Source: Candidatus Saccharimonadota bacterium (GTDB lineage Bacteria; Patescibacteriota; Saccharimonadia; Saccharimonadales; Saccharimonadaceae). From it: 44,540 bases of DNA. Under the pieces are notes generated by a model. It saw nothing but the letters and a program-made list of their open reading frames with translations, ran no database searches and was not told the origin of the DNA. Each line of letters starts with the position of its first letter. The first letter of the stretch is position 1. The translations under genes and the position numbers were made by a program. Where the stretch lies: assembly GCA_017510075.1 (NCBI GenBank), contig JAFWNY010000030.1, forward strand, positions 1-44,540, read 5' to 3'. Shown here piece after piece: positions 1 through 44,540 of this stretch.

Positions 1-2
1 CT

Positions 3-932
3 AATACCAGCATCTCCAGCTGCGATGACGGTACTACTTATGCCGATGAAGCCACCATCCCTGCAAATACCTATACGGCTAGTGCTACGCCTACGTTATA
101 TGCCATGTGGAGTGAACCAAAGACTATCGCTAACTCTACCTACCTCCAAGACGTAGAAGAATGTCCCAACACCCTCACCACCGGACAGGTCTATAGCCTT
201 AAAGATTCCCGCGACGAACAAAGCTATAATGTAGCCAAGCTTGCGGATGGTAAATGCTGGCTATTAGACAATCTCGCACTAGACCTTACCAGTTCTACTG
301 TGCTGAGTGCTATGAATAGCACTAATACCAACGCCTCGGATACCACTCTTGGCTATCTCAAGAATGGCGGCGGAACCACCTCGAATAAATATGCCACCGC
401 CAAGGTTGCCAACTGGACATCTAGTTATAGCTTCTCTGTTCCGCTCGTAAATATGGGCTACAAAAACACTGTCCCAACTGATGCTACTAGTACCGCTGGA
501 GGTTATAAGATTGGCGGTTACTATAACTATTGTGCCGCTACGGCAGGCTCCTACTGCTACGGTAATGGCACATCAGAAGGTACGTCCAGTGGCAACGCCA
601 CAGAAAGTATCTGCCCAGCTGGCTGGAGGATGCCAGGTGGTAGTAGTACTATTGCTTTAACCGCTACACCTCCTACTGGCGAATATCAAAATCTTTACAC
701 CAACCACTACACAACTTATGCTGCTTATCGCGCCGCTCTCCACCTCCCCCTCTCGGGCTACTTCAACAGTGGTTCGCCGCTCAATCAGGGTAGCTACGGC
801 CGCTTCTGGTCCTCTACCCGCGTCGATAACTACCGCATGTACGGCCTCTACTTGGATACGTCCAGTATCTACCCGGCGAACTACAGCAATCGCTACTACG
901 GTTACTCTGTGCGATGCGTTTATGGCTCCTAA
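3..932 (+). CDS. Secreted FISUMP-domain protein with InlB-type repeat, 5'-truncated by the window edge
   Basis: The reading frame is open from base 3, so the gene starts before the window; an ATG at 105 is internal. The first visible residues end in a motif of the type TLYAMW, the end of an InlB B-repeat (Listeria-Bacteroides repeat, Flg_new family). The rest matches the FISUMP (Fibrobacter succinogenes major paralogous) domain: a KCWLLDNLAL-like segment early, ICPAGWRMP in the middle, a glycine/tyrosine-rich FWSSTR segment, and a final SVRCV. Such proteins are exported surface proteins of unknown ligand. Paired cysteines (KCW, YNYC, SYCY, ICPAG, VRCV) suggest an extracellular, disulfide-stabilised fold. 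A hairpin follows at 965-1002. The same InlB repeat type recurs in the pilin at 33125. Family assignment is from motif memory; the substrate is unknown. Confidence 0.75.
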   Translation, partial: NTSISSCDDGTTYADEATIPANTYTASATPTLYAMWSEPKTIANSTYLQDVEECPNTLTTGQVYSLKDSRDEQSYNVAKLADGKCWLLDNLALDLTSSTVLSAMNSTNTNASDTTLGYLKNGGGTTSNKYATAKVANWTSSYSFSVPLVNMGYKNTVPTDATSTAGGYKIGGYYNYCAATAGSYCYGNGTSEGTSSGNATESICPAGWRMPGGSSTIALTATPPTGEYQNLYTNHYTTYAAYRAALHLPLSGYFNSGSPLNQGSYGRFWSSTRVDNYRMYGLYLDTSSIYPANYSNRYYGYSVRCVYGS

Positions 933-964
933 CAGTGGCGGAACAGGAGTAGCTCACCCCCTCA

Positions 965-1002
965 ATTCCCAAAACTCCATATATTTCTTAAGTTTTGGGA
1001 AT
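965..1002 (+). terminator. Hairpin after the FISUMP gene
   Basis: Perfect 12-bp inverted repeat (ATTCCCAAAACT at 965-976 and its complement at 991-1002) with a 14-nt loop, 32 bases after the stop codon. There is no strong T-run after it, so it may be a weak terminator or an mRNA 3'-end stabiliser. Confidence 0.5.
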
Positions 1003-1051
1003 AGATGCTTTTGCCACCCACATCGCTTACCCATCGTGCTATAATAGTCAT

Positions 1052-3346
1052 ATGAAACCCTACCTCCGCATCATCGCCAAAAACACCTTCACCCTGTTTA
1101 ACCTCGTCAACGTCATCCTTGCCCTGATGGTGGCTTTCGTTGGCAGCTACAAGAATATGCTTTTCATCGTCATCGCTATCGCGAACACCTTGATCAGCAT
1201 CGTCAACGGCATCCGCGCCCAGCGCACGGTAGATAAGCTAAAGCTCCTTACCGAGCAGCGGCCCACCATCATCAAGGACGGCAAGCCCACCCAAGTAGAC
1301 CCAGGCGCCGTCCAGCCAGGCGACCTCACTGTTCTCAGCCTCGGCGACCAAGTTCTCTACGACGGCCGTGTAGAAGAGGGCACTATCGAAGTCAACGAAG
1401 CCTTCATTACCGGCGAGCAAGACCCCATTATGAAGCGCCCAGGCGACAAGCTCACCTCTGGCAGCTTCGTCGTAGCCGGCACCGCCCGCGTCAAAGTCCA
1501 AAACGTCGGCGCCGACAATTTCGTCAGCAAGCTCCAGCACGAAGCCCACACCATCAAGACCGCCGATTCCAAACTGTTCAAGCTTATGAACAACATCGTC
1601 AAGTATATCAGCTGGGCCCTCATCCCCATCGGCGCCCTCCTCCTCTGGGCTAGGCTTCGTACCGAGCCCGACACCGCCACCGCCGTCACCAGCACTGTCG
1701 CCGGCCTCATTAACATGATCCCCGAGGGCCTCATCCTCTTGACCAGCAGCGTCCTCGCCCTCGCCACCATCCGCCTAAGCAAAAAGAAAGTCCTCGTCCA
1801 AGACCTCTACTCTATCGAAACTCTCGCCCGCGTCGACACCATCTGTCTGGACAAGACCGGCACTCTCACCACCGGCAATATGACTGTAAAAGACGCCCTC
1901 CTCGAGGACGGCACCCCCATCAACTTCAAAAACCCTCATGCCCCCGCCGAAAAACGCCTCCTAACGGCCCTAGAAGCCATTCTAAGCACTCAGACCTCCG
2001 AAAACGCCACCACAACCGCTTTGAAGCGAAAGTTCCTAAAAACGGGCAAATTTAAAGCCACGGGCGATTTTGCCAAAATCACCGAGGTCATCCCCTTCAG
2101 CTCCGACCGTAAATATTCCGGCATCGTCACTCCTTCCGCCACCTACCTCCTCGGCGCCATCGAATTCATCACCGATAACAAGGACGATATTGCCAAAGTT
2201 AAGGCTGATGCTGGCGAATATCGCGTAGTGGCATTGGTGAAGCGCGAGATAGTCGGTCCTGAAAAAGACATGTCGGACAGGACCCCCTCCTGTAAACTGC
2301 TCGGCTACATCCGCTTAAAAGACGAAGTCCGGAAAGACGCCAAGGAAATAATTAATTATTTCTACGACAACGACATAGCAGTCAAGATTATCTCTGGTGA
2401 TAATTTAGCCACCGTCCAAAATGTCGCCAAAACCGTTGGCGTCAAGGATTTGAATGGCATTGATTTGTCTGCCGAGAAGTCCAAGAACTACGCCAAACTA
2501 GTAAAAGACTACAGTATCTTCACCCGTGTCACCCCCTCCGAGAAAAAACAGCTCATAAAAGCCCTCAAGAAACAGGGCAGCACCGTCGCCATGACCGGTG
2601 ATGGTGTAAACGACATTCTCGCCATGAAAGAGGCCGATGTCAGCTTAGCCATCGGAGAGGGAAGCGACGCCGCCCGCCGCTCATCCAAAATTGTTCTCTT
2701 AAACTCCGATTTCGAATCCGTCCCATCCATCATCGACGAAGGCCGCCAATCCATCAATAATCTTGAACGCAGCACCTCCCTCTTCCTCGCCAAGACCGTT
2801 TACGCCAGCATCCTCGCCGTCCTCTTCACCATCCTCCCGTTCAGCTACCCCTTTAGCCCTATCGAGATGTCGCTATTAAACTTCGCCTGCATCGGCCTCC
2901 CAGGCCTCATCCTCGCCCTCGAGACCAACACCACCCGCATCAAAAATCAATTCGCCCGCAACATCCTCACCTACTCCGTTCCCATCGGCCTTACCGTTTC
3001 CATCTCCATGCTCGCCCTCGCCATCACCGCCGAAGCCATGCAATTTACCCGCCCTGAGCTCACCACCGCCTCCGTCTTCATTACTTTCGTTATCGATATC
3101 ACTCTCATCTACTGGATCTCCAAGCCTCTCAATAAACTTCGTGCCGGCCTCCTCGCCCTCATCATCGCCATCTTTGCCGCGGTCTACCTCATCCCACCCT
3201 TCCGCAACTTTTTCGAATTCGTCTATCTGCCATCAAGCGCCATTATCGTCACTCTCATCATCACCGCCTTTGCCTTCCTTGTCTTTACTCTTTTGCGTCT
3301 CCTCATGCGACATCTCACTCCTAAATTCCTTTCGCAGCACATCTAA
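1052..3346 (+). CDS. P-type cation-transporting ATPase (CtpE-like)
   Basis: Membrane pump of 764 residues that uses ATP to move a cation, probably Ca2+, across the membrane. All P-type hallmarks are visible: an actuator TGE at about residues 120-122, a PEGL membrane motif before the P domain, the phosphorylated Asp in DKTGTLT at about 267, and TGDGVND at about 515, followed by a cluster of C-terminal membrane helices. The stretch after TGDGVND (SDAARRSSKIVLLNSDF and EGRQSINNLER) resembles mycobacterial CtpE and its relatives rather than heavy-metal pumps, and no N-terminal CxxC metal domain is present. The ATG at 1052 is chosen over an in-frame upstream ATG at 995 because a TATAAT at 1040-1045 ends six bases before it, giving a leaderless mRNA. 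The ion is inferred from family resemblance only. Confidence 0.88.
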   Translation: MKPYLRIIAKNTFTLFNLVNVILALMVAFVGSYKNMLFIVIAIANTLISIVNGIRAQRTVDKLKLLTEQRPTIIKDGKPTQVDPGAVQPGDLTVLSLGDQVLYDGRVEEGTIEVNEAFITGEQDPIMKRPGDKLTSGSFVVAGTARVKVQNVGADNFVSKLQHEAHTIKTADSKLFKLMNNIVKYISWALIPIGALLLWARLRTEPDTATAVTSTVAGLINMIPEGLILLTSSVLALATIRLSKKKVLVQDLYSIETLARVDTICLDKTGTLTTGNMTVKDALLEDGTPINFKNPHAPAEKRLLTALEAILSTQTSENATTTALKRKFLKTGKFKATGDFAKITEVIPFSSDRKYSGIVTPSATYLLGAIEFITDNKDDIAKVKADAGEYRVVALVKREIVGPEKDMSDRTPSCKLLGYIRLKDEVRKDAKEIINYFYDNDIAVKIISGDNLATVQNVAKTVGVKDLNGIDLSAEKSKNYAKLVKDYSIFTRVTPSEKKQLIKALKKQGSTVAMTGDGVNDILAMKEADVSLAIGEGSDAARRSSKIVLLNSDFESVPSIIDEGRQSINNLERSTSLFLAKTVYASILAVLFTILPFSYPFSPIEMSLLNFACIGLPGLILALETNTTRIKNQFARNILTYSVPIGLTVSISMLALAITAEAMQFTRPELTTASVFITFVIDITLIYWISKPLNKLRAGLLALIIAIFAAVYLIPPFRNFFEFVYLPSSAIIVTLIITAFAFLVFTLLRLLMRHLTPKFLSQHI

Positions 3347-3360
3347 TTCTCAGTAAAAAG

Positions 3361-3390
3361 TTGGATAAATCCCATTCCTTGTGCTACAAT
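3361..3390 (+). promoter_or_regulatory. Promoter of the methyltransferase-like gene
   Basis: TTGGAT at 3361-3366, an 18-bp spacer and TACAAT at 3385-3390. Transcription from here gives a leader of roughly 50 nt that carries a strong AGGAGG ribosome binding site at 3432-3437. This leadered design contrasts with the leaderless genes around it. Confidence 0.55.
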
Positions 3391-3445
3391 ATACAAAGAA
3401 GGATTTTACGTGGGCGCCCTAGTACTTTGAAAGGAGGAATTATCA

Positions 3446-4555
3446 ATGGCACCAAGTAATGATGTTTTCAAAAACGCATGGGACATTTCACGCGAACAAT
3501 ACCATCTGCTCCCCCGTGAAGCAGTCAAGGCCTGGGCTAGCCATCAAGCAGATCTATCCGAAAAATACCAGCGTGGTTTAATTTTGGGTACATCCACCAC
3601 CGCTCTCACCAGGAAGCGGTGCATGCTCGCCCACTGCCAGAACGCTTTGATCACTCGCAGCAATCTCACTCAGGAGGAGATTAATCGTCGCCTCGATCAG
3701 CTCAACAAGTATCTGGAAGACCCTGGCTTGCTGGAGAATTTCGAGTTTTTCGATATCCCTTCCAGCGATTTCATGCTGCAGTTCTACTTTGCTGTATGGG
3801 ATCGGCGCATTGCTGAAGTTATGGGCTATCTCCACAACTACGGTAAAGATCTGCAGGGCGTAGTGCGTAAGGTCCCCGAAGATGATGTTTGGTACCAGAT
3901 GTCCTATTTTGAGGGCATGAACAACAACGAGCGCATCAAGGCAAAAGGTATCGCTGATTTCATCGGTCAGCACCAGCTTACCCACGTCACATCTTTTGGT
4001 GGCGGCAACATCCCCGAGCGACTCTACGGTCTACCTGCGAGTCTGCAGCTCACTGTTTTTGATGACGGCCCAGTTAGTCCCCTTGAGGAGCTTTTTCCTG
4101 ACCCAATTCAGCGTAGCCATGTCAATTATATCCATGAGCGGCTTGATAAAGCCCCCACTCATCAAGAGCTCATTGGCACCCAGGATCTCGTCTGGATGCA
4201 TGGCGTGTCCATGTATCTCAACGAGGAAGAGCGTCACGAGATGACAGGGGCCATCCTCTGTGGCATTGCCCTCTTGAAGCCCGGCGGTTTCATGAAATAT
4301 GACTACTTGCTTTGGACGGAGTCTATGCGGCGCGTCATCAAGACGCAGTGTTGGCCCTATGACCCAAAGAACCCCATGGTCATCTTCCGTGATATAGATC
4401 AGGCTTCGGATAGAGGCATGCGCACTCTGACCGATGTCAATATGCGGCTGTTTGGCCACGCTAACGTCCAGGTTGTCAACATCGAGCCGACAATCATCGT
4501 TCCTTGGGGTACCACAAGCGTACGCTTTACCGTACGGAAGCAGCCCTTCGTATAA
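3446..4555 (+). CDS. SAM-dependent methyltransferase-like protein of unknown substrate
   Basis: A 369-residue soluble protein. The C-terminal half reads like a class I Rossmann-fold methyltransferase: a glycine-rich strand-turn (TSFGGGNIPERL), an acidic end of strand 2 (TVFDDGP), a DLVWMHGVSMYL strand-4 segment followed by a helix, and LLKPGGFMKYDYL, the usual LxPGG turn before strand 5. The N-terminal 150 residues are helical and show no motif I recognise. The start is fixed by AGGAGG nine bases upstream. It is monocistronic, with its own promoter and a terminator-like hairpin at 4563-4592. No catalytic motif reveals the acceptor; a small-molecule, lipid or RNA substrate are all possible. 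Confidence 0.55.
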   Translation: MAPSNDVFKNAWDISREQYHLLPREAVKAWASHQADLSEKYQRGLILGTSTTALTRKRCMLAHCQNALITRSNLTQEEINRRLDQLNKYLEDPGLLENFEFFDIPSSDFMLQFYFAVWDRRIAEVMGYLHNYGKDLQGVVRKVPEDDVWYQMSYFEGMNNNERIKAKGIADFIGQHQLTHVTSFGGGNIPERLYGLPASLQLTVFDDGPVSPLEELFPDPIQRSHVNYIHERLDKAPTHQELIGTQDLVWMHGVSMYLNEEERHEMTGAILCGIALLKPGGFMKYDYLLWTESMRRVIKTQCWPYDPKNPMVIFRDIDQASDRGMRTLTDVNMRLFGHANVQVVNIEPTIIVPWGTTSVRFTVRKQPFV

Positions 4556-4562
4556 TCCTCCT

Positions 4563-4592
4563 ATAACCCCGAGCTACTACGCCCGGGGTTAT
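4563..4592. terminator. Hairpin between convergent genes
   Basis: Nine-base arms ATAACCCCG (4563-4571) and CGGGGTTAT (4584-4592) lie between the convergent stop codons at 4555 and 4594. It can serve both transcripts; the T-run is short on both sides. Confidence 0.55.
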
Positions 4593-4593
4593 T

Positions 4594-5955
4594 CTATATC
4601 AAATGCTTTTTGATCCGGTGGTTCCCAGGATGAGTTACCACTGGCACTATTTGTAGTATTATCTCTATCGGAGTAAGATCACGATCTTCCAAACTAATAT
4701 GTCCGCTAGGCCTACCAAGCAGCACCTGCCCCACGATCTTTCCTTTACTATCTCGCAGCTCCGCCACCGCTGTAATGTCAAATTTCTTTAGTGCCCGGGC
4801 AAGCTCTTCATCAGGCTCCAGCCAGATCCCCCCATTGCTCTTTTTGAGTTTTGAAACCTCCTTAATCACCTCTGGCGGGAACTTTAAAACTTTCGAGCCA
4901 TACACTTCACCATCCATCACGAACCCTACATACTGGAAGTGCAGATGATCACAAAGAAAAGATGCCAACTCCACCAAATTTACATCGTAACCCACTAACT
5001 TCGTAAGCTTCTTCACCACATATGACACATCCACTTCGTCTGCCGAAGCCAGCGACCCCACAAAAGTGCTCAGCTCATTTAGAGCGGGGAACAGCAGCAT
5101 TACCGCAATAATCATCAGCATATTCAGTATTATCACTTGTATAGAAGGTGCCGGCACCTTAAACAGCGCCGCAAAAATAATGAAGAATATCACCAAATAA
5201 GCGATAGCCGCCAGCGACATCACAATTATTCTAGATAGCCCCCTAAGCCACGGGCTAGAGAGATCAAGTAGCTTATATCTCAAAATCGCATAATAATGGA
5301 ATATCCACGCAATAGACATCGCCAAAATCCCCACCCAAATAGTATCGTATTTGCCAAAATACGGCAAAATAAAATCAAAAATCAGCGCCAGCACCCCCGT
5401 GATAGTGAAGCCAGCCAGCACCATCAGATTGGCCTTCTTCACTCGCTCCAATTTCGCCGAATGCGCAGCATACCACAACCCGACCATATAGAGCCCCACC
5501 GCAATAAAATGGTACACACCGTACAGTATGTAAAACGCATTTTGGCGCACGTGTACGATATTCCCAGTAACCTCATTTAGATCATAGCCGTTATACAGTA
5601 GTCCAGGCTGCAAAATAATCAGCGTCGCAAAAACCATACAGGCCACTGCTAATATTGCCATACCTATCTTTCCGGGCAAATACTTATGACAAGTATAGGC
5701 CATCAGCCCCCAACACATCACTGGCGCCCCCACATAGATCATATTGATTGCCGCATGGGCTACCGCAGGAGACGCATCATCCGGTATCGACAAGAATATC
5801 CCAATCCCTACTGCCCATACCAGCGCCGCCATCGTTGTAAAAAAGAACAAAAATGCTTGTAGCCGGTCGCCTTTATGCGCCCCCGATAACACCGCAATCC
5901 CTGACAGCGCCGTCAGTATCGCGACTATAACTAGAAGTAGTGTAGTTAGTTGCAC
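4594..5955 (-). CDS. Seven-helix sensor-like membrane protein with GAF-like C-terminal region, no kinase domain
   Basis: A 453-residue protein. The first 225 or so residues contain about seven hydrophobic helices in the style of the histidine-kinase N-terminal 7TM region; two further hydrophobic stretches follow near residues 240-290. The last 160 residues (from about VVKKLTKLVGYDVNLVELASFL) look like a degenerate GAF/sensor domain. I see no H-box, N-box or other kinase, GGDEF or phosphatase motif, so signalling output is not apparent. The start is GTG, chosen because GGAGG lies just upstream (complement of 5961-5965). It follows the CAP-domain gene by 48 nt and is probably cotranscribed with it. 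Membrane location is well supported; a sensory role is inference. Confidence 0.6.
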   Translation of the reverse strand: MQLTTLLLVIVAILTALSGIAVLSGAHKGDRLQAFLFFFTTMAALVWAVGIGIFLSIPDDASPAVAHAAINMIYVGAPVMCWGLMAYTCHKYLPGKIGMAILAVACMVFATLIILQPGLLYNGYDLNEVTGNIVHVRQNAFYILYGVYHFIAVGLYMVGLWYAAHSAKLERVKKANLMVLAGFTITGVLALIFDFILPYFGKYDTIWVGILAMSIAWIFHYYAILRYKLLDLSSPWLRGLSRIIVMSLAAIAYLVIFFIIFAALFKVPAPSIQVIILNMLMIIAVMLLFPALNELSTFVGSLASADEVDVSYVVKKLTKLVGYDVNLVELASFLCDHLHFQYVGFVMDGEVYGSKVLKFPPEVIKEVSKLKKSNGGIWLEPDEELARALKKFDITAVAELRDSKGKIVGQVLLGRPSGHISLEDRDLTPIEIILQIVPVVTHPGNHRIKKHLI

Positions 5956-5987
5956 TTCTGCCTCCTTATTTGCTTTAATTTTATCAT
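5946..5987 (-). CDS. Possible 13-codon coupling ORF between the CAP gene and the 7TM gene
   Basis: An AGGAGG (complement of 5992-5997) sits four bases before an ATG at 5987. The frame reads MIKLKQIRRQKCN and stops inside the first codons of the next gene, passing through that gene's own ribosome binding site. This is the layout of a translational-coupling peptide. The spacing is short and the peptide is small and basic, so chance is a real alternative. Confidence 0.25.
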   Translation of the reverse strand: MIKLKQIRRQKCN

Positions 5988-6003
5988 ATAACCTCCTTTC
6001 ATA

Positions 6004-6963
6004 TCAAAAATTTGAAAAATACTGCGACCAATGTGTCTTATATTGCGAATTAGGATCGAAATAAAATCCCACTGCCAGTTTCGTATAATCAGGATTTAAA
6101 ATATTTTCACGATGTTTTTCGGAATTCATCCACGCCGCTACCGTAGTCTCAGGTGATACCGCCGAGTTGCCAACCACCAGATTCTCGCCCTCAATAGATG
6201 TCGCACCGCTATCTGGATTATCGCAAGCCGTGCTCCATGACGAGCCATCTGGCCGCGTGTGTGAATAAAGTTGTACTAGCTCTTCTGCTCGTATCTCTGC
6301 CGCATCAGTGCAGGTGTCGCCCCAAGATAGCTTGGATAGGCCATTTCGCACGCGTTCTTGATTCACGAGCGATAGAATCTCATATTCCCATTTGATCTTT
6401 GGCACCTCTACCACGATCACCTCAATTGAATCGCGCCTCGTCCCGTCGTATGTACCGGCCGTGATAGTCGTCTTGCCAGTACCCACGATCATCGGAAATC
6501 TACAAGTATCGTCCGAATATCCCAACCACGTCCTCGCCCCAGAGAAAAACCCCGAAATCACCTCAGTATTACTTGTTTGCCAGTACATTTCACCAAGGTC
6601 ACTCAGCCCTCCTCCCACACAAATATCATAATCCGCCGATTCATAAATCGTAATTGTATCTTCCGCCCATAACTCACCCGCCGGTACTGGTGCCGAATCC
6701 ACCCCAGTTGAAGTGTACACGGATGTCACGTATTCTTTCTGGGCTTCAGTCAAATCAGTCTGAGAATTACTCTCAGCGCCAATCAATTCCGGTGCCTCCA
6801 CCGTGCCGCCATCATCGTCACTCCTTTCATCCACTACTCTAAAGTCCACCCCACCATTAAAGAATATCGCCCCAGCAATCAACACCCCGGCTATCAAAAT
6901 CGCCACCGCATTTAGCGATAGTAGCACCGTCATCTTCGTCTGCCTAAACGCCGCCGCCGTCAA
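6004..6963 (-). CDS. Membrane-anchored CAP (SCP/PR1-like) domain protein
   Basis: A 319-residue exported protein. Residues about 12-32 form one transmembrane anchor or uncleaved signal. The middle 100 residues are acidic and of unknown fold, possibly an Ig-like domain. The final 130 residues are a CAP domain: LVNQERVRNGLSKL opens the first helix, YSHTRPDG carries the conserved His, a GENL motif follows, and EKHRENILNPDYTKLAVGF closes the cavity. CAP proteins are extracellular; bacterial members have unclear biochemical function. The start is TTG at 6963, preceded by GGAGG, and TATAAT lies on this strand at 6995-6990, giving a short leader. Divergent from rlmH. Confidence 0.85.
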   Translation of the reverse strand: MTAAAFRQTKMTVLLSLNAVAILIAGVLIAGAIFFNGGVDFRVVDERSDDDGGTVEAPELIGAESNSQTDLTEAQKEYVTSVYTSTGVDSAPVPAGELWAEDTITIYESADYDICVGGGLSDLGEMYWQTSNTEVISGFFSGARTWLGYSDDTCRFPMIVGTGKTTITAGTYDGTRRDSIEVIVVEVPKIKWEYEILSLVNQERVRNGLSKLSWGDTCTDAAEIRAEELVQLYSHTRPDGSSWSTACDNPDSGATSIEGENLVVGNSAVSPETTVAAWMNSEKHRENILNPDYTKLAVGFYFDPNSQYKTHWSQYFSNF

Positions 6964-6989
6964 CTTACCTCCATTTTAGCTATACCACT

Positions 6990-7027
6990 ATTATAGCACA
7001 TTCTCCAAACATATTTTTTGTTATAAT
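6990..7027. promoter_or_regulatory. Divergent promoter pair, CAP gene and rlmH
   Basis: Two TATAAT boxes lie back to back: minus strand at 6995-6990 for the CAP gene and plus strand at 7022-7027 for rlmH, whose ATG begins six bases later. The 26-bp gap between boxes means the two promoters must overlap at their -35 regions. Confidence 0.6.
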
Positions 7028-7033
7028 ATATCT

Positions 7034-7468
7034 ATGATCAGAATTATCGCCGGCGGCAAGAAAAACACCAGGTGGGCTGAATCTGCCTGCCAAGAATACG
7101 AAAAACGCCTCCGTAAACCTTACGATATCAAGTGGGAATTTTATGACGAAGAACGCTTACTCCAGAGGCTTTCCGATTGGCCCTTTGGCCCAATGCGCCA
7201 CTATGTTATTTGTTGCGACGAACGTGGCCAGAATATATCATCAGACGAATATTCCCAGAGGTTGCAAAGTGCTTTCATGGATGGCCGCGAAGTTATAGTC
7301 CTTATCGGCGGCGCTTATGGCTTTAATGACGAAATCCGCATGAAAGCTGACTTCGTTTGGAGCTTTTCTAGACTGGTCTTTCCTCACGCTCTCGCCCGCC
7401 TTATCGCCACCGAACAAATCTACCGCGCCTCCGAAATCGCCAAAGGCTCCCACTACCACCACCAGTAA
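7034..7468 (+). CDS. rlmH: 23S rRNA pseudouridine-1915 N3-methyltransferase
   Basis: A 144-residue SPOUT-class methyltransferase that modifies m3-pseudouridine 1915 in helix 69 of 23S rRNA using SAM. Visible family features are the opening IRIIAGGKK strand, an EYEKRLRKPYDIKWE segment, the ICCDERGQNISSDEYSQRLQ block, the VLIGGAYGF knot segment that binds SAM, and the C-terminal LIATEQIYRASEIAKGSHYHHQ, diagnostic for RlmH. The length is close to the usual 155-160 residues. The mRNA is probably leaderless (TATAAT at 7022-7027, ATG at 7034). A terminator-like hairpin follows at 7526. Confidence 0.95.
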   Translation: MIRIIAGGKKNTRWAESACQEYEKRLRKPYDIKWEFYDEERLLQRLSDWPFGPMRHYVICCDERGQNISSDEYSQRLQSAFMDGREVIVLIGGAYGFNDEIRMKADFVWSFSRLVFPHALARLIATEQIYRASEIAKGSHYHHQ

Positions 7469-7525
7469 AAACGTCTAATTTACAGCCATAATAAATCGCT
7501 ATGGACTAGTAATGGCGCCATGAAA

Positions 7526-7552
7526 AAGCCCCGGATCACTCCGAGGCTTTCT
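7526..7552. terminator. Terminator after rlmH, overlapping the helicase 3' end
   Basis: Stem AAGCC-c-CGGA / TCCG-a-GGCTT with one mismatch and a TCAC loop, followed by TTTCTTTG. It overlaps the last codons of the opposing helicase gene (stop at 7536), so it must be a plus-strand terminator mainly serving rlmH. Confidence 0.6.
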
Positions 7553-9755
7553 TTGAACGCTTTCCGGCTTTCGCTCGTTGCGAATAACTCATGTTAGGCT
7601 CTAGGCCTGCTTCGATTATGGCGTTGTTATATCCACCGCACACGACTTTAATAATATAAGAGCTCGGCATGTCTGGATCAGCATCCATGTCTCTTCGCGT
7701 GGGTGTTTTGCCAATTTCTTTAGCTTTAAGCTTGATTGCCTCCAATATCGCTTCTTTGGGTGGGCTAACCTTTGGTTCGGCTTTGGGTCTGCCTTTCTTG
7801 GCGATAGCATTCAGCCGTCTTTTTGCTCCGGCCAGATCAACCAGGCTCGCAACAGAGTTTGGGTCGTTGTGATGTTCAACTATGTACTCGCATAGCTCCT
7901 TGTAGTCTATTGGCAGGCCAAGCTCGCAATAGATTTCCAGGGCGGCCTCGCTCTTAGTCGGTTTTAATTGGTTGACCGGAATCCCGGAATACAGACACGC
8001 GGCAGTTATTGTTCCGAAAACTCGTCTTATCGAAACGTTGCCCGGTACATCTCCGCCACAAAGGTCATCTTTCTGAATCGGACGGGCAATTTCCTCATAT
8101 AATTTGCGTAATGCGGGCGGTATGTTTTCCTTATTCCAAATTGTGAGTGCGCCTGTTGGAAATTGGTCTTGCGTAGGGTATATTCCTCGCCTTGCCAGCG
8201 CTTCACGGACTCCACCAAAGTGGAGCACATAATACTGCGGCGTTGGCATTCCGATGGCAGCCTTGATTTCATCATGTGTGGGAACTCGGTCAAGCTCATG
8301 GAACATATCCGCTAGCAGATCAAGGGCCTCATCTTCTGGGAAATTGCGAGACCGTTGGTCGTAGTCACTCCAATAGTCCATACACCCAGCAAGCTTTGCA
8401 ATGTTGCGCAGACTTTTGAAACGCCTGCGATACTCGAAGCTCGGATGATAATAAAACTCATTCTGTCTCGGGAAGCGTCCGAGATTTTCGCATTCTTTGC
8501 GAAAATCGCGAATTAGTTCTTCATCCGTAAAACACCCCGCGTAGCTCCTCGCCCTCTCAATCAGCGCGATGATGTCGACCTTGCGGTCTTTAAACACCGG
8601 CGCGTCGATGTTGAGCGTGAAATACTCGCGCTCGCCGCTGTCTTTCTGGCGGGGATACCGTCCCACGGCGCTCCTAAACTCCCGCTCAAACTGGAACAAC
8701 ATCTCCAGGCGATCCGCCGTAGAGACGAAATCCAGAACGAGCACCTTGTCCTTGCCCTCGGCGCGGCGGAGGCCACGTCCGAGCTGCTGAGTAAACACAA
8801 TCTTAGACTGCGTCACCCGCAGGAACACGATCACGTCGGTTCTTGGGACGTCGATCCCCTCATTCAGCATATCCACCGTGCAAACGGTTTTAATGCTGCC
8901 AGAGCGAAACCCTTCGAGCCGCTCTGCAATTACGCTACTGTCCAGCTTGGAATGGATGACTACTGCGTCGCCCATCAGCTCTGCGAATTTCTCCGCGTGA
9001 GCGATGGTCTGGCAGAAAATCACCATCGTCGGATTGTCCTTCCCGGATATCTCCTCGCGGATAATCCGGACGATTTCCTCATCCCGCTTCGGCGCGAACA
9101 CCTCGCGGTTGAGTTGTGCCAGAGAGAACTTTTCCCCGGAATCCAAATAGGTTTCCAGGTTTTCGATCTCATCGGTTTTGACCCGGTACTCCACATCGGA
9201 GAGCCAGCCGTCTTTGATGGCGGACTCCAGCCGATACTCATACACCGTCTCCCCGAAAATTTCGGAAAGATCCGCGTCGTCCATCCGTTCCGGCGTGGCA
9301 GTCATGCCAAGCAGAAACTGCGGCGTGAAATACTGAATCGCCTTACGGTAGGTTTCGGCGGGGCTATGGTGAGCCTCGTCAACGATAACGTAACAGAACT
9401 CGTCAGGTTGAAAATCATCGCTGTGCAGATGGATAGATTGCAAATTGGCGAAGAGAAAGTCCGTCCGGTGAGCCGCTTTTTCCAGTCCATTGTACATCCC
9501 ATAGCTGTAACCGTCGCCAAAGATCGCTTTAAAGGTTTCTTTGGTTTGGGTCAGAATCGCAGCAGAATGACAGAGAACTAGAACGCGCCCGTCCGGGATA
9601 GATTGCAGATACTCTTGGATGTCAAAAGCGCCGGTCAAGGTTTTACCCAAGCCCGACGCCATCACTACAAGAGCTTTATTCTTGCCTTGGCTCCTCGTTA
9701 ATTGGAGAGCGTCAAGGCAGTCTCTTTGGTAGATTCTTGGTTTATAAGCGTTCAT
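7536..9755 (-). CDS. SF2 DEAD/DEAH helicase with C-terminal homing-endonuclease-associated repeats
   Basis: A 739-residue ATP-dependent nucleic-acid translocase. Motifs in order: RIYQRDCLDAL (Q-like), ASGLGKT Walker A near residues 33-39, DEAHH motif II, TATPERMD motif III, a VIFCQTIAHAEKF strand, motif V NEGIDVPRTDVIVFL, and QLGRGLRR motif VI. The C-terminal third carries three or more copies of a short helical repeat of the type KELGRxPTRRDM...YNNAIIEAGL, like the homing-endonuclease-associated repeat (HNH_repeat), which suggests sequence-specific DNA binding. There is no nuclease motif in the protein. The ATG at 9755 is chosen because GGGGG (complement of 9762-9766) lies six bases before it. 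It stands alone, with an exceptional leader upstream. Related proteins occur in restriction and phage-defence contexts, but no partner gene is beside it. Confidence 0.82.
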   Translation of the reverse strand: MNAYKPRIYQRDCLDALQLTRSQGKNKALVVMASGLGKTLTGAFDIQEYLQSIPDGRVLVLCHSAAILTQTKETFKAIFGDGYSYGMYNGLEKAAHRTDFLFANLQSIHLHSDDFQPDEFCYVIVDEAHHSPAETYRKAIQYFTPQFLLGMTATPERMDDADLSEIFGETVYEYRLESAIKDGWLSDVEYRVKTDEIENLETYLDSGEKFSLAQLNREVFAPKRDEEIVRIIREEISGKDNPTMVIFCQTIAHAEKFAELMGDAVVIHSKLDSSVIAERLEGFRSGSIKTVCTVDMLNEGIDVPRTDVIVFLRVTQSKIVFTQQLGRGLRRAEGKDKVLVLDFVSTADRLEMLFQFEREFRSAVGRYPRQKDSGEREYFTLNIDAPVFKDRKVDIIALIERARSYAGCFTDEELIRDFRKECENLGRFPRQNEFYYHPSFEYRRRFKSLRNIAKLAGCMDYWSDYDQRSRNFPEDEALDLLADMFHELDRVPTHDEIKAAIGMPTPQYYVLHFGGVREALARRGIYPTQDQFPTGALTIWNKENIPPALRKLYEEIARPIQKDDLCGGDVPGNVSIRRVFGTITAACLYSGIPVNQLKPTKSEAALEIYCELGLPIDYKELCEYIVEHHNDPNSVASLVDLAGAKRRLNAIAKKGRPKAEPKVSPPKEAILEAIKLKAKEIGKTPTRRDMDADPDMPSSYIIKVVCGGYNNAIIEAGLEPNMSYSQRAKAGKRSKKASE

Positions 9756-9771
9756 TTTTATCCCCCTCAAG

Positions 9772-9859
9772 ATTTTAATAATCTCGCCGTTGTCGGCGGA
9801 ACAGGGAACTCATCAGGGCTACCTGTCCTACCGACAACAGGGGGGTAATCTATTAAAAT
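9772..9859 (-). promoter_or_regulatory. Structured mRNA leader of the helicase gene
   Basis: In the minus-strand transcript three nested helices form one long hairpin: 9859-9851 with 9780-9772 (nine perfect pairs), 9838-9831 with 9796-9789 (GTTGTCGG/CCGACAAC), and 9826-9822 with 9805-9801 (ACAGG/CCTGT). A CCCCCC run in the internal loop (9845-9840) is complementary to the GGGGG ribosome binding site (9766-9762), so a pseudoknot could hide it. An alternative hairpin GCCG-TTGT-CGGC (9786-9797, read on the plus strand) competes with the second helix. This is consistent with a translational switch; no ligand or protein partner is known. Confidence 0.55.
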
Positions 9860-9885
9860 ACTTGGACCTCAGTCATAAGCTCCAT
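9853..9885 (-). CDS. Possible leaderless 10-codon leader ORF before the helicase
   Basis: ATG at 9885 follows TATAAT (9897-9892) by exactly six bases, the same spacing as the leaderless genes elsewhere in this window. The frame reads MELMTEVQVF and stops at 9853, with its last codons forming the base of the leader hairpin. Ribosomes on this ORF would open the basal helix. Existence as a translated peptide is inference from promoter spacing. Confidence 0.4.
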   Translation of the reverse strand: MELMTEVQVF

Positions 9886-10062
9886 AATCCTATTATACCA
9901 CATTTTTGCTAAAAAATCAAAATACCCGTATTATCTCACAACCTTTGCAACATAAAACGGTGACCTCTTGCCATCAAAAAAAGGTAAGCTCTATACTTAA
10001 ATTAATATCACTTAAATAAGAAAGGACTGCATCGGCTACAATAATTAAAACAACTAAATTAG
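9886..10062. other. Mostly featureless part of the tsaD-helicase intergenic region
   Basis: Apart from the minus-strand TATAAT at 9897-9892, I see no gene, RNA or clear repeat here. It is AT-rich and non-coding in all frames of useful length. Confidence 0.5.
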
Positions 10063-10087
10063 GACATATTATTTGATATAATATGTC
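10063..10087 (+). promoter_or_regulatory. Inverted repeat overlapping a -10 box
   Basis: GACATATT (10063-10070) and AATATGTC (10080-10087) form a perfect 8-bp inverted repeat with a 9-bp centre, and a TATAAT (10077-10082) lies across its right half. This is the usual placement of a repressor operator. It precedes the small ORF at 10106. Confidence 0.4.
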
Positions 10088-10105
10088 TAGAGAAAGGATT
10101 ATTGT

Positions 10106-10162
10106 ATGCCAGAAACATCAGGACAAGAAAAATATTCAGTTACAAACCTACTGTTCGACTGA
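10106..10162 (+). CDS. Possible 18-codon ORF or gene remnant
   Basis: ATG at 10106 follows AGAAAGGATT, a fair ribosome binding site, and a TATAAT about 24 bases upstream. The peptide reads MPETSGQEKYSVTNLLFD and runs into the 3' end of tsaD on the other strand. It could be a real small protein, or the start of a longer gene lost by deletion, since regulatory signals are intact and the body is missing. No family is recognisable. Confidence 0.3.
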   Translation: MPETSGQEKYSVTNLLFD

Positions 10163-11188
10163 TATCCTAGGATAAATGTTAAGTTTATATGGGTCAATTG
10201 GCTTCACACCAGACATAATTTCATAATACGCCGCCGCGGCGACCATTGCGCCGTTGTCGCCCGATAAAGAAGGGGCAGGGAAATACGCCTCCGGCAACGC
10301 CGCACGCAACTCTTGATTCGCTGACACTCCCCCCGCGACAATAATCGATCGCACATCTGGGTGCTGTTTCAAAGCCAGCTCCAGTTTTTCACACAAAATC
10401 TCCACCGCCGTCCTCTGAAACGACGCTGCAAAATCCGCCACTTGCTCAGGGATTAGTAATTCCGCCAATTTATGAGATGGATACGAAATCGGCACCCCCA
10501 CCTCTTTCTGCACTGCGCGAAGCACGGCTGTCTTCAGCCCCGAGAACGAAAAATCCAGTCCCTCTACCTTCGGATGCGGCAGCCTGTATTTGTTGGGGTT
10601 GCCATTTTTACCCGCCTTCGCAATACTCGGCCCGCCGGGGTAGGGTAGCCCCAGTATCTTCGCTACTTTATCAAAGCACTCCCCCACCGCATCATCGTGC
10701 GTCGTCCCAATAATCTCAAACTGATTATGCCCAGGCATATACAAAATCTGTGTATGCCCACCCGAAATCACTAGTGCCAGCAGAGGGAATGTCGGGATGC
10801 GGGCAGTATCAGCCCGCCCCACATCAAGCCAATTCGCATACACATGTGATTTCAGGTGATGCACAGCATATAGGGGTTTATTGTGCAAAATCGCCAGCGT
10901 TCGCGCCGTCAGGGTACCGATTAGCAGGGAACCAAGCAGCCCCGGCGCATGCGTCACCGCAATCGCATCAATATCATCCCAGGTACAATCCGCATCCGCA
11001 AGCGCCTTCTCCACCACCGGCATCATCACTTCGAGGTGCGACCTCGCTGCCACCTCTGGTATCACCCCACCATATTCTGCAAAAATATCTATCTGGCTCA
11101 CCACCACATTTGACAAAATCTCCACGCCATCACGGACTACGGCCGCCGCCGTCTCATCACAACTTGTCTCGATCCCAAGAATCTTCAT
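10148..11188 (-). CDS. tsaD: tRNA N6-threonylcarbamoyladenosine transferase TsaD
   Basis: A 346-residue Kae1/TsaD family protein that transfers threonylcarbamoyl to A37 of ANN-decoding tRNAs, working with TsaB, TsaE and TsaC, none of which lie nearby. Diagnostic features: ILGIETSCDETAAAVV at the N-terminus, the metal-binding AVHHLKSHVYA helix near residues 110-120, LVISGGHTQIL, DDAVGECFDKVAK, YPGGPSIAK, DFSFSGLKTA and VVAGGVSANQELR near the C-terminus, with SGDNGAMVA. The length is normal. ATG at 11188 follows TATAAT (11200-11195) by six bases, so the message is probably leaderless. Confidence 0.96.
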   Translation of the reverse strand: MKILGIETSCDETAAAVVRDGVEILSNVVVSQIDIFAEYGGVIPEVAARSHLEVMMPVVEKALADADCTWDDIDAIAVTHAPGLLGSLLIGTLTARTLAILHNKPLYAVHHLKSHVYANWLDVGRADTARIPTFPLLALVISGGHTQILYMPGHNQFEIIGTTHDDAVGECFDKVAKILGLPYPGGPSIAKAGKNGNPNKYRLPHPKVEGLDFSFSGLKTAVLRAVQKEVGVPISYPSHKLAELLIPEQVADFAASFQRTAVEILCEKLELALKQHPDVRSIIVAGGVSANQELRAALPEAYFPAPSLSGDNGAMVAAAAYYEIMSGVKPIDPYKLNIYPRISVEQ

Positions 11189-11313
11189 CCTACAATTATA
11201 TCACCAATTGCCACAAACACCTAATTTAATAGAGAGAATATATCACCATGTGAATATTATCGCTATCGGCCAGATCTTCACAACTGCAGCTAATATATGA
11301 TACAATAGATTAT

Positions 11314-11943
11314 ATGAAAATCACCAAATTAGAGCACTCCGGTCTTGCCATCGAGAAAGACCACAAGACCATTCTCTGCGATCCAGTAGAGTTTAAGACA
11401 ATTTTACCAATTTTTGACAATGTTGTCGCTATCATTATCACACATAAACATAGCGACCATTTCCAGCCAGAGTTACTCATGAAGCTCCGCACCTCCCATC
11501 CCACTGTCGAGATTTTTGCCCCTGCCGATACCACCCCGCTTCTTAGTGGTACTATCACTATCCACGATGGCGAGACTAGGGAACTAGACGGCTTCAAGCT
11601 TACCTTCTTTGGTAAGGACCATGCTGCCGTAGTCTCCGGTCAGATCCCCTGCGAGAATATCGGCGTTATCATTGACGACGTTTTTGCCAACCCTGGTGAT
11701 GCCTTTACTGAGCCGCCAGTCCATCCTAGAGTCCTCTGTGTCCCAGTTTCTGCCCCCTGGTGTAAAATCTCCGAGTCGGTCGACTACGTCAAAGCCATCA
11801 AGCCAGAGATTGCCATCCCTGTCCACGACGCCGTTCTTTCCGACCTCGGCAAGACTTTCAGCCTCAGCTGGCTTGATTCCACATGCGCCACACTCGGCGT
11901 CAAGCTAGACACTCTCGCCCCAGGCTCCTTCATCGAATTTTAA
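11314..11943 (+). CDS. MBL-fold metal-dependent hydrolase (UlaG-like)
   Basis: A 209-residue metallo-beta-lactamase-fold protein. The metal-binding HxHxDH is present as HKHSDH at residues 44-49, DHAAV near 110 and a C-terminal PVHDAVLSD supply further ligands, and the opening KITKLEHSGLAIEKDHKTILCDP is typical of the Lactamase_B_3/UlaG-like branch. The substrate cannot be told; members include L-ascorbate-6-phosphate lactonases and nucleic-acid phosphodiesterases. It is probably leaderless (TACAAT at 11301-11306, seven bases before ATG). Its stop lies 18 bases before the distal end of the tRNA-Ile repeat array. Confidence 0.8.
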   Translation: MKITKLEHSGLAIEKDHKTILCDPVEFKTILPIFDNVVAIIITHKHSDHFQPELLMKLRTSHPTVEIFAPADTTPLLSGTITIHDGETRELDGFKLTFFGKDHAAVVSGQIPCENIGVIIDDVFANPGDAFTEPPVHPRVLCVPVSAPWCKISESVDYVKAIKPEIAIPVHDAVLSDLGKTFSLSWLDSTCATLGVKLDTLAPGSFIEF

Positions 11944-11961
11944 ACACCATAAATAGAAATA

Positions 11962-12119
11962 TGGTAGGGATGCCAGGACTCGCATCTTTAGATTCGAGTC
12001 CCCAGCTAATAAGACGCCCCTGGAGGCGCCAAAACCAAAATGGTAGGGATGCCAGGACTCGCATCTTTAGATTCGAGTCCCCAGCTAATAAGACGCCCCT
12101 GGAGGCGCCAAAACCAAAA
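11962..12119 (-). repeat. Tandem array: two 79-bp units each ending in a copy of the tRNA-Ile 3' end
   Basis: Two apparently identical 79-bp units (11962-12040, 12041-12119) directly abut the CCA end of tRNA-Ile at 12120. Read on the tRNA strand, each unit has a T-rich start, a hairpin GGCGCC-TCCAGG-GGCGTC, the core GGACTCGAATCTAAAGATG, then a 21-nt copy of the tRNA 3' end from C56 in the T loop to CCA. The core and the copied CGAGTCC form a 7-bp stem with a further inner ATCT/AGAT pairing. The same core occurs next to tRNA-Arg at 42916. The 3'-end copies lack the rest of a tRNA, so they are not tRNA genes. Confidence 0.9.
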
Positions 12120-12196
12120 TGGTAGGGATGCCAGGACTCGAACCTGGGACACTGCGTGTATAAGACGCATGCTCTAACCAACTGAGCTACATCCCC
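12120..12196 (-). tRNA. tRNA-Ile (anticodon UAU), CCA encoded
   Basis: A 77-nt cloverleaf with all arms: acceptor GGGGATG with CATCCCT (one G-U), D arm GCTC/GAGC, anticodon stem TGCGT/ACGCA around the loop CTTATAC, and T arm CCAGG-TTCGAGT-CCTGG, discriminator A and encoded CCA. The anticodon UAU reads AUA. Most bacteria instead use a CAU tRNA with lysidine for AUA. The gene is followed directly by two copies of its own 3' end. Confidence 0.93.
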
Positions 12197-12248
12197 ATGC
12201 CACATAATTATATCACACTTTAGGTGTTTTTGATGATATAATATAGAC

Positions 12249-12677
12249 ATGACCGGGATCAAGACTAAATTCCGCCGCCTCAATTACAAACTACGCCATG
12301 ATTTTTTTGCTATAGAAAACGTCGTACTCATGCTCTCCATAATCTTATGTCTCATGTGGACATATCAATCAATCACCGCAATGTCCCGCAACTGGGAGCT
12401 CTCCGAGAAGCTCACCACCGAGCGCAAAGAGTTCGAGCTCCTAAGCGTCGAAGTCGAAGCCGCCGAGCTCGAAAACACCTATTACCAGACCACCGAATAT
12501 CAAGAGCTCATGGCTCGCAAGCATCTCGATAAGCAATGGCCAGGCGAGCAAATGGTCGTCCTCCCTGATAATTCCGACGCCGCCAAGTCCAAGCATCAGT
12601 CCACCGCCATCAAGCAGCAGGAAAAGCAATATTCCAATTTTGAAAAATGGATGATGTATCTATTTCCAAGCCACTAA
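12249..12677 (+). CDS. FtsB/DivIC-like septum formation protein
   Basis: A 142-residue bitopic membrane protein. A short basic N-terminus (KTKFRRLNYKLRH) is followed by one transmembrane helix at about residues 24-44, then a heptad-like coiled coil (ELSEKLTTERKEFELLSVEVEAAELE) and the segment YYQTTEYQELMARKHLDKQWPGE, which matches the post-coil LA...L...PGE motif of FtsB/DivIC proteins. These act in divisome assembly with FtsL and FtsQ. The C-terminal 40 residues are polar. It is probably leaderless: TATAAT at 12237-12242, six bases before ATG. The assignment rests on architecture and the PGE motif. Confidence 0.75.
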   Translation: MTGIKTKFRRLNYKLRHDFFAIENVVLMLSIILCLMWTYQSITAMSRNWELSEKLTTERKEFELLSVEVEAAELENTYYQTTEYQELMARKHLDKQWPGEQMVVLPDNSDAAKSKHQSTAIKQQEKQYSNFEKWMMYLFPSH

Positions 12678-12718
12678 AATCATTTTGTTTTTCAAAAAGC
12701 TTGTGCTATAATAAAAAC

Positions 12719-13504
12719 ATGAAGAGTATTCGGCGAGGTTTTACGTTGATCGAGGTAGCATTATTTTTGGCCATTACTGGTGCACTTTTTGTTGGCATTG
12801 CTCTTGGCGTACAGAATTCCATGTTCCAGCAGCGATATAACGATTCTGTCCAGAGTTTTGCCGAGTTTCTCCGCAGCACTTACTCCCAAGTCTCCAATGT
12901 CCAGAACTCAAACGCCTCCAACGGCCGATCGGGTCAAGCCATCTACGGCCGGCTAATCGTCTTTGGCGAGGAAAGGACGTTAGATGACGAGCGAAACAGC
13001 GACAACGCCATCTACTCTTACGCCGTTATCGGGGATGCAGATACCACATTCCCCAGCGGCAATGCTCTCGACGCTCTAAGAGCTCTGGGCCTCACAGTTT
13101 TTGATTCCGCCGGCCAGCTCGCCGGCAATTATGAGGAATACAAGCCCCGTTGGACAGCCTCTATCCAAACCACCGACTCAGATACGACCAAATTTGTAGG
13201 TGCCATTCTCATCGCCCGCCATCCCCGCTCCGGCACCATTTTTACATTTGCGTATCAAGCAGATGCGTTGCCAGACGACCTAGAAATAAATCAAATGACG
13301 ACCAGCGAAACAAAAGCCAATCTCAGCCTAGACGGCTTTGAAAACAGCGAAGTCAACTTCTGCATCAACCCCAATGGTGACCAGCCCAGCGACGCACGCC
13401 GCAATGTCCGTATTATTGCCAATGCCCGCAATGCTTCTGGCGTAGAAGTGATTGACCTGGATGCTCCCAGAGAAGACGGTGGTAACCAATGCAACGGAAG
13501 CTAG
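12719..13504 (+). CDS. Minor pseudopilin with class III signal peptide
   Basis: A 261-residue pilin-like protein. The N-terminus MKSIRRGFTLIEVALFLAITGALFVGIALG has the prepilin peptidase site after RRG, the methylated Phe+1, Glu+5 and the hydrophobic helix of type IV pilins and type II secretion pseudopilins. The body is a large variable extracellular domain with Cys only near the C-terminus (NFCIN, NQCNG), likely one disulfide. ATG 12719 is chosen because TATAAT at 12707-12712 ends six bases before it. First gene of a three-gene minor pilin cluster, away from the main pilus operon. Likely processed by the peptidase encoded at 32238. Confidence 0.88.
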   Translation: MKSIRRGFTLIEVALFLAITGALFVGIALGVQNSMFQQRYNDSVQSFAEFLRSTYSQVSNVQNSNASNGRSGQAIYGRLIVFGEERTLDDERNSDNAIYSYAVIGDADTTFPSGNALDALRALGLTVFDSAGQLAGNYEEYKPRWTASIQTTDSDTTKFVGAILIARHPRSGTIFTFAYQADALPDDLEINQMTTSETKANLSLDGFENSEVNFCINPNGDQPSDARRNVRIIANARNASGVEVIDLDAPREDGGNQCNGS

Positions 13505-13506
13505 AC

Positions 13507-14472
13507 ATGACCCTGACCCCGCAGCGCCACCACACTACCCACCACGGCTTCACTCTTATCGAGCTCTCCTTATCTATTGCCTTCATCGGCATCCTCTCTA
13601 TTATTATCGCTTTGCTTATCAATGAGACCATCGCCACATACCGCCGCGGCCTTACCCTAAACCAAATCAACACCGTAGGCATGGATTTAGTCGACGACAT
13701 CCGTACTGCCATTCAAAATTCCTCCTCCAAATCCCTCATCAGCGAATGTCAAAGCCTCTACGGCGAAACCAATGACGACAAGACTAATCTCAGGGGCAAA
13801 TGTAGCACTGACGGCGGCAAAAATCTCGTTTCTGTCACCAAGTACGCAAAAGTCACCATCAGAAACGGGGAAGAGCTAAGTAATGTACCTATCTACGGCG
13901 CCCTCTGCACCGGCACCTATTCCTACATTTGGAATTCTGGCTATTTCTTTGACAATAATGACCAATATACAGTGGGCGGGGTACAATCTCCCGCTGTGGT
14001 CAGATATAAAAAATCCGATAATACTACTACTGATATAGGAGATGCTGATAATCCATTCAAACTCCTTAAAATCGAAGACAAAACCCGCGCCGTTTGTGCC
14101 TATTCCATGTCCAACGGCGTTGTCGAAAATAGCACCTATAAAAGTGACACCCCCCTACTCGATCACGAGGGCATTTTTGATATCTCAGGCTCCAACGAGA
14201 CCATCACCGAAGAGCCAGTTCGCCTCCTTGCCGAAGATACCAACGACACTTCACTCGCTCTATATGACCTCCAGGCCTCCGCTCCCGTAGAGAGCAGTGC
14301 GAGCAACAGTCTATTCTATTCAGTGTCGTTTATCCTGGGCACGGTCGACGGTGGCATTGATATTATGTCACAAGGCAATTTCTGCGCCACCCCCAATGAT
14401 TACGAAGACGCCAACTTCGATTATTGCGCTATCAACAAATTTAATTTTGCCGCTCGGGCAACAGGAGAATAA
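13507..14472 (+). CDS. Minor pseudopilin with class III signal peptide
   Basis: About 321 residues. The N-terminal HHGFTLIELSLSIAFIGILSIIIALLI has the G/F cleavage site, Glu+5 and the long hydrophobic helix; the leader is longer than usual (about 14 residues) and His-rich. The body is a large extracellular domain with paired cysteines, including a terminal NFCATPN...FDYCAINKF pair. The start is ambiguous: ATG 13489 in the same frame overlaps the previous stop, while ATG 13507 has CGGAAG just upstream and begins two bases after that stop. Cotranscribed with the genes at 12719 and 14474. Confidence 0.85.
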   Translation: MTLTPQRHHTTHHGFTLIELSLSIAFIGILSIIIALLINETIATYRRGLTLNQINTVGMDLVDDIRTAIQNSSSKSLISECQSLYGETNDDKTNLRGKCSTDGGKNLVSVTKYAKVTIRNGEELSNVPIYGALCTGTYSYIWNSGYFFDNNDQYTVGGVQSPAVVRYKKSDNTTTDIGDADNPFKLLKIEDKTRAVCAYSMSNGVVENSTYKSDTPLLDHEGIFDISGSNETITEEPVRLLAEDTNDTSLALYDLQASAPVESSASNSLFYSVSFILGTVDGGIDIMSQGNFCATPNDYEDANFDYCAINKFNFAARATGE

Positions 14473-14473
14473 G

Positions 14474-15862
14474 ATGAACTATCAAAAGCCAAAAACCAAA
14501 TTCCGCGAAGGTGCCGCATCATTTTACATCGTTGCCTTCTCGACCCTTATCCTCGTAGTGATAGCAATGAGTTTTGCCGCCGTCATTATTTCAGAAGTTA
14601 CCCGCACCTCCAACGATGATCTTGCTCAGTCTGCCTACGATTCTGCCCTCGCTGGCATTGAGGACGCCAAACTCGCTTATTACAACTACCAAAGCTGCAT
14701 TGAAACCAAGGCAACGTACGATGATCAATTGACTACGGGTGATGATGTAAACTGCCAAGATATCGTTTACTGGATGAATCATCCAAATTGCGACATGGTC
14801 GGCCACATTCTAGGTCGCATACCAAAGAATGGGCCCGGCGGCGAAGTCCTTATCCAAGAAACGAAGGACGGCGATAATAATATGCAACAGGCCTACACTT
14901 GCGTTAAACTTGATTTAAATACCAGTGATTACCGCACTACTCTTACCAGTGACAACTCTACGCGTGTCATCCAGGTCGAACTAGAAGACAAGCAGGCCCA
15001 AGAAATCACATTTGCCCGCATCAGCTGGTATTCCAACACCGACGGCTCTGACTATCAGTTTACAAACGTTAATGGCAACAATGTAATTTTTCCCACCCTA
15101 GCCACAAAGGCCGCCACACCGCCCACGATTTCGGTAGGCCTCGTCCAGACCGCTACAAATTTCGCCCTATCCGAGTTTGACGATACCAGCTATGGCGCTA
15201 AAGCAGCTACAAACCGCGGCACTGTCTATCTAGTCCCTACGGGGAATGATAACGTTGCAAAACAAGACGACTTGCCCGACAATCATATCGGCGCCTATGG
15301 CCGCGGAAATCATTCAGGCATCAACTTCATTACTGCATCAGATATGGTTAAATCCAACGATCGCACCGTCAAGAACCTACCCTACACAGTCTACTGCGAT
15401 CAGAACGGCGAATTTGCTTGCTCCGCCACTATTGAATTACCGAATGTCATCCAGCACGGTGCCGATTCGGCTCGCAACAACGATACCTTTATGTTTGTCG
15501 TCAACGTCCCTTATGGCCAGCCCAGTACCGACATATCACTTGAGTTATGTGCTAGTGCGGAAGCTAATGATTGTGTCAAGACCACTTCGTCTGGTGAAGA
15601 TGGCGGCAGTACCGAAGAAAGCAGCAGCACCACTAATATAGCCACTCTCCACAACGTACAAGTCAAGATTGACTCCACCGGCCGCGCCAACGATCTTTAT
15701 CGCCGCATCGAAGCTCGCCTTGACACCTTTGACACTTATTTCCCCTATCCGCTCTATGCTCTTGAGCTCCTCGGCAACAACGGTGATTCCAATCTCGTCA
15801 AAGACATGACCGTCACTTGCGAATATCAACGATGGGGCAGCTTCGACCCCACCTGCCCTTAA
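14474..15862 (+). CDS. PilX-like type IV pilus assembly/minor pilin protein
   Basis: A 462-residue protein with a single N-terminal hydrophobic helix (FYIVAFSTLILVVIAMSFAAVII) after a basic FREGAAS segment, followed by SEVTRTSNDDLAQSAYDSALAGIEDAK, which resembles the helix of PilX-type proteins. There is no G/F-type Glu+5 cleavage site. The large extracellular part contains Cys pairs and ends in CEYQRWGSFDPTC. ATG 14474 is one base after the previous stop and has GGAG upstream; longer in-frame extensions run inside the previous gene. Third gene of the minor pilin cluster, so probably part of the pilus tip or an anchor. The exact role is inference. Confidence 0.72.
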   Translation: MNYQKPKTKFREGAASFYIVAFSTLILVVIAMSFAAVIISEVTRTSNDDLAQSAYDSALAGIEDAKLAYYNYQSCIETKATYDDQLTTGDDVNCQDIVYWMNHPNCDMVGHILGRIPKNGPGGEVLIQETKDGDNNMQQAYTCVKLDLNTSDYRTTLTSDNSTRVIQVELEDKQAQEITFARISWYSNTDGSDYQFTNVNGNNVIFPTLATKAATPPTISVGLVQTATNFALSEFDDTSYGAKAATNRGTVYLVPTGNDNVAKQDDLPDNHIGAYGRGNHSGINFITASDMVKSNDRTVKNLPYTVYCDQNGEFACSATIELPNVIQHGADSARNNDTFMFVVNVPYGQPSTDISLELCASAEANDCVKTTSSGEDGGSTEESSSTTNIATLHNVQVKIDSTGRANDLYRRIEARLDTFDTYFPYPLYALELLGNNGDSNLVKDMTVTCEYQRWGSFDPTCP

Positions 15863-15867
15863 AGCTC

Positions 15868-15887
15868 AAAAAACGCCGCATCGCGGC
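15868..15887 (-). terminator. Intrinsic terminator of tRNA-fMet
   Basis: On the minus strand GCCGC-GAT-GCGGC followed by GTTTTTT, about 12 bases after the tRNA CCA end. This tRNA has a normal terminator where the Ile and Arg tRNAs have repeat arrays. Confidence 0.8.
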
Positions 15888-15899
15888 TCTTAGCTAAAA

Positions 15900-15976
15900 T
15901 GGTTGTGGGGGTTGGATTTGAACCAACGACCTTTTGGTTATGAGCCAAACGAGCTACCAGGCTGCTCTACCCCACG
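15900..15976 (-). tRNA. Initiator tRNA-fMet (anticodon CAU), CCA encoded
   Basis: A 77-nt cloverleaf with anticodon loop CTCATAA on a TTTGG/CCAAA stem, T arm TTGG-TTCAAAT-CCAA type, and encoded CCA. The first acceptor pair is a C1-A72 mismatch, the bacterial initiator hallmark, and the D arm (AGAGCAGCCTGGTAGCTCG) closely matches other bacterial fMet tRNAs. The anticodon stem has fewer G-C pairs than the classic three-G-C initiator. Confidence 0.93.
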
Positions 15977-16047
15977 ACGTAAAAAGTAACACTACTTGAC
16001 CATTATATCAAATAAATCACCAAAAGTCAACCCCCGACCCCAATATC

Positions 16048-17430
16048 CTATTTCTTCTTCGCCACCTTCTTGATTGCTATTTTCTTTGCCGCCATTCTTA
16101 CCGCATAGTTCCAACTATTTGCCGTATGTGGAGTACTTGCAATCTCCAAAATCGTTAATTGGTGCCTAATCGCTAGAGCAATCTCCGGCGCCATCAGCTC
16201 AGCATATGGTGCAACGATGGTCGCACCCAGTACCTGATAATTGCGGTTCATTAGCAATTTCACAAAGCCCTGTTCAAGCCCATAAATCTTTCCAGCCGGT
16301 ATCTCGCTCAACTTTACCGATGCTTTCTTACACTTACGATTACGCTTTGCAAAATCCTGTTCATTCATTCCTACTGACACTACGGCCGGATACGTATTAG
16401 TGATGCGTGGCAGCCCCTTATAGCTAATCAGGTTTTTAGTTTTATTGATGATGTTCGATACCAGCACAGACCCCTCATATTCCGCACGATCTGTAGACGA
16501 CTCGCCGCCTATACAATCACCAATTGCGTAGATATTTTTCGCCGAAGTCTGGAAAAGCTTGTCTACAACAATTCCAGTCGCCTTATACTTCACTCCGGCG
16601 TTCTCAAGCCCACAGTCCAAATTCGGCTCACTACCAGTTGCTAAGACGATACAATCCACCCGCACCATTTTCTCCGATTGTCCAGTATAGAAAATCACTT
16701 TCTTGCTCACCTCATCTTGCTCAATCGCTACCACCCTGGAATTAGGCAGCACCATAATACCGAGCTTGCGCGTAAAATAGTTCGCGATCGCCTCACCAGC
16801 CTCCTTGTCCTCACGCGGCAACAATCTGTCAGACATCTCAGCAATCAAAACTTTAGTACCCAGCTCAGCAAAATACTCAGCAATCTCGCACCCCGTCGAA
16901 CCGCCTCCCACCACCATCACGACCTTTGGCATCCGCTTGACCTTAATAGCTGTATCTGGCGTCAAATAATTCACCGACTCTGTCCCCGCAATTTCATTCA
17001 ACTTAGGATGGCTCCCCGTCGCCAAAACGAAGTTCGCCGAGCTAAACTTCCTGTCACCTACAGCGATCGTATGTTTATCTAGGAAATTTGCATAGCCACT
17101 TAGGCACACCACCCCAGCATCACTGTAAGCCTTCTTGTTCAGTTCGCTCAGCATCAACGTAGTCTTTAATTGGCGCGCCACTATCGTCGGAAAACTAAAC
17201 GTAAAGTCCTGATTTTTTAGCTCCGGAAAGGTACGCACCCGCGCCAGAGTATGCGCAAAATCCAGTGCTACGCTATACGGCACGTCCCGAGCATTCAGAT
17301 TAGCTCCCCCAAAATACTTGCCTTCTACCAAAGCCACCTTCTTTTTGGCCTTCGCAAGAGCAAGCGCCGTCGCCGAACCAGCCGGGCCACTCCCAATCAC
17401 AATATAATTAAAATCGTATTTTTTTCCCAT
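16048..17430 (-). CDS. FAD/NAD(P)-dependent oxidoreductase without redox-active disulfide
   Basis: A 460-residue two-dinucleotide-binding-domain flavoprotein of the lipoamide dehydrogenase/mercuric reductase fold. FAD site IVIGSGPAGSATAL at residues 10-23, NAD(P) site VVGGGSTGCEIAEYFAELG near 175-195, second FAD motif IYAIGDCIGGE near 310, and a C-terminal dimerisation domain. The usual GGTCLNxGCIPSK segment is replaced by GGANLNARDVPY, so both active-site cysteines are absent and disulfide reductase chemistry is unlikely. The C-terminus is a lysine-rich tail (KKIAIKKVAKKK). It starts two bases after the stop of the upstream small gene and is the last gene of a three-gene operon. The electron acceptor is unknown. 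Confidence 0.85.
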   Translation of the reverse strand: MGKKYDFNYIVIGSGPAGSATALALAKAKKKVALVEGKYFGGANLNARDVPYSVALDFAHTLARVRTFPELKNQDFTFSFPTIVARQLKTTLMLSELNKKAYSDAGVVCLSGYANFLDKHTIAVGDRKFSSANFVLATGSHPKLNEIAGTESVNYLTPDTAIKVKRMPKVVMVVGGGSTGCEIAEYFAELGTKVLIAEMSDRLLPREDKEAGEAIANYFTRKLGIMVLPNSRVVAIEQDEVSKKVIFYTGQSEKMVRVDCIVLATGSEPNLDCGLENAGVKYKATGIVVDKLFQTSAKNIYAIGDCIGGESSTDRAEYEGSVLVSNIINKTKNLISYKGLPRITNTYPAVVSVGMNEQDFAKRNRKCKKASVKLSEIPAGKIYGLEQGFVKLLMNRNYQVLGATIVAPYAELMAPEIALAIRHQLTILEIASTPHTANSWNYAVRMAAKKIAIKKVAKKK

Positions 17431-17432
17431 CC

Positions 17433-17678
17433 TTATATTATTTTATCACGATTTTGATAAACATAAGCAAAATCAGCATTATATTTTTTTAGTTCCTTCA
17501 CTACCGCACGTTTGAGATCGGCTTCCGTGATTATCTGCCGGTGGCCAAAAGATTTCTGTGCATCCTTTACCACCCTTTCCACAAAATCCTCAGCCGCACC
17601 CACCGGTATCCCGACCCCTCGCGCGTCAATCTTCAGATCCCTCTTTAACTTCTTCTCATCAAATAACTGTTCGTTCAT
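17433..17678 (-). CDS. Small conserved-looking protein, possibly ATP-cone-like
   Basis: An 81-residue soluble protein, charged and probably helical. The second half (ITEADLKRAVVKELKKYNADFAYVYQNRD) resembles the end of an ATP-cone regulatory domain, in which a V..EL motif is followed by A..Y..Y. The N-terminal part does not show the complete cone motif, so this is weak. ATG overlaps the TGA of the upstream membrane protein gene (ATGA), indicating translational coupling, and the oxidoreductase follows two bases later. The three genes should be made together. Confidence 0.6.
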   Translation of the reverse strand: MNEQLFDEKKLKRDLKIDARGVGIPVGAAEDFVERVVKDAQKSFGHRQIITEADLKRAVVKELKKYNADFAYVYQNRDKII

Positions 17679-18385
17679 GATAAATTAATCCTATGATATA
17701 TTATTAATATCGCAATCGTAATATAGCAAATCGCCAGCATCAAACGCGTGAAGTTCTTATCTTTAACCCGTGCCCGCATTATATCTGCAAGATTATGATG
17801 GGTCTGAAACATCCAGCGCACCACAAACAACGGTACGGTCGGTGTCAAGATATACAGTACAGTCAATAAATTGCTTGAGAAATACTCCGTGTTCATTTCC
17901 ATAATTTCCACCGCAGTAACAATATAGAGCGGCAAGGTAAACGCCAGCTCATAAGTCCCCGCAAGTGCCCCTAGCGTAAACGCATCCGAACGCGTCTTCA
18001 CCTTTTTTGCATTCTCATCCAGAGCCTTTGCAATATGGCGCGGTATAAACAACCGGCTCCCCGATCCCTTGCGATAGTAAAAGAAAAAGCTCACCGCCGC
18101 CAGTACCACCAACACTCCTACGGCAATCCAAGCAAATATTCCAGTCTCTGGCCTAGCATTGCCGATAAATAGCACATACGTTATATAATAGCACGACAGG
18201 AAAAGACACGCCGCGATCGTCTCCGCCCCCAAAATAAAGAATAAGCCAAGATCGGAGGCACGTTTTTTGGAATATTTACCATAGGCATAATGGCAAAAAA
18301 CCGCAAAAACTCCAGGCAAGAGTTGCAAAAAAATCATCACAAGCATAGCCAAGATCACGATTCCTACAGATACGAAAACGCTCAT
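17675..18385 (-). CDS. Polytopic membrane protein, about six helices, function unknown
   Basis: A 236-residue hydrophobic protein with about six predicted helices: VGIVILAMLVMIFLQLLPG, LGLFFILGAETIAACLFL, a third near 90-115, YELAFTLPLYIVTAV, LLTVLYILTPTVPLFVV and a C-terminal LMLAICYITIAILIIY. The loop after helix 3 is basic (YYRKGSGSRLFIPRHIAKALDENAKKVKTR) and is probably cytoplasmic. I do not recognise a family. First gene of the operon with the small protein and oxidoreductase. ATG 18385 follows TATAAT (18398-18393) by seven bases, so it is probably leaderless. Confidence 0.75.
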   Translation of the reverse strand: MSVFVSVGIVILAMLVMIFLQLLPGVFAVFCHYAYGKYSKKRASDLGLFFILGAETIAACLFLSCYYITYVLFIGNARPETGIFAWIAVGVLVVLAAVSFFFYYRKGSGSRLFIPRHIAKALDENAKKVKTRSDAFTLGALAGTYELAFTLPLYIVTAVEIMEMNTEYFSSNLLTVLYILTPTVPLFVVRWMFQTHHNLADIMRARVKDKNFTRLMLAICYITIAILIIYHRINLS

Positions 18386-18445
18386 GCTATATATTATATC
18401 ACGTTGGGGGTTGATTTTCTAGACGGATTATGCTAGGGTGCGTGC

Positions 18446-19939
18446 ATGATGAAAAAATTATTTATTTCTATTTTTACAATTTGGGTGGGTGTGGGTGGCA
18501 TTTTCAATTTAAATTACCTGTACAGGCAAAATGATGTTTACGCGACAGAGCCAGTTGCGCCAACCGACTCAGCCACAGATGACGACCCCGGCACACCGAC
18601 CGGCGACACCCCCACAGAAGATGAGCCGCCCATCATCAGCGACCAAATACCTGAACTATACATTAAGGCAATCAATCCTGGCTACACAGTTGACAAAATA
18701 AGCAATGTCGGAGAAATGATTGAGATAGGCAGTAGAACCTCCGACGCACCGATTTCGCTCGCCGGCATAACCATAGGCTATACAAACTCTAGCGGGAATG
18801 ATTCTGTACTCTCAGAATTCCCCGAGCACGCTTGGATGTCCGGCGAGACTCTCCTCCTCCGGTTGGCTAGCTCGCCAGATAGCGATCTGGCCAACATAAC
18901 TTACACCAAAACTCTCGCCATGAAAGGAGGTCTGACTTTGTATCGAGGTGAAGAAGTTCTCGATTCCGTTTGCTGGACCGGCAAAGATGATTGCGCCAAA
19001 GACTTTAAATCCGCCAAACCTACCGTTCTTGTACGCAATCTAACTACCGGAGACTTTGAACATCTCTTGGTCGATGATTATGAAGTCAAATACTCTCCCG
19101 ACAACTACACCATAACCTCAGAGTCCACCTCCGAAGAAGAAGCTGCTCCGAAGCCTAGTCAATGCCGCGGTATGGTTTTTTCCGAAATCTTGAGTTATTA
19201 CGAGACTCTCAAGTCTGAGCAGTTTATCGAATTTCATAATAACAGCGCCGAGCAGATCCTTACCGATGGATGCCAAGTCCGTTACAAGAATAAACTCTAT
19301 ACTCTTTCGGGCATTCTTACTGCTGATGGCTACGTCGCCTACTATCCCTCAGATTTAGGCTTTAATCTCACCAAAAACCCGACCAATTCCAACACCATTG
19401 AGCTTATCGACACCGATGGCGCAGTAATAGATAAACTTACCTACCCCAACGGTCAGCGCAAAGCCACTTCTTACGCCTTCATCGGCTACGACGAAGTTGG
19501 CGAAGAAATCTGGAAAGTTACCTACGCTCCCACGCCAGGTGCCGCCAATAATTATCAGGAGTATAAAACTTGTGAGGCTGGTAAAGTCATCAACGAGGCG
19601 ACAGGGAATTGCGTCAAGGTCGCCACCGTCACAGAGAAAGTTTGTAAAGCAGGGCAATATCTAAATCCGCTCACCGGTCGTTGCCGCAATTATCCCACCA
19701 CCACCGAAAAAACTTGCAAAGAAGGCTACTATCTTAACCCCGACACTGGTCGCTGCCGCAAAATCATTGAAAATACCGGAGCCGATTACAGTGTCGAACC
19801 AGAAAGCTACACTGAAGAGTCTTCCTTTATCGCCCTGTATGCCGTGCTTGGTGTGGTCGCCGTCGGTCTGATTTACCTAATTTACGAATTTCGCCATGAA
19901 ATCAAAAAAATCTTCGTCAAAATCTTCCGTCGCAAATAA
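18446..19939 (+). CDS. Cell-surface protein with two lamin-tail domains and Cys repeats
   Basis: A 497-residue exported protein anchored at its C-terminus. A signal peptide (MMKKLFISIFTIWVGVGGIF) is followed by an acidic Pro/Thr/Asp linker at about 33-70, a first lamin-tail-like beta domain at about 70-200, and a second at about 240-375 (MVFSEIL...EQFIEFHNNS...DKLTYPNG). Three copies of a short motif CxxGxxxNxxTGxC follow at about 378-440. One transmembrane helix near 460-485 and a basic tail (KKIFVKIFRRK) end the protein. Bacterial lamin-tail domains are extracellular and often fused to nucleases, but no nuclease motif is present. The start could also be the second Met (18449). It ends one base before the convergent kinase gene. 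Confidence 0.75.
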   Translation: MMKKLFISIFTIWVGVGGIFNLNYLYRQNDVYATEPVAPTDSATDDDPGTPTGDTPTEDEPPIISDQIPELYIKAINPGYTVDKISNVGEMIEIGSRTSDAPISLAGITIGYTNSSGNDSVLSEFPEHAWMSGETLLLRLASSPDSDLANITYTKTLAMKGGLTLYRGEEVLDSVCWTGKDDCAKDFKSAKPTVLVRNLTTGDFEHLLVDDYEVKYSPDNYTITSESTSEEEAAPKPSQCRGMVFSEILSYYETLKSEQFIEFHNNSAEQILTDGCQVRYKNKLYTLSGILTADGYVAYYPSDLGFNLTKNPTNSNTIELIDTDGAVIDKLTYPNGQRKATSYAFIGYDEVGEEIWKVTYAPTPGAANNYQEYKTCEAGKVINEATGNCVKVATVTEKVCKAGQYLNPLTGRCRNYPTTTEKTCKEGYYLNPDTGRCRKIIENTGADYSVEPESYTEESSFIALYAVLGVVAVGLIYLIYEFRHEIKKIFVKIFRRK

Positions 19940-19940
19940 T

Positions 19941-20555
19941 CTAGCTACGCGCCCTACGATATAATTTCTCAATCAACTCCTCAAACACTGCCTCACGTGT
20001 TTGGTCGCCATTCACTTCCACCAGCAGCCCCAGCTCATTATAATGCTGTAATACCGGAAGTGTCTTCTCCCGAAACTCCTTTAATCTCGTTCGAAATACC
20101 TCAAGGTTACCATCATCTGCACGGTCGCCGCGGTCATTTAATATTTTTGCCTCCTCAAATCTTTTCTCCACGTCTGACTCTGAAATATTCAAAATCACAG
20201 CTGCTTTAATCTCATGACCTGCGCCTGCCGCCACCGACATCACTTGGTCTTCCTCGCCATGCCAACGCCCAATTGACGAAAGCACCAATGGATAGTCAAA
20301 AAGGTCGCGTCGCTCAAAATAAGGCAGTACCCACTCGTAAAACACATTGGTCGGGATCAGTGCCCCATTGTTCGAATAGTTTTTGCTAGTTTCTTGCTCC
20401 ATCGCCCGGATAATCATCCCCGACGACAGAAATTTCGCCCCTAGAGCCTCCGCTAGCCGAATCCCCTGCGTATCCTTCCCAGACATCGGCAGCCCAAAAA
20501 TATTAATACTCCCCGTCCCCAGCCAATCTTTTATTGCAATAACTTTCTCTTCCAT
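19941..20555 (-). CDS. Adenylate-kinase-like nucleoside monophosphate kinase
   Basis: A 204-residue P-loop kinase. INIFGLPMSGKDTQGIRLAEALGAKFLSSGMIIR matches the adenylate kinase N-terminus (GxPxSGKxTQ followed by a SxGDxxR-like segment, here altered to SSGMIIR). The lid region contains DRGDRADDGNLEVFRTRLKEF, equivalent to the R.DD...R motif, and the end reads GLLVEVNGDQTREAVFEEL as in Adk. The GFPR motif of true adenylate kinases is replaced by SSIGRWHGEED, so it may act on another nucleotide or be a divergent paralogue. ATG 20555 follows TATAAT (20567-20562) by six bases: leaderless. Confidence 0.75.
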   Translation of the reverse strand: MEEKVIAIKDWLGTGSINIFGLPMSGKDTQGIRLAEALGAKFLSSGMIIRAMEQETSKNYSNNGALIPTNVFYEWVLPYFERRDLFDYPLVLSSIGRWHGEEDQVMSVAAGAGHEIKAAVILNISESDVEKRFEEAKILNDRGDRADDGNLEVFRTRLKEFREKTLPVLQHYNELGLLVEVNGDQTREAVFEELIEKLYRRARS

Positions 20556-20598
20556 AATGTCATTATAGCATTTCTCATAAAAAATCCAATGCTACTCA

Positions 20599-20627
20599 TT
20601 GCAAAAATCCCACATCTGTGGTACAAT
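20599..20627 (+). promoter_or_regulatory. Promoter of the rpsF operon
   Basis: TTGCAA at 20599-20604, a 17-bp spacer and TACAAT at 20622-20627. It gives a leader of about 55 nt before rpsF. Confidence 0.65.
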
Positions 20628-20644
20628 TATATTAATATTAGCTC

Positions 20645-20672
20645 AGCAAACAAGCACCAGTCTGTGTTTGCT
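20645..20672 (+). promoter_or_regulatory. Hairpin in the rpsF leader, candidate ribosomal protein autoregulatory element
   Basis: AGCAAACA (20645-20652) and TGTTTGCT (20665-20672) pair perfectly around a 12-nt loop, just upstream of the AAAGGAG site of rpsF. The S6:S18 complex is known to bind rpsF leaders in many bacteria, but I do not see the expected CCG-type recognition bases, so binding is inference. Confidence 0.4.
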
Positions 20673-20689
20673 TTAACCAAAGGAGTTTT

Positions 20690-21067
20690 ATGAAAAATTA
20701 CGAACTCACCGTCGTGTTTCATCCTGATCTAGAGATGAATCTCGACCCCGCCCTCGACAAGGTGAAGAAAATCATCAAAGCCAACGGCGGCGAAATTATC
20801 AAAGAAGAGAACGAGGGCAAGAAACGTCTTAGTTACGACATTGATGGTCAAGAATTCGGCATCTACGACTACTTCACCATTTCACTTCCGCCGGAATCCG
20901 TGTCCAAAATTGACAGCACCCTCAATATCACCGACGAGGTCATCCGCCACATGGTGGTAAAAGAAGACCCTCGCAAGCTCAAGGCAGAGTCTCTCCAAAA
21001 AGAGGAGACGGAAGGTGAAGGGCCTACCGATGATGCTGCCGAATTAAACGAAACAGAAGGAGAATAA
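20690..21067 (+). CDS. rpsF: 30S ribosomal protein S6
   Basis: A 125-residue protein with the S6 fold: KNYELTVVFHPDLEM at the N-terminus, EGKKRLSYDIDGQEFGIYDYFTI in the middle and a RHMVVKED end to the folded domain. S6 binds 16S rRNA together with S18, encoded two genes downstream. The last 25 residues form an acidic tail (EETEGEGPTDDAAELNE), as in many S6 proteins. AAAGGAG lies seven bases before ATG. First gene of rpsF-ssb-rpsR-efp-tlyA, the standard bacterial order for the first three. Confidence 0.95.
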   Translation: MKNYELTVVFHPDLEMNLDPALDKVKKIIKANGGEIIKEENEGKKRLSYDIDGQEFGIYDYFTISLPPESVSKIDSTLNITDEVIRHMVVKEDPRKLKAESLQKEETEGEGPTDDAAELNETEGE

Positions 21068-21073
21068 TTTATT

Positions 21074-21535
21074 ATGCGCGGATTTAGTAAAGCAATTATT
21101 GCCGGTAACCTTACTCGCGACCCAGAGTTACGCACTACGCCCAATGGCGCTAGTGTTTGTGGTTTTTCGGTCGCAGTCAATCGTGTTTACAAAGATGCTA
21201 GCGGCGGGCAACGAGAAGATGTTTCTTACATTGATTGCTCCGCATGGGGCAAGCTCGGCGAAATGATCGCTCAGTATGCCAAGAAGGGCGCCGGTGTGCT
21301 TGTATCAGGTCGTCTCGACCAGCGCAGCTGGGAAGACAAAAACGGCGGCGGCAAGCGTTCCCGCGTCGAAATCGTGGTCGAAGATTTCAACTTTACTGGC
21401 CCCGCCAATCGTGACGGCGGCAATTCCTATTCCAATAGCTTCAGCGAGCCTGCACCTACCGATCCAGCACCATCTAGTGCAGCCCCAGACGATATCCCCG
21501 AAGGAGATATCGACCTTAGCGAGGTACCATTTTAA
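21074..21535 (+). CDS. ssb: Single-stranded DNA-binding protein
   Basis: A 153-residue SSB. The OB fold spans residues 1-110: [66 protein letters not shown] and EIVVEDFNF are typical. A Pro/Ser-rich linker then leads to the acidic tip DIDLSEVPF, the protein-interaction tail of bacterial SSBs. ATG follows rpsF by six bases, with GGAGAA inside the end of rpsF as binding site. It is placed between S6 and S18 as in most bacteria. Confidence 0.96.
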
Positions 21536-21561
21536 TTACACTAACAAAAGGAGAGTATAAA

Positions 21562-21756
21562 ATGAAAAAATACAAGAACGACCCAAGTCTCTACTTCGAT
21601 TATCGCGACGTGAAGACTTTGCAGCGTTATATCGACGCTTATGGTAGGATTGAGCCCATGAGCAAGACCGGCCTTTCTGCCAAGCAGCAGCGCCAATTGG
21701 CGGTCGCCATCAAGCGTGCTCGCCACATTGCGCTTTTGCCATTCGTAGCTAACTAA
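21562..21756 (+). CDS. rpsR: 30S ribosomal protein S18
   Basis: A 64-residue S18. [50 protein letters not shown] covers the whole conserved core, including the rRNA-binding AIKRARxxALLPF. The N-terminal Cys-rich or basic extension found in some S18 proteins is short. AAAGGAG is positioned eight bases before ATG. Partner of S6 on the 30S platform. Confidence 0.96.
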
Positions 21757-21766
21757 AGGAGTAAAT

Positions 21767-22327
21767 ATGTACGGACCAACAGACCTAAAGAAAAACACCC
21801 TCATCACTTTGGACGGCCAGCCGTACAAGGTGGTGGAGTATTCACAAAAAGTCATGGGCCGCGGCGGTTCTATCGTCAACGTCAAGGTCAAAAACTTGAT
21901 CACCGGCGCCCTGCTCCCCAAGACTTTCAAAGGCCAGGAAAAAATCGAGCCCGCTGAGGTTACCACTCGCAAAGTCCAGTATCTCTATAAGGATGACGAG
22001 AAGTTCTACTTCATGGACCCAGAGACTTTTGAGCAATACGAACTCGCCAGCGACATGGTTGGCGATTCCAAAGATTTCATGAAAGATGGTGACGAGATGG
22101 AAATCCAGTTCTACAACGGCACCCCCATCAACTTGCAGTTGCCAAAGAACCTCTGGCTCACCGTCACCTACACCGAGAACGCTGTCAAGGGCGACACTTC
22201 GACTTCAGTCATGAAAGACGCTACCCTCGAAACCGGCGTCGTAATCAAGGTCCCTGCCTTCATCAAAGAAGGCGACGTTGTCTCAGTGGATACGGAGACT
22301 TATGCCTACCGCGAGCGGAAGAAATAG
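21767..22327 (+). CDS. efp: Elongation factor P
   Basis: A 186-residue, three-domain EF-P that relieves ribosome stalling at consecutive prolines. Domain I opens with TDLKKNTLITLDGQPYKVVEY; domain III ends with GVVIKVPAFIKEGDVVSVDTETYAYRER, the EF-P signature. The tip loop reads KVMGRGGS: the modified residue position is Arg32 and the usual Pro before the Gly is Met30. Arg at the tip is modified by EarP rhamnosylation in some proteobacteria, but no EarP is seen here, so the residue may be unmodified. ATG follows AAAGGAG ten bases after rpsR. Confidence 0.95.
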   Translation: MYGPTDLKKNTLITLDGQPYKVVEYSQKVMGRGGSIVNVKVKNLITGALLPKTFKGQEKIEPAEVTTRKVQYLYKDDEKFYFMDPETFEQYELASDMVGDSKDFMKDGDEMEIQFYNGTPINLQLPKNLWLTVTYTENAVKGDTSTSVMKDATLETGVVIKVPAFIKEGDVVSVDTETYAYRERKK

Positions 22328-22335
22328 GACGAACA

Positions 22336-22453
22336 GATGGCAGTAATGGCACTTAGAGGGGCTTCCGGAGGCTACGGCCGAGGTATGAGGGGTCCGAGCC
22401 CCGTGACGACGGGAGCGAGGAACCCCGTCCCCGAGAAGTGCCATTCTGCCATC
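22336..22453. repeat. 118-bp inverted repeat at the tlyA-like gene start
   Basis: GATGGCA (22336-22342) pairs with TGCCATC (22447-22453), and ATGGCACTT (22346-22354) pairs with AAGTGCCAT (22436-22444); GGGG/CCCC pairing continues inward. The interior is GC-rich with a further GGGG...CCCC hairpin. The presumed start codon lies inside the left arm, so the mRNA 5' end of this gene would be strongly folded. Confidence 0.8.
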
Positions 22454-22999
22454 GCCACTACCCGCGGCTACCTTAAGCTTCAGGGCGCCGCCCGCGCCTT
22501 CCATTTTGACTTTCGCGGCAAGACGGTCTTAGACATTGGCTCCTCTACCGGCGGTTTCACCGAGTACGCTCTCGACCACGGTGCCAAGAAAGTCATCGCC
22601 GTAGAAAAGGGAACCAACCAAATGAAGCCCCCCCTAAGGTACAACCCCCACATCGATCTCCACGAAAAAACCGACATTTTTGATTTTAATCTGAGTGATG
22701 AAATTGACACGGTTGTCGCCGATGTTTCATTTATCAGCCTAAAACCAATCCTCAAATACCTTAAGCAGCTTCCGCATACCGACCTACTCATGATGCTAAA
22801 GCCTCAATTTGAAGCTGCGCAGAGTCAACTCAACAACGGCATCGTCAAAAACAAAAAAATCAGGCGAGAAATAATTAAACAGTTTGAAGCTTGGCTCAAG
22901 CAAAACGACTTCATCATTATAAATAAATACGATAATAAGCTATCCGGCAAAAACGGCAACGTTGAGCGATTTTATTGGTTAAAATCAAGTAAAAAGTAA
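22337..22999 (+). CDS. TlyA-family rRNA 2'-O-methyltransferase lacking the S4 domain
   Basis: A Rossmann-fold FtsJ/TlyA-like SAM methyltransferase. TRGYLKLQGAARAFHFDFRGKTVLDIGSSTGGFTEYALDHGAKKVIAVE, VVADVSFISLKPILKYL and LLMMLKPQFEA are the TlyA core, including the catalytic Lys-Asp-Lys-type positions. TlyA normally carries an N-terminal S4 RNA-binding domain of about 60 residues; here only about 35 low-complexity Gly/Arg/Pro residues precede the core, encoded by a large inverted repeat. Start at ATG 22337 is weakly supported (AGGAC nearby); a start inside the repeat is possible. 186-nt operon linkage to efp is close (9 nt). It modified 16S/23S rRNA in characterised relatives. Confidence 0.82.
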   Translation: MAVMALRGASGGYGRGMRGPSPVTTGARNPVPEKCHSAIATTRGYLKLQGAARAFHFDFRGKTVLDIGSSTGGFTEYALDHGAKKVIAVEKGTNQMKPPLRYNPHIDLHEKTDIFDFNLSDEIDTVVADVSFISLKPILKYLKQLPHTDLLMMLKPQFEAAQSQLNNGIVKNKKIRREIIKQFEAWLKQNDFIIINKYDNKLSGKNGNVERFYWLKSSKK

Positions 23000-23076
23000 A
23001 TTTTTGAGCATTTTGTAAGCCCAAGAAATTTAAAAATATTCCTGGCGCGAAACAAACCGCGAAAAATTTACTTTTT
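22991..23076 (+). terminator. Large-loop inverted repeat between the translation operon and pilM
   Basis: AAAAAGTAAATTTTT (22991-23005) overlaps the tlyA-like stop codon and pairs perfectly with 23062-23076, which runs into TTTTTT. The loop contains a CGCG/CGCG helix. It could end the upstream transcript just before the pilM promoter. Confidence 0.5.
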
Positions 23077-23079
23077 TGC

Positions 23080-23108
23080 TTGCAAAATAACAAGTTTACG
23101 CTTATAAT
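23080..23108 (+). promoter_or_regulatory. Promoter of the pilus assembly operon
   Basis: TTGCAA at 23080-23085, a 17-bp spacer and TATAAT at 23103-23108. The pilM ATG is seven bases after the -10 box. Confidence 0.65.
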
Positions 23109-23115
23109 AATATAC

Positions 23116-24162
23116 ATGAACTTATTGCATGGCGTGGGCGATTTCTTCTCCCTAGATATCGGGACAAATTCGATGCGAATCGTACAACTTTCTGGTGGCA
23201 GCCAGCGTGGATGGAGTCTGCAAAAATACGCTTACATCCCCATTGATCAGAAACTCACTGCTGATTCATCCGATCTCGGCAAGAAGCGACTCGGCGAGGC
23301 TATTCTCGGTGCTGTAGACCAAGCCGGCATCAAGACCAAAAACATCGCCATCGGCCTTCCTGCCTCCAAGACTTTCACCGCTATCGTTGAGACAGAGACC
23401 CTCCCCGAGAAGGAGCTCAGGAAGACTTTTAAATACGAGCTTGATAAATACGTCCCCATGTCACTTAATGACGCTAAGGCCGACTACGTCATTCTTGGCC
23501 CCAGCCCAAACGACCCAGCCAAGACTGAAATTCTCGTCAGCTCAATCGCCAAGGATTATGCTGAGTCTACTATGGAGATGATCGAAAAGACCGGTCTCAA
23601 TATTGTTGCCATGGAGCCAGAGCCGCTCGCGATGGCAAGATCCCTTGCTATACCTGGCGCCATCGATGCCATCATGATCGTCGACTTTGGCGAAAAGTCC
23701 ACTGACCTAGTCATAGTTTACAAAAATGAGCCACGCCTCGTCCGCTCCATTCCGGGTGGTTTCGGTGTCCTCGTAAATGCTGTTTCTGGTGGCCTTAACG
23801 TCAGAGAAGACCAAGCGCGTCAGTTTATCCTCAAATTCGGTCTCGATACACAGCAGGTCGAGGGGCAAGTCTTCAAAGTCCTTAGTACCCATCTAGACAA
23901 TTATGCCTCGGAGCTCGCCAAGTCCGTCCGATTTTTCCAGACCAAATATCTGGGCGGGCGCGTCGGTGGTATTGTTTTGTCTGGCTATGCTAGCATGATC
24001 CCGCTTTTTGCAGAATATATCGAAGCCAAGACCAACGTCCCCACCATGAAGGGCAATCCCTGGCAGTCCGTCCGCACTACTCCCGCGCAGCAGCAGGCAC
24101 TCATGCCAGTTGCTAGCGAGTTTGCTGTCGTGATCGGTTTATCAGAAAGGAGCAATGACTAA
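23116..24162 (+). CDS. pilM: Type IV pilus assembly ATPase-fold protein PilM
   Basis: A 348-residue actin/FtsA-fold protein of the inner-membrane alignment complex. FFSLDIGTNSMRIVQLSG is the phosphate-1 motif, VAMEPEPLAMAR, IMIVDFGEKSTDLVIV (phosphate 2) and GGIVLSGYASMIPLFAEYI (adenosine motif) follow in the order of PilM. It works in the cytoplasm, binding the N-terminal tail of PilN. ATG 23116 is used because the -10 box is seven bases upstream, giving a leaderless message; an in-frame ATG at 23080 lies upstream of the promoter. Its stop overlaps the next start (TAATG). Confidence 0.92.
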   Translation: MNLLHGVGDFFSLDIGTNSMRIVQLSGGSQRGWSLQKYAYIPIDQKLTADSSDLGKKRLGEAILGAVDQAGIKTKNIAIGLPASKTFTAIVETETLPEKELRKTFKYELDKYVPMSLNDAKADYVILGPSPNDPAKTEILVSSIAKDYAESTMEMIEKTGLNIVAMEPEPLAMARSLAIPGAIDAIMIVDFGEKSTDLVIVYKNEPRLVRSIPGGFGVLVNAVSGGLNVREDQARQFILKFGLDTQQVEGQVFKVLSTHLDNYASELAKSVRFFQTKYLGGRVGGIVLSGYASMIPLFAEYIEAKTNVPTMKGNPWQSVRTTPAQQQALMPVASEFAVVIGLSERSND

Positions 24163-25412
24163 TGGCTAAAGAATTCAAAATATCCGACATCCTCAGTAAG
24201 GTCACCAGCAAGATACCCGTTCATCATCGTCGCGTTCATCGCGAGATCAATCTAGTCCCCGACATCAAAAACGAGATGATCAAGACACTCAAGCTTCGCA
24301 ATTTTATTTTCTTCCTTTGCATCGTCGTGGCTTCTGGCAGCGTAGGTGTCACTTTCGTGTTTGGCGCTATCGTTGGTGGCCAGGGAATCGCCATCGACAG
24401 CAAGACGGATGCCATCAACGCCCTATCCAATAAGCTAGGCAGTTACAGCGATCTTAGCGATTTTCTCACCATCAAGGATCAGGTCGGCAATATTGACACA
24501 CTCAGCAGCAACAAAAAAGTCCTTTCCCGTACTTTTGATGTGCTAACTGCCATGATCCCCACCGGTGCTGACACCATTCAAATCTCCGAATTAAGCGTCA
24601 ACTTATCCAGCAGCAATCCCACGTTCTCCTTTGACGCCCAAGCCGATGCTGGCACCGCTCCGTTTATCGATTATCGTGTCCTCGATGCTTTCCAAAAGAG
24701 TATGCAATACCTCACCTTTGATTATGGCAATTATGTAGATCGCGACGGTAACACCATCCCCGCTTACTGTATTATTGATTCTGGCACCGACGGAGCTACT
24801 CTGCGCGACAGCAATAATAATTACTACGGTCTTTGGACTATCAATGCCGAAGGCTGCGATCCGGGTGCCGATGTTGACGACGACGGCAACACTATCAGTA
24901 GCGCCAGTAATTATCAGCTCGAAGAGTACGAGGGCCAGCAAGTCGTTCGTATTTGGCGCACCCCGCAATACAAAGAATGGTACAGCACCGAAGACATCGA
25001 AGGTCTTCCTCTAATGACCGAGAACGGGCAGATCTCTAACGTAGCCCATTTTGAGAGCAGCTGTATTAATTACAAAGTTGAGCTAAGCGATGGCCTCCCA
25101 GTCAAACTAGACGATTCCGACAATACTTGTATGCTTGTCCCAGACGGCACCGAGGGTATTAACATTACCGAATCCTCCAATGGTCGTGGTTCTTCCGACG
25201 AGCTAGTACTCAGGTTCTCCGCCAACATCACCCTTAATCCCGCGATTTATTCTTTCACCAACCAACATTTCATCGCCATCCCGCCATCCACTCGCCGCAA
25301 TGTTACTGATTCATACGTACAGATCCAAAACATGTTCGGCGAGCGCGCCGCTGACTGTGCCGCCGATGATGTTGACTGTAATTCTAAAGTTAATCTAAAC
25401 GGAGGTAATTAA
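24162..25412 (+). CDS. PilN-like type IV pilus assembly protein
   Basis: A 416-residue bitopic protein. The N-terminal EINLVPDIKNEMIK, equivalent to the PilN motif that binds PilM, precedes a transmembrane helix at about 45-70 (FIFFLCIVVASGSVGVTFVFGAIV). A helical segment and a ferredoxin-like periplasmic domain follow, with a long extra insertion compared with the 200-residue proteobacterial PilN. The end contains FSANITLNPAIYSF and a Cys-containing tail. The gene overlaps pilM by one base and precedes the PilO-like gene by one base. Function as the platform linker is from position and the INLVP motif. Confidence 0.82.
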   Translation: MAKEFKISDILSKVTSKIPVHHRRVHREINLVPDIKNEMIKTLKLRNFIFFLCIVVASGSVGVTFVFGAIVGGQGIAIDSKTDAINALSNKLGSYSDLSDFLTIKDQVGNIDTLSSNKKVLSRTFDVLTAMIPTGADTIQISELSVNLSSSNPTFSFDAQADAGTAPFIDYRVLDAFQKSMQYLTFDYGNYVDRDGNTIPAYCIIDSGTDGATLRDSNNNYYGLWTINAEGCDPGADVDDDGNTISSASNYQLEEYEGQQVVRIWRTPQYKEWYSTEDIEGLPLMTENGQISNVAHFESSCINYKVELSDGLPVKLDDSDNTCMLVPDGTEGINITESSNGRGSSDELVLRFSANITLNPAIYSFTNQHFIAIPPSTRRNVTDSYVQIQNMFGERAADCAADDVDCNSKVNLNGGN

Positions 25413-25413
25413 C

Positions 25414-26295
25414 ATGGCCAAGGAAGTAGCAATCGGCAAAAGACTCAAAATCTCTGAAGCTCAGCAATACATTATACTATCGGTACTGGGGGCCTCCATA
25501 TTTCTTGGCGTCGCTATCGCGCTAGTTATGCATTTCATCAAACAGATTTCGTTTAATACTGATGTCATTATCGCACAAGACCAATCCATCGCCTCCTATT
25601 CAGACCTCATCGAGACCATCGGCATCTGCGAAAAGCCAAAAGGCGACGTTTATACTAACGAAGAGCTCAATAGATGCTCACCAGATAGTATTGAACTCTC
25701 TAAGATATCTGGTACATTGCGCGCCAATATCCTTACCCGACTTGCCGCTAACGAAGCCCTAAACTCCGTCCCCAAAGGCACCGCCGACGCAGACTGCCTA
25801 AATCCCAGCACCAATAAAAACTACACCTACGCCGAACTCAACGAGCTTTATAACCAAGCCGCCACCGACGGCAACAACGAGGAGCTGAAATCTGCCAGTC
25901 AGCTCATCAAGAGCTGTTCGGCTCTTCGTGTCATCCCCGACGCCCTCCCCGCCTACAAGAACGAAGAAGCCCTCCTCGCCAGCCTCAACCAGCTTTTCCT
26001 CGTCTCTGGCTGGGAGCCTGAATCTCTCAGCCCGAGCGGCACGACTTCCGTATCTACTCTCGGTACCAATCTCAATAACATCTCAGTTAATTTATCCGTC
26101 GAAGCCAGTTCAGCTACTACCATGAAAGTGCTAGACAGTATCGAACACTCCATCCGTGAGTTTGATATAGAACGCGCCACTATCGAATGGGGCGGCAACG
26201 ATAACCTTGTGCTCCGCGCCCAGGCTACCGCATATTATATGGATCCTTCTACCATTACCGAAACCGTTAAAACCATTACAGGAGACAAAAAATAA
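25414..26295 (+). CDS. PilO-like type IV pilus assembly protein
   Basis: A 293-residue bitopic protein. One transmembrane helix (QYIILSVLGASIFLGVAIALVMHFI) near residues 18-42 is followed by a helical region and an extracellular alpha/beta domain ending in LRAQATAYYM. This layout, and its place after PilM and PilN, fit PilO, which pairs with PilN in the alignment complex. Direct sequence similarity is weak, as is common for PilO. ATG has GGAGG just upstream in the end of the PilN gene. Confidence 0.75.
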   Translation: MAKEVAIGKRLKISEAQQYIILSVLGASIFLGVAIALVMHFIKQISFNTDVIIAQDQSIASYSDLIETIGICEKPKGDVYTNEELNRCSPDSIELSKISGTLRANILTRLAANEALNSVPKGTADADCLNPSTNKNYTYAELNELYNQAATDGNNEELKSASQLIKSCSALRVIPDALPAYKNEEALLASLNQLFLVSGWEPESLSPSGTTSVSTLGTNLNNISVNLSVEASSATTMKVLDSIEHSIREFDIERATIEWGGNDNLVLRAQATAYYMDPSTITETVKTITGDKK

Positions 26296-26297
26296 AT

Positions 26298-26696
26298 ATG
26301 AAAACAGATCTAGTTACATCAATTGGTATTGCAATAGTTGGAGTAGTTGCTGCATACTTCGTTTGCAACATTTTCATTGGCGATATCGAACCAGTCAAAG
26401 TCAAATCAGTAGACGCCTCAGTCTCAGCCACTTTGGCCGAACCAGACGCCGAGGTCTTTAATTATCGCGCGCTAAATCCTACAGTTGAAGTTTATGTTGG
26501 CGAATGTACCGAATATAGCGATTCTGGTGAATGCCTTGACGGTACCATCATCGAAGATAACTATGACGATCAAGATTTTGACATAGAATTAGAGACCGAG
26601 CCCCCCACCACAAACGGCGGCACCACTACAAATAACGCCACCATCGAAGAACCCAGCGATGATATTGACGCCGCGTCTACTACGGAGGGTAATTAA
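26298..26696 (+). CDS. Small membrane protein in the pilus operon
   Basis: A 132-residue protein: transmembrane helix at about residues 6-28 (LVTSIGIAIVGVVAAYFVCNIFI), a short VKVKSVDASVSATLAEPDAEVFNYRALNPTVEVYVG segment and an acidic, Asn/Thr-rich disordered tail with two Cys (GECTEYSDSGECLDG). It takes the place of PilP in the pilMNOP order but shows no lipoprotein box or PilP fold. There are two bases from the PilO-like stop, and its last base is the first of pilB. Probably an accessory of the pilus platform; the role is unknown. Confidence 0.7.
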   Translation: MKTDLVTSIGIAIVGVVAAYFVCNIFIGDIEPVKVKSVDASVSATLAEPDAEVFNYRALNPTVEVYVGECTEYSDSGECLDGTIIEDNYDDQDFDIELETEPPTTNGGTTTNNATIEEPSDDIDAASTTEGN

Positions 26697-28459
26697 TGGC
26701 TCTCCTCACCAAGGATGCCGAGAATCGCATTGTCAACCTCCTTCTTTCAGAAGGTCTAGCTGAGCCGAATCTCGTTTTGAATATCAAACAAGAAGCCGAG
26801 TCTAACGGCAAGCCTGTCCTCACAGAGCTCATCAATCGCCAGCTTATTACTAATGATATGGTATCCCACGCTACCGCCGTTATTATTGGCGTCCCTTACG
26901 TCGAGCTCAAGAACATCACCATTGACCAAGATATTCTCGCCAAAATCCCTGGAGACGCATCTTCTCGCGTCCTCGCGGTGCCTCTAGGTGAGAAAGATGG
27001 CATGCTCAATGTTGCCATGGTTGACCCCACCAACGTCCAGTCTACCGATTATATTTCCAACCTCGTCAATCAGCCCATTCGAGTATGGATGTCATCCGAG
27101 CGCGGTATTCGCGAGATGCTCGATAAATACCACGGCGATTTCTCCGGCGTCAAGGAAGCCGTCCGCGAGACCGGTGAAGAGGCCGCCGAGGAGGCCCGCT
27201 CCAATGTCAAGACCATCGTGCAGGACTCACCCATATCCAAGGCCCTTACTACGATTCTCAGCTACGCTGCCAAGACCAAAGCTTCCGATATTCACATCGA
27301 ACCGCTCGAGAACTCCCTTATCATTCGCTGCCGCATTGACGGCGTACTTCGCAAAATCATGGAGCTCCCCAAGACCGTTGCTCCCGCCCTTGTCTCTCGT
27401 ATCAAAATCCTCAGTAACCTCAAAATCGACGAACACCGCATCCCACAAGACGGCCAATTTACCGTCTTGGTAGATGATCAAGAGATCGACCTTCGTATTG
27501 CTATATCGCCAGTCACTTGGGGCGAGCAGGTAGTCATCCGCCTTCTCGACAAAACCGGCGTCAGCATGGAAATCGAAAAAATGGGCATGAGCGGCAGGGC
27601 ACTACGCTCTGTACTAGACGGGATTCATAAGCCAAACGGCATGATCCTCACTTCGGGCCCTACCGGCTCCGGGAAATCCACCACCCTTTACGCCCTCATC
27701 CAGCAAATCAAATCCGAAGAAATCAACATCGTCACCCTCGAGGATCCGGTCGAGTACAAAATGGACGGCATTAATCAAATCCAAGTCAATGTTGACGCCG
27801 GTCTTACCTTCGCCAATGGTCTCAGAAGCATCCTCCGTCAGGACCCCGACGTAGTGATGGTCGGTGAGATTCGTGACTCCGAAACCGCCGGCCTCGCCGT
27901 GCAAGCCGCCCTTACCGGTCACCTCGTCTTTAGCACTCTCCATACCAACTCCGCAGCCGGTATTTTACCGCGTCTTCTCGATATGGGTATCGAGCCGTTC
28001 CTTCTCGCTTCCACCCTTAACGTCGTCATTGGCCAGCGCCTTGTTCGCCGCATCACCGAGAAAAGGGAACTATACAAGTCCACTGAGGTCGAGACCAAAG
28101 GCATCAATGACATCGTCGGTGACCTTCTCCCCAAAGATCAGGACGAGGTTGCCGCCGTCAGCGAGGATCTCGGATACCCGGGCTTACCAGTCAAATCAGA
28201 CTCTCACTATATGCTCGCTCACGGCATGGATTCCAAAGAGACCCCTGGCGGTTACAAGGGCCGCGCCGGCCTCTATGAAACTATCGATGTCGATGAGGAT
28301 ATCCAGAAGCTCATTATTTCTCACGCCACCGCCAACGAAATCATGCGCCTTGCCAAGACAAAAGGCACCGTCACCATGCGTCAAGATGGCATTTTGAAAG
28401 TCTTATCTGGAATAACCAGTATTGAGGAGGTCAACCGCGTAGCTAGTGATTTATCATAA
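26696..28459 (+). CDS. pilB: Type IV pilus extension ATPase PilB
   Basis: A 587-residue GspE/PilB family motor. An N-terminal MshEN-type domain (about 1-140), the linker KALTTILSYAAKTKASDIHIEP, Walker A SGPTGSGKST near residue 320, the Asp box TLEDPVEYKMDGINQIQVN, Walker B RQDPDVVMVGEIRDSETA and the His box TGHLVFSTLHTN are all present. The C-terminal Zn-binding tetracysteine motif that normally follows QRLVRRI is absent: the whole protein has a single Cys. It powers pilin polymerisation at the cytoplasmic face. TAATG overlap with the previous gene. Confidence 0.93.
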   Translation: MALLTKDAENRIVNLLLSEGLAEPNLVLNIKQEAESNGKPVLTELINRQLITNDMVSHATAVIIGVPYVELKNITIDQDILAKIPGDASSRVLAVPLGEKDGMLNVAMVDPTNVQSTDYISNLVNQPIRVWMSSERGIREMLDKYHGDFSGVKEAVRETGEEAAEEARSNVKTIVQDSPISKALTTILSYAAKTKASDIHIEPLENSLIIRCRIDGVLRKIMELPKTVAPALVSRIKILSNLKIDEHRIPQDGQFTVLVDDQEIDLRIAISPVTWGEQVVIRLLDKTGVSMEIEKMGMSGRALRSVLDGIHKPNGMILTSGPTGSGKSTTLYALIQQIKSEEINIVTLEDPVEYKMDGINQIQVNVDAGLTFANGLRSILRQDPDVVMVGEIRDSETAGLAVQAALTGHLVFSTLHTNSAAGILPRLLDMGIEPFLLASTLNVVIGQRLVRRITEKRELYKSTEVETKGINDIVGDLLPKDQDEVAAVSEDLGYPGLPVKSDSHYMLAHGMDSKETPGGYKGRAGLYETIDVDEDIQKLIISHATANEIMRLAKTKGTVTMRQDGILKVLSGITSIEEVNRVASDLS

Positions 28460-28480
28460 TACTTGTGGTATAATATAAAT

Positions 28481-29563
28481 ATGGAAAATAGTGGGCAATA
28501 TAATTCACCAAAAATAGAGAATTTACTCGAAGAATGCATTCGTCGCAATGCATCAGATCTTCATATTCAGTACGGTTTACCCCCCATTTTACGTATTGAC
28601 GGCGCGCTTACCCCAGTAGCTGGCAGCAAGGCACTAAACGAAGACGCTGTTCATAATCTTATCTTTGCGACTCTTGACGAAGACCAGCAAAAAATCCTCA
28701 TGAAGGACAAAGAGTTTGACTATTCTTTTGCTTTTGGCGACATTGCAAGATTCCGCGTCAATGCATTTCACGAGCGCGGCAAGCTCGCCGCGGCATTCCG
28801 ACTTATTCCTAATCAAATCAAAAACATCAACGACCTCGGCATGCCCGCCATTGTAGAGACATTCGCAGAATACCCACGAGGCCTAGTATTAGTCACTGGT
28901 CCCACTGGCTCCGGCAAATCCACCACTCTTGCAGCCCTAGTCGATAAAATCAACCGCGAGAAGTCATCCCACATCATCACTATCGAAGATCCCATTGAAT
29001 TCACTCACAAATCGCAGCGTTCTGTTATTGCTCAGCGCGAAGTTCATTATGACACCTTTAGTTTTGCCGCTGCCCTCCGCTCTGTTCTTCGTGAAGACCC
29101 CGACGTAGTCTTGATCGGTGAGATGCGTGATCTCGAGACCATCCAAGCCGCCATCACTATCGCCGAGACGGGTCACCTAGTCTTTGCCACCCTCCACACC
29201 AACTCCGCCGCTCAGTCTATTGATCGTATGGTCGACGTTTTCCCCGCCCACCAGCAGCCACAAGTCCGCACTCAGCTCAGTAATATACTTATGGCAATCT
29301 GCTCTCAGCGCCTTGTTCCGGCAATTGCCGGCGGCCGCGTAGTTGCCGCCGAGATCATGATAGCGAATTCCGCTGTCCGCGCACTGATTCGCGACGGCAA
29401 GACCCACCAGCTAGATACCGCCATCCAGACGGGTGCCGAGCAAGGCATGCAGACCATGGACCGCACCCTAGCCAAGCTTGTCCAGACCGGCATCATCACT
29501 TACGATTCAGCTCGCGAGTACGCCGTGGATATCAACGAATTAAACAGGTTTGTCAAGGGCTAG
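28481..29563 (+). CDS. pilT: Type IV pilus retraction ATPase PilT
   Basis: A 360-residue hexameric motor that depolymerises the pilus. ASDLHIQYGLPPILRIDG, Walker A TGPTGSGKSTTLAAL near residue 135, IEDPIEF, the REDPDVVLIGEMRDLETI Walker B, TGHLVFATLHTNSA, and the PilT-specific VDVFPAHQQPQVRTQLSNIL and AIRxLI-like SAVRALIRDGK are all present. ATG 28481 follows its own TATAAT (28469-28474) by six bases, so pilT can be expressed separately from pilB; upstream in-frame ATG at 28463 lies before this box. Only the plus-strand operon surrounds it. Confidence 0.95.
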   Translation: MENSGQYNSPKIENLLEECIRRNASDLHIQYGLPPILRIDGALTPVAGSKALNEDAVHNLIFATLDEDQQKILMKDKEFDYSFAFGDIARFRVNAFHERGKLAAAFRLIPNQIKNINDLGMPAIVETFAEYPRGLVLVTGPTGSGKSTTLAALVDKINREKSSHIITIEDPIEFTHKSQRSVIAQREVHYDTFSFAAALRSVLREDPDVVLIGEMRDLETIQAAITIAETGHLVFATLHTNSAAQSIDRMVDVFPAHQQPQVRTQLSNILMAICSQRLVPAIAGGRVVAAEIMIANSAVRALIRDGKTHQLDTAIQTGAEQGMQTMDRTLAKLVQTGIITYDSAREYAVDINELNRFVKG

Positions 29564-29564
29564 C

Positions 29565-30770
29565 ATGAAACGCTTCAATTATAAAGCCAAAGTCAAAGAA
29601 ACCGGCAAGTCCGTCAAAGGCAGCATCCAGGCTGAGAACGAGCAATTCGCTGGTCGGCTACTCCTTGAGCAAGGGTATATTCCAGAGTCCCTAGTAGAAG
29701 AAGGCGAAGGTATCCTAGGCAAAGCAAATCGCGTCACCAATAAAGACCGCATCATGTTCACTCGCCAACTCTCCACTCTAATCGGCGCTGGGCTGCCGCT
29801 CGCTTCCTCTCTTCGTACAGTTGCCAATCAGACAGAAGGCAAGGGAATGAAAGCCGTCATCGAAGAAATTCTCGCCGCCGTTGAGTCCGGCAAAAGCCTG
29901 TACGAAGCCTTCTCTGCTCATCCAGACATCTTCAACGGTGTTTACCTCGCACTTATCCAGGCAGGCGAGAAGTCCGGTACGCTTGATATCGCCCTGAAGC
30001 GCCTCGCCGATCAGGAAGAAAAAGACGCCGCCATGATGAGCAAGATCAAAGGCGCCCTTGTCTACCCGGCCATCATTTTGGTCGTGATTATTGCTGTGCT
30101 TGCCTTTATGATGATCATGGTCGTGCCTCAGGTGCAGAATCTCTACGAAGACATGGGCCAAGTTCTCCCCGGCCTTACCCAATTCTTGGTCAATATTTCG
30201 ACGTTTTTCGGCACCTTCTGGTGGTTAGTATTGCTTATCGTTGCCGGTATTGGCGGAGGTATTTTTTACTTCGTCAAGAAGACTCCTTCTGGCCGCAAGG
30301 TAGCCGACAGCTTTAAGATTCACGTGCCAGTATTCGGTGGGCTTTTTCGCAAACTCTATGTCTCACGTTTTGCCCGCACTGCCGAGATGATGTTAGCTAC
30401 CGGTGTCCCCATGCTTGATTCTGTCAAGATCGCTATCGAATCTACCAGCAATGTCATAGTCGAAGAAGAGTACAGCAAATCTCTCGAATCCATCAAAGGC
30501 GGCAAGCCGCTCTCGGCCTCCATTGAAGGGCTCGAATACATGCTGCCACTTGTCCCCCAGATGTCGAGCATTGGTGAAGAGTCTGGCAAGATCGACGAAA
30601 TGCTCGGCAAAGCCGCCCAAGTCTACGAAAATGAGCTCGATGAGCAGATCAATAATATCTCCACCATGATCGAGCCTATCCTCATGGTCATCATGGCTGG
30701 CCTCATCGGCGTCGTCGTCGGCGGTACTCTCCTCCCAATCTACTCCCTCGTCAACTCCGTCGGCGCCTAG
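29565..30770 (+). CDS. pilC: Type IV pilus inner-membrane platform protein PilC
   Basis: A 401-residue GspF/PilC family protein. FNYKAKVKETGKSVKGSIQAENEQFAGRLLLEQGYIP is the usual opening; two GspF repeats follow (FTRQLSTLIGAGLPLASSLRTVANQ and FARTAEMMLATGVPMLDSVKIA), with membrane helices near 170-190, 220-245 and at the C-terminus (EPILMVIMAGLIGVVVGGTLLPIY). It couples PilB/PilT to the growing fibre. ATG 29565 starts one base after the pilT stop; an earlier in-frame ATG lies inside pilT. Last gene of the operon, ending before a strong hairpin. Confidence 0.95.
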   Translation: MKRFNYKAKVKETGKSVKGSIQAENEQFAGRLLLEQGYIPESLVEEGEGILGKANRVTNKDRIMFTRQLSTLIGAGLPLASSLRTVANQTEGKGMKAVIEEILAAVESGKSLYEAFSAHPDIFNGVYLALIQAGEKSGTLDIALKRLADQEEKDAAMMSKIKGALVYPAIILVVIIAVLAFMMIMVVPQVQNLYEDMGQVLPGLTQFLVNISTFFGTFWWLVLLIVAGIGGGIFYFVKKTPSGRKVADSFKIHVPVFGGLFRKLYVSRFARTAEMMLATGVPMLDSVKIAIESTSNVIVEEEYSKSLESIKGGKPLSASIEGLEYMLPLVPQMSSIGEESGKIDEMLGKAAQVYENELDEQINNISTMIEPILMVIMAGLIGVVVGGTLLPIYSLVNSVGA

Positions 30771-30882
30771 ATCCATCCATTAGATTAAATATCTCTCCTA
30801 CCTTCAGTCGAGCTATTTATTTGGCCAAATGCCTAAAGGACTAATAGCTACCCCACTCAATGTCATCCATTGCTACCACACC

Positions 30883-30916
30883 ATTAAAATTACCCCAATT
30901 AAGGGGTAATTTTAAT
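30883..30916. terminator. Bidirectional terminator between pilC and the pilin gene
   Basis: Perfect 14-bp arms 30883-30896 and 30903-30916 (ATTAAAATTACCCC and complement) around AATTAA, with A/T-rich flanks in the stem base. It lies between convergent genes. Confidence 0.75.
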
Positions 30917-30934
30917 TACGGCAATACTTGTTAA

Positions 30935-31543
30935 TTATTCACCATCACTGGTACTAGTCTTGTCGCCAATTGAGCCGCTAGCTTGGCAGTAGAAAGTTCC
31001 ACCTTCCATGTAGCCATAGATAGCAAAGGCGTTCGAGCCCTTATCCGCTCTCGGCATAGCATCGCCATTGGCATCTGATTCATTACAGTTTGCACCGGTA
31101 ATAACGAAAACCTGCGAACCTGCCTTCGCATCTACTGTGTCTAACGCATTAGTCGAGGCGTTATGTTCATGAGTAACCTCAGAACTAGGGCTAGTCGTGC
31201 TTAAGCCATTCCATGTATCAAACGTATACGCAACGACCTCGTACGGGTTGCCATTTGGATCAGATCCCTCTTCATTGATCCATCTAGCTGGATCCAGATA
31301 AGTTGGACCAGTGGTACTGCTGCCAAGAATTTTGCTTAGCCGCCCGCCATTATTACTCATATAGTTTGTCACCGCAGTGGACAGCATTGAGTAGTCATCT
31401 CGTCGCTGCGTGTTCCGCTGACTACGTTGCAGCGCAGGGAGAGCAATAAAGACCATCAAGAAAATCAAACCAGCGATCGCAAGCACCAGCACGACTTCGA
31501 TAATCGTAAAGCCCTTCTTATTGTTAATATTTTGTTTTACCAT
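30935..31543 (-). CDS. Type IV pilin, candidate major pilin
   Basis: A 202-residue pilin. The leader MVKQNINNKK ends in Gly before FTIIEVVLVLAIAGLIFLMVFIALPALQRSQRNTQRRDD, with Phe+1, Glu+5 and the long N-terminal helix. The C-terminal globular domain has a Cys pair (GANCNESD and TFYCQASG). The first 40 mature residues are nearly the same as those of the adjacent pilin at 31675, pointing to gene duplication. AAAGGA lies seven bases before ATG. Because of its compact size and position beside pilD it could be a major subunit; expression would decide. Confidence 0.9.
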   Translation of the reverse strand: MVKQNINNKKGFTIIEVVLVLAIAGLIFLMVFIALPALQRSQRNTQRRDDYSMLSTAVTNYMSNNGGRLSKILGSSTTGPTYLDPARWINEEGSDPNGNPYEVVAYTFDTWNGLSTTSPSSEVTHEHNASTNALDTVDAKAGSQVFVITGANCNESDANGDAMPRADKGSNAFAIYGYMEGGTFYCQASGSIGDKTSTSDGE

Positions 31544-31630
31544 AATAAATCCTTTCTAGATATTATGCTTAACGCCGCACAAGTATGACTTGACGACATA
31601 TTCTTTACTTTATAATACCAAAAAAAACAT

Positions 31631-31648
31631 AAAAAGCAAGAGCTTTTT
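31631..31648 (-). terminator. Terminator after the second pilin
   Basis: AAAAAGC (31631-31637) and GCTTTTT (31642-31648) form a small stem with T-runs on both strands, just beyond the pilin stop at 31675. Confidence 0.5.
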
Positions 31649-31674
31649 ATATAAATTTAAGCTACAGCGAGATA

Positions 31675-32172
31675 TTAAGTATTATTGCAATACGCCCCGT
31701 AGCCCTGCATTTTGTAGACCACAGCGACCTTACGCGCATTGGCGGACAGCACGGGTGTAGAACCATCGCAAGTAGCCGAGGTTAAAATGTGAACTGTGTG
31801 ATTACCCTCTGGGAATTTTGCATCCTCAATATTCTTGATCGAATTATTTATACAAACCTTGTTTCCATCATCAGTGACACATTTCTCTGCAGCCAATGTA
31901 TATTTTTCTCCATCCGGATCCGCAAACTCGGACGACAAATATCCTTCCAAGTCACTGCTCCAATCTGTTGGTAGCATCCCCCGATTATTTGTCTGGTATT
32001 TTTTGATTGCGCCAATCAAAGTCGCAATATCATCTCGTCGCTGCGCATCCGCAGCATTCCGTTGCAGCGCCGGGAGTGCAATAAACACCATCAAGAATAT
32101 CAGCCCCGCGATCCCCAGCACCAACGCCACCTCTATCATTGTAAAACCAAATTTTTTCTCACCCTTTTTCAT
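31675..32172 (-). CDS. Type IV pilin, paralogue of the neighbouring pilin
   Basis: A 165-residue pilin. MKKGEKKFG precedes FTMIEVALVLGIAGLIFLMVFIALPALQR, a canonical class III signal and N-terminal helix. The globular part carries CVTDDGNKVCIN and ends with ATCDGS...YGAYCNN, giving two likely disulfides. ATG 32172 is chosen over the in-frame ATG at 32190 because AGGAG lies six bases before it. Divergent from pilD. Helix similarity to the 30935 pilin (LVLxIAGLIFLMVFIALPALQR) indicates duplication followed by divergence of the exposed domain. Confidence 0.9.
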   Translation of the reverse strand: MKKGEKKFGFTMIEVALVLGIAGLIFLMVFIALPALQRNAADAQRRDDIATLIGAIKKYQTNNRGMLPTDWSSDLEGYLSSEFADPDGEKYTLAAEKCVTDDGNKVCINNSIKNIEDAKFPEGNHTVHILTSATCDGSTPVLSANARKVAVVYKMQGYGAYCNNT

Positions 32173-32237
32173 ATTTCTCCTTGCTACCATTATAATTTAT
32201 TTTCCCAAAAACACAAGTGGTATGATACAATTAAACT

Positions 32238-33083
32238 ATGGAAATTGGGCTCTACATTATCATGTTTGTGCTCGGCGCCTGCCTTGGCTCCTTTTTATGC
32301 TGCCAAGCCCGCCGCCTACGCCTCCGAGATACGCAAAAAGGGAAGCGCCGCAAGAAACCTCTCGGCTCCCGCTCAGTCTGCCTTCACTGCCGCAAGCAAC
32401 TAAAATGGTACGACAACCTCCCCATCGCCTCGTGGCTCATCCTCCGCGGCAAATGCCGTTACTGCCATAAAAAAATCGGCCTCGCCGAGATCTTATCCGA
32501 ACTCGGCACCGGCCTCGCATTTATCGCAGTGGCCTTTGGTTTTGGGCAGCTCATCAGTAGCACTAGCATTATCGCAATCTTTAGATCTGCAGATATCATC
32601 AACATTGCATCCTTCGCCATCACGCTGATTTTTGCGCTCACCCTCATTTTCTTGGCCATCTACGACGGTCTCTACGGTGAGCTCCCCAGCTTATGCTTGA
32701 CTTTATCTATTATTTGTGCTATAATTACCTTAACCCTGCGAACGTGGGCCAGTCTTTCTGTTTCGCCCTTCGCACCAGATCTTATCGTGCAGCCACTTCT
32801 CGCTACTCTCATTCTCGGAGGGCTTTACCTTGCGCTCTATCTTATCTCGAAGGGCAAATGGGTCGGCGACGGCGACTGGCTACTCGGCACCGCCATCGCT
32901 CTCGCCCTCGGCACCCCGTGGCTTGCCCTTATTACGCTTTTTCTTGCCAATCTTACCGCCTGCCTAGTTATGTATCCCATCGTCAAAAGCAAACGCACCC
33001 ACAAAATCCATTTCGGCCCCTTCCTGGTCATTGCCTTTTTTATCACTTACGCCTTCGCCCATTTTTTCACCATCATGATATGA
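32238..33083 (+). CDS. pilD: Prepilin peptidase / N-methyltransferase
   Basis: A 281-residue A24 aspartic protease of the inner membrane that cleaves prepilin leaders and methylates the new N-terminus. Features: an N-terminal helix with GACLGSFLCC, a cytoplasmic Zn site CLHC...CRYC, then about seven helices with catalytic Asp in FLAIYDGLYGELP and GDGDWLLG (GxGD motif). Substrates in this window are the pilins at 12719, 13507, 30935, 31675 and 33125. ATG follows TACAAT (32226-32231) by six bases: probably leaderless. Confidence 0.93.
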   Translation: MEIGLYIIMFVLGACLGSFLCCQARRLRLRDTQKGKRRKKPLGSRSVCLHCRKQLKWYDNLPIASWLILRGKCRYCHKKIGLAEILSELGTGLAFIAVAFGFGQLISSTSIIAIFRSADIINIASFAITLIFALTLIFLAIYDGLYGELPSLCLTLSIICAIITLTLRTWASLSVSPFAPDLIVQPLLATLILGGLYLALYLISKGKWVGDGDWLLGTAIALALGTPWLALITLFLANLTACLVMYPIVKSKRTHKIHFGPFLVIAFFITYAFAHFFTIMI

Positions 33084-33124
33084 TAATTTTGAAATCATAA
33101 ATAAATGTGATACAATATAAGCAT

Positions 33125-35266
33125 ATGAGGAAACGAGTGGGTGATACACTAATAGAGGTGAGCATAGCTATAGGTATTTTTTCGATGGTTGCCATTTCTA
33201 TTGTGGCAGTAATGAATGGCGGCACTTCCAGCTCACAGACCGCCCTCGAGACCACCCTCGCCCGCGAGGAGATCGACACCCAGGCCGAAGCCCTCCGCTT
33301 CATCCAGTCTGCCTACATTGCCGATCGAGACTCTGGCGAAGATAGTAAATATAATGACGCATGGGGCGATATCGTTAATCTGGCAATCGAACCCACCAAT
33401 GCCGGCTCAAAAACCGAATCGTACACGGCCTTCGAAAAAATAATCAACAACACCACATCCTGCGACGTCTACAGCAACGAAGTTTTTGAAAATCACGCCT
33501 TCATTGTTAACCCCAAGAACATGAATATTGTCACTGCAAAAAATAATGACATATTTAACCCTGCCTCAACCTACCCACGCCTAATCATGAGCAGTCAAAT
33601 AAATGGCGGCAATACGCTAAGTGACAGCCTCGTCGATAATTCACTCAGCGGCGACCTTTCCCGAGTCGAAGGCCTATATGTTTTTGCTGTTAAAGACGCC
33701 GACACCACCAATATCACCGATCCCAATAATTCCGACACCAGCTCCAAATCCGCCTTCCTAGATTTTTACATTCGCGCCTGCTGGTACGGCAATGGCGACG
33801 ACACCCCCTCCACCATCTCCACCGTAGTCCGTCTATACAACCCCGACGCCACTGCGACCGCCTCCAAAGCCACCGGCGTCTGGGTGAAGTTCGACGGAAA
33901 TGGCGCCGACAACGGTTCGACCATCAGTGTATTTATACCGCTAGTCGGCGACAGACCCAATCTAACTAGAAACGGCTTTAGTAGATGGGGGTACACTTTC
34001 GCTGGTTGGAGCACTAGCCCCAATAGCACGCCAGACGATGTTCTTTATAAAGATGGAGCAACTTATACTCCGCCATCTAGCCTAGCTTTCAACGACGAAG
34101 TCACCCTCTATGCCATATGGAATCCTATCCCTTACGATCTCACTGTTAAATTTAATGCTAACGGCGGCAGCGGGAGCATGTCGGATCAGAAAGTCAGGCA
34201 GGCTACCGGCTCGTCATTTAATCTTAACGCCAATACCTTCACCTCACCAAACCCTCTATACTACAAGTTCGGTGGTTGGAGCCTTACCCCGGATGGAAGT
34301 ATTCAATATTCTAACCAGAGTAGTTTTACGGTGCCAGAACATCCCGCATACCCCGACAACGAGAGCACTGTGTCGCTCTACGCACAATGGACCCCGATTT
34401 ATTTAATAGAATACGAAACCAGCGGATCATCAAATACTATTGCGACGCACGATTGCGACAAAATGAACGGCTGCAATGTTACTTCAACAAAACCAGAAAA
34501 GGATGGCTACAGATTCATTGGCTGGTGCAGCGTCATGGTCGCGATCAACCAAGAATGCTCTGGCAAATTTTACAGCCCTGGCGACAGAATAGAAGGCTCG
34601 GTTCTAAAAGAAGGGGAATCGTACTATCTATATGCTATGTATGAAGTACACCCAGACACCGTCTTTTTACTCGATTCTACTGGCTCCATGAGCAACATGA
34701 TTGCTGCTAGCAAGAGCGCCATCGAAACATTGGCAAAGAAAACCGTCACCCTTGGTGGCAAAGTGGCACTTTTTGATTATCGCGATCTGGGCGAAAATGA
34801 ATACTACCCCACAAAATGCTATTCCGCTTCGGGCTGGAAAAAAGACGGCTGCGTTGCTGCTAGGCAATACTGTTCTTTCTCTACCTGTACTGTAAATAAT
34901 ATCGGTGGCTTCGTCCAAAATATTTCGGTTAATGGTGGCGGTGATCTTAATGAATCGATGCTCGCTGCGCTTTATTATATTATGAAATCATCCAGTTGGA
35001 GCCAAGGATATGTCAAGACCATCATCGTAGTGACGGATGCCCCGTATCTTAGTCCAGACCGCAATGGCGTTACTTACAACGATGTAATAAATACGGCAAA
35101 GTCCCTTGACCCACTTAACATATATGTTGTCACTACCAATGAATATTCTTCTTTCTATAGCAGCATCACATCAAATACTGGTGGCAAGGTTGTAATTATG
35201 AAAGGGCTCACCACCGCAGATCGGGCTAATTCTATAATCAATGGGTTAAACGACGTCATCAAATAG
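33125..35266 (+). CDS. Giant modular pseudopilin: pilin helix, InlB repeats and vWA domain
   Basis: A 713-residue protein with a pilin N-terminus (MRKRVGDTLIEVSIAIGIFSMVAISIVAV: Gly cleavage site, Glu+5, Asp rather than Phe at +1), a pilin-like domain to about 250, three InlB B-repeats at about 255-335, 340-425 and 428-512 (each with F.GW and LYAxW-type ends), and a C-terminal von Willebrand A domain from about 515. The metal site reads DSTGS, followed by DYRD, a Gly-Gly-Asp loop and VVTDAP. It is probably a tip adhesin; a vWA module grafted on a pilin is known in Streptococcus sanguinis. TACAAT at 33111-33116 lies eight bases before the chosen ATG. Confidence 0.88.
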   Translation: MRKRVGDTLIEVSIAIGIFSMVAISIVAVMNGGTSSSQTALETTLAREEIDTQAEALRFIQSAYIADRDSGEDSKYNDAWGDIVNLAIEPTNAGSKTESYTAFEKIINNTTSCDVYSNEVFENHAFIVNPKNMNIVTAKNNDIFNPASTYPRLIMSSQINGGNTLSDSLVDNSLSGDLSRVEGLYVFAVKDADTTNITDPNNSDTSSKSAFLDFYIRACWYGNGDDTPSTISTVVRLYNPDATATASKATGVWVKFDGNGADNGSTISVFIPLVGDRPNLTRNGFSRWGYTFAGWSTSPNSTPDDVLYKDGATYTPPSSLAFNDEVTLYAIWNPIPYDLTVKFNANGGSGSMSDQKVRQATGSSFNLNANTFTSPNPLYYKFGGWSLTPDGSIQYSNQSSFTVPEHPAYPDNESTVSLYAQWTPIYLIEYETSGSSNTIATHDCDKMNGCNVTSTKPEKDGYRFIGWCSVMVAINQECSGKFYSPGDRIEGSVLKEGESYYLYAMYEVHPDTVFLLDSTGSMSNMIAASKSAIETLAKKTVTLGGKVALFDYRDLGENEYYPTKCYSASGWKKDGCVAARQYCSFSTCTVNNIGGFVQNISVNGGGDLNESMLAALYYIMKSSSWSQGYVKTIIVVTDAPYLSPDRNGVTYNDVINTAKSLDPLNIYVVTTNEYSSFYSSITSNTGGKVVIMKGLTTADRANSIINGLNDVIK

Positions 35267-36205
35267 TCACTTCGTCTCCGAATGAAACTTCTCATGTATT
35301 TCCCGAAGATGCGCATCCGTCACATGCGTATATATTTGCGTAGTCGATATATCCGCGTGCCCCAGCATCGACTGCACCGCCCGAATATCGGCCCCATTCA
35401 TCAATAAATCCGTCGCAAATGAATGGCGCAAAGTATGCGGCGACACGTGCTTCGTAATCCCCGCGAGCCGCGCATATTTTTCTACGATCCTCTCCACGCT
35501 CCGCGCCGTCATCCGCCGGTAATCACCCGACGTATCCACCGCCTGCGTATTCCGCGAATTATTAAGAAACAGCGCCGGCAGGGAATCAGTCCTAGCATCC
35601 AAGTAGTCCTGCACCCTGTCCGCACAAGCCTCCGAGATAAATATCGGCCTATCCTTCGACCCCTTCCCTCGCACCATAAATTCCCGCCGCTCCAAGTTGA
35701 TCGAATCCCGATTCAGCCCCACCAGTTCAGACACACGCAGTCCCCCAGAATACAGTAGCTCAATAATCGCCCGATCTCTCAGCCCCGACTCGGTAGAAGT
35801 GTCAATTTGCTCCAGCATGTCCTCCACTTCATCGTAGTGCAAGAAAGTCACTTGTTTCCGTGTCACCTTAGGCAGTTCCACGAGGGAGGGATCCAGCGAC
35901 TTGATGTCTCGTCTCGCCAAATATTTCAAAAACCCCCGGAGCGCTATCAAATGATACGCCTGCGTAATCACCTTCAAATCCTCCCCGCCCTCATCCGAGC
36001 CGTATCTATTCAACCGAATCCGATACTTCCTGAGCACTTCTTTTGTGACATCTTGCGGTTTCAACTCCTCTTTGCCCGACACCTCCAGCGCAATCTCCGC
36101 GAACCTCTCAAGATACAACCGATAATTATCTACCGTCTTCTTACTTCGTCCCGCCTCAATCTCAAGATGCTCCAAGAAATCATTAATCAAATCGTATATG
36201 TCCAT
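35267..36205 (-). CDS. Tyrosine recombinase XerC/XerD family
   Basis: A 312-residue site-specific recombinase. The N-terminal SAM-like DNA-binding domain (INDFLEHLEIEAGRSKKTVDNYRLYLERF) and catalytic domain are complete: Arg in GGLRVSELVGL, Lys in GKGSKDRP, HxLR in HTLRHSFATDL, and GHADISTTQIYTH with the nucleophile Tyr. This is the size of chromosome-dimer resolvases; in reduced genomes a single Xer often suffices. No dif site was located. ATG 36205 follows TATAAT (36217-36212) by six bases. The gene abuts the giant pilin gene with no gap, and its upstream region is a large inverted repeat. Confidence 0.92.
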   Translation of the reverse strand: MDIYDLINDFLEHLEIEAGRSKKTVDNYRLYLERFAEIALEVSGKEELKPQDVTKEVLRKYRIRLNRYGSDEGGEDLKVITQAYHLIALRGFLKYLARRDIKSLDPSLVELPKVTRKQVTFLHYDEVEDMLEQIDTSTESGLRDRAIIELLYSGGLRVSELVGLNRDSINLERREFMVRGKGSKDRPIFISEACADRVQDYLDARTDSLPALFLNNSRNTQAVDTSGDYRRMTARSVERIVEKYARLAGITKHVSPHTLRHSFATDLLMNGADIRAVQSMLGHADISTTQIYTHVTDAHLREIHEKFHSETK

Positions 36206-36220
36206 ACTGTAATTATAGCA

Positions 36221-36366
36221 CGAGGACACGAGCCGTCGCAATCGAGGGACATAAAGAAAAAATTCACCTCCAGGTGGATTTTTTCGCCGAAGGGGCGAAG
36301 CGAAGTGATATAATCGTCAGATTATCACTTCGCGAAGCTCCCGAGATGCGACGGCTCGTGTCCTCG
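36221..36366. repeat. 146-bp nested inverted repeat between the Xer gene and ackA
   Basis: Perfect 20-bp outer arms at 36221-36240 and 36347-36366. Inside are, in order, a bidirectional hairpin (36256-36285), a TTCGCC/GGCGAA hairpin (36283-36299) and an 11-bp inverted repeat GCGAAGTGATA/TATCACTTCGC (36300-36310 and 36323-36333). The left outer arm begins four bases before the Xer -10 box, so it occupies the -35 region. Confidence 0.9.
36256..36285. terminator. Bidirectional intrinsic terminator downstream of ackA
   Basis: CACCT-CC-AGGTG flanked by A and T tracts on both sides (GAAAAAATT and GATTTTTTC), so either strand yields a hairpin followed by a T-run. It lies inside the 146-bp inverted repeat. 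Confidence 0.75.
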
Positions 36367-36373
36367 TCATTTA

Positions 36374-37567
36374 TTATTTACAGAACTTATATGCGTCACG
36401 AATGATCATCACCTCTTCGTTGGTCGGCTCTACATACACCGGCACGGTCGAATCTTCCGCCGTAATAATACCGCTTGTGATCTCCTTAAAGCTCGCAATC
36501 GCATTATTTACCTCGTGATTAATTTTAAGGCCGAGCGGCGCAAGCCCTTCAATAATCGCCTCACGCGTGGTCGCCCCATTCTCAAGCACGCCGGCCGTAA
36601 ATACAATCGCATCCACTTCGCCACCTAGCTCCAGGTAATACTCTGCGATATGGCGGTCAATCCTATCCACATACATATCCAGTGCTAGCCGTGCGTTTTC
36701 ATCTCCTTCGGAAATCGCCTTTTCTACGTCACGGTTATCATTAAACCCGCATACCCCAAGCAAGCCAGATTTCTTATTTAGCGCATTATCAACTTCATCG
36801 TAGCCCATCTCGGTCTCATCAATCATATATTTTATGATCGACGGGTCGATCGAACCAGACCTCGTCCCCATCATCAACCCATCCAGTGGCGTCAGCCCCA
36901 TCGTAGTATCATAGCTCTTACCATCCTTCACCGCTGTAATCGAAGCCCCCGACCCCACATGGCACACGATCAAATTCACCTTTTCTTTACCAAGCTTCTT
37001 CTGCATCACCTCAGTGATATATTTGTGGCTAGTGCCGTGGAAACCATATTTCCTCACGCCGTACTTCTCATACCACTCCATCGGCACAGGGTACATATAC
37101 TGTATCTTCGGAATCGTCTGATGAAACGCCGTGTCAAACACCGCCACCTGTACCGCATCCGGCAGAGCCTTCTGCATTGCTTTGATTCCCGCAATATTTC
37201 CAGGATGGTGCAAAGGTGCAAATTTAGTAAACTCCCTGATATCTTTCATTACCTCATCGTCAATCACTACCGATTTAGCGTATTTCTCGCCGCCGTGGAC
37301 TACCCGATGCCCCACACCACGAATTTCCGCCAGGTCTTTCACCGCCCCATAATTTACCAACTCTTCTAGCATGATCTTTACAGCTTCAGCGTGATCCTTA
37401 ATCGGCTTCACAGTCTCAGTTTTCTTACCCTCATACTTAATAGTATAGAAGCTATCCTTCGCCCCAATTTTCTCTACATAGCCCCCGATAATAGAAATCT
37501 CCGCCGGCATATCATAAAGCTGGAACTTCAAAGACGACGACCCCGCATTGACACATAGTACTTTCAT
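36374..37567 (-). CDS. ackA: Acetate kinase
   Basis: A 397-residue ASKHA kinase converting acetyl phosphate and ADP to acetate and ATP. KVLCVNAGSSSLKFQLYD opens the N-terminal domain; GVGHRVVHGGEKY, VAVFDTAFHQTIP, KYGFHGTSHKYI, VCHVGSGASITAVKDGKSYDTTMGLTPLDGLMMGTRSG, and FTAGVLENG are all diagnostic. In a fermentative reduced-genome organism it would be a main substrate-level ATP source. No pta neighbour is present. ATG 37567 follows GGAG; TATAAT on this strand at 37597-37592 gives a leader of about 20 nt. Confidence 0.97.
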   Translation of the reverse strand: MKVLCVNAGSSSLKFQLYDMPAEISIIGGYVEKIGAKDSFYTIKYEGKKTETVKPIKDHAEAVKIMLEELVNYGAVKDLAEIRGVGHRVVHGGEKYAKSVVIDDEVMKDIREFTKFAPLHHPGNIAGIKAMQKALPDAVQVAVFDTAFHQTIPKIQYMYPVPMEWYEKYGVRKYGFHGTSHKYITEVMQKKLGKEKVNLIVCHVGSGASITAVKDGKSYDTTMGLTPLDGLMMGTRSGSIDPSIIKYMIDETEMGYDEVDNALNKKSGLLGVCGFNDNRDVEKAISEGDENARLALDMYVDRIDRHIAEYYLELGGEVDAIVFTAGVLENGATTREAIIEGLAPLGLKINHEVNNAIASFKEITSGIITAEDSTVPVYVEPTNEEVMIIRDAYKFCK

Positions 37568-37627
37568 TTTTTCTCCTTTATAACTACACCTATTATACCA
37601 CAAAATCCCCACGAGGAGAAAAGTATA

Positions 37628-37656
37628 TTGACTTTTTGAGTATTTTGTGCTACACT
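37628..37656 (+). promoter_or_regulatory. Promoter of the toxin-antitoxin pair
   Basis: TTGACT at 37628-37633, a 17-bp spacer and TACACT at 37651-37656. Confidence 0.65.
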
Positions 37657-37668
37657 TAATACATAATG

Positions 37669-37698
37669 AAAATGTAATACAAAATCAAAATGTAATAC
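37669..37698 (+). repeat. Direct repeat operator candidate upstream of the antitoxin gene
   Basis: AAAATGTAATAC occurs at 37669-37680 and 37687-37698, 18 bp apart, just downstream of the -10 box and before the ribosome binding site. The placement fits an autoregulatory operator bound by the antitoxin. Confidence 0.5.
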
Positions 37699-37709
37699 GA
37701 AAGGACAAT

Positions 37710-38024
37710 ATGGCCACCGAAACGATACACCTAAATCTGACGATGAACCAGCACGGGCAAATCACTCTGCCAAAATCTTTAAGAAAGCTCATGGGCCTAG
37801 AAAAAGGCTCAGGCCTCAAGCTGGTGGCCTCTCCGACCAAAGCCACTATCGAACGCGCTGAGACAATCGAAGAAGTCCTGGCAGATTTGGATGCCAAGAA
37901 ATCCCCCAAGGTACGTGCTAAGATTAAGCAGCTAAGTAATAAAACCGCGGCCGATTTGCGCGATGAATACATCAGAAGCGCCGCCGGCCAAAAGTACTAC
38001 AAGGAGGCATATGATCTCGCATAA
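37710..38024 (+). CDS. AbrB/MazE-type antitoxin
   Basis: A 104-residue protein. The N-terminal 50 residues are a SpoVT-AbrB swapped-hairpin DNA-binding domain (LTMNQHGQITLPKSLRKLMGLEKGSGLKLVA); the helical, basic C-terminal half should wrap the toxin. ATG 37710 is used because AAAGGA lies just upstream; an in-frame ATG at 37647 overlaps the promoter. It overlaps the toxin gene by 14 bases, typical of a coupled toxin-antitoxin operon. It probably represses its own promoter through the direct repeats upstream. Confidence 0.85.
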   Translation: MATETIHLNLTMNQHGQITLPKSLRKLMGLEKGSGLKLVASPTKATIERAETIEEVLADLDAKKSPKVRAKIKQLSNKTAADLRDEYIRSAAGQKYYKEAYDLA

Positions 38025-38418
38025 GGAGTCTATCGATACCAACGTCCTGCTCAGAATCATCCTAGGCGACAATCCCGACCAGCGCACCCTGGCCCTTGAG
38101 CTATTAGAGCGCCCCGCGACAACGTTCTATCTATCCAGCGTTGCCATCATGGAAGTAGCCTTTGTTCTGGAGAAAATTATCGGCTACACCAGAGAAGAGA
38201 TCTCCGAGAGCCTGACCAGAGTGCTAGGGGCCTACAACAACATAGAATACGACGAAAAAACATTACGAAACGCCCTAGAATTTTACGTTAATCACCCATC
38301 TCTGTCTTTCGACGACTGTTACCTAGCCGAAGAAACAGCCCAGAAAAACTGCGAGCCCCTCTGGACCTTTGACCACAAACTCGCCACCCAGTCCCCCACC
38401 GCCAAAGAGCTAAAATAA
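38011..38418 (+). CDS. PIN-domain toxin, VapC-like
   Basis: A 135-residue PIN-fold ribonuclease. SIDTNVLLRIILGDN has the first catalytic Asp, EVAFVLEK a conserved Glu, SFDDCYLAEET the third acidic cluster and LWTFDHKLA the last Asp, so the Mg2+ site is intact. VapC toxins cut tRNA or rRNA and are held inactive by the antitoxin. AAGGAGG lies seven bases before ATG 38011. The gene ends at a strong shared terminator. Targets are unknown. Confidence 0.87.
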   Translation: MISHKESIDTNVLLRIILGDNPDQRTLALELLERPATTFYLSSVAIMEVAFVLEKIIGYTREEISESLTRVLGAYNNIEYDEKTLRNALEFYVNHPSLSFDDCYLAEETAQKNCEPLWTFDHKLATQSPTAKELK

Positions 38419-38440
38419 TCCCCGAGGGGGATTATTTTAT
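38417..38440. terminator. Shared terminator of vapC-like and ABC transporter genes
   Basis: AATCCCC (38417-38423) and GGGGATT (38427-38433) with a 3-nt loop, followed by ATTTTAT, between convergent genes. Confidence 0.7.
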
Positions 38441-39171
38441 AGCACCTTCTCGAGAAACTCCCTCACCCGCTCCGTTTTCGGGTGCGAGAAGAACTCCTCT
38501 GGCGCTCCCTCCTCGATAATCCGCCCCTTATCAATAAACACCACCCTCGTCGCGATCTCCTTAGCGAAGCTCATCTCGTGCGTCACTATCATAATCGTCA
38601 TCCCGCGCTCCGCCAGCTCCGAAATCAAACTTAGCACATCCCCAATCGACTCCGGATCCAGCGCCGAGGTCGGCTCATCAAACAGCAGCACCTCCGGCGA
38701 GAGCATCATCGCCCTCACTATCGCCACGCGCTGCTTCTGCCCACCAGACAGGGAAGCAGGATAAGCATCCGCTTTGCCGAGCAGCCCAATATGCCGCAGC
38801 AACTCTCGCGCTCGCTTCTCCGCCGCTTCCCGCTTCATCACTTTCAGCTTCACCGGCGCCAGCGTTAGATTCTCCATCACCGTCATATTATTTATCAAAT
38901 TAAAATGCTGAAACACCATCCCGATATTCCGCCGCACCTGCCGAATATTCTTCTCTGTCACCACCTCCCCGTCAAAGATAATTTCTCCCGAGGTCGGCTC
39001 CTCCATCCAATTGATACAGCGCAGGAACGTAGACTTACCCGAGCCCGATGGCCCCAGCACCACCACCCGCTCACCTTCTTTCAGTTCAAAATCAATCCCA
39101 TTCAGCACCTTATTCTTGCCAAACGATTTCCGCAAATTTTTTATCACCAAATCTGTCGCCCGCTCTTCCAT
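38437..39171 (-). CDS. Amino-acid ABC transporter ATP-binding protein (GlnQ/HisP type)
   Basis: A 244-residue ABC ATPase. Walker A LGPSGSGKST near residue 40, Q-loop VFQHFNLI, signature LSGGQKQR, Walker B EVLLFDEPTSALDPE and H-loop MIVTHE are intact. The FLRCINWMEEPTSGEIIFDG segment is typical of polar amino-acid importers. ATG overlaps the permease stop by one base (order on the minus strand: binding protein, permease, ATPase). It would power uptake of an amino acid the cell probably cannot make. Confidence 0.95.
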   Translation of the reverse strand: MEERATDLVIKNLRKSFGKNKVLNGIDFELKEGERVVVLGPSGSGKSTFLRCINWMEEPTSGEIIFDGEVVTEKNIRQVRRNIGMVFQHFNLINNMTVMENLTLAPVKLKVMKREAAEKRARELLRHIGLLGKADAYPASLSGGQKQRVAIVRAMMLSPEVLLFDEPTSALDPESIGDVLSLISELAERGMTIMIVTHEMSFAKEIATRVVFIDKGRIIEEGAPEEFFSHPKTERVREFLEKVL

Positions 39172-39878
39172 TATTCCTCCACCCTCCTCTCACTTTTCCT
39201 TAAACTTTTTTCCACTCGCCGCACAATAAACGTAATCAGATAAATCGTCGCGAGGTAGAACAGCGCCGCCACAAACATCGGCACGATGTAGCTCGCCATG
39301 TTCTGCCCCGAACCAATATCCTTCGCCGCCATGTTGAGGTCGTACATCCCCACCATCGAGACGATCGCCGTCTCCTTTATCACCGTAATAATCTCGTTGC
39401 CCATCGCCGGAATGATATTTTTGATCGCTTGTGGTGCCACAATTTTGAAGAAAATCGTCCGCCGCGATAGCCCTAGCGCCAGCCCCGCCTCTGTCTGTCC
39501 TGGGTCCACCGATAGTATCCCGCTTCTGATCACCTCTGCCGTGTACGCCGCCGAATTTAGCCCAAACGCAATAATCGCCGTAATAATACTCGGGAACCCC
39601 TTAATCGCAAAAATCACAAAAAACATAATAAACAGCTGTAGCGCCATCGGTGTCCCTCGCACGATCGTCGTATATACAGTGCAAATAAACTTTGGCACCA
39701 CCGTCCACTTAGTCTTTTTCGCCGTGTCCACCAGCGCAATCACCGTCCCGAGCGCCACTCCAATCAATATCGCAAAATACGACACCTGCAAAGTCAGCAA
39801 AAACCCATGCAGCAGGGAATCAATATATTCAGGTGTGCTAAATAATTCTACAATTTTATTTACGAAGTTATCCATCAC
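39171..39878 (-). CDS. Amino-acid ABC transporter permease (HisM/GlnP type)
   Basis: A 235-residue inner-membrane permease with about five helices. LLHGFLLTLQVSYFAILIGVALGTVIAL, the TIVRGTPMALQLFIMFF segment and EVIRSGILSVDPGQTEAGLALGLSRRTIFFKIVAPQAIKNIIPAMGNE (EAA loop that contacts the ATPase) are diagnostic of the polar amino-acid family. It overlaps the upstream binding-protein gene by 11 bases and the downstream ATPase gene by one. Confidence 0.95.
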   Translation of the reverse strand: MMDNFVNKIVELFSTPEYIDSLLHGFLLTLQVSYFAILIGVALGTVIALVDTAKKTKWTVVPKFICTVYTTIVRGTPMALQLFIMFFVIFAIKGFPSIITAIIAFGLNSAAYTAEVIRSGILSVDPGQTEAGLALGLSRRTIFFKIVAPQAIKNIIPAMGNEIITVIKETAIVSMVGMYDLNMAAKDIGSGQNMASYIVPMFVAALFYLATIYLITFIVRRVEKSLRKSERRVEE

Positions 39879-40719
39879 TCAGCCCCATATATTTTAGCAC
39901 TAATCTATCAATCTCAGACACTCCCTCCGCATTTTCGGTCAGCATCTCGCCCAGCACTTCATCAAACGCCGCGAGAAGCTCCGTTCGCTCACGATTTACC
40001 GCTATCGCATACGACTCCTCCACCGGATAATCATCTTCGCGCGTCGCCCCTGCATAATACAGCGGCAGCGCCTCGAGCCCTGGGTTTTTCTCCACGATCA
40101 TTTTCGCCGCCAGCTCATCCGCTATTGCATAGTCCACGATATGTGCCGTTATCGCATCCGCCGCCAGCTGATGCGAGTCTATTCCTTTCAGCGTTGTTCC
40201 GGTCCCCGCCAGCACACCGTTCTCGATCTCATCATCCACAAACAGATACCCCGTACTCCCAATCTGCGACCCGAGCGTATGGCCAGCCAGAGCCTCCCAT
40301 ACTACATGATCGTCTCGAAGCGATGGCGGCATCTCCGCCGAGTAAATCACATACTGCACCGAAGTATAATAGGGAATCGTAAAATTCACCTTCTCCTCCC
40401 GCGCCGGTGTAATCGTAAGGCCCGCTGCTCCCGCATCCGCGATCTTGCCCGCCTCCACATTGTCAATAATTACGTCAAATTCCACATTTTTAATCTGGAT
40501 CTTCTTCCCAAGCTTTTTCGCCACGCGGTTCACAATTTCCACATCCACACCCACAATTTCCCGATTTTCATAAAACTCAAACGGCGCAAACGGCACATTT
40601 GTCTCCACCACATAGTCATAATCTGCATCACCCTGTATAGACCACCACACGCTCACTCCCATCCCTGCCGTCACCAGCAGAAACATGATAATTAATATAG
40701 CGTGTTTAACCTTATGCAT
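39868..40719 (-). CDS. Amino-acid-binding protein, solute-binding family 3
   Basis: A 283-residue extracellular binding protein anchored by an N-terminal helix (AILIIMFLLVTAGMGVSVWWSI), without a lipobox Cys. VVETNVPFAPFEFYENREIVGVDVEIVNRVAKKLGKKIQIKNVEFDVII is the family 3 opening, followed by AGAAGLTITPAREEKVNFTIPYYTSVQYVIYS. The residues that would contact the ligand alpha-carboxylate are not obviously changed; the amino acid cannot be named. ATG 40719 is chosen because TATAAT (40731-40726) ends six bases before it. First gene of the transporter operon. Confidence 0.92.
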   Translation of the reverse strand: MHKVKHAILIIMFLLVTAGMGVSVWWSIQGDADYDYVVETNVPFAPFEFYENREIVGVDVEIVNRVAKKLGKKIQIKNVEFDVIIDNVEAGKIADAGAAGLTITPAREEKVNFTIPYYTSVQYVIYSAEMPPSLRDDHVVWEALAGHTLGSQIGSTGYLFVDDEIENGVLAGTGTTLKGIDSHQLAADAITAHIVDYAIADELAAKMIVEKNPGLEALPLYYAGATREDDYPVEESYAIAVNRERTELLAAFDEVLGEMLTENAEGVSEIDRLVLKYMGLSDG

Positions 40720-40818
40720 AATATTATTATACACCCTCCTGTTGTTTTATACAAAAAACTCCCACAAAACAAAATCGCAAAATAGCACCAAGAAGCCGCA
40801 TCCCATGCATCCGTATTT

Positions 40819-40847
40819 TTGACATTTATCCTGCGGTATGTTATAGT
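40819..40847 (+). promoter_or_regulatory. Strong consensus promoter before the 109-residue gene
   Basis: TTGACA at 40819-40824, a 17-bp spacer and TATAGT at 40842-40847. The transcript begins with a small hairpin (ATTATAG/CTATAAT, about 40849-40869) and has a leader of about 65 nt. Confidence 0.7.
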
Positions 40848-40918
40848 AATTATAGAGGCGATCTATAATCGTCAGTCCTTTTATTCCATAGCCGACGGGC
40901 TTTAAACGAGGAGGGAAT

Positions 40919-41248
40919 ATGCGAGATTTGATCAAACGCAGTCTGTATGTGTATCCTGGCATCCGATTCTGCTGGGGGGAGGACAGGTATGAATGCACAT
41001 ACGACATCTCGGAGGTCGCAGAGCAGTTTGACGGTTGCTACTCCATTCACAATGCCGTTATCGCTTTCTGCGTCGACCGCAAGATGTACGTCATTCCTTA
41101 CGAGATTGCAGTTCTGGAGTCTCTGCGCCGCTATGGCTTTCCGGAAAGGGAATTCTTCGTGCCGTTCTCGCACAAAGATTACCCCAAGGGCAAAAAGGCC
41201 GAATGGCAGCTTGCCAGAGTTAGGGCAATGCAGCTCTTCCATCCGTAA
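40919..41248 (+). CDS. Hypothetical 109-residue protein
   Basis: A soluble protein with no family I recognise. It is aromatic-rich and mixed alpha/beta in look (SLYVYPGIRFCWGEDRYECTYD, YSIHNAVIAFCVDRKMYVIPYEIAVLESLRRYGF), with three scattered Cys and no signal peptide. It has unusually good expression signals: a near-consensus promoter, AGGAGG before ATG, and a perfect terminator. Together these argue that it is a real, separately controlled gene. The codon pattern and leadered mRNA are like those of the methyltransferase-like gene at 3446 and unlike the leaderless housekeeping genes. Confidence 0.75.
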   Translation: MRDLIKRSLYVYPGIRFCWGEDRYECTYDISEVAEQFDGCYSIHNAVIAFCVDRKMYVIPYEIAVLESLRRYGFPEREFFVPFSHKDYPKGKKAEWQLARVRAMQLFHP

Positions 41249-41271
41249 GATTATTATTCCCGTCACAGCTC

Positions 41272-41299
41272 GCCCCACCTCCACGGTGGGGCATTTTTT
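41272..41299 (+). terminator. Intrinsic terminator
   Basis: GCCCCACC (41272-41279) and GGTGGGGC (41285-41292) form a perfect 8-bp stem followed by ATTTTTTA. Confidence 0.9.
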
Positions 41300-41417
41300 A
41301 GTATCTTAGAGTCTGAAAGATGCTTCATGATTCAGGTTATAACCATGCCGAATTCGACGGATTTAAAATAAAGCCAACACGCCCGCCCATTTTAAGCTCA
41401 TTTTTAATCTTCTGCAG

Positions 41418-41423
41418 TATAAT
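41418..41423 (+). promoter_or_regulatory. -10 box of the beta-helix gene
   Basis: TATAAT, 25 bases before ATG 41449, giving a leader of about 20 nt that contains AAGGAG. Confidence 0.55.
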
Positions 41424-41448
41424 TAATAGTAGATAACAAGGAGATTAT

Positions 41449-42921
41449 ATGCAAAACCAAAAACAGCAATCAGGGAACACCCCACCAAGCGGCGCCCCAT
41501 CCGGCACCCCCGGCGGTCAAAGCTCCAGCAGTGTCTCTCATAGCGGCGCTACCGAGCTCGCCAGCGACGCCACCCTTTCCGACCAAACCTACTCCAGCAC
41601 CGGCTCTGCCGAAAACGCCCTCCTAGTCAAAGGCGCCACCATTACTCTAGAGAACCCCACAATCACCAAATCCGGCGACGACAGCGGCGACAATTCCGAT
41701 TTCTACGGCACCAACGCCGCAGTTTTTGCCTACGACGACGCAACCTTAAACATCACCGGCGGCACCATCACCACTGACGGCTCGCACGCCAACGCCGTCT
41801 TCGCTTACGGCTCCGGTACCATCAATATCACTGGCACAAAAATTACCACCAGTTCCAACAACTCCGGCGGAGTCATGGTTACCGGCGGCGGCACGCTAAA
41901 CGCCACCAACCTAACCGTCGAAACTTCCGGCAACTCCTCCGCGCCAATCCGCAGCGACCGCGGCGGCGGCACCCTCACCGTCACCGGCGGCAGCTACACT
42001 TCTAGCGGCACCGGCAGCCCCGCCATTTATTCCACCGCTGACATCATCGTCAAGAACGCCAAGCTTACCGCCACCGCGTCCGAGGGCATCGTCATCGAAG
42101 GCCTCAACAGCGTCACTCTCGAAGGCACCACTGTCACCGACACCAATAACACCCTCAACGGCAATTCCGAAACCTACAAAAACATCTTTATTTATCAATC
42201 CATGAGCGGCGACGCCGAAACCGGCACCGGTACCTTTACCGCCAAAAACAGCACCTTCGTCACCAACCAAGGCGACCATTTCTTCATCACCAATACCACC
42301 GCCGTCATCAATCTCGAAGGCAACACATTTACAAACAACGACTCCACCGGCGCCTTCCTCCGCGCCCAGTCCGGCAAATGGGGCACTTCCGGCAGTAATG
42401 GCGGCGACGTCACACTCAATGCCACCTCGCAAGAGATCATCGGCGACATTATCATTGACAGCATCTCCTCGCTCGACCTGAACCTGACCGGAAGCTACTA
42501 CAAAGGCACCATCGAAAACGACGGGACCGTCAACCTGACGCTAGACGCTAGCTCCATCGTCGTTTTGACTGGCGACTCCTACCTGACTTCCCTAGACAAT
42601 GCCACGTCCGACAACTCCAACATCTACGCCAACGGCTACAAACTCTACGTCGCCGGCACAGAAGTCTCCATCAACCAAAGCGAAGCCCCTGCCTCATTCC
42701 TGACCGGCGCCACCGAGACCATCATCAGCGAAGAAACCATCATCAGCGAAACGCAAGATGTCCCCAGCAACGACACAGGCATCAACATCCCAGTTCTAAT
42801 CTCTTGCATCATCGGCGGAATCTTAGTTGCCGGCGCAATCGCCGCAATCATCATCAAGAAAAAACACCACCCCAAACAAATACCGCCCGAAACTACCTCT
42901 GGCGATCAACAAAAATGGTGA
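41449..42921 (+). CDS. Beta-helix repeat surface protein with C-terminal membrane anchor
   Basis: A 490-residue protein. After an unstructured Gln/Ser/Pro/Gly-rich start, residues about 50-420 consist of short beta-strand repeats of the parallel beta-helix kind (ITGGTITTDG, NITGTKITTSS, TVTGGSYTSS, and so on). A Ser/Glu linker leads to one C-terminal helix (IPVLISCIIGGILVAGAIAAIII) and a basic tail. No N-terminal signal peptide is visible, although the topology requires export; AAGGAG supports the 41449 start. Composition and repeats resemble Firmicutes and Actinobacteria surface proteins, so horizontal acquisition is plausible. The last Trp codon and stop are made by the first bases of the tRNA-Arg repeat array. 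Confidence 0.72.
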   Translation: MQNQKQQSGNTPPSGAPSGTPGGQSSSSVSHSGATELASDATLSDQTYSSTGSAENALLVKGATITLENPTITKSGDDSGDNSDFYGTNAAVFAYDDATLNITGGTITTDGSHANAVFAYGSGTINITGTKITTSSNNSGGVMVTGGGTLNATNLTVETSGNSSAPIRSDRGGGTLTVTGGSYTSSGTGSPAIYSTADIIVKNAKLTATASEGIVIEGLNSVTLEGTTVTDTNNTLNGNSETYKNIFIYQSMSGDAETGTGTFTAKNSTFVTNQGDHFFITNTTAVINLEGNTFTNNDSTGAFLRAQSGKWGTSGSNGGDVTLNATSQEIIGDIIIDSISSLDLNLTGSYYKGTIENDGTVNLTLDASSIVVLTGDSYLTSLDNATSDNSNIYANGYKLYVAGTEVSINQSEAPASFLTGATETIISEETIISETQDVPSNDTGINIPVLISCIIGGILVAGAIAAIIIKKKHHPKQIPPETTSGDQQKW

Positions 42922-43071
42922 CCTGGGAGCGACTTGCATCTTTAGATTCGAGTCCAAGCTCATTCAACCCCCTCTGGAATAGCTTAACAAAAATGGTGAC
43001 CCGGGAGCGACTCGCATCTTTAGATTCGAGTCCAAACTCATTCAACCCCCTCTGGAACAGCTTAACAAAAA
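42916..43071 (-). repeat. Tandem array: two 78-bp units each ending in a copy of the tRNA-Arg 3' end
   Basis: Units at 42916-42993 and 42994-43071 directly abut the CCA end of tRNA-Arg at 43072. Read on the tRNA strand, each unit has a T-rich start, a hairpin AAGCT(A/G)TTC ... GAAT-G-AG(C/T)TT with CAGAGGGGG in its loop, the core GGACTCGAATCTAAAGATG and a 21-nt copy of the tRNA 3' end from C56. The units differ at a few bases; two differences (A/G and C/T in the hairpin arms) keep pairing through G-U wobbles. Copies of the 3' end carry one change each. The core is identical to the one beside tRNA-Ile. Confidence 0.92.
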
Positions 43072-43147
43072 TGGTGACCTGGGAGCGACTCGAACGCTCA
43101 ACCTTTTCCTTAGGACGGAACTGCTCTATCCATTGAGCTACCAGGCC
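43072..43147 (-). tRNA. tRNA-Arg (anticodon CCU), CCA encoded
   Basis: A 76-nt cloverleaf: acceptor GGCCTGG with CCAGGTC (one G-U), D arm GCTC/GAGC, anticodon loop GTCCTAA giving CCU on a five-base stem whose outermost pair is mismatched, T arm GAGCG-TTCGAGT-CGCTC and encoded CCA. It reads AGG. It is followed directly by two copies of its own 3' end. Confidence 0.92.
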
Positions 43148-43173
43148 AATCAAATATATGCTATAATTATATC

Positions 43174-44190
43174 ATGAATCTGTTAAAGAAGAAAGATACT
43201 AAAAAAACCGAGCAGGAAAGAGTCGAGGAGCGCCGCGAAGAGGTCCTCGCCACCGGCCGCAAATTCAAATATCCCCTCCAGTGGACCAAGCACCGCATCG
43301 TTATTAACACCATTCTTATATCAGTTATTGTGCTGGCGATGGTCGTCATTGGCGGTTGGCTCGCGCTTTATCGTCTAAACATGACAGATGACCTTCTCTT
43401 CAGAGTAACTAAAGTCATCCCACTTCCAGTTGCAGTAGTCGATTCCGAAAATGTCCGCTTTTCAGATTATCTCACATTTTACCGCAGCAGCATCACCTCT
43501 ATCGAGCGCCAATCTGGCAGCCAGTTTGACGAAAGCTCCGCCGATCAAATCAAAGCCGAGTACAAGCGCTCCGCCCTCACTGAGTCAGAAGATTACACCT
43601 ATGCCGTCAAGCTAGCCAAATCTCAAGATATCACCGTCACCGATGAAGAAGTCGCTGCTGAGTTCGACCGTCACCTCAAGATTGGTGGTATCGACCGCAG
43701 CGAAGAAGCTTTTGTCAAAATCATCGAGGATAATTTTAATCTCACCAAAGACGAATACGAACGCATGCTCTACCTCACCCTCATCAAGGCCAAAGTTGAG
43801 ATGGCCATCGACGACAAAGCCAACAAAACTGCCGCCGAGGTAGAGAAGCTACTCAAAGATTCGGGTTACGACTACGCCGCAGTTGCCGACCAGCTGGGCG
43901 ACAGTATCATCTATGAGGAGACTGGCGGATTGGTGGATAGTAAGAACTTAGACGGCGGCCGCGCCACCGAAGCCATGAAGCTAGAGCCCGGCCAGAGCAG
44001 CGACAAGTTCGTCTCCATGAACGGCGACGGCTACTATTTCGTCAAGCTCATCAACAAGACCGACACCGAAGTCAACTTCGTCTCCATCAAAGTCCCCTTC
44101 ACCGAATTTGATTCTCGCATGTCATCTCTCCGCGAAGACGGCAAAATCTCCGAGTACATCACCATCGAGTCTCCCTCCGTTGACGAATAG
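43174..44190 (+). CDS. Membrane-anchored SurA/PrsA-like foldase (parvulin-type)
   Basis: A 338-residue protein. A basic cytoplasmic tail of about 45 residues (LLKKKDTKKTEQERVEERREE) precedes one helix near 46-70 (IVINTILISVIVLAMVVIGGWLAL), and the rest is extracellular. Residues about 85-215 are helical with a SurA-N-like pattern (VAVVDSENVRFSDYLTFYRS, ITVTDEEVAAEFDRHLK, LTKDEYERMLYLTLIKAKVE). A C-terminal parvulin-like domain follows (DYAAVADQLGD, GGLVDSKNLDGGRATEAMKLEPGQSSDKFVSMNGDGYYFVKL). It should help fold exported proteins, of which this window has many. TATAAT (43162-43167) is six bases before ATG: leaderless. Confidence 0.8.
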   Translation: MNLLKKKDTKKTEQERVEERREEVLATGRKFKYPLQWTKHRIVINTILISVIVLAMVVIGGWLALYRLNMTDDLLFRVTKVIPLPVAVVDSENVRFSDYLTFYRSSITSIERQSGSQFDESSADQIKAEYKRSALTESEDYTYAVKLAKSQDITVTDEEVAAEFDRHLKIGGIDRSEEAFVKIIEDNFNLTKDEYERMLYLTLIKAKVEMAIDDKANKTAAEVEKLLKDSGYDYAAVADQLGDSIIYEETGGLVDSKNLDGGRATEAMKLEPGQSSDKFVSMNGDGYYFVKLINKTDTEVNFVSIKVPFTEFDSRMSSLREDGKISEYITIESPSVDE

Positions 44191-44232
44191 CCAAACAGTA
44201 TATTAGGACATAAAACCGAGCAAAAATCAACG

Positions 44233-44261
44233 TTGCAGAAAACCGGGCGGCGGTATATAAT
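44233..44261 (+). promoter_or_regulatory. Promoter of the candidate structured ncRNA
   Basis: TTGCAG at 44233-44238, a 17-bp spacer and TATAAT at 44256-44261. The predicted start, about seven bases after the box, coincides with the first base of the long RNA helix at 44268. Confidence 0.7.
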
Positions 44262-44267
44262 AGTAAT

Positions 44268-44418
44268 TGCTACAATTAATCATATTTATCAAAAGTAGTC
44301 GATATTTATTATCGTGCATACTAATAAAACATAAAATGGCATCGTGAGGATACCACGTTTTATTAGTATGACTACTGATAAATATGATTGGTTGTAGCAC
44401 CTTGCGGTGCCATTTTTA
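44268..44418 (+). ncRNA. Candidate structured RNA with a three-way junction
   Basis: A 24-bp outer helix pairs 44268-44291 with 44376-44399; the only two non-Watson-Crick positions are U-G wobbles on the plus strand. A 5-bp helix follows (GTAGT 44295-44299 with ACTAC 44371-44375), then a junction with a side hairpin CGATA-TTTAT-TATCG (44300-44314) and a perfect 14-bp inner helix (44317-44330 with 44357-44370). The apical part can pair TGGCATC with GATACCA around GTGAG. A terminator ends the unit. No protein frame fits. I recognise no Rfam family: it lacks the motifs of RNase P RNA, tmRNA and SRP RNA; a divergent 6S RNA is possible but unproven. Confidence 0.6.
44397..44418 (+). terminator. 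Intrinsic terminator of the candidate ncRNA
   Basis: GCACC (44397-44401) and GGTGC (44406-44410) with loop TTGC, followed by CATTTTTATT. Its first three bases are shared with the outer RNA helix. Confidence 0.7.
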
Positions 44419-44439
44419 TTAATACCGTAAAAGAGACAA

Positions 44440-44461
44440 ATGGCACAAATAACCTTGTGCC
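44440..44461 (+). repeat. Small hairpin downstream of the ncRNA
   Basis: TGGCACAA pairs with TTGTGCCA around ATAACC. Together with GGTGCCAT (44405-44412) and ATGGCACC (44475-44482) it offers alternative pairings, so this stretch may also be the leader of a downstream gene. Confidence 0.5.
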
Positions 44462-44474
44462 AGCCTCATTTAAG

Positions 44475-44540
44475 ATGGCACCGCTGGGGGATAAAAAAGA
44501 AGGGGATAAAAAGGAGGGGGATAAAAGGGGCAAAGGGGGA
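44475..44540 (+). CDS. Possible start of a repeat-rich gene, cut by the window edge
   Basis: ATG 44475 opens a frame that stays open to the last base. It reads MAPL followed by three copies of a GDKKE-like pentapeptide and then GKGG, encoded by 15-bp tandem repeats starting GGGGATAAAA. No convincing ribosome binding site or -10 box lies just before it. The repeat is certain; translation is not. Confidence 0.3.
   Translation, partial: MAPLGDKKEGDKKEGDKRGKGG

Follow-up and report, generated by a model that had tools for sequence, protein, structure and literature searches.

The tRNA-linked repeats (TLRs) of E. coli, first described in 1978, lie immediately downstream of a tRNA or rRNA gene as one to five repeats and end in 18–19 bp identical to the 3′ end of that upstream gene (PMC8144298). 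Most are without known function; for the rrn TLRs, transcription by terminator read-through and binding to Hfq and CsrA have been reported (PMC8144298). In the E. coli tyrT and arg TLRs, we found copies that match the tRNA 3′ end at 18–19 of 21 positions, and the 5′ strand of the repeat is approximately the reverse complement of that end (GGGGAAGGGTGAGAACCTTC vs. GGGGAAGGATTCGAACCTTC). The short units described here share with E. coli TLRs (tyrT RtT, Rfam RF00391) their placement directly behind a tRNA gene, a repeat whose terminal segment copies the tRNA 3′ end, and a closing stem formed by this copy and an inverted copy. However, the E. coli copy begins at about A58 (19 nt), while that of the short units begins at C56 (21 nt), and, unlike E. 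coli TLRs, the short units are single hairpins of 60–79 bp in which an arm pairs with T-loop positions 56–63. This link to TLRs is an addition to the original prediction for this locus.

The window, by which we mean the whole 44,540-nt stretch that was analyzed, carries two arrays of short units (Table 1). Directly downstream of tRNA-Arg(CCU), on the minus strand, lie two 78-bp units, each composed of a 39-nt linker, the arm GACTCG, the middle AATCTAAAGATG, and then CGAGTCGCTCCC(G/A)GGTCACCA, the copy of C56–A76 of the tRNA. Within the middle of the first unit, an inner 3-bp stem (ATC/GAT) encloses the loop TAAA, and an A·G mismatch adjoins C56. The tRNA-Ile(UAU) array is built in the same way from two 79-bp units identical to each other, and the linker of its first unit holds a terminator-like GCGCCTCCAGGGGCG. 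The 19-mer GGACTCGAATCTAAAGATG occurs four times exactly in the window, twice in each array, where 0.01 occurrences would be expected by chance. The original prediction had noted the two units at tRNA-Arg with their copied 3′ ends, the 19-mer common to both arrays, and an fMet gene with a normal terminator in place of an array, and all three observations hold; inspection of the sequence downstream of the fMet gene revealed no unit. Other features surround the Arg array. A 490-aa ORF on the opposite strand (41449–42921, plus strand) extends into the last Arg unit and has its stop codon within the complement of the copied tRNA end, and a long imperfect inverted repeat (TTGCTACAATTAATCATATTTATCA.. 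/ ..TGATAAATATGATTGGTTGTAGCA) followed by GGGGATAAAAA repeats lies at 44262–44400. In some relatives (loci L099, L108, L113, and L114, compared with 43072–44190 of the window), tRNA-Arg(CCU) is flipped with respect to the neighboring conserved gene.

Table 1. Positions in the window of the tRNA genes and the units behind them.
Feature	Position	Strand	Basis or remark
tRNA-Arg(CCU), array host gene	43072..43147	-	ARAGORN; Rfam tRNA, 57.5 bits
Arg unit 1, whole, 78 bp	42994-43071	-	Sequence
Arg unit 1, linker, 39 nt	43033..43071	-	Sequence; TTCCAG..GGGG L1-like hairpin inside
Arg unit 1, arm GACTCG	43027..43032	-	Sequence, pairing; reverse complement of C56-C61
Arg unit 1, middle AATCTAAAGATG	43015..43026	-	Sequence, pairing
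Arg unit 1, copy of tRNA-Arg C56-A76	42994..43014	-	Sequence comparison; 20/21
Arg unit 2, whole, 78 bp	42916-42993	-	Sequence
Arg unit 2, linker	42955..42993	-	Sequence; 37/39 identical to unit 1 linker
Arg unit 2, arm GACTCG	42949..42954	-	Sequence, pairing
Arg unit 2, middle AATCTAAAGATG	42937..42948	-	Sequence
Arg unit 2, copy of C56-A76	42916..42936	-	Sequence comparison; 20/21, A in place of G57
tRNA-Ile(UAU), host gene of sister array	12120..12196	-	ARAGORN; Rfam tRNA
Ile unit 1	12041..12119	-	Linker, arm GACTCG, middle AATCTAAAGATG, C56-A76 copy 21/21
Ile unit 2	11962..12040	-	Sequence; identical to Ile unit 1
tRNA-Met(CAU) (fMet), internal negative	15900..15976	-	ARAGORN; ordinary terminator downstream

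What had been read as a constant 19-nt core is a composite: a G, the 6-nt arm GACTCG, and the 12-nt middle AATCTAAAGATG, where the arm is the reverse complement of C56–C61 in the adjacent tRNA copy. A search of the same genome provided a fifth match to the core, which differs by a single change and sits on a different contig, behind tRNA-Asn(GUU) (GGGCTCGAATCTAAAGATG, then CGAGCCCGGCCCCGG..). The change matches the T loop of tRNA-Asn itself, CGAGCC; therefore, the core resolves into a 12-nt middle and an arm that varies to fit each tRNA. Each unit is a hairpin: the arm leads into an inner 3-bp stem capped by a small loop, a single base immediately before C56 is unpaired or mismatched, and the copy of C56–A76 of its own tRNA makes up the 3′ strand. 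Across the genus, the unpaired base at the junction was G in 72 and T in 37 of 110 units, terminal loops varied, and many linkers held a terminator ahead of the hairpin. Middles are common to different tRNAs. For example, AATCTAAAGATG was found with the arms GACTCG, GGCTCG, and GAGTCG, each of which fits its own tRNA.

The pairing between arm and T loop is specific to each unit. Arm and own T loop formed Watson–Crick pairs in 638 of 660 cells, compared with 557 ± 5 when T loops were permuted between units. Because the covariance model R1, with which units were sought, rewards pairing, the test was redone on units found by the 3′ end repeat alone: 14 of these 19 copies had an arm perfectly matched to their own hexamer, while foreign hexamers matched at 6/6 in 0.9%. 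The complementarity spans positions 56–63; it is significant at 62 and 63 and falls to chance from 64 on. The inner stem also covaries (316/330 vs. 196 ± 8.5 in the control), with the variants ACC/GGT, ATC/GAT, TTC/GAA, TCA/TGA, and CTC/GAG. Mismatches in the arm are mostly A·C, not G·U. A few arms mismatch their own tRNA (L145, L194, and L185), and two Gln(CUG) genes (L175 and L195) bear a unit that ends in the 3′ end of Gln(UUG).

To survey the rest of the genome, stretches around its tRNA genes were scanned for duplicates of the tRNA 3′ end, a phage-like tRNA array on contig C16 being left aside. This survey, which the original prediction had proposed as a check, provided one unit at tRNA-Asn and one at tRNA-Ser(UGA), the latter with a 20/21 copy from C56 and the middle ATCTTCGATG. 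Related forms occur at Glu(UUC) and at both Gly(UCC) genes, where the inverted strand covers the acceptor side too. Likewise, in Glu(UUC) and Gly(UCC/CCC) units at loci L034, L014, L025, L095, and L126, the inverted strand spans the acceptor stem and CCA. The array on C16 (G000:C16:85151-87623) is dense, with about 27 divergent tRNA genes, and is phage-like in character.

The covariance-model search, the other check proposed, was conducted with R1, which was built from 15 units, several of them found by the 3′ copy alone, and which favors short units of types a and b. It matched 69 of 128 genomes of the genus, all of them metagenome-assembled genomes (MAGs) and a partial sample of the genus. 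None of 12 genomes from other genera of the family was matched, and matches in the wider phylum were weak only. The short form is thus restricted to this genus, as far as it has been sampled. Separately, the exact type-a 20-mer was found in 20 stretches of DNA among 84,980 species genomes, all from Ca. Saccharibacteria MAGs; judged by their titles, almost all are isolates from the ruminant gut, and the rest bear run names only. Approximately 90 loci were retrieved, and they contained 110 units. With regard to the location of TLRs, 98 of the 110 lie 12–58 nt behind a matching upstream 3′ end, and in three of the exceptions the tRNA is 7–11 kb upstream; with regard to 3′ identity, the copy is 21 nt long and matches at 21/21 in 91 of those 98 units (20/21 in the Arg units of the window). 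The hosts are tRNA genes for Ile, Arg, Asn, Lys, Gln, Glu, Gly, Leu, Pro, Ser, Trp, and Tyr. It had been allowed that the two arrays could be a local duplication with later conversion of the tRNA end; this does not stand, given the spread of units over many isoacceptors in 69 of the 128 genus genomes. Nor does the tight size constraint suggested by periods of 78 and 79 hold up, given linkers of 12–58 nt and a long unit of about 130 nt.

Units turn over rapidly. At the orthologous Ile and Arg loci, compared across 118 genomes, a unit is absent from many relatives, and others carry units of a different kind. On a quick tree of one gene adjoining tRNA-Arg, covering 35 species and loci that are not a random sample, the presence or absence of a unit at tRNA-Arg required 9 changes under a strict label (a detectable copy), with 13 of 200 shuffles as low, and 11 changes under a loose label, with 233 of 500 shuffles as low. 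Turnover at this gene is therefore near random on the tree. Arrays can also be mixed: behind tRNA-Ile of genome G077 (L058), a long unit, a TTCTTCGAAT unit, and a AATCTAAAGATG unit stand in a row, and the last of the three is common to the window genome. Among tandem pairs of the same type, 7 of 14 are perfect duplicates. In diverged pairs, linkers differ (15/23, 19/29, and 19/25), while arm, middle, and copy are nearly identical. This pattern fits repeated addition from related sources and fits selection alike.

Some arrays hold the unit of about 130 nt, whose closing stem is again a tRNA copy paired with its own inverted copy. These long units were found behind tRNA genes in several Patescibacteria families (L058, L060, L102, L187, L203, and L270-L289) and fold into a four-helix junction with a GAACC..GGTTC hairpin and a GUAGGAG/GACGCCC internal loop. 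In an alignment of 19 sequences fitted to the model, 36 of 39 pairs showed compensatory double changes, and the covariation score was 0.717 vs. 0.181 when shuffled and 0.10–0.14 in slid controls. No Rfam family matched the long units at threshold; Rfam RtT matched one Patescibacteria long unit (L272) at 22.5 bits, below threshold. Conversely, a model built solely from Patescibacteria long units (R3) matched all four E. coli tyr TLRs in register, with E values of 3e-5 to 1.4e-4, and provided no other match in six E. coli regions. R1 provided no match in the six E. coli tRNA regions tested, and R3 provided none in the window. The long form resembles the E. coli RtT/TLRs and obeys the same closing-stem rule. 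In the genome of the window, two matches to the long-unit model (G000:C10:7843-7959 and 21006-21067; L274 and L281) had no adjoining tRNA that we found.

To find enzymes that might move the units, we surveyed 32 genomes, 16 rich in units and 16 without R1 matches, and none of four candidate enzyme families tracked the units. The Y1 transposase (PF01797) was over the cut-off in 0 of 32 genomes, the reverse transcriptase RVT_1 (PF00078) did not follow unit content, and the counts of extra tyrosine integrases (PF00589) and large serine recombinases (PF07508) did not track the units. The original prediction had offered template switching at a tRNA primer as one mechanism. Because many unit-rich genomes have no RVT_1, such switching by a reverse transcriptase finds no support, and a retroelement or tRNA-primed copy was rejected on the same grounds (PF00078 is absent from unit-rich G123, G095, G132, G010, G135, G119, G133, G116, and G143). 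Its other mechanism, recombination at the T loop, stays a candidate, but no dedicated recombinase tracks the units. Its broader claim, that one element type has been joined to different tRNA 3′ ends exactly at C56, is supported and points to one shared process.

Several other sources and memberships were considered and rejected. Like the units, REP/RAYT elements are short, dispersed, imperfect palindromes, but the units are strictly tRNA-linked, and none of the 32 genomes tested has a member of the Y1 (REP) tyrosine transposase family. In viral contigs, the core had 5 matches and the type-a hairpin 21, none in a tRNA/CCA context. Splicing or a T-loop intron was set aside since the proximal tRNAs are intact and allowing introns exposed no hidden tRNA. 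A pairing similar to P1 of group I introns (RACC with GGUU) fits type-b middles only, not TTCTTCGAAT, and an antisense-terminator reading fits only linkers with CAAAAAG.

We consider the arrays best filed as short TLR-like repeats that originate at the DNA level at the T loop and are near-neutral or selfish, a reading to which we would give about an even chance (roughly 0.5). We infer that units form and spread at the DNA level at the conserved T loop GGTTCGA. A process acting there would add a linker and hairpin and duplicate C56–A76, the matching 8-nt arm being re-templated or selected during the addition. Candidates for this process include fold-back (inverted) duplication in replication and recombination via a single-stranded hairpin. 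Tandem copies would then come from unequal exchange, and the units may act as repeats that are selfish or nearly neutral and keep the tRNA intact. Plain fold-back copying does not explain the conserved middles (TTCTTCGAAT and RACCTTCGGTG), nor the G or T kept before C56.

A functional RNA is possible, though we lean against it. Terminator read-through, as reported for the E. coli TLRs RrA/RrB/RrF, would provide a small RNA that, like the tRNA, ends in CCA, with hairpin and 3′ end under selection. Covariation is strong in both short and long units, and the hairpin and copy that stay constant while linkers drift in diverged tandem units could also mean function. Since the long form has RNA-like covariation, the class may plausibly have a role as RNA. 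The terminator between tRNA and hairpin in many units lowers the chance of such a role but does not remove it, because the E. coli rrn TLRs are themselves transcribed by terminator read-through. However, about half of the genus genomes are without short units, turnover at tRNA-Arg is near random, and A·C predominates over G·U among arm mismatches. Slightly more doubtful is a tentative reading in which TLRs constitute one widespread mobile structured family whose site is set by pairing with the tRNA 3′ end. The long RNA-like forms of Patescibacteria and E. coli and the miniature hairpins of this genus would then be products of a guide-complementary insertion that has not been described.

A duplicated tRNA 3′ end is the typical signature of integration (PMC9897764), and the units share with attR and other integrative-element fragments a direct repeat of the 3′ end behind an intact tRNA. 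They could accordingly be attachment-site remnants of tRNA-integrating elements that were later deleted, and elements with a large serine recombinase are indeed present at tRNA ends in the genus. In three apparent orphan units, the tRNA is 7–11 kb upstream and an inserted element lies in between (G132:C8 47444-56250 at Leu(GAG), G112:C7 at Arg(UCG), and G067:C20 at Gln(CUG); L264-L269). In these elements, the gene for a large serine recombinase directly adjoins the tRNA CCA, but the repeated tRNA segment amounts to just its last 8–9 nt, and the unit sits outside the element, past its far end; therefore, the units are neither ends nor remnants of these elements, and an integrated phage or element as their source was rejected. 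Elsewhere (G143:C31), a serine recombinase gene lies just past the copy of a unit. Furthermore, where units sit behind a matching 3′ end, the 12–58-nt linkers hold no gene, integrase, or other element, which led us to reject attR membership; all units are tiny, with no size spectrum, PF00589 and PF07508 counts do not follow them, and an added hairpin arm matched to each tRNA would be left unexplained. We regard this origin as improbable. Similarly long odds apply to a folded single-strand recombination site of the integron attC type, or the attP type of phages that use Xer, with a Xer-like recombinase as the agent. The units share with such sites an imperfect hairpin that has, at the junction, an unpaired base and a variable loop; the junction at C56 is exact, the 8-nt paired region is the size of a crossover region, and a Xer-like recombinase is present in all genomes tested (one gene lies in the window at 35267–36241). 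However, that gene is equally present in genomes without units, no gene cassette or dedicated integrase was found, and the partner strand of the hairpin is a tRNA copy.

The short units are best regarded as a new, compact, and fast-changing version of TLRs, located at many tRNA genes in about half of the species of the genus. A single structural rule, in which a hairpin is closed by a duplicate of the 3′ end of the host tRNA itself, thus applies in at least two bacterial phyla. The genus offers a natural series of gains and losses, covarying arms, and covariance models, and the origin and function of TLRs are therefore testable.
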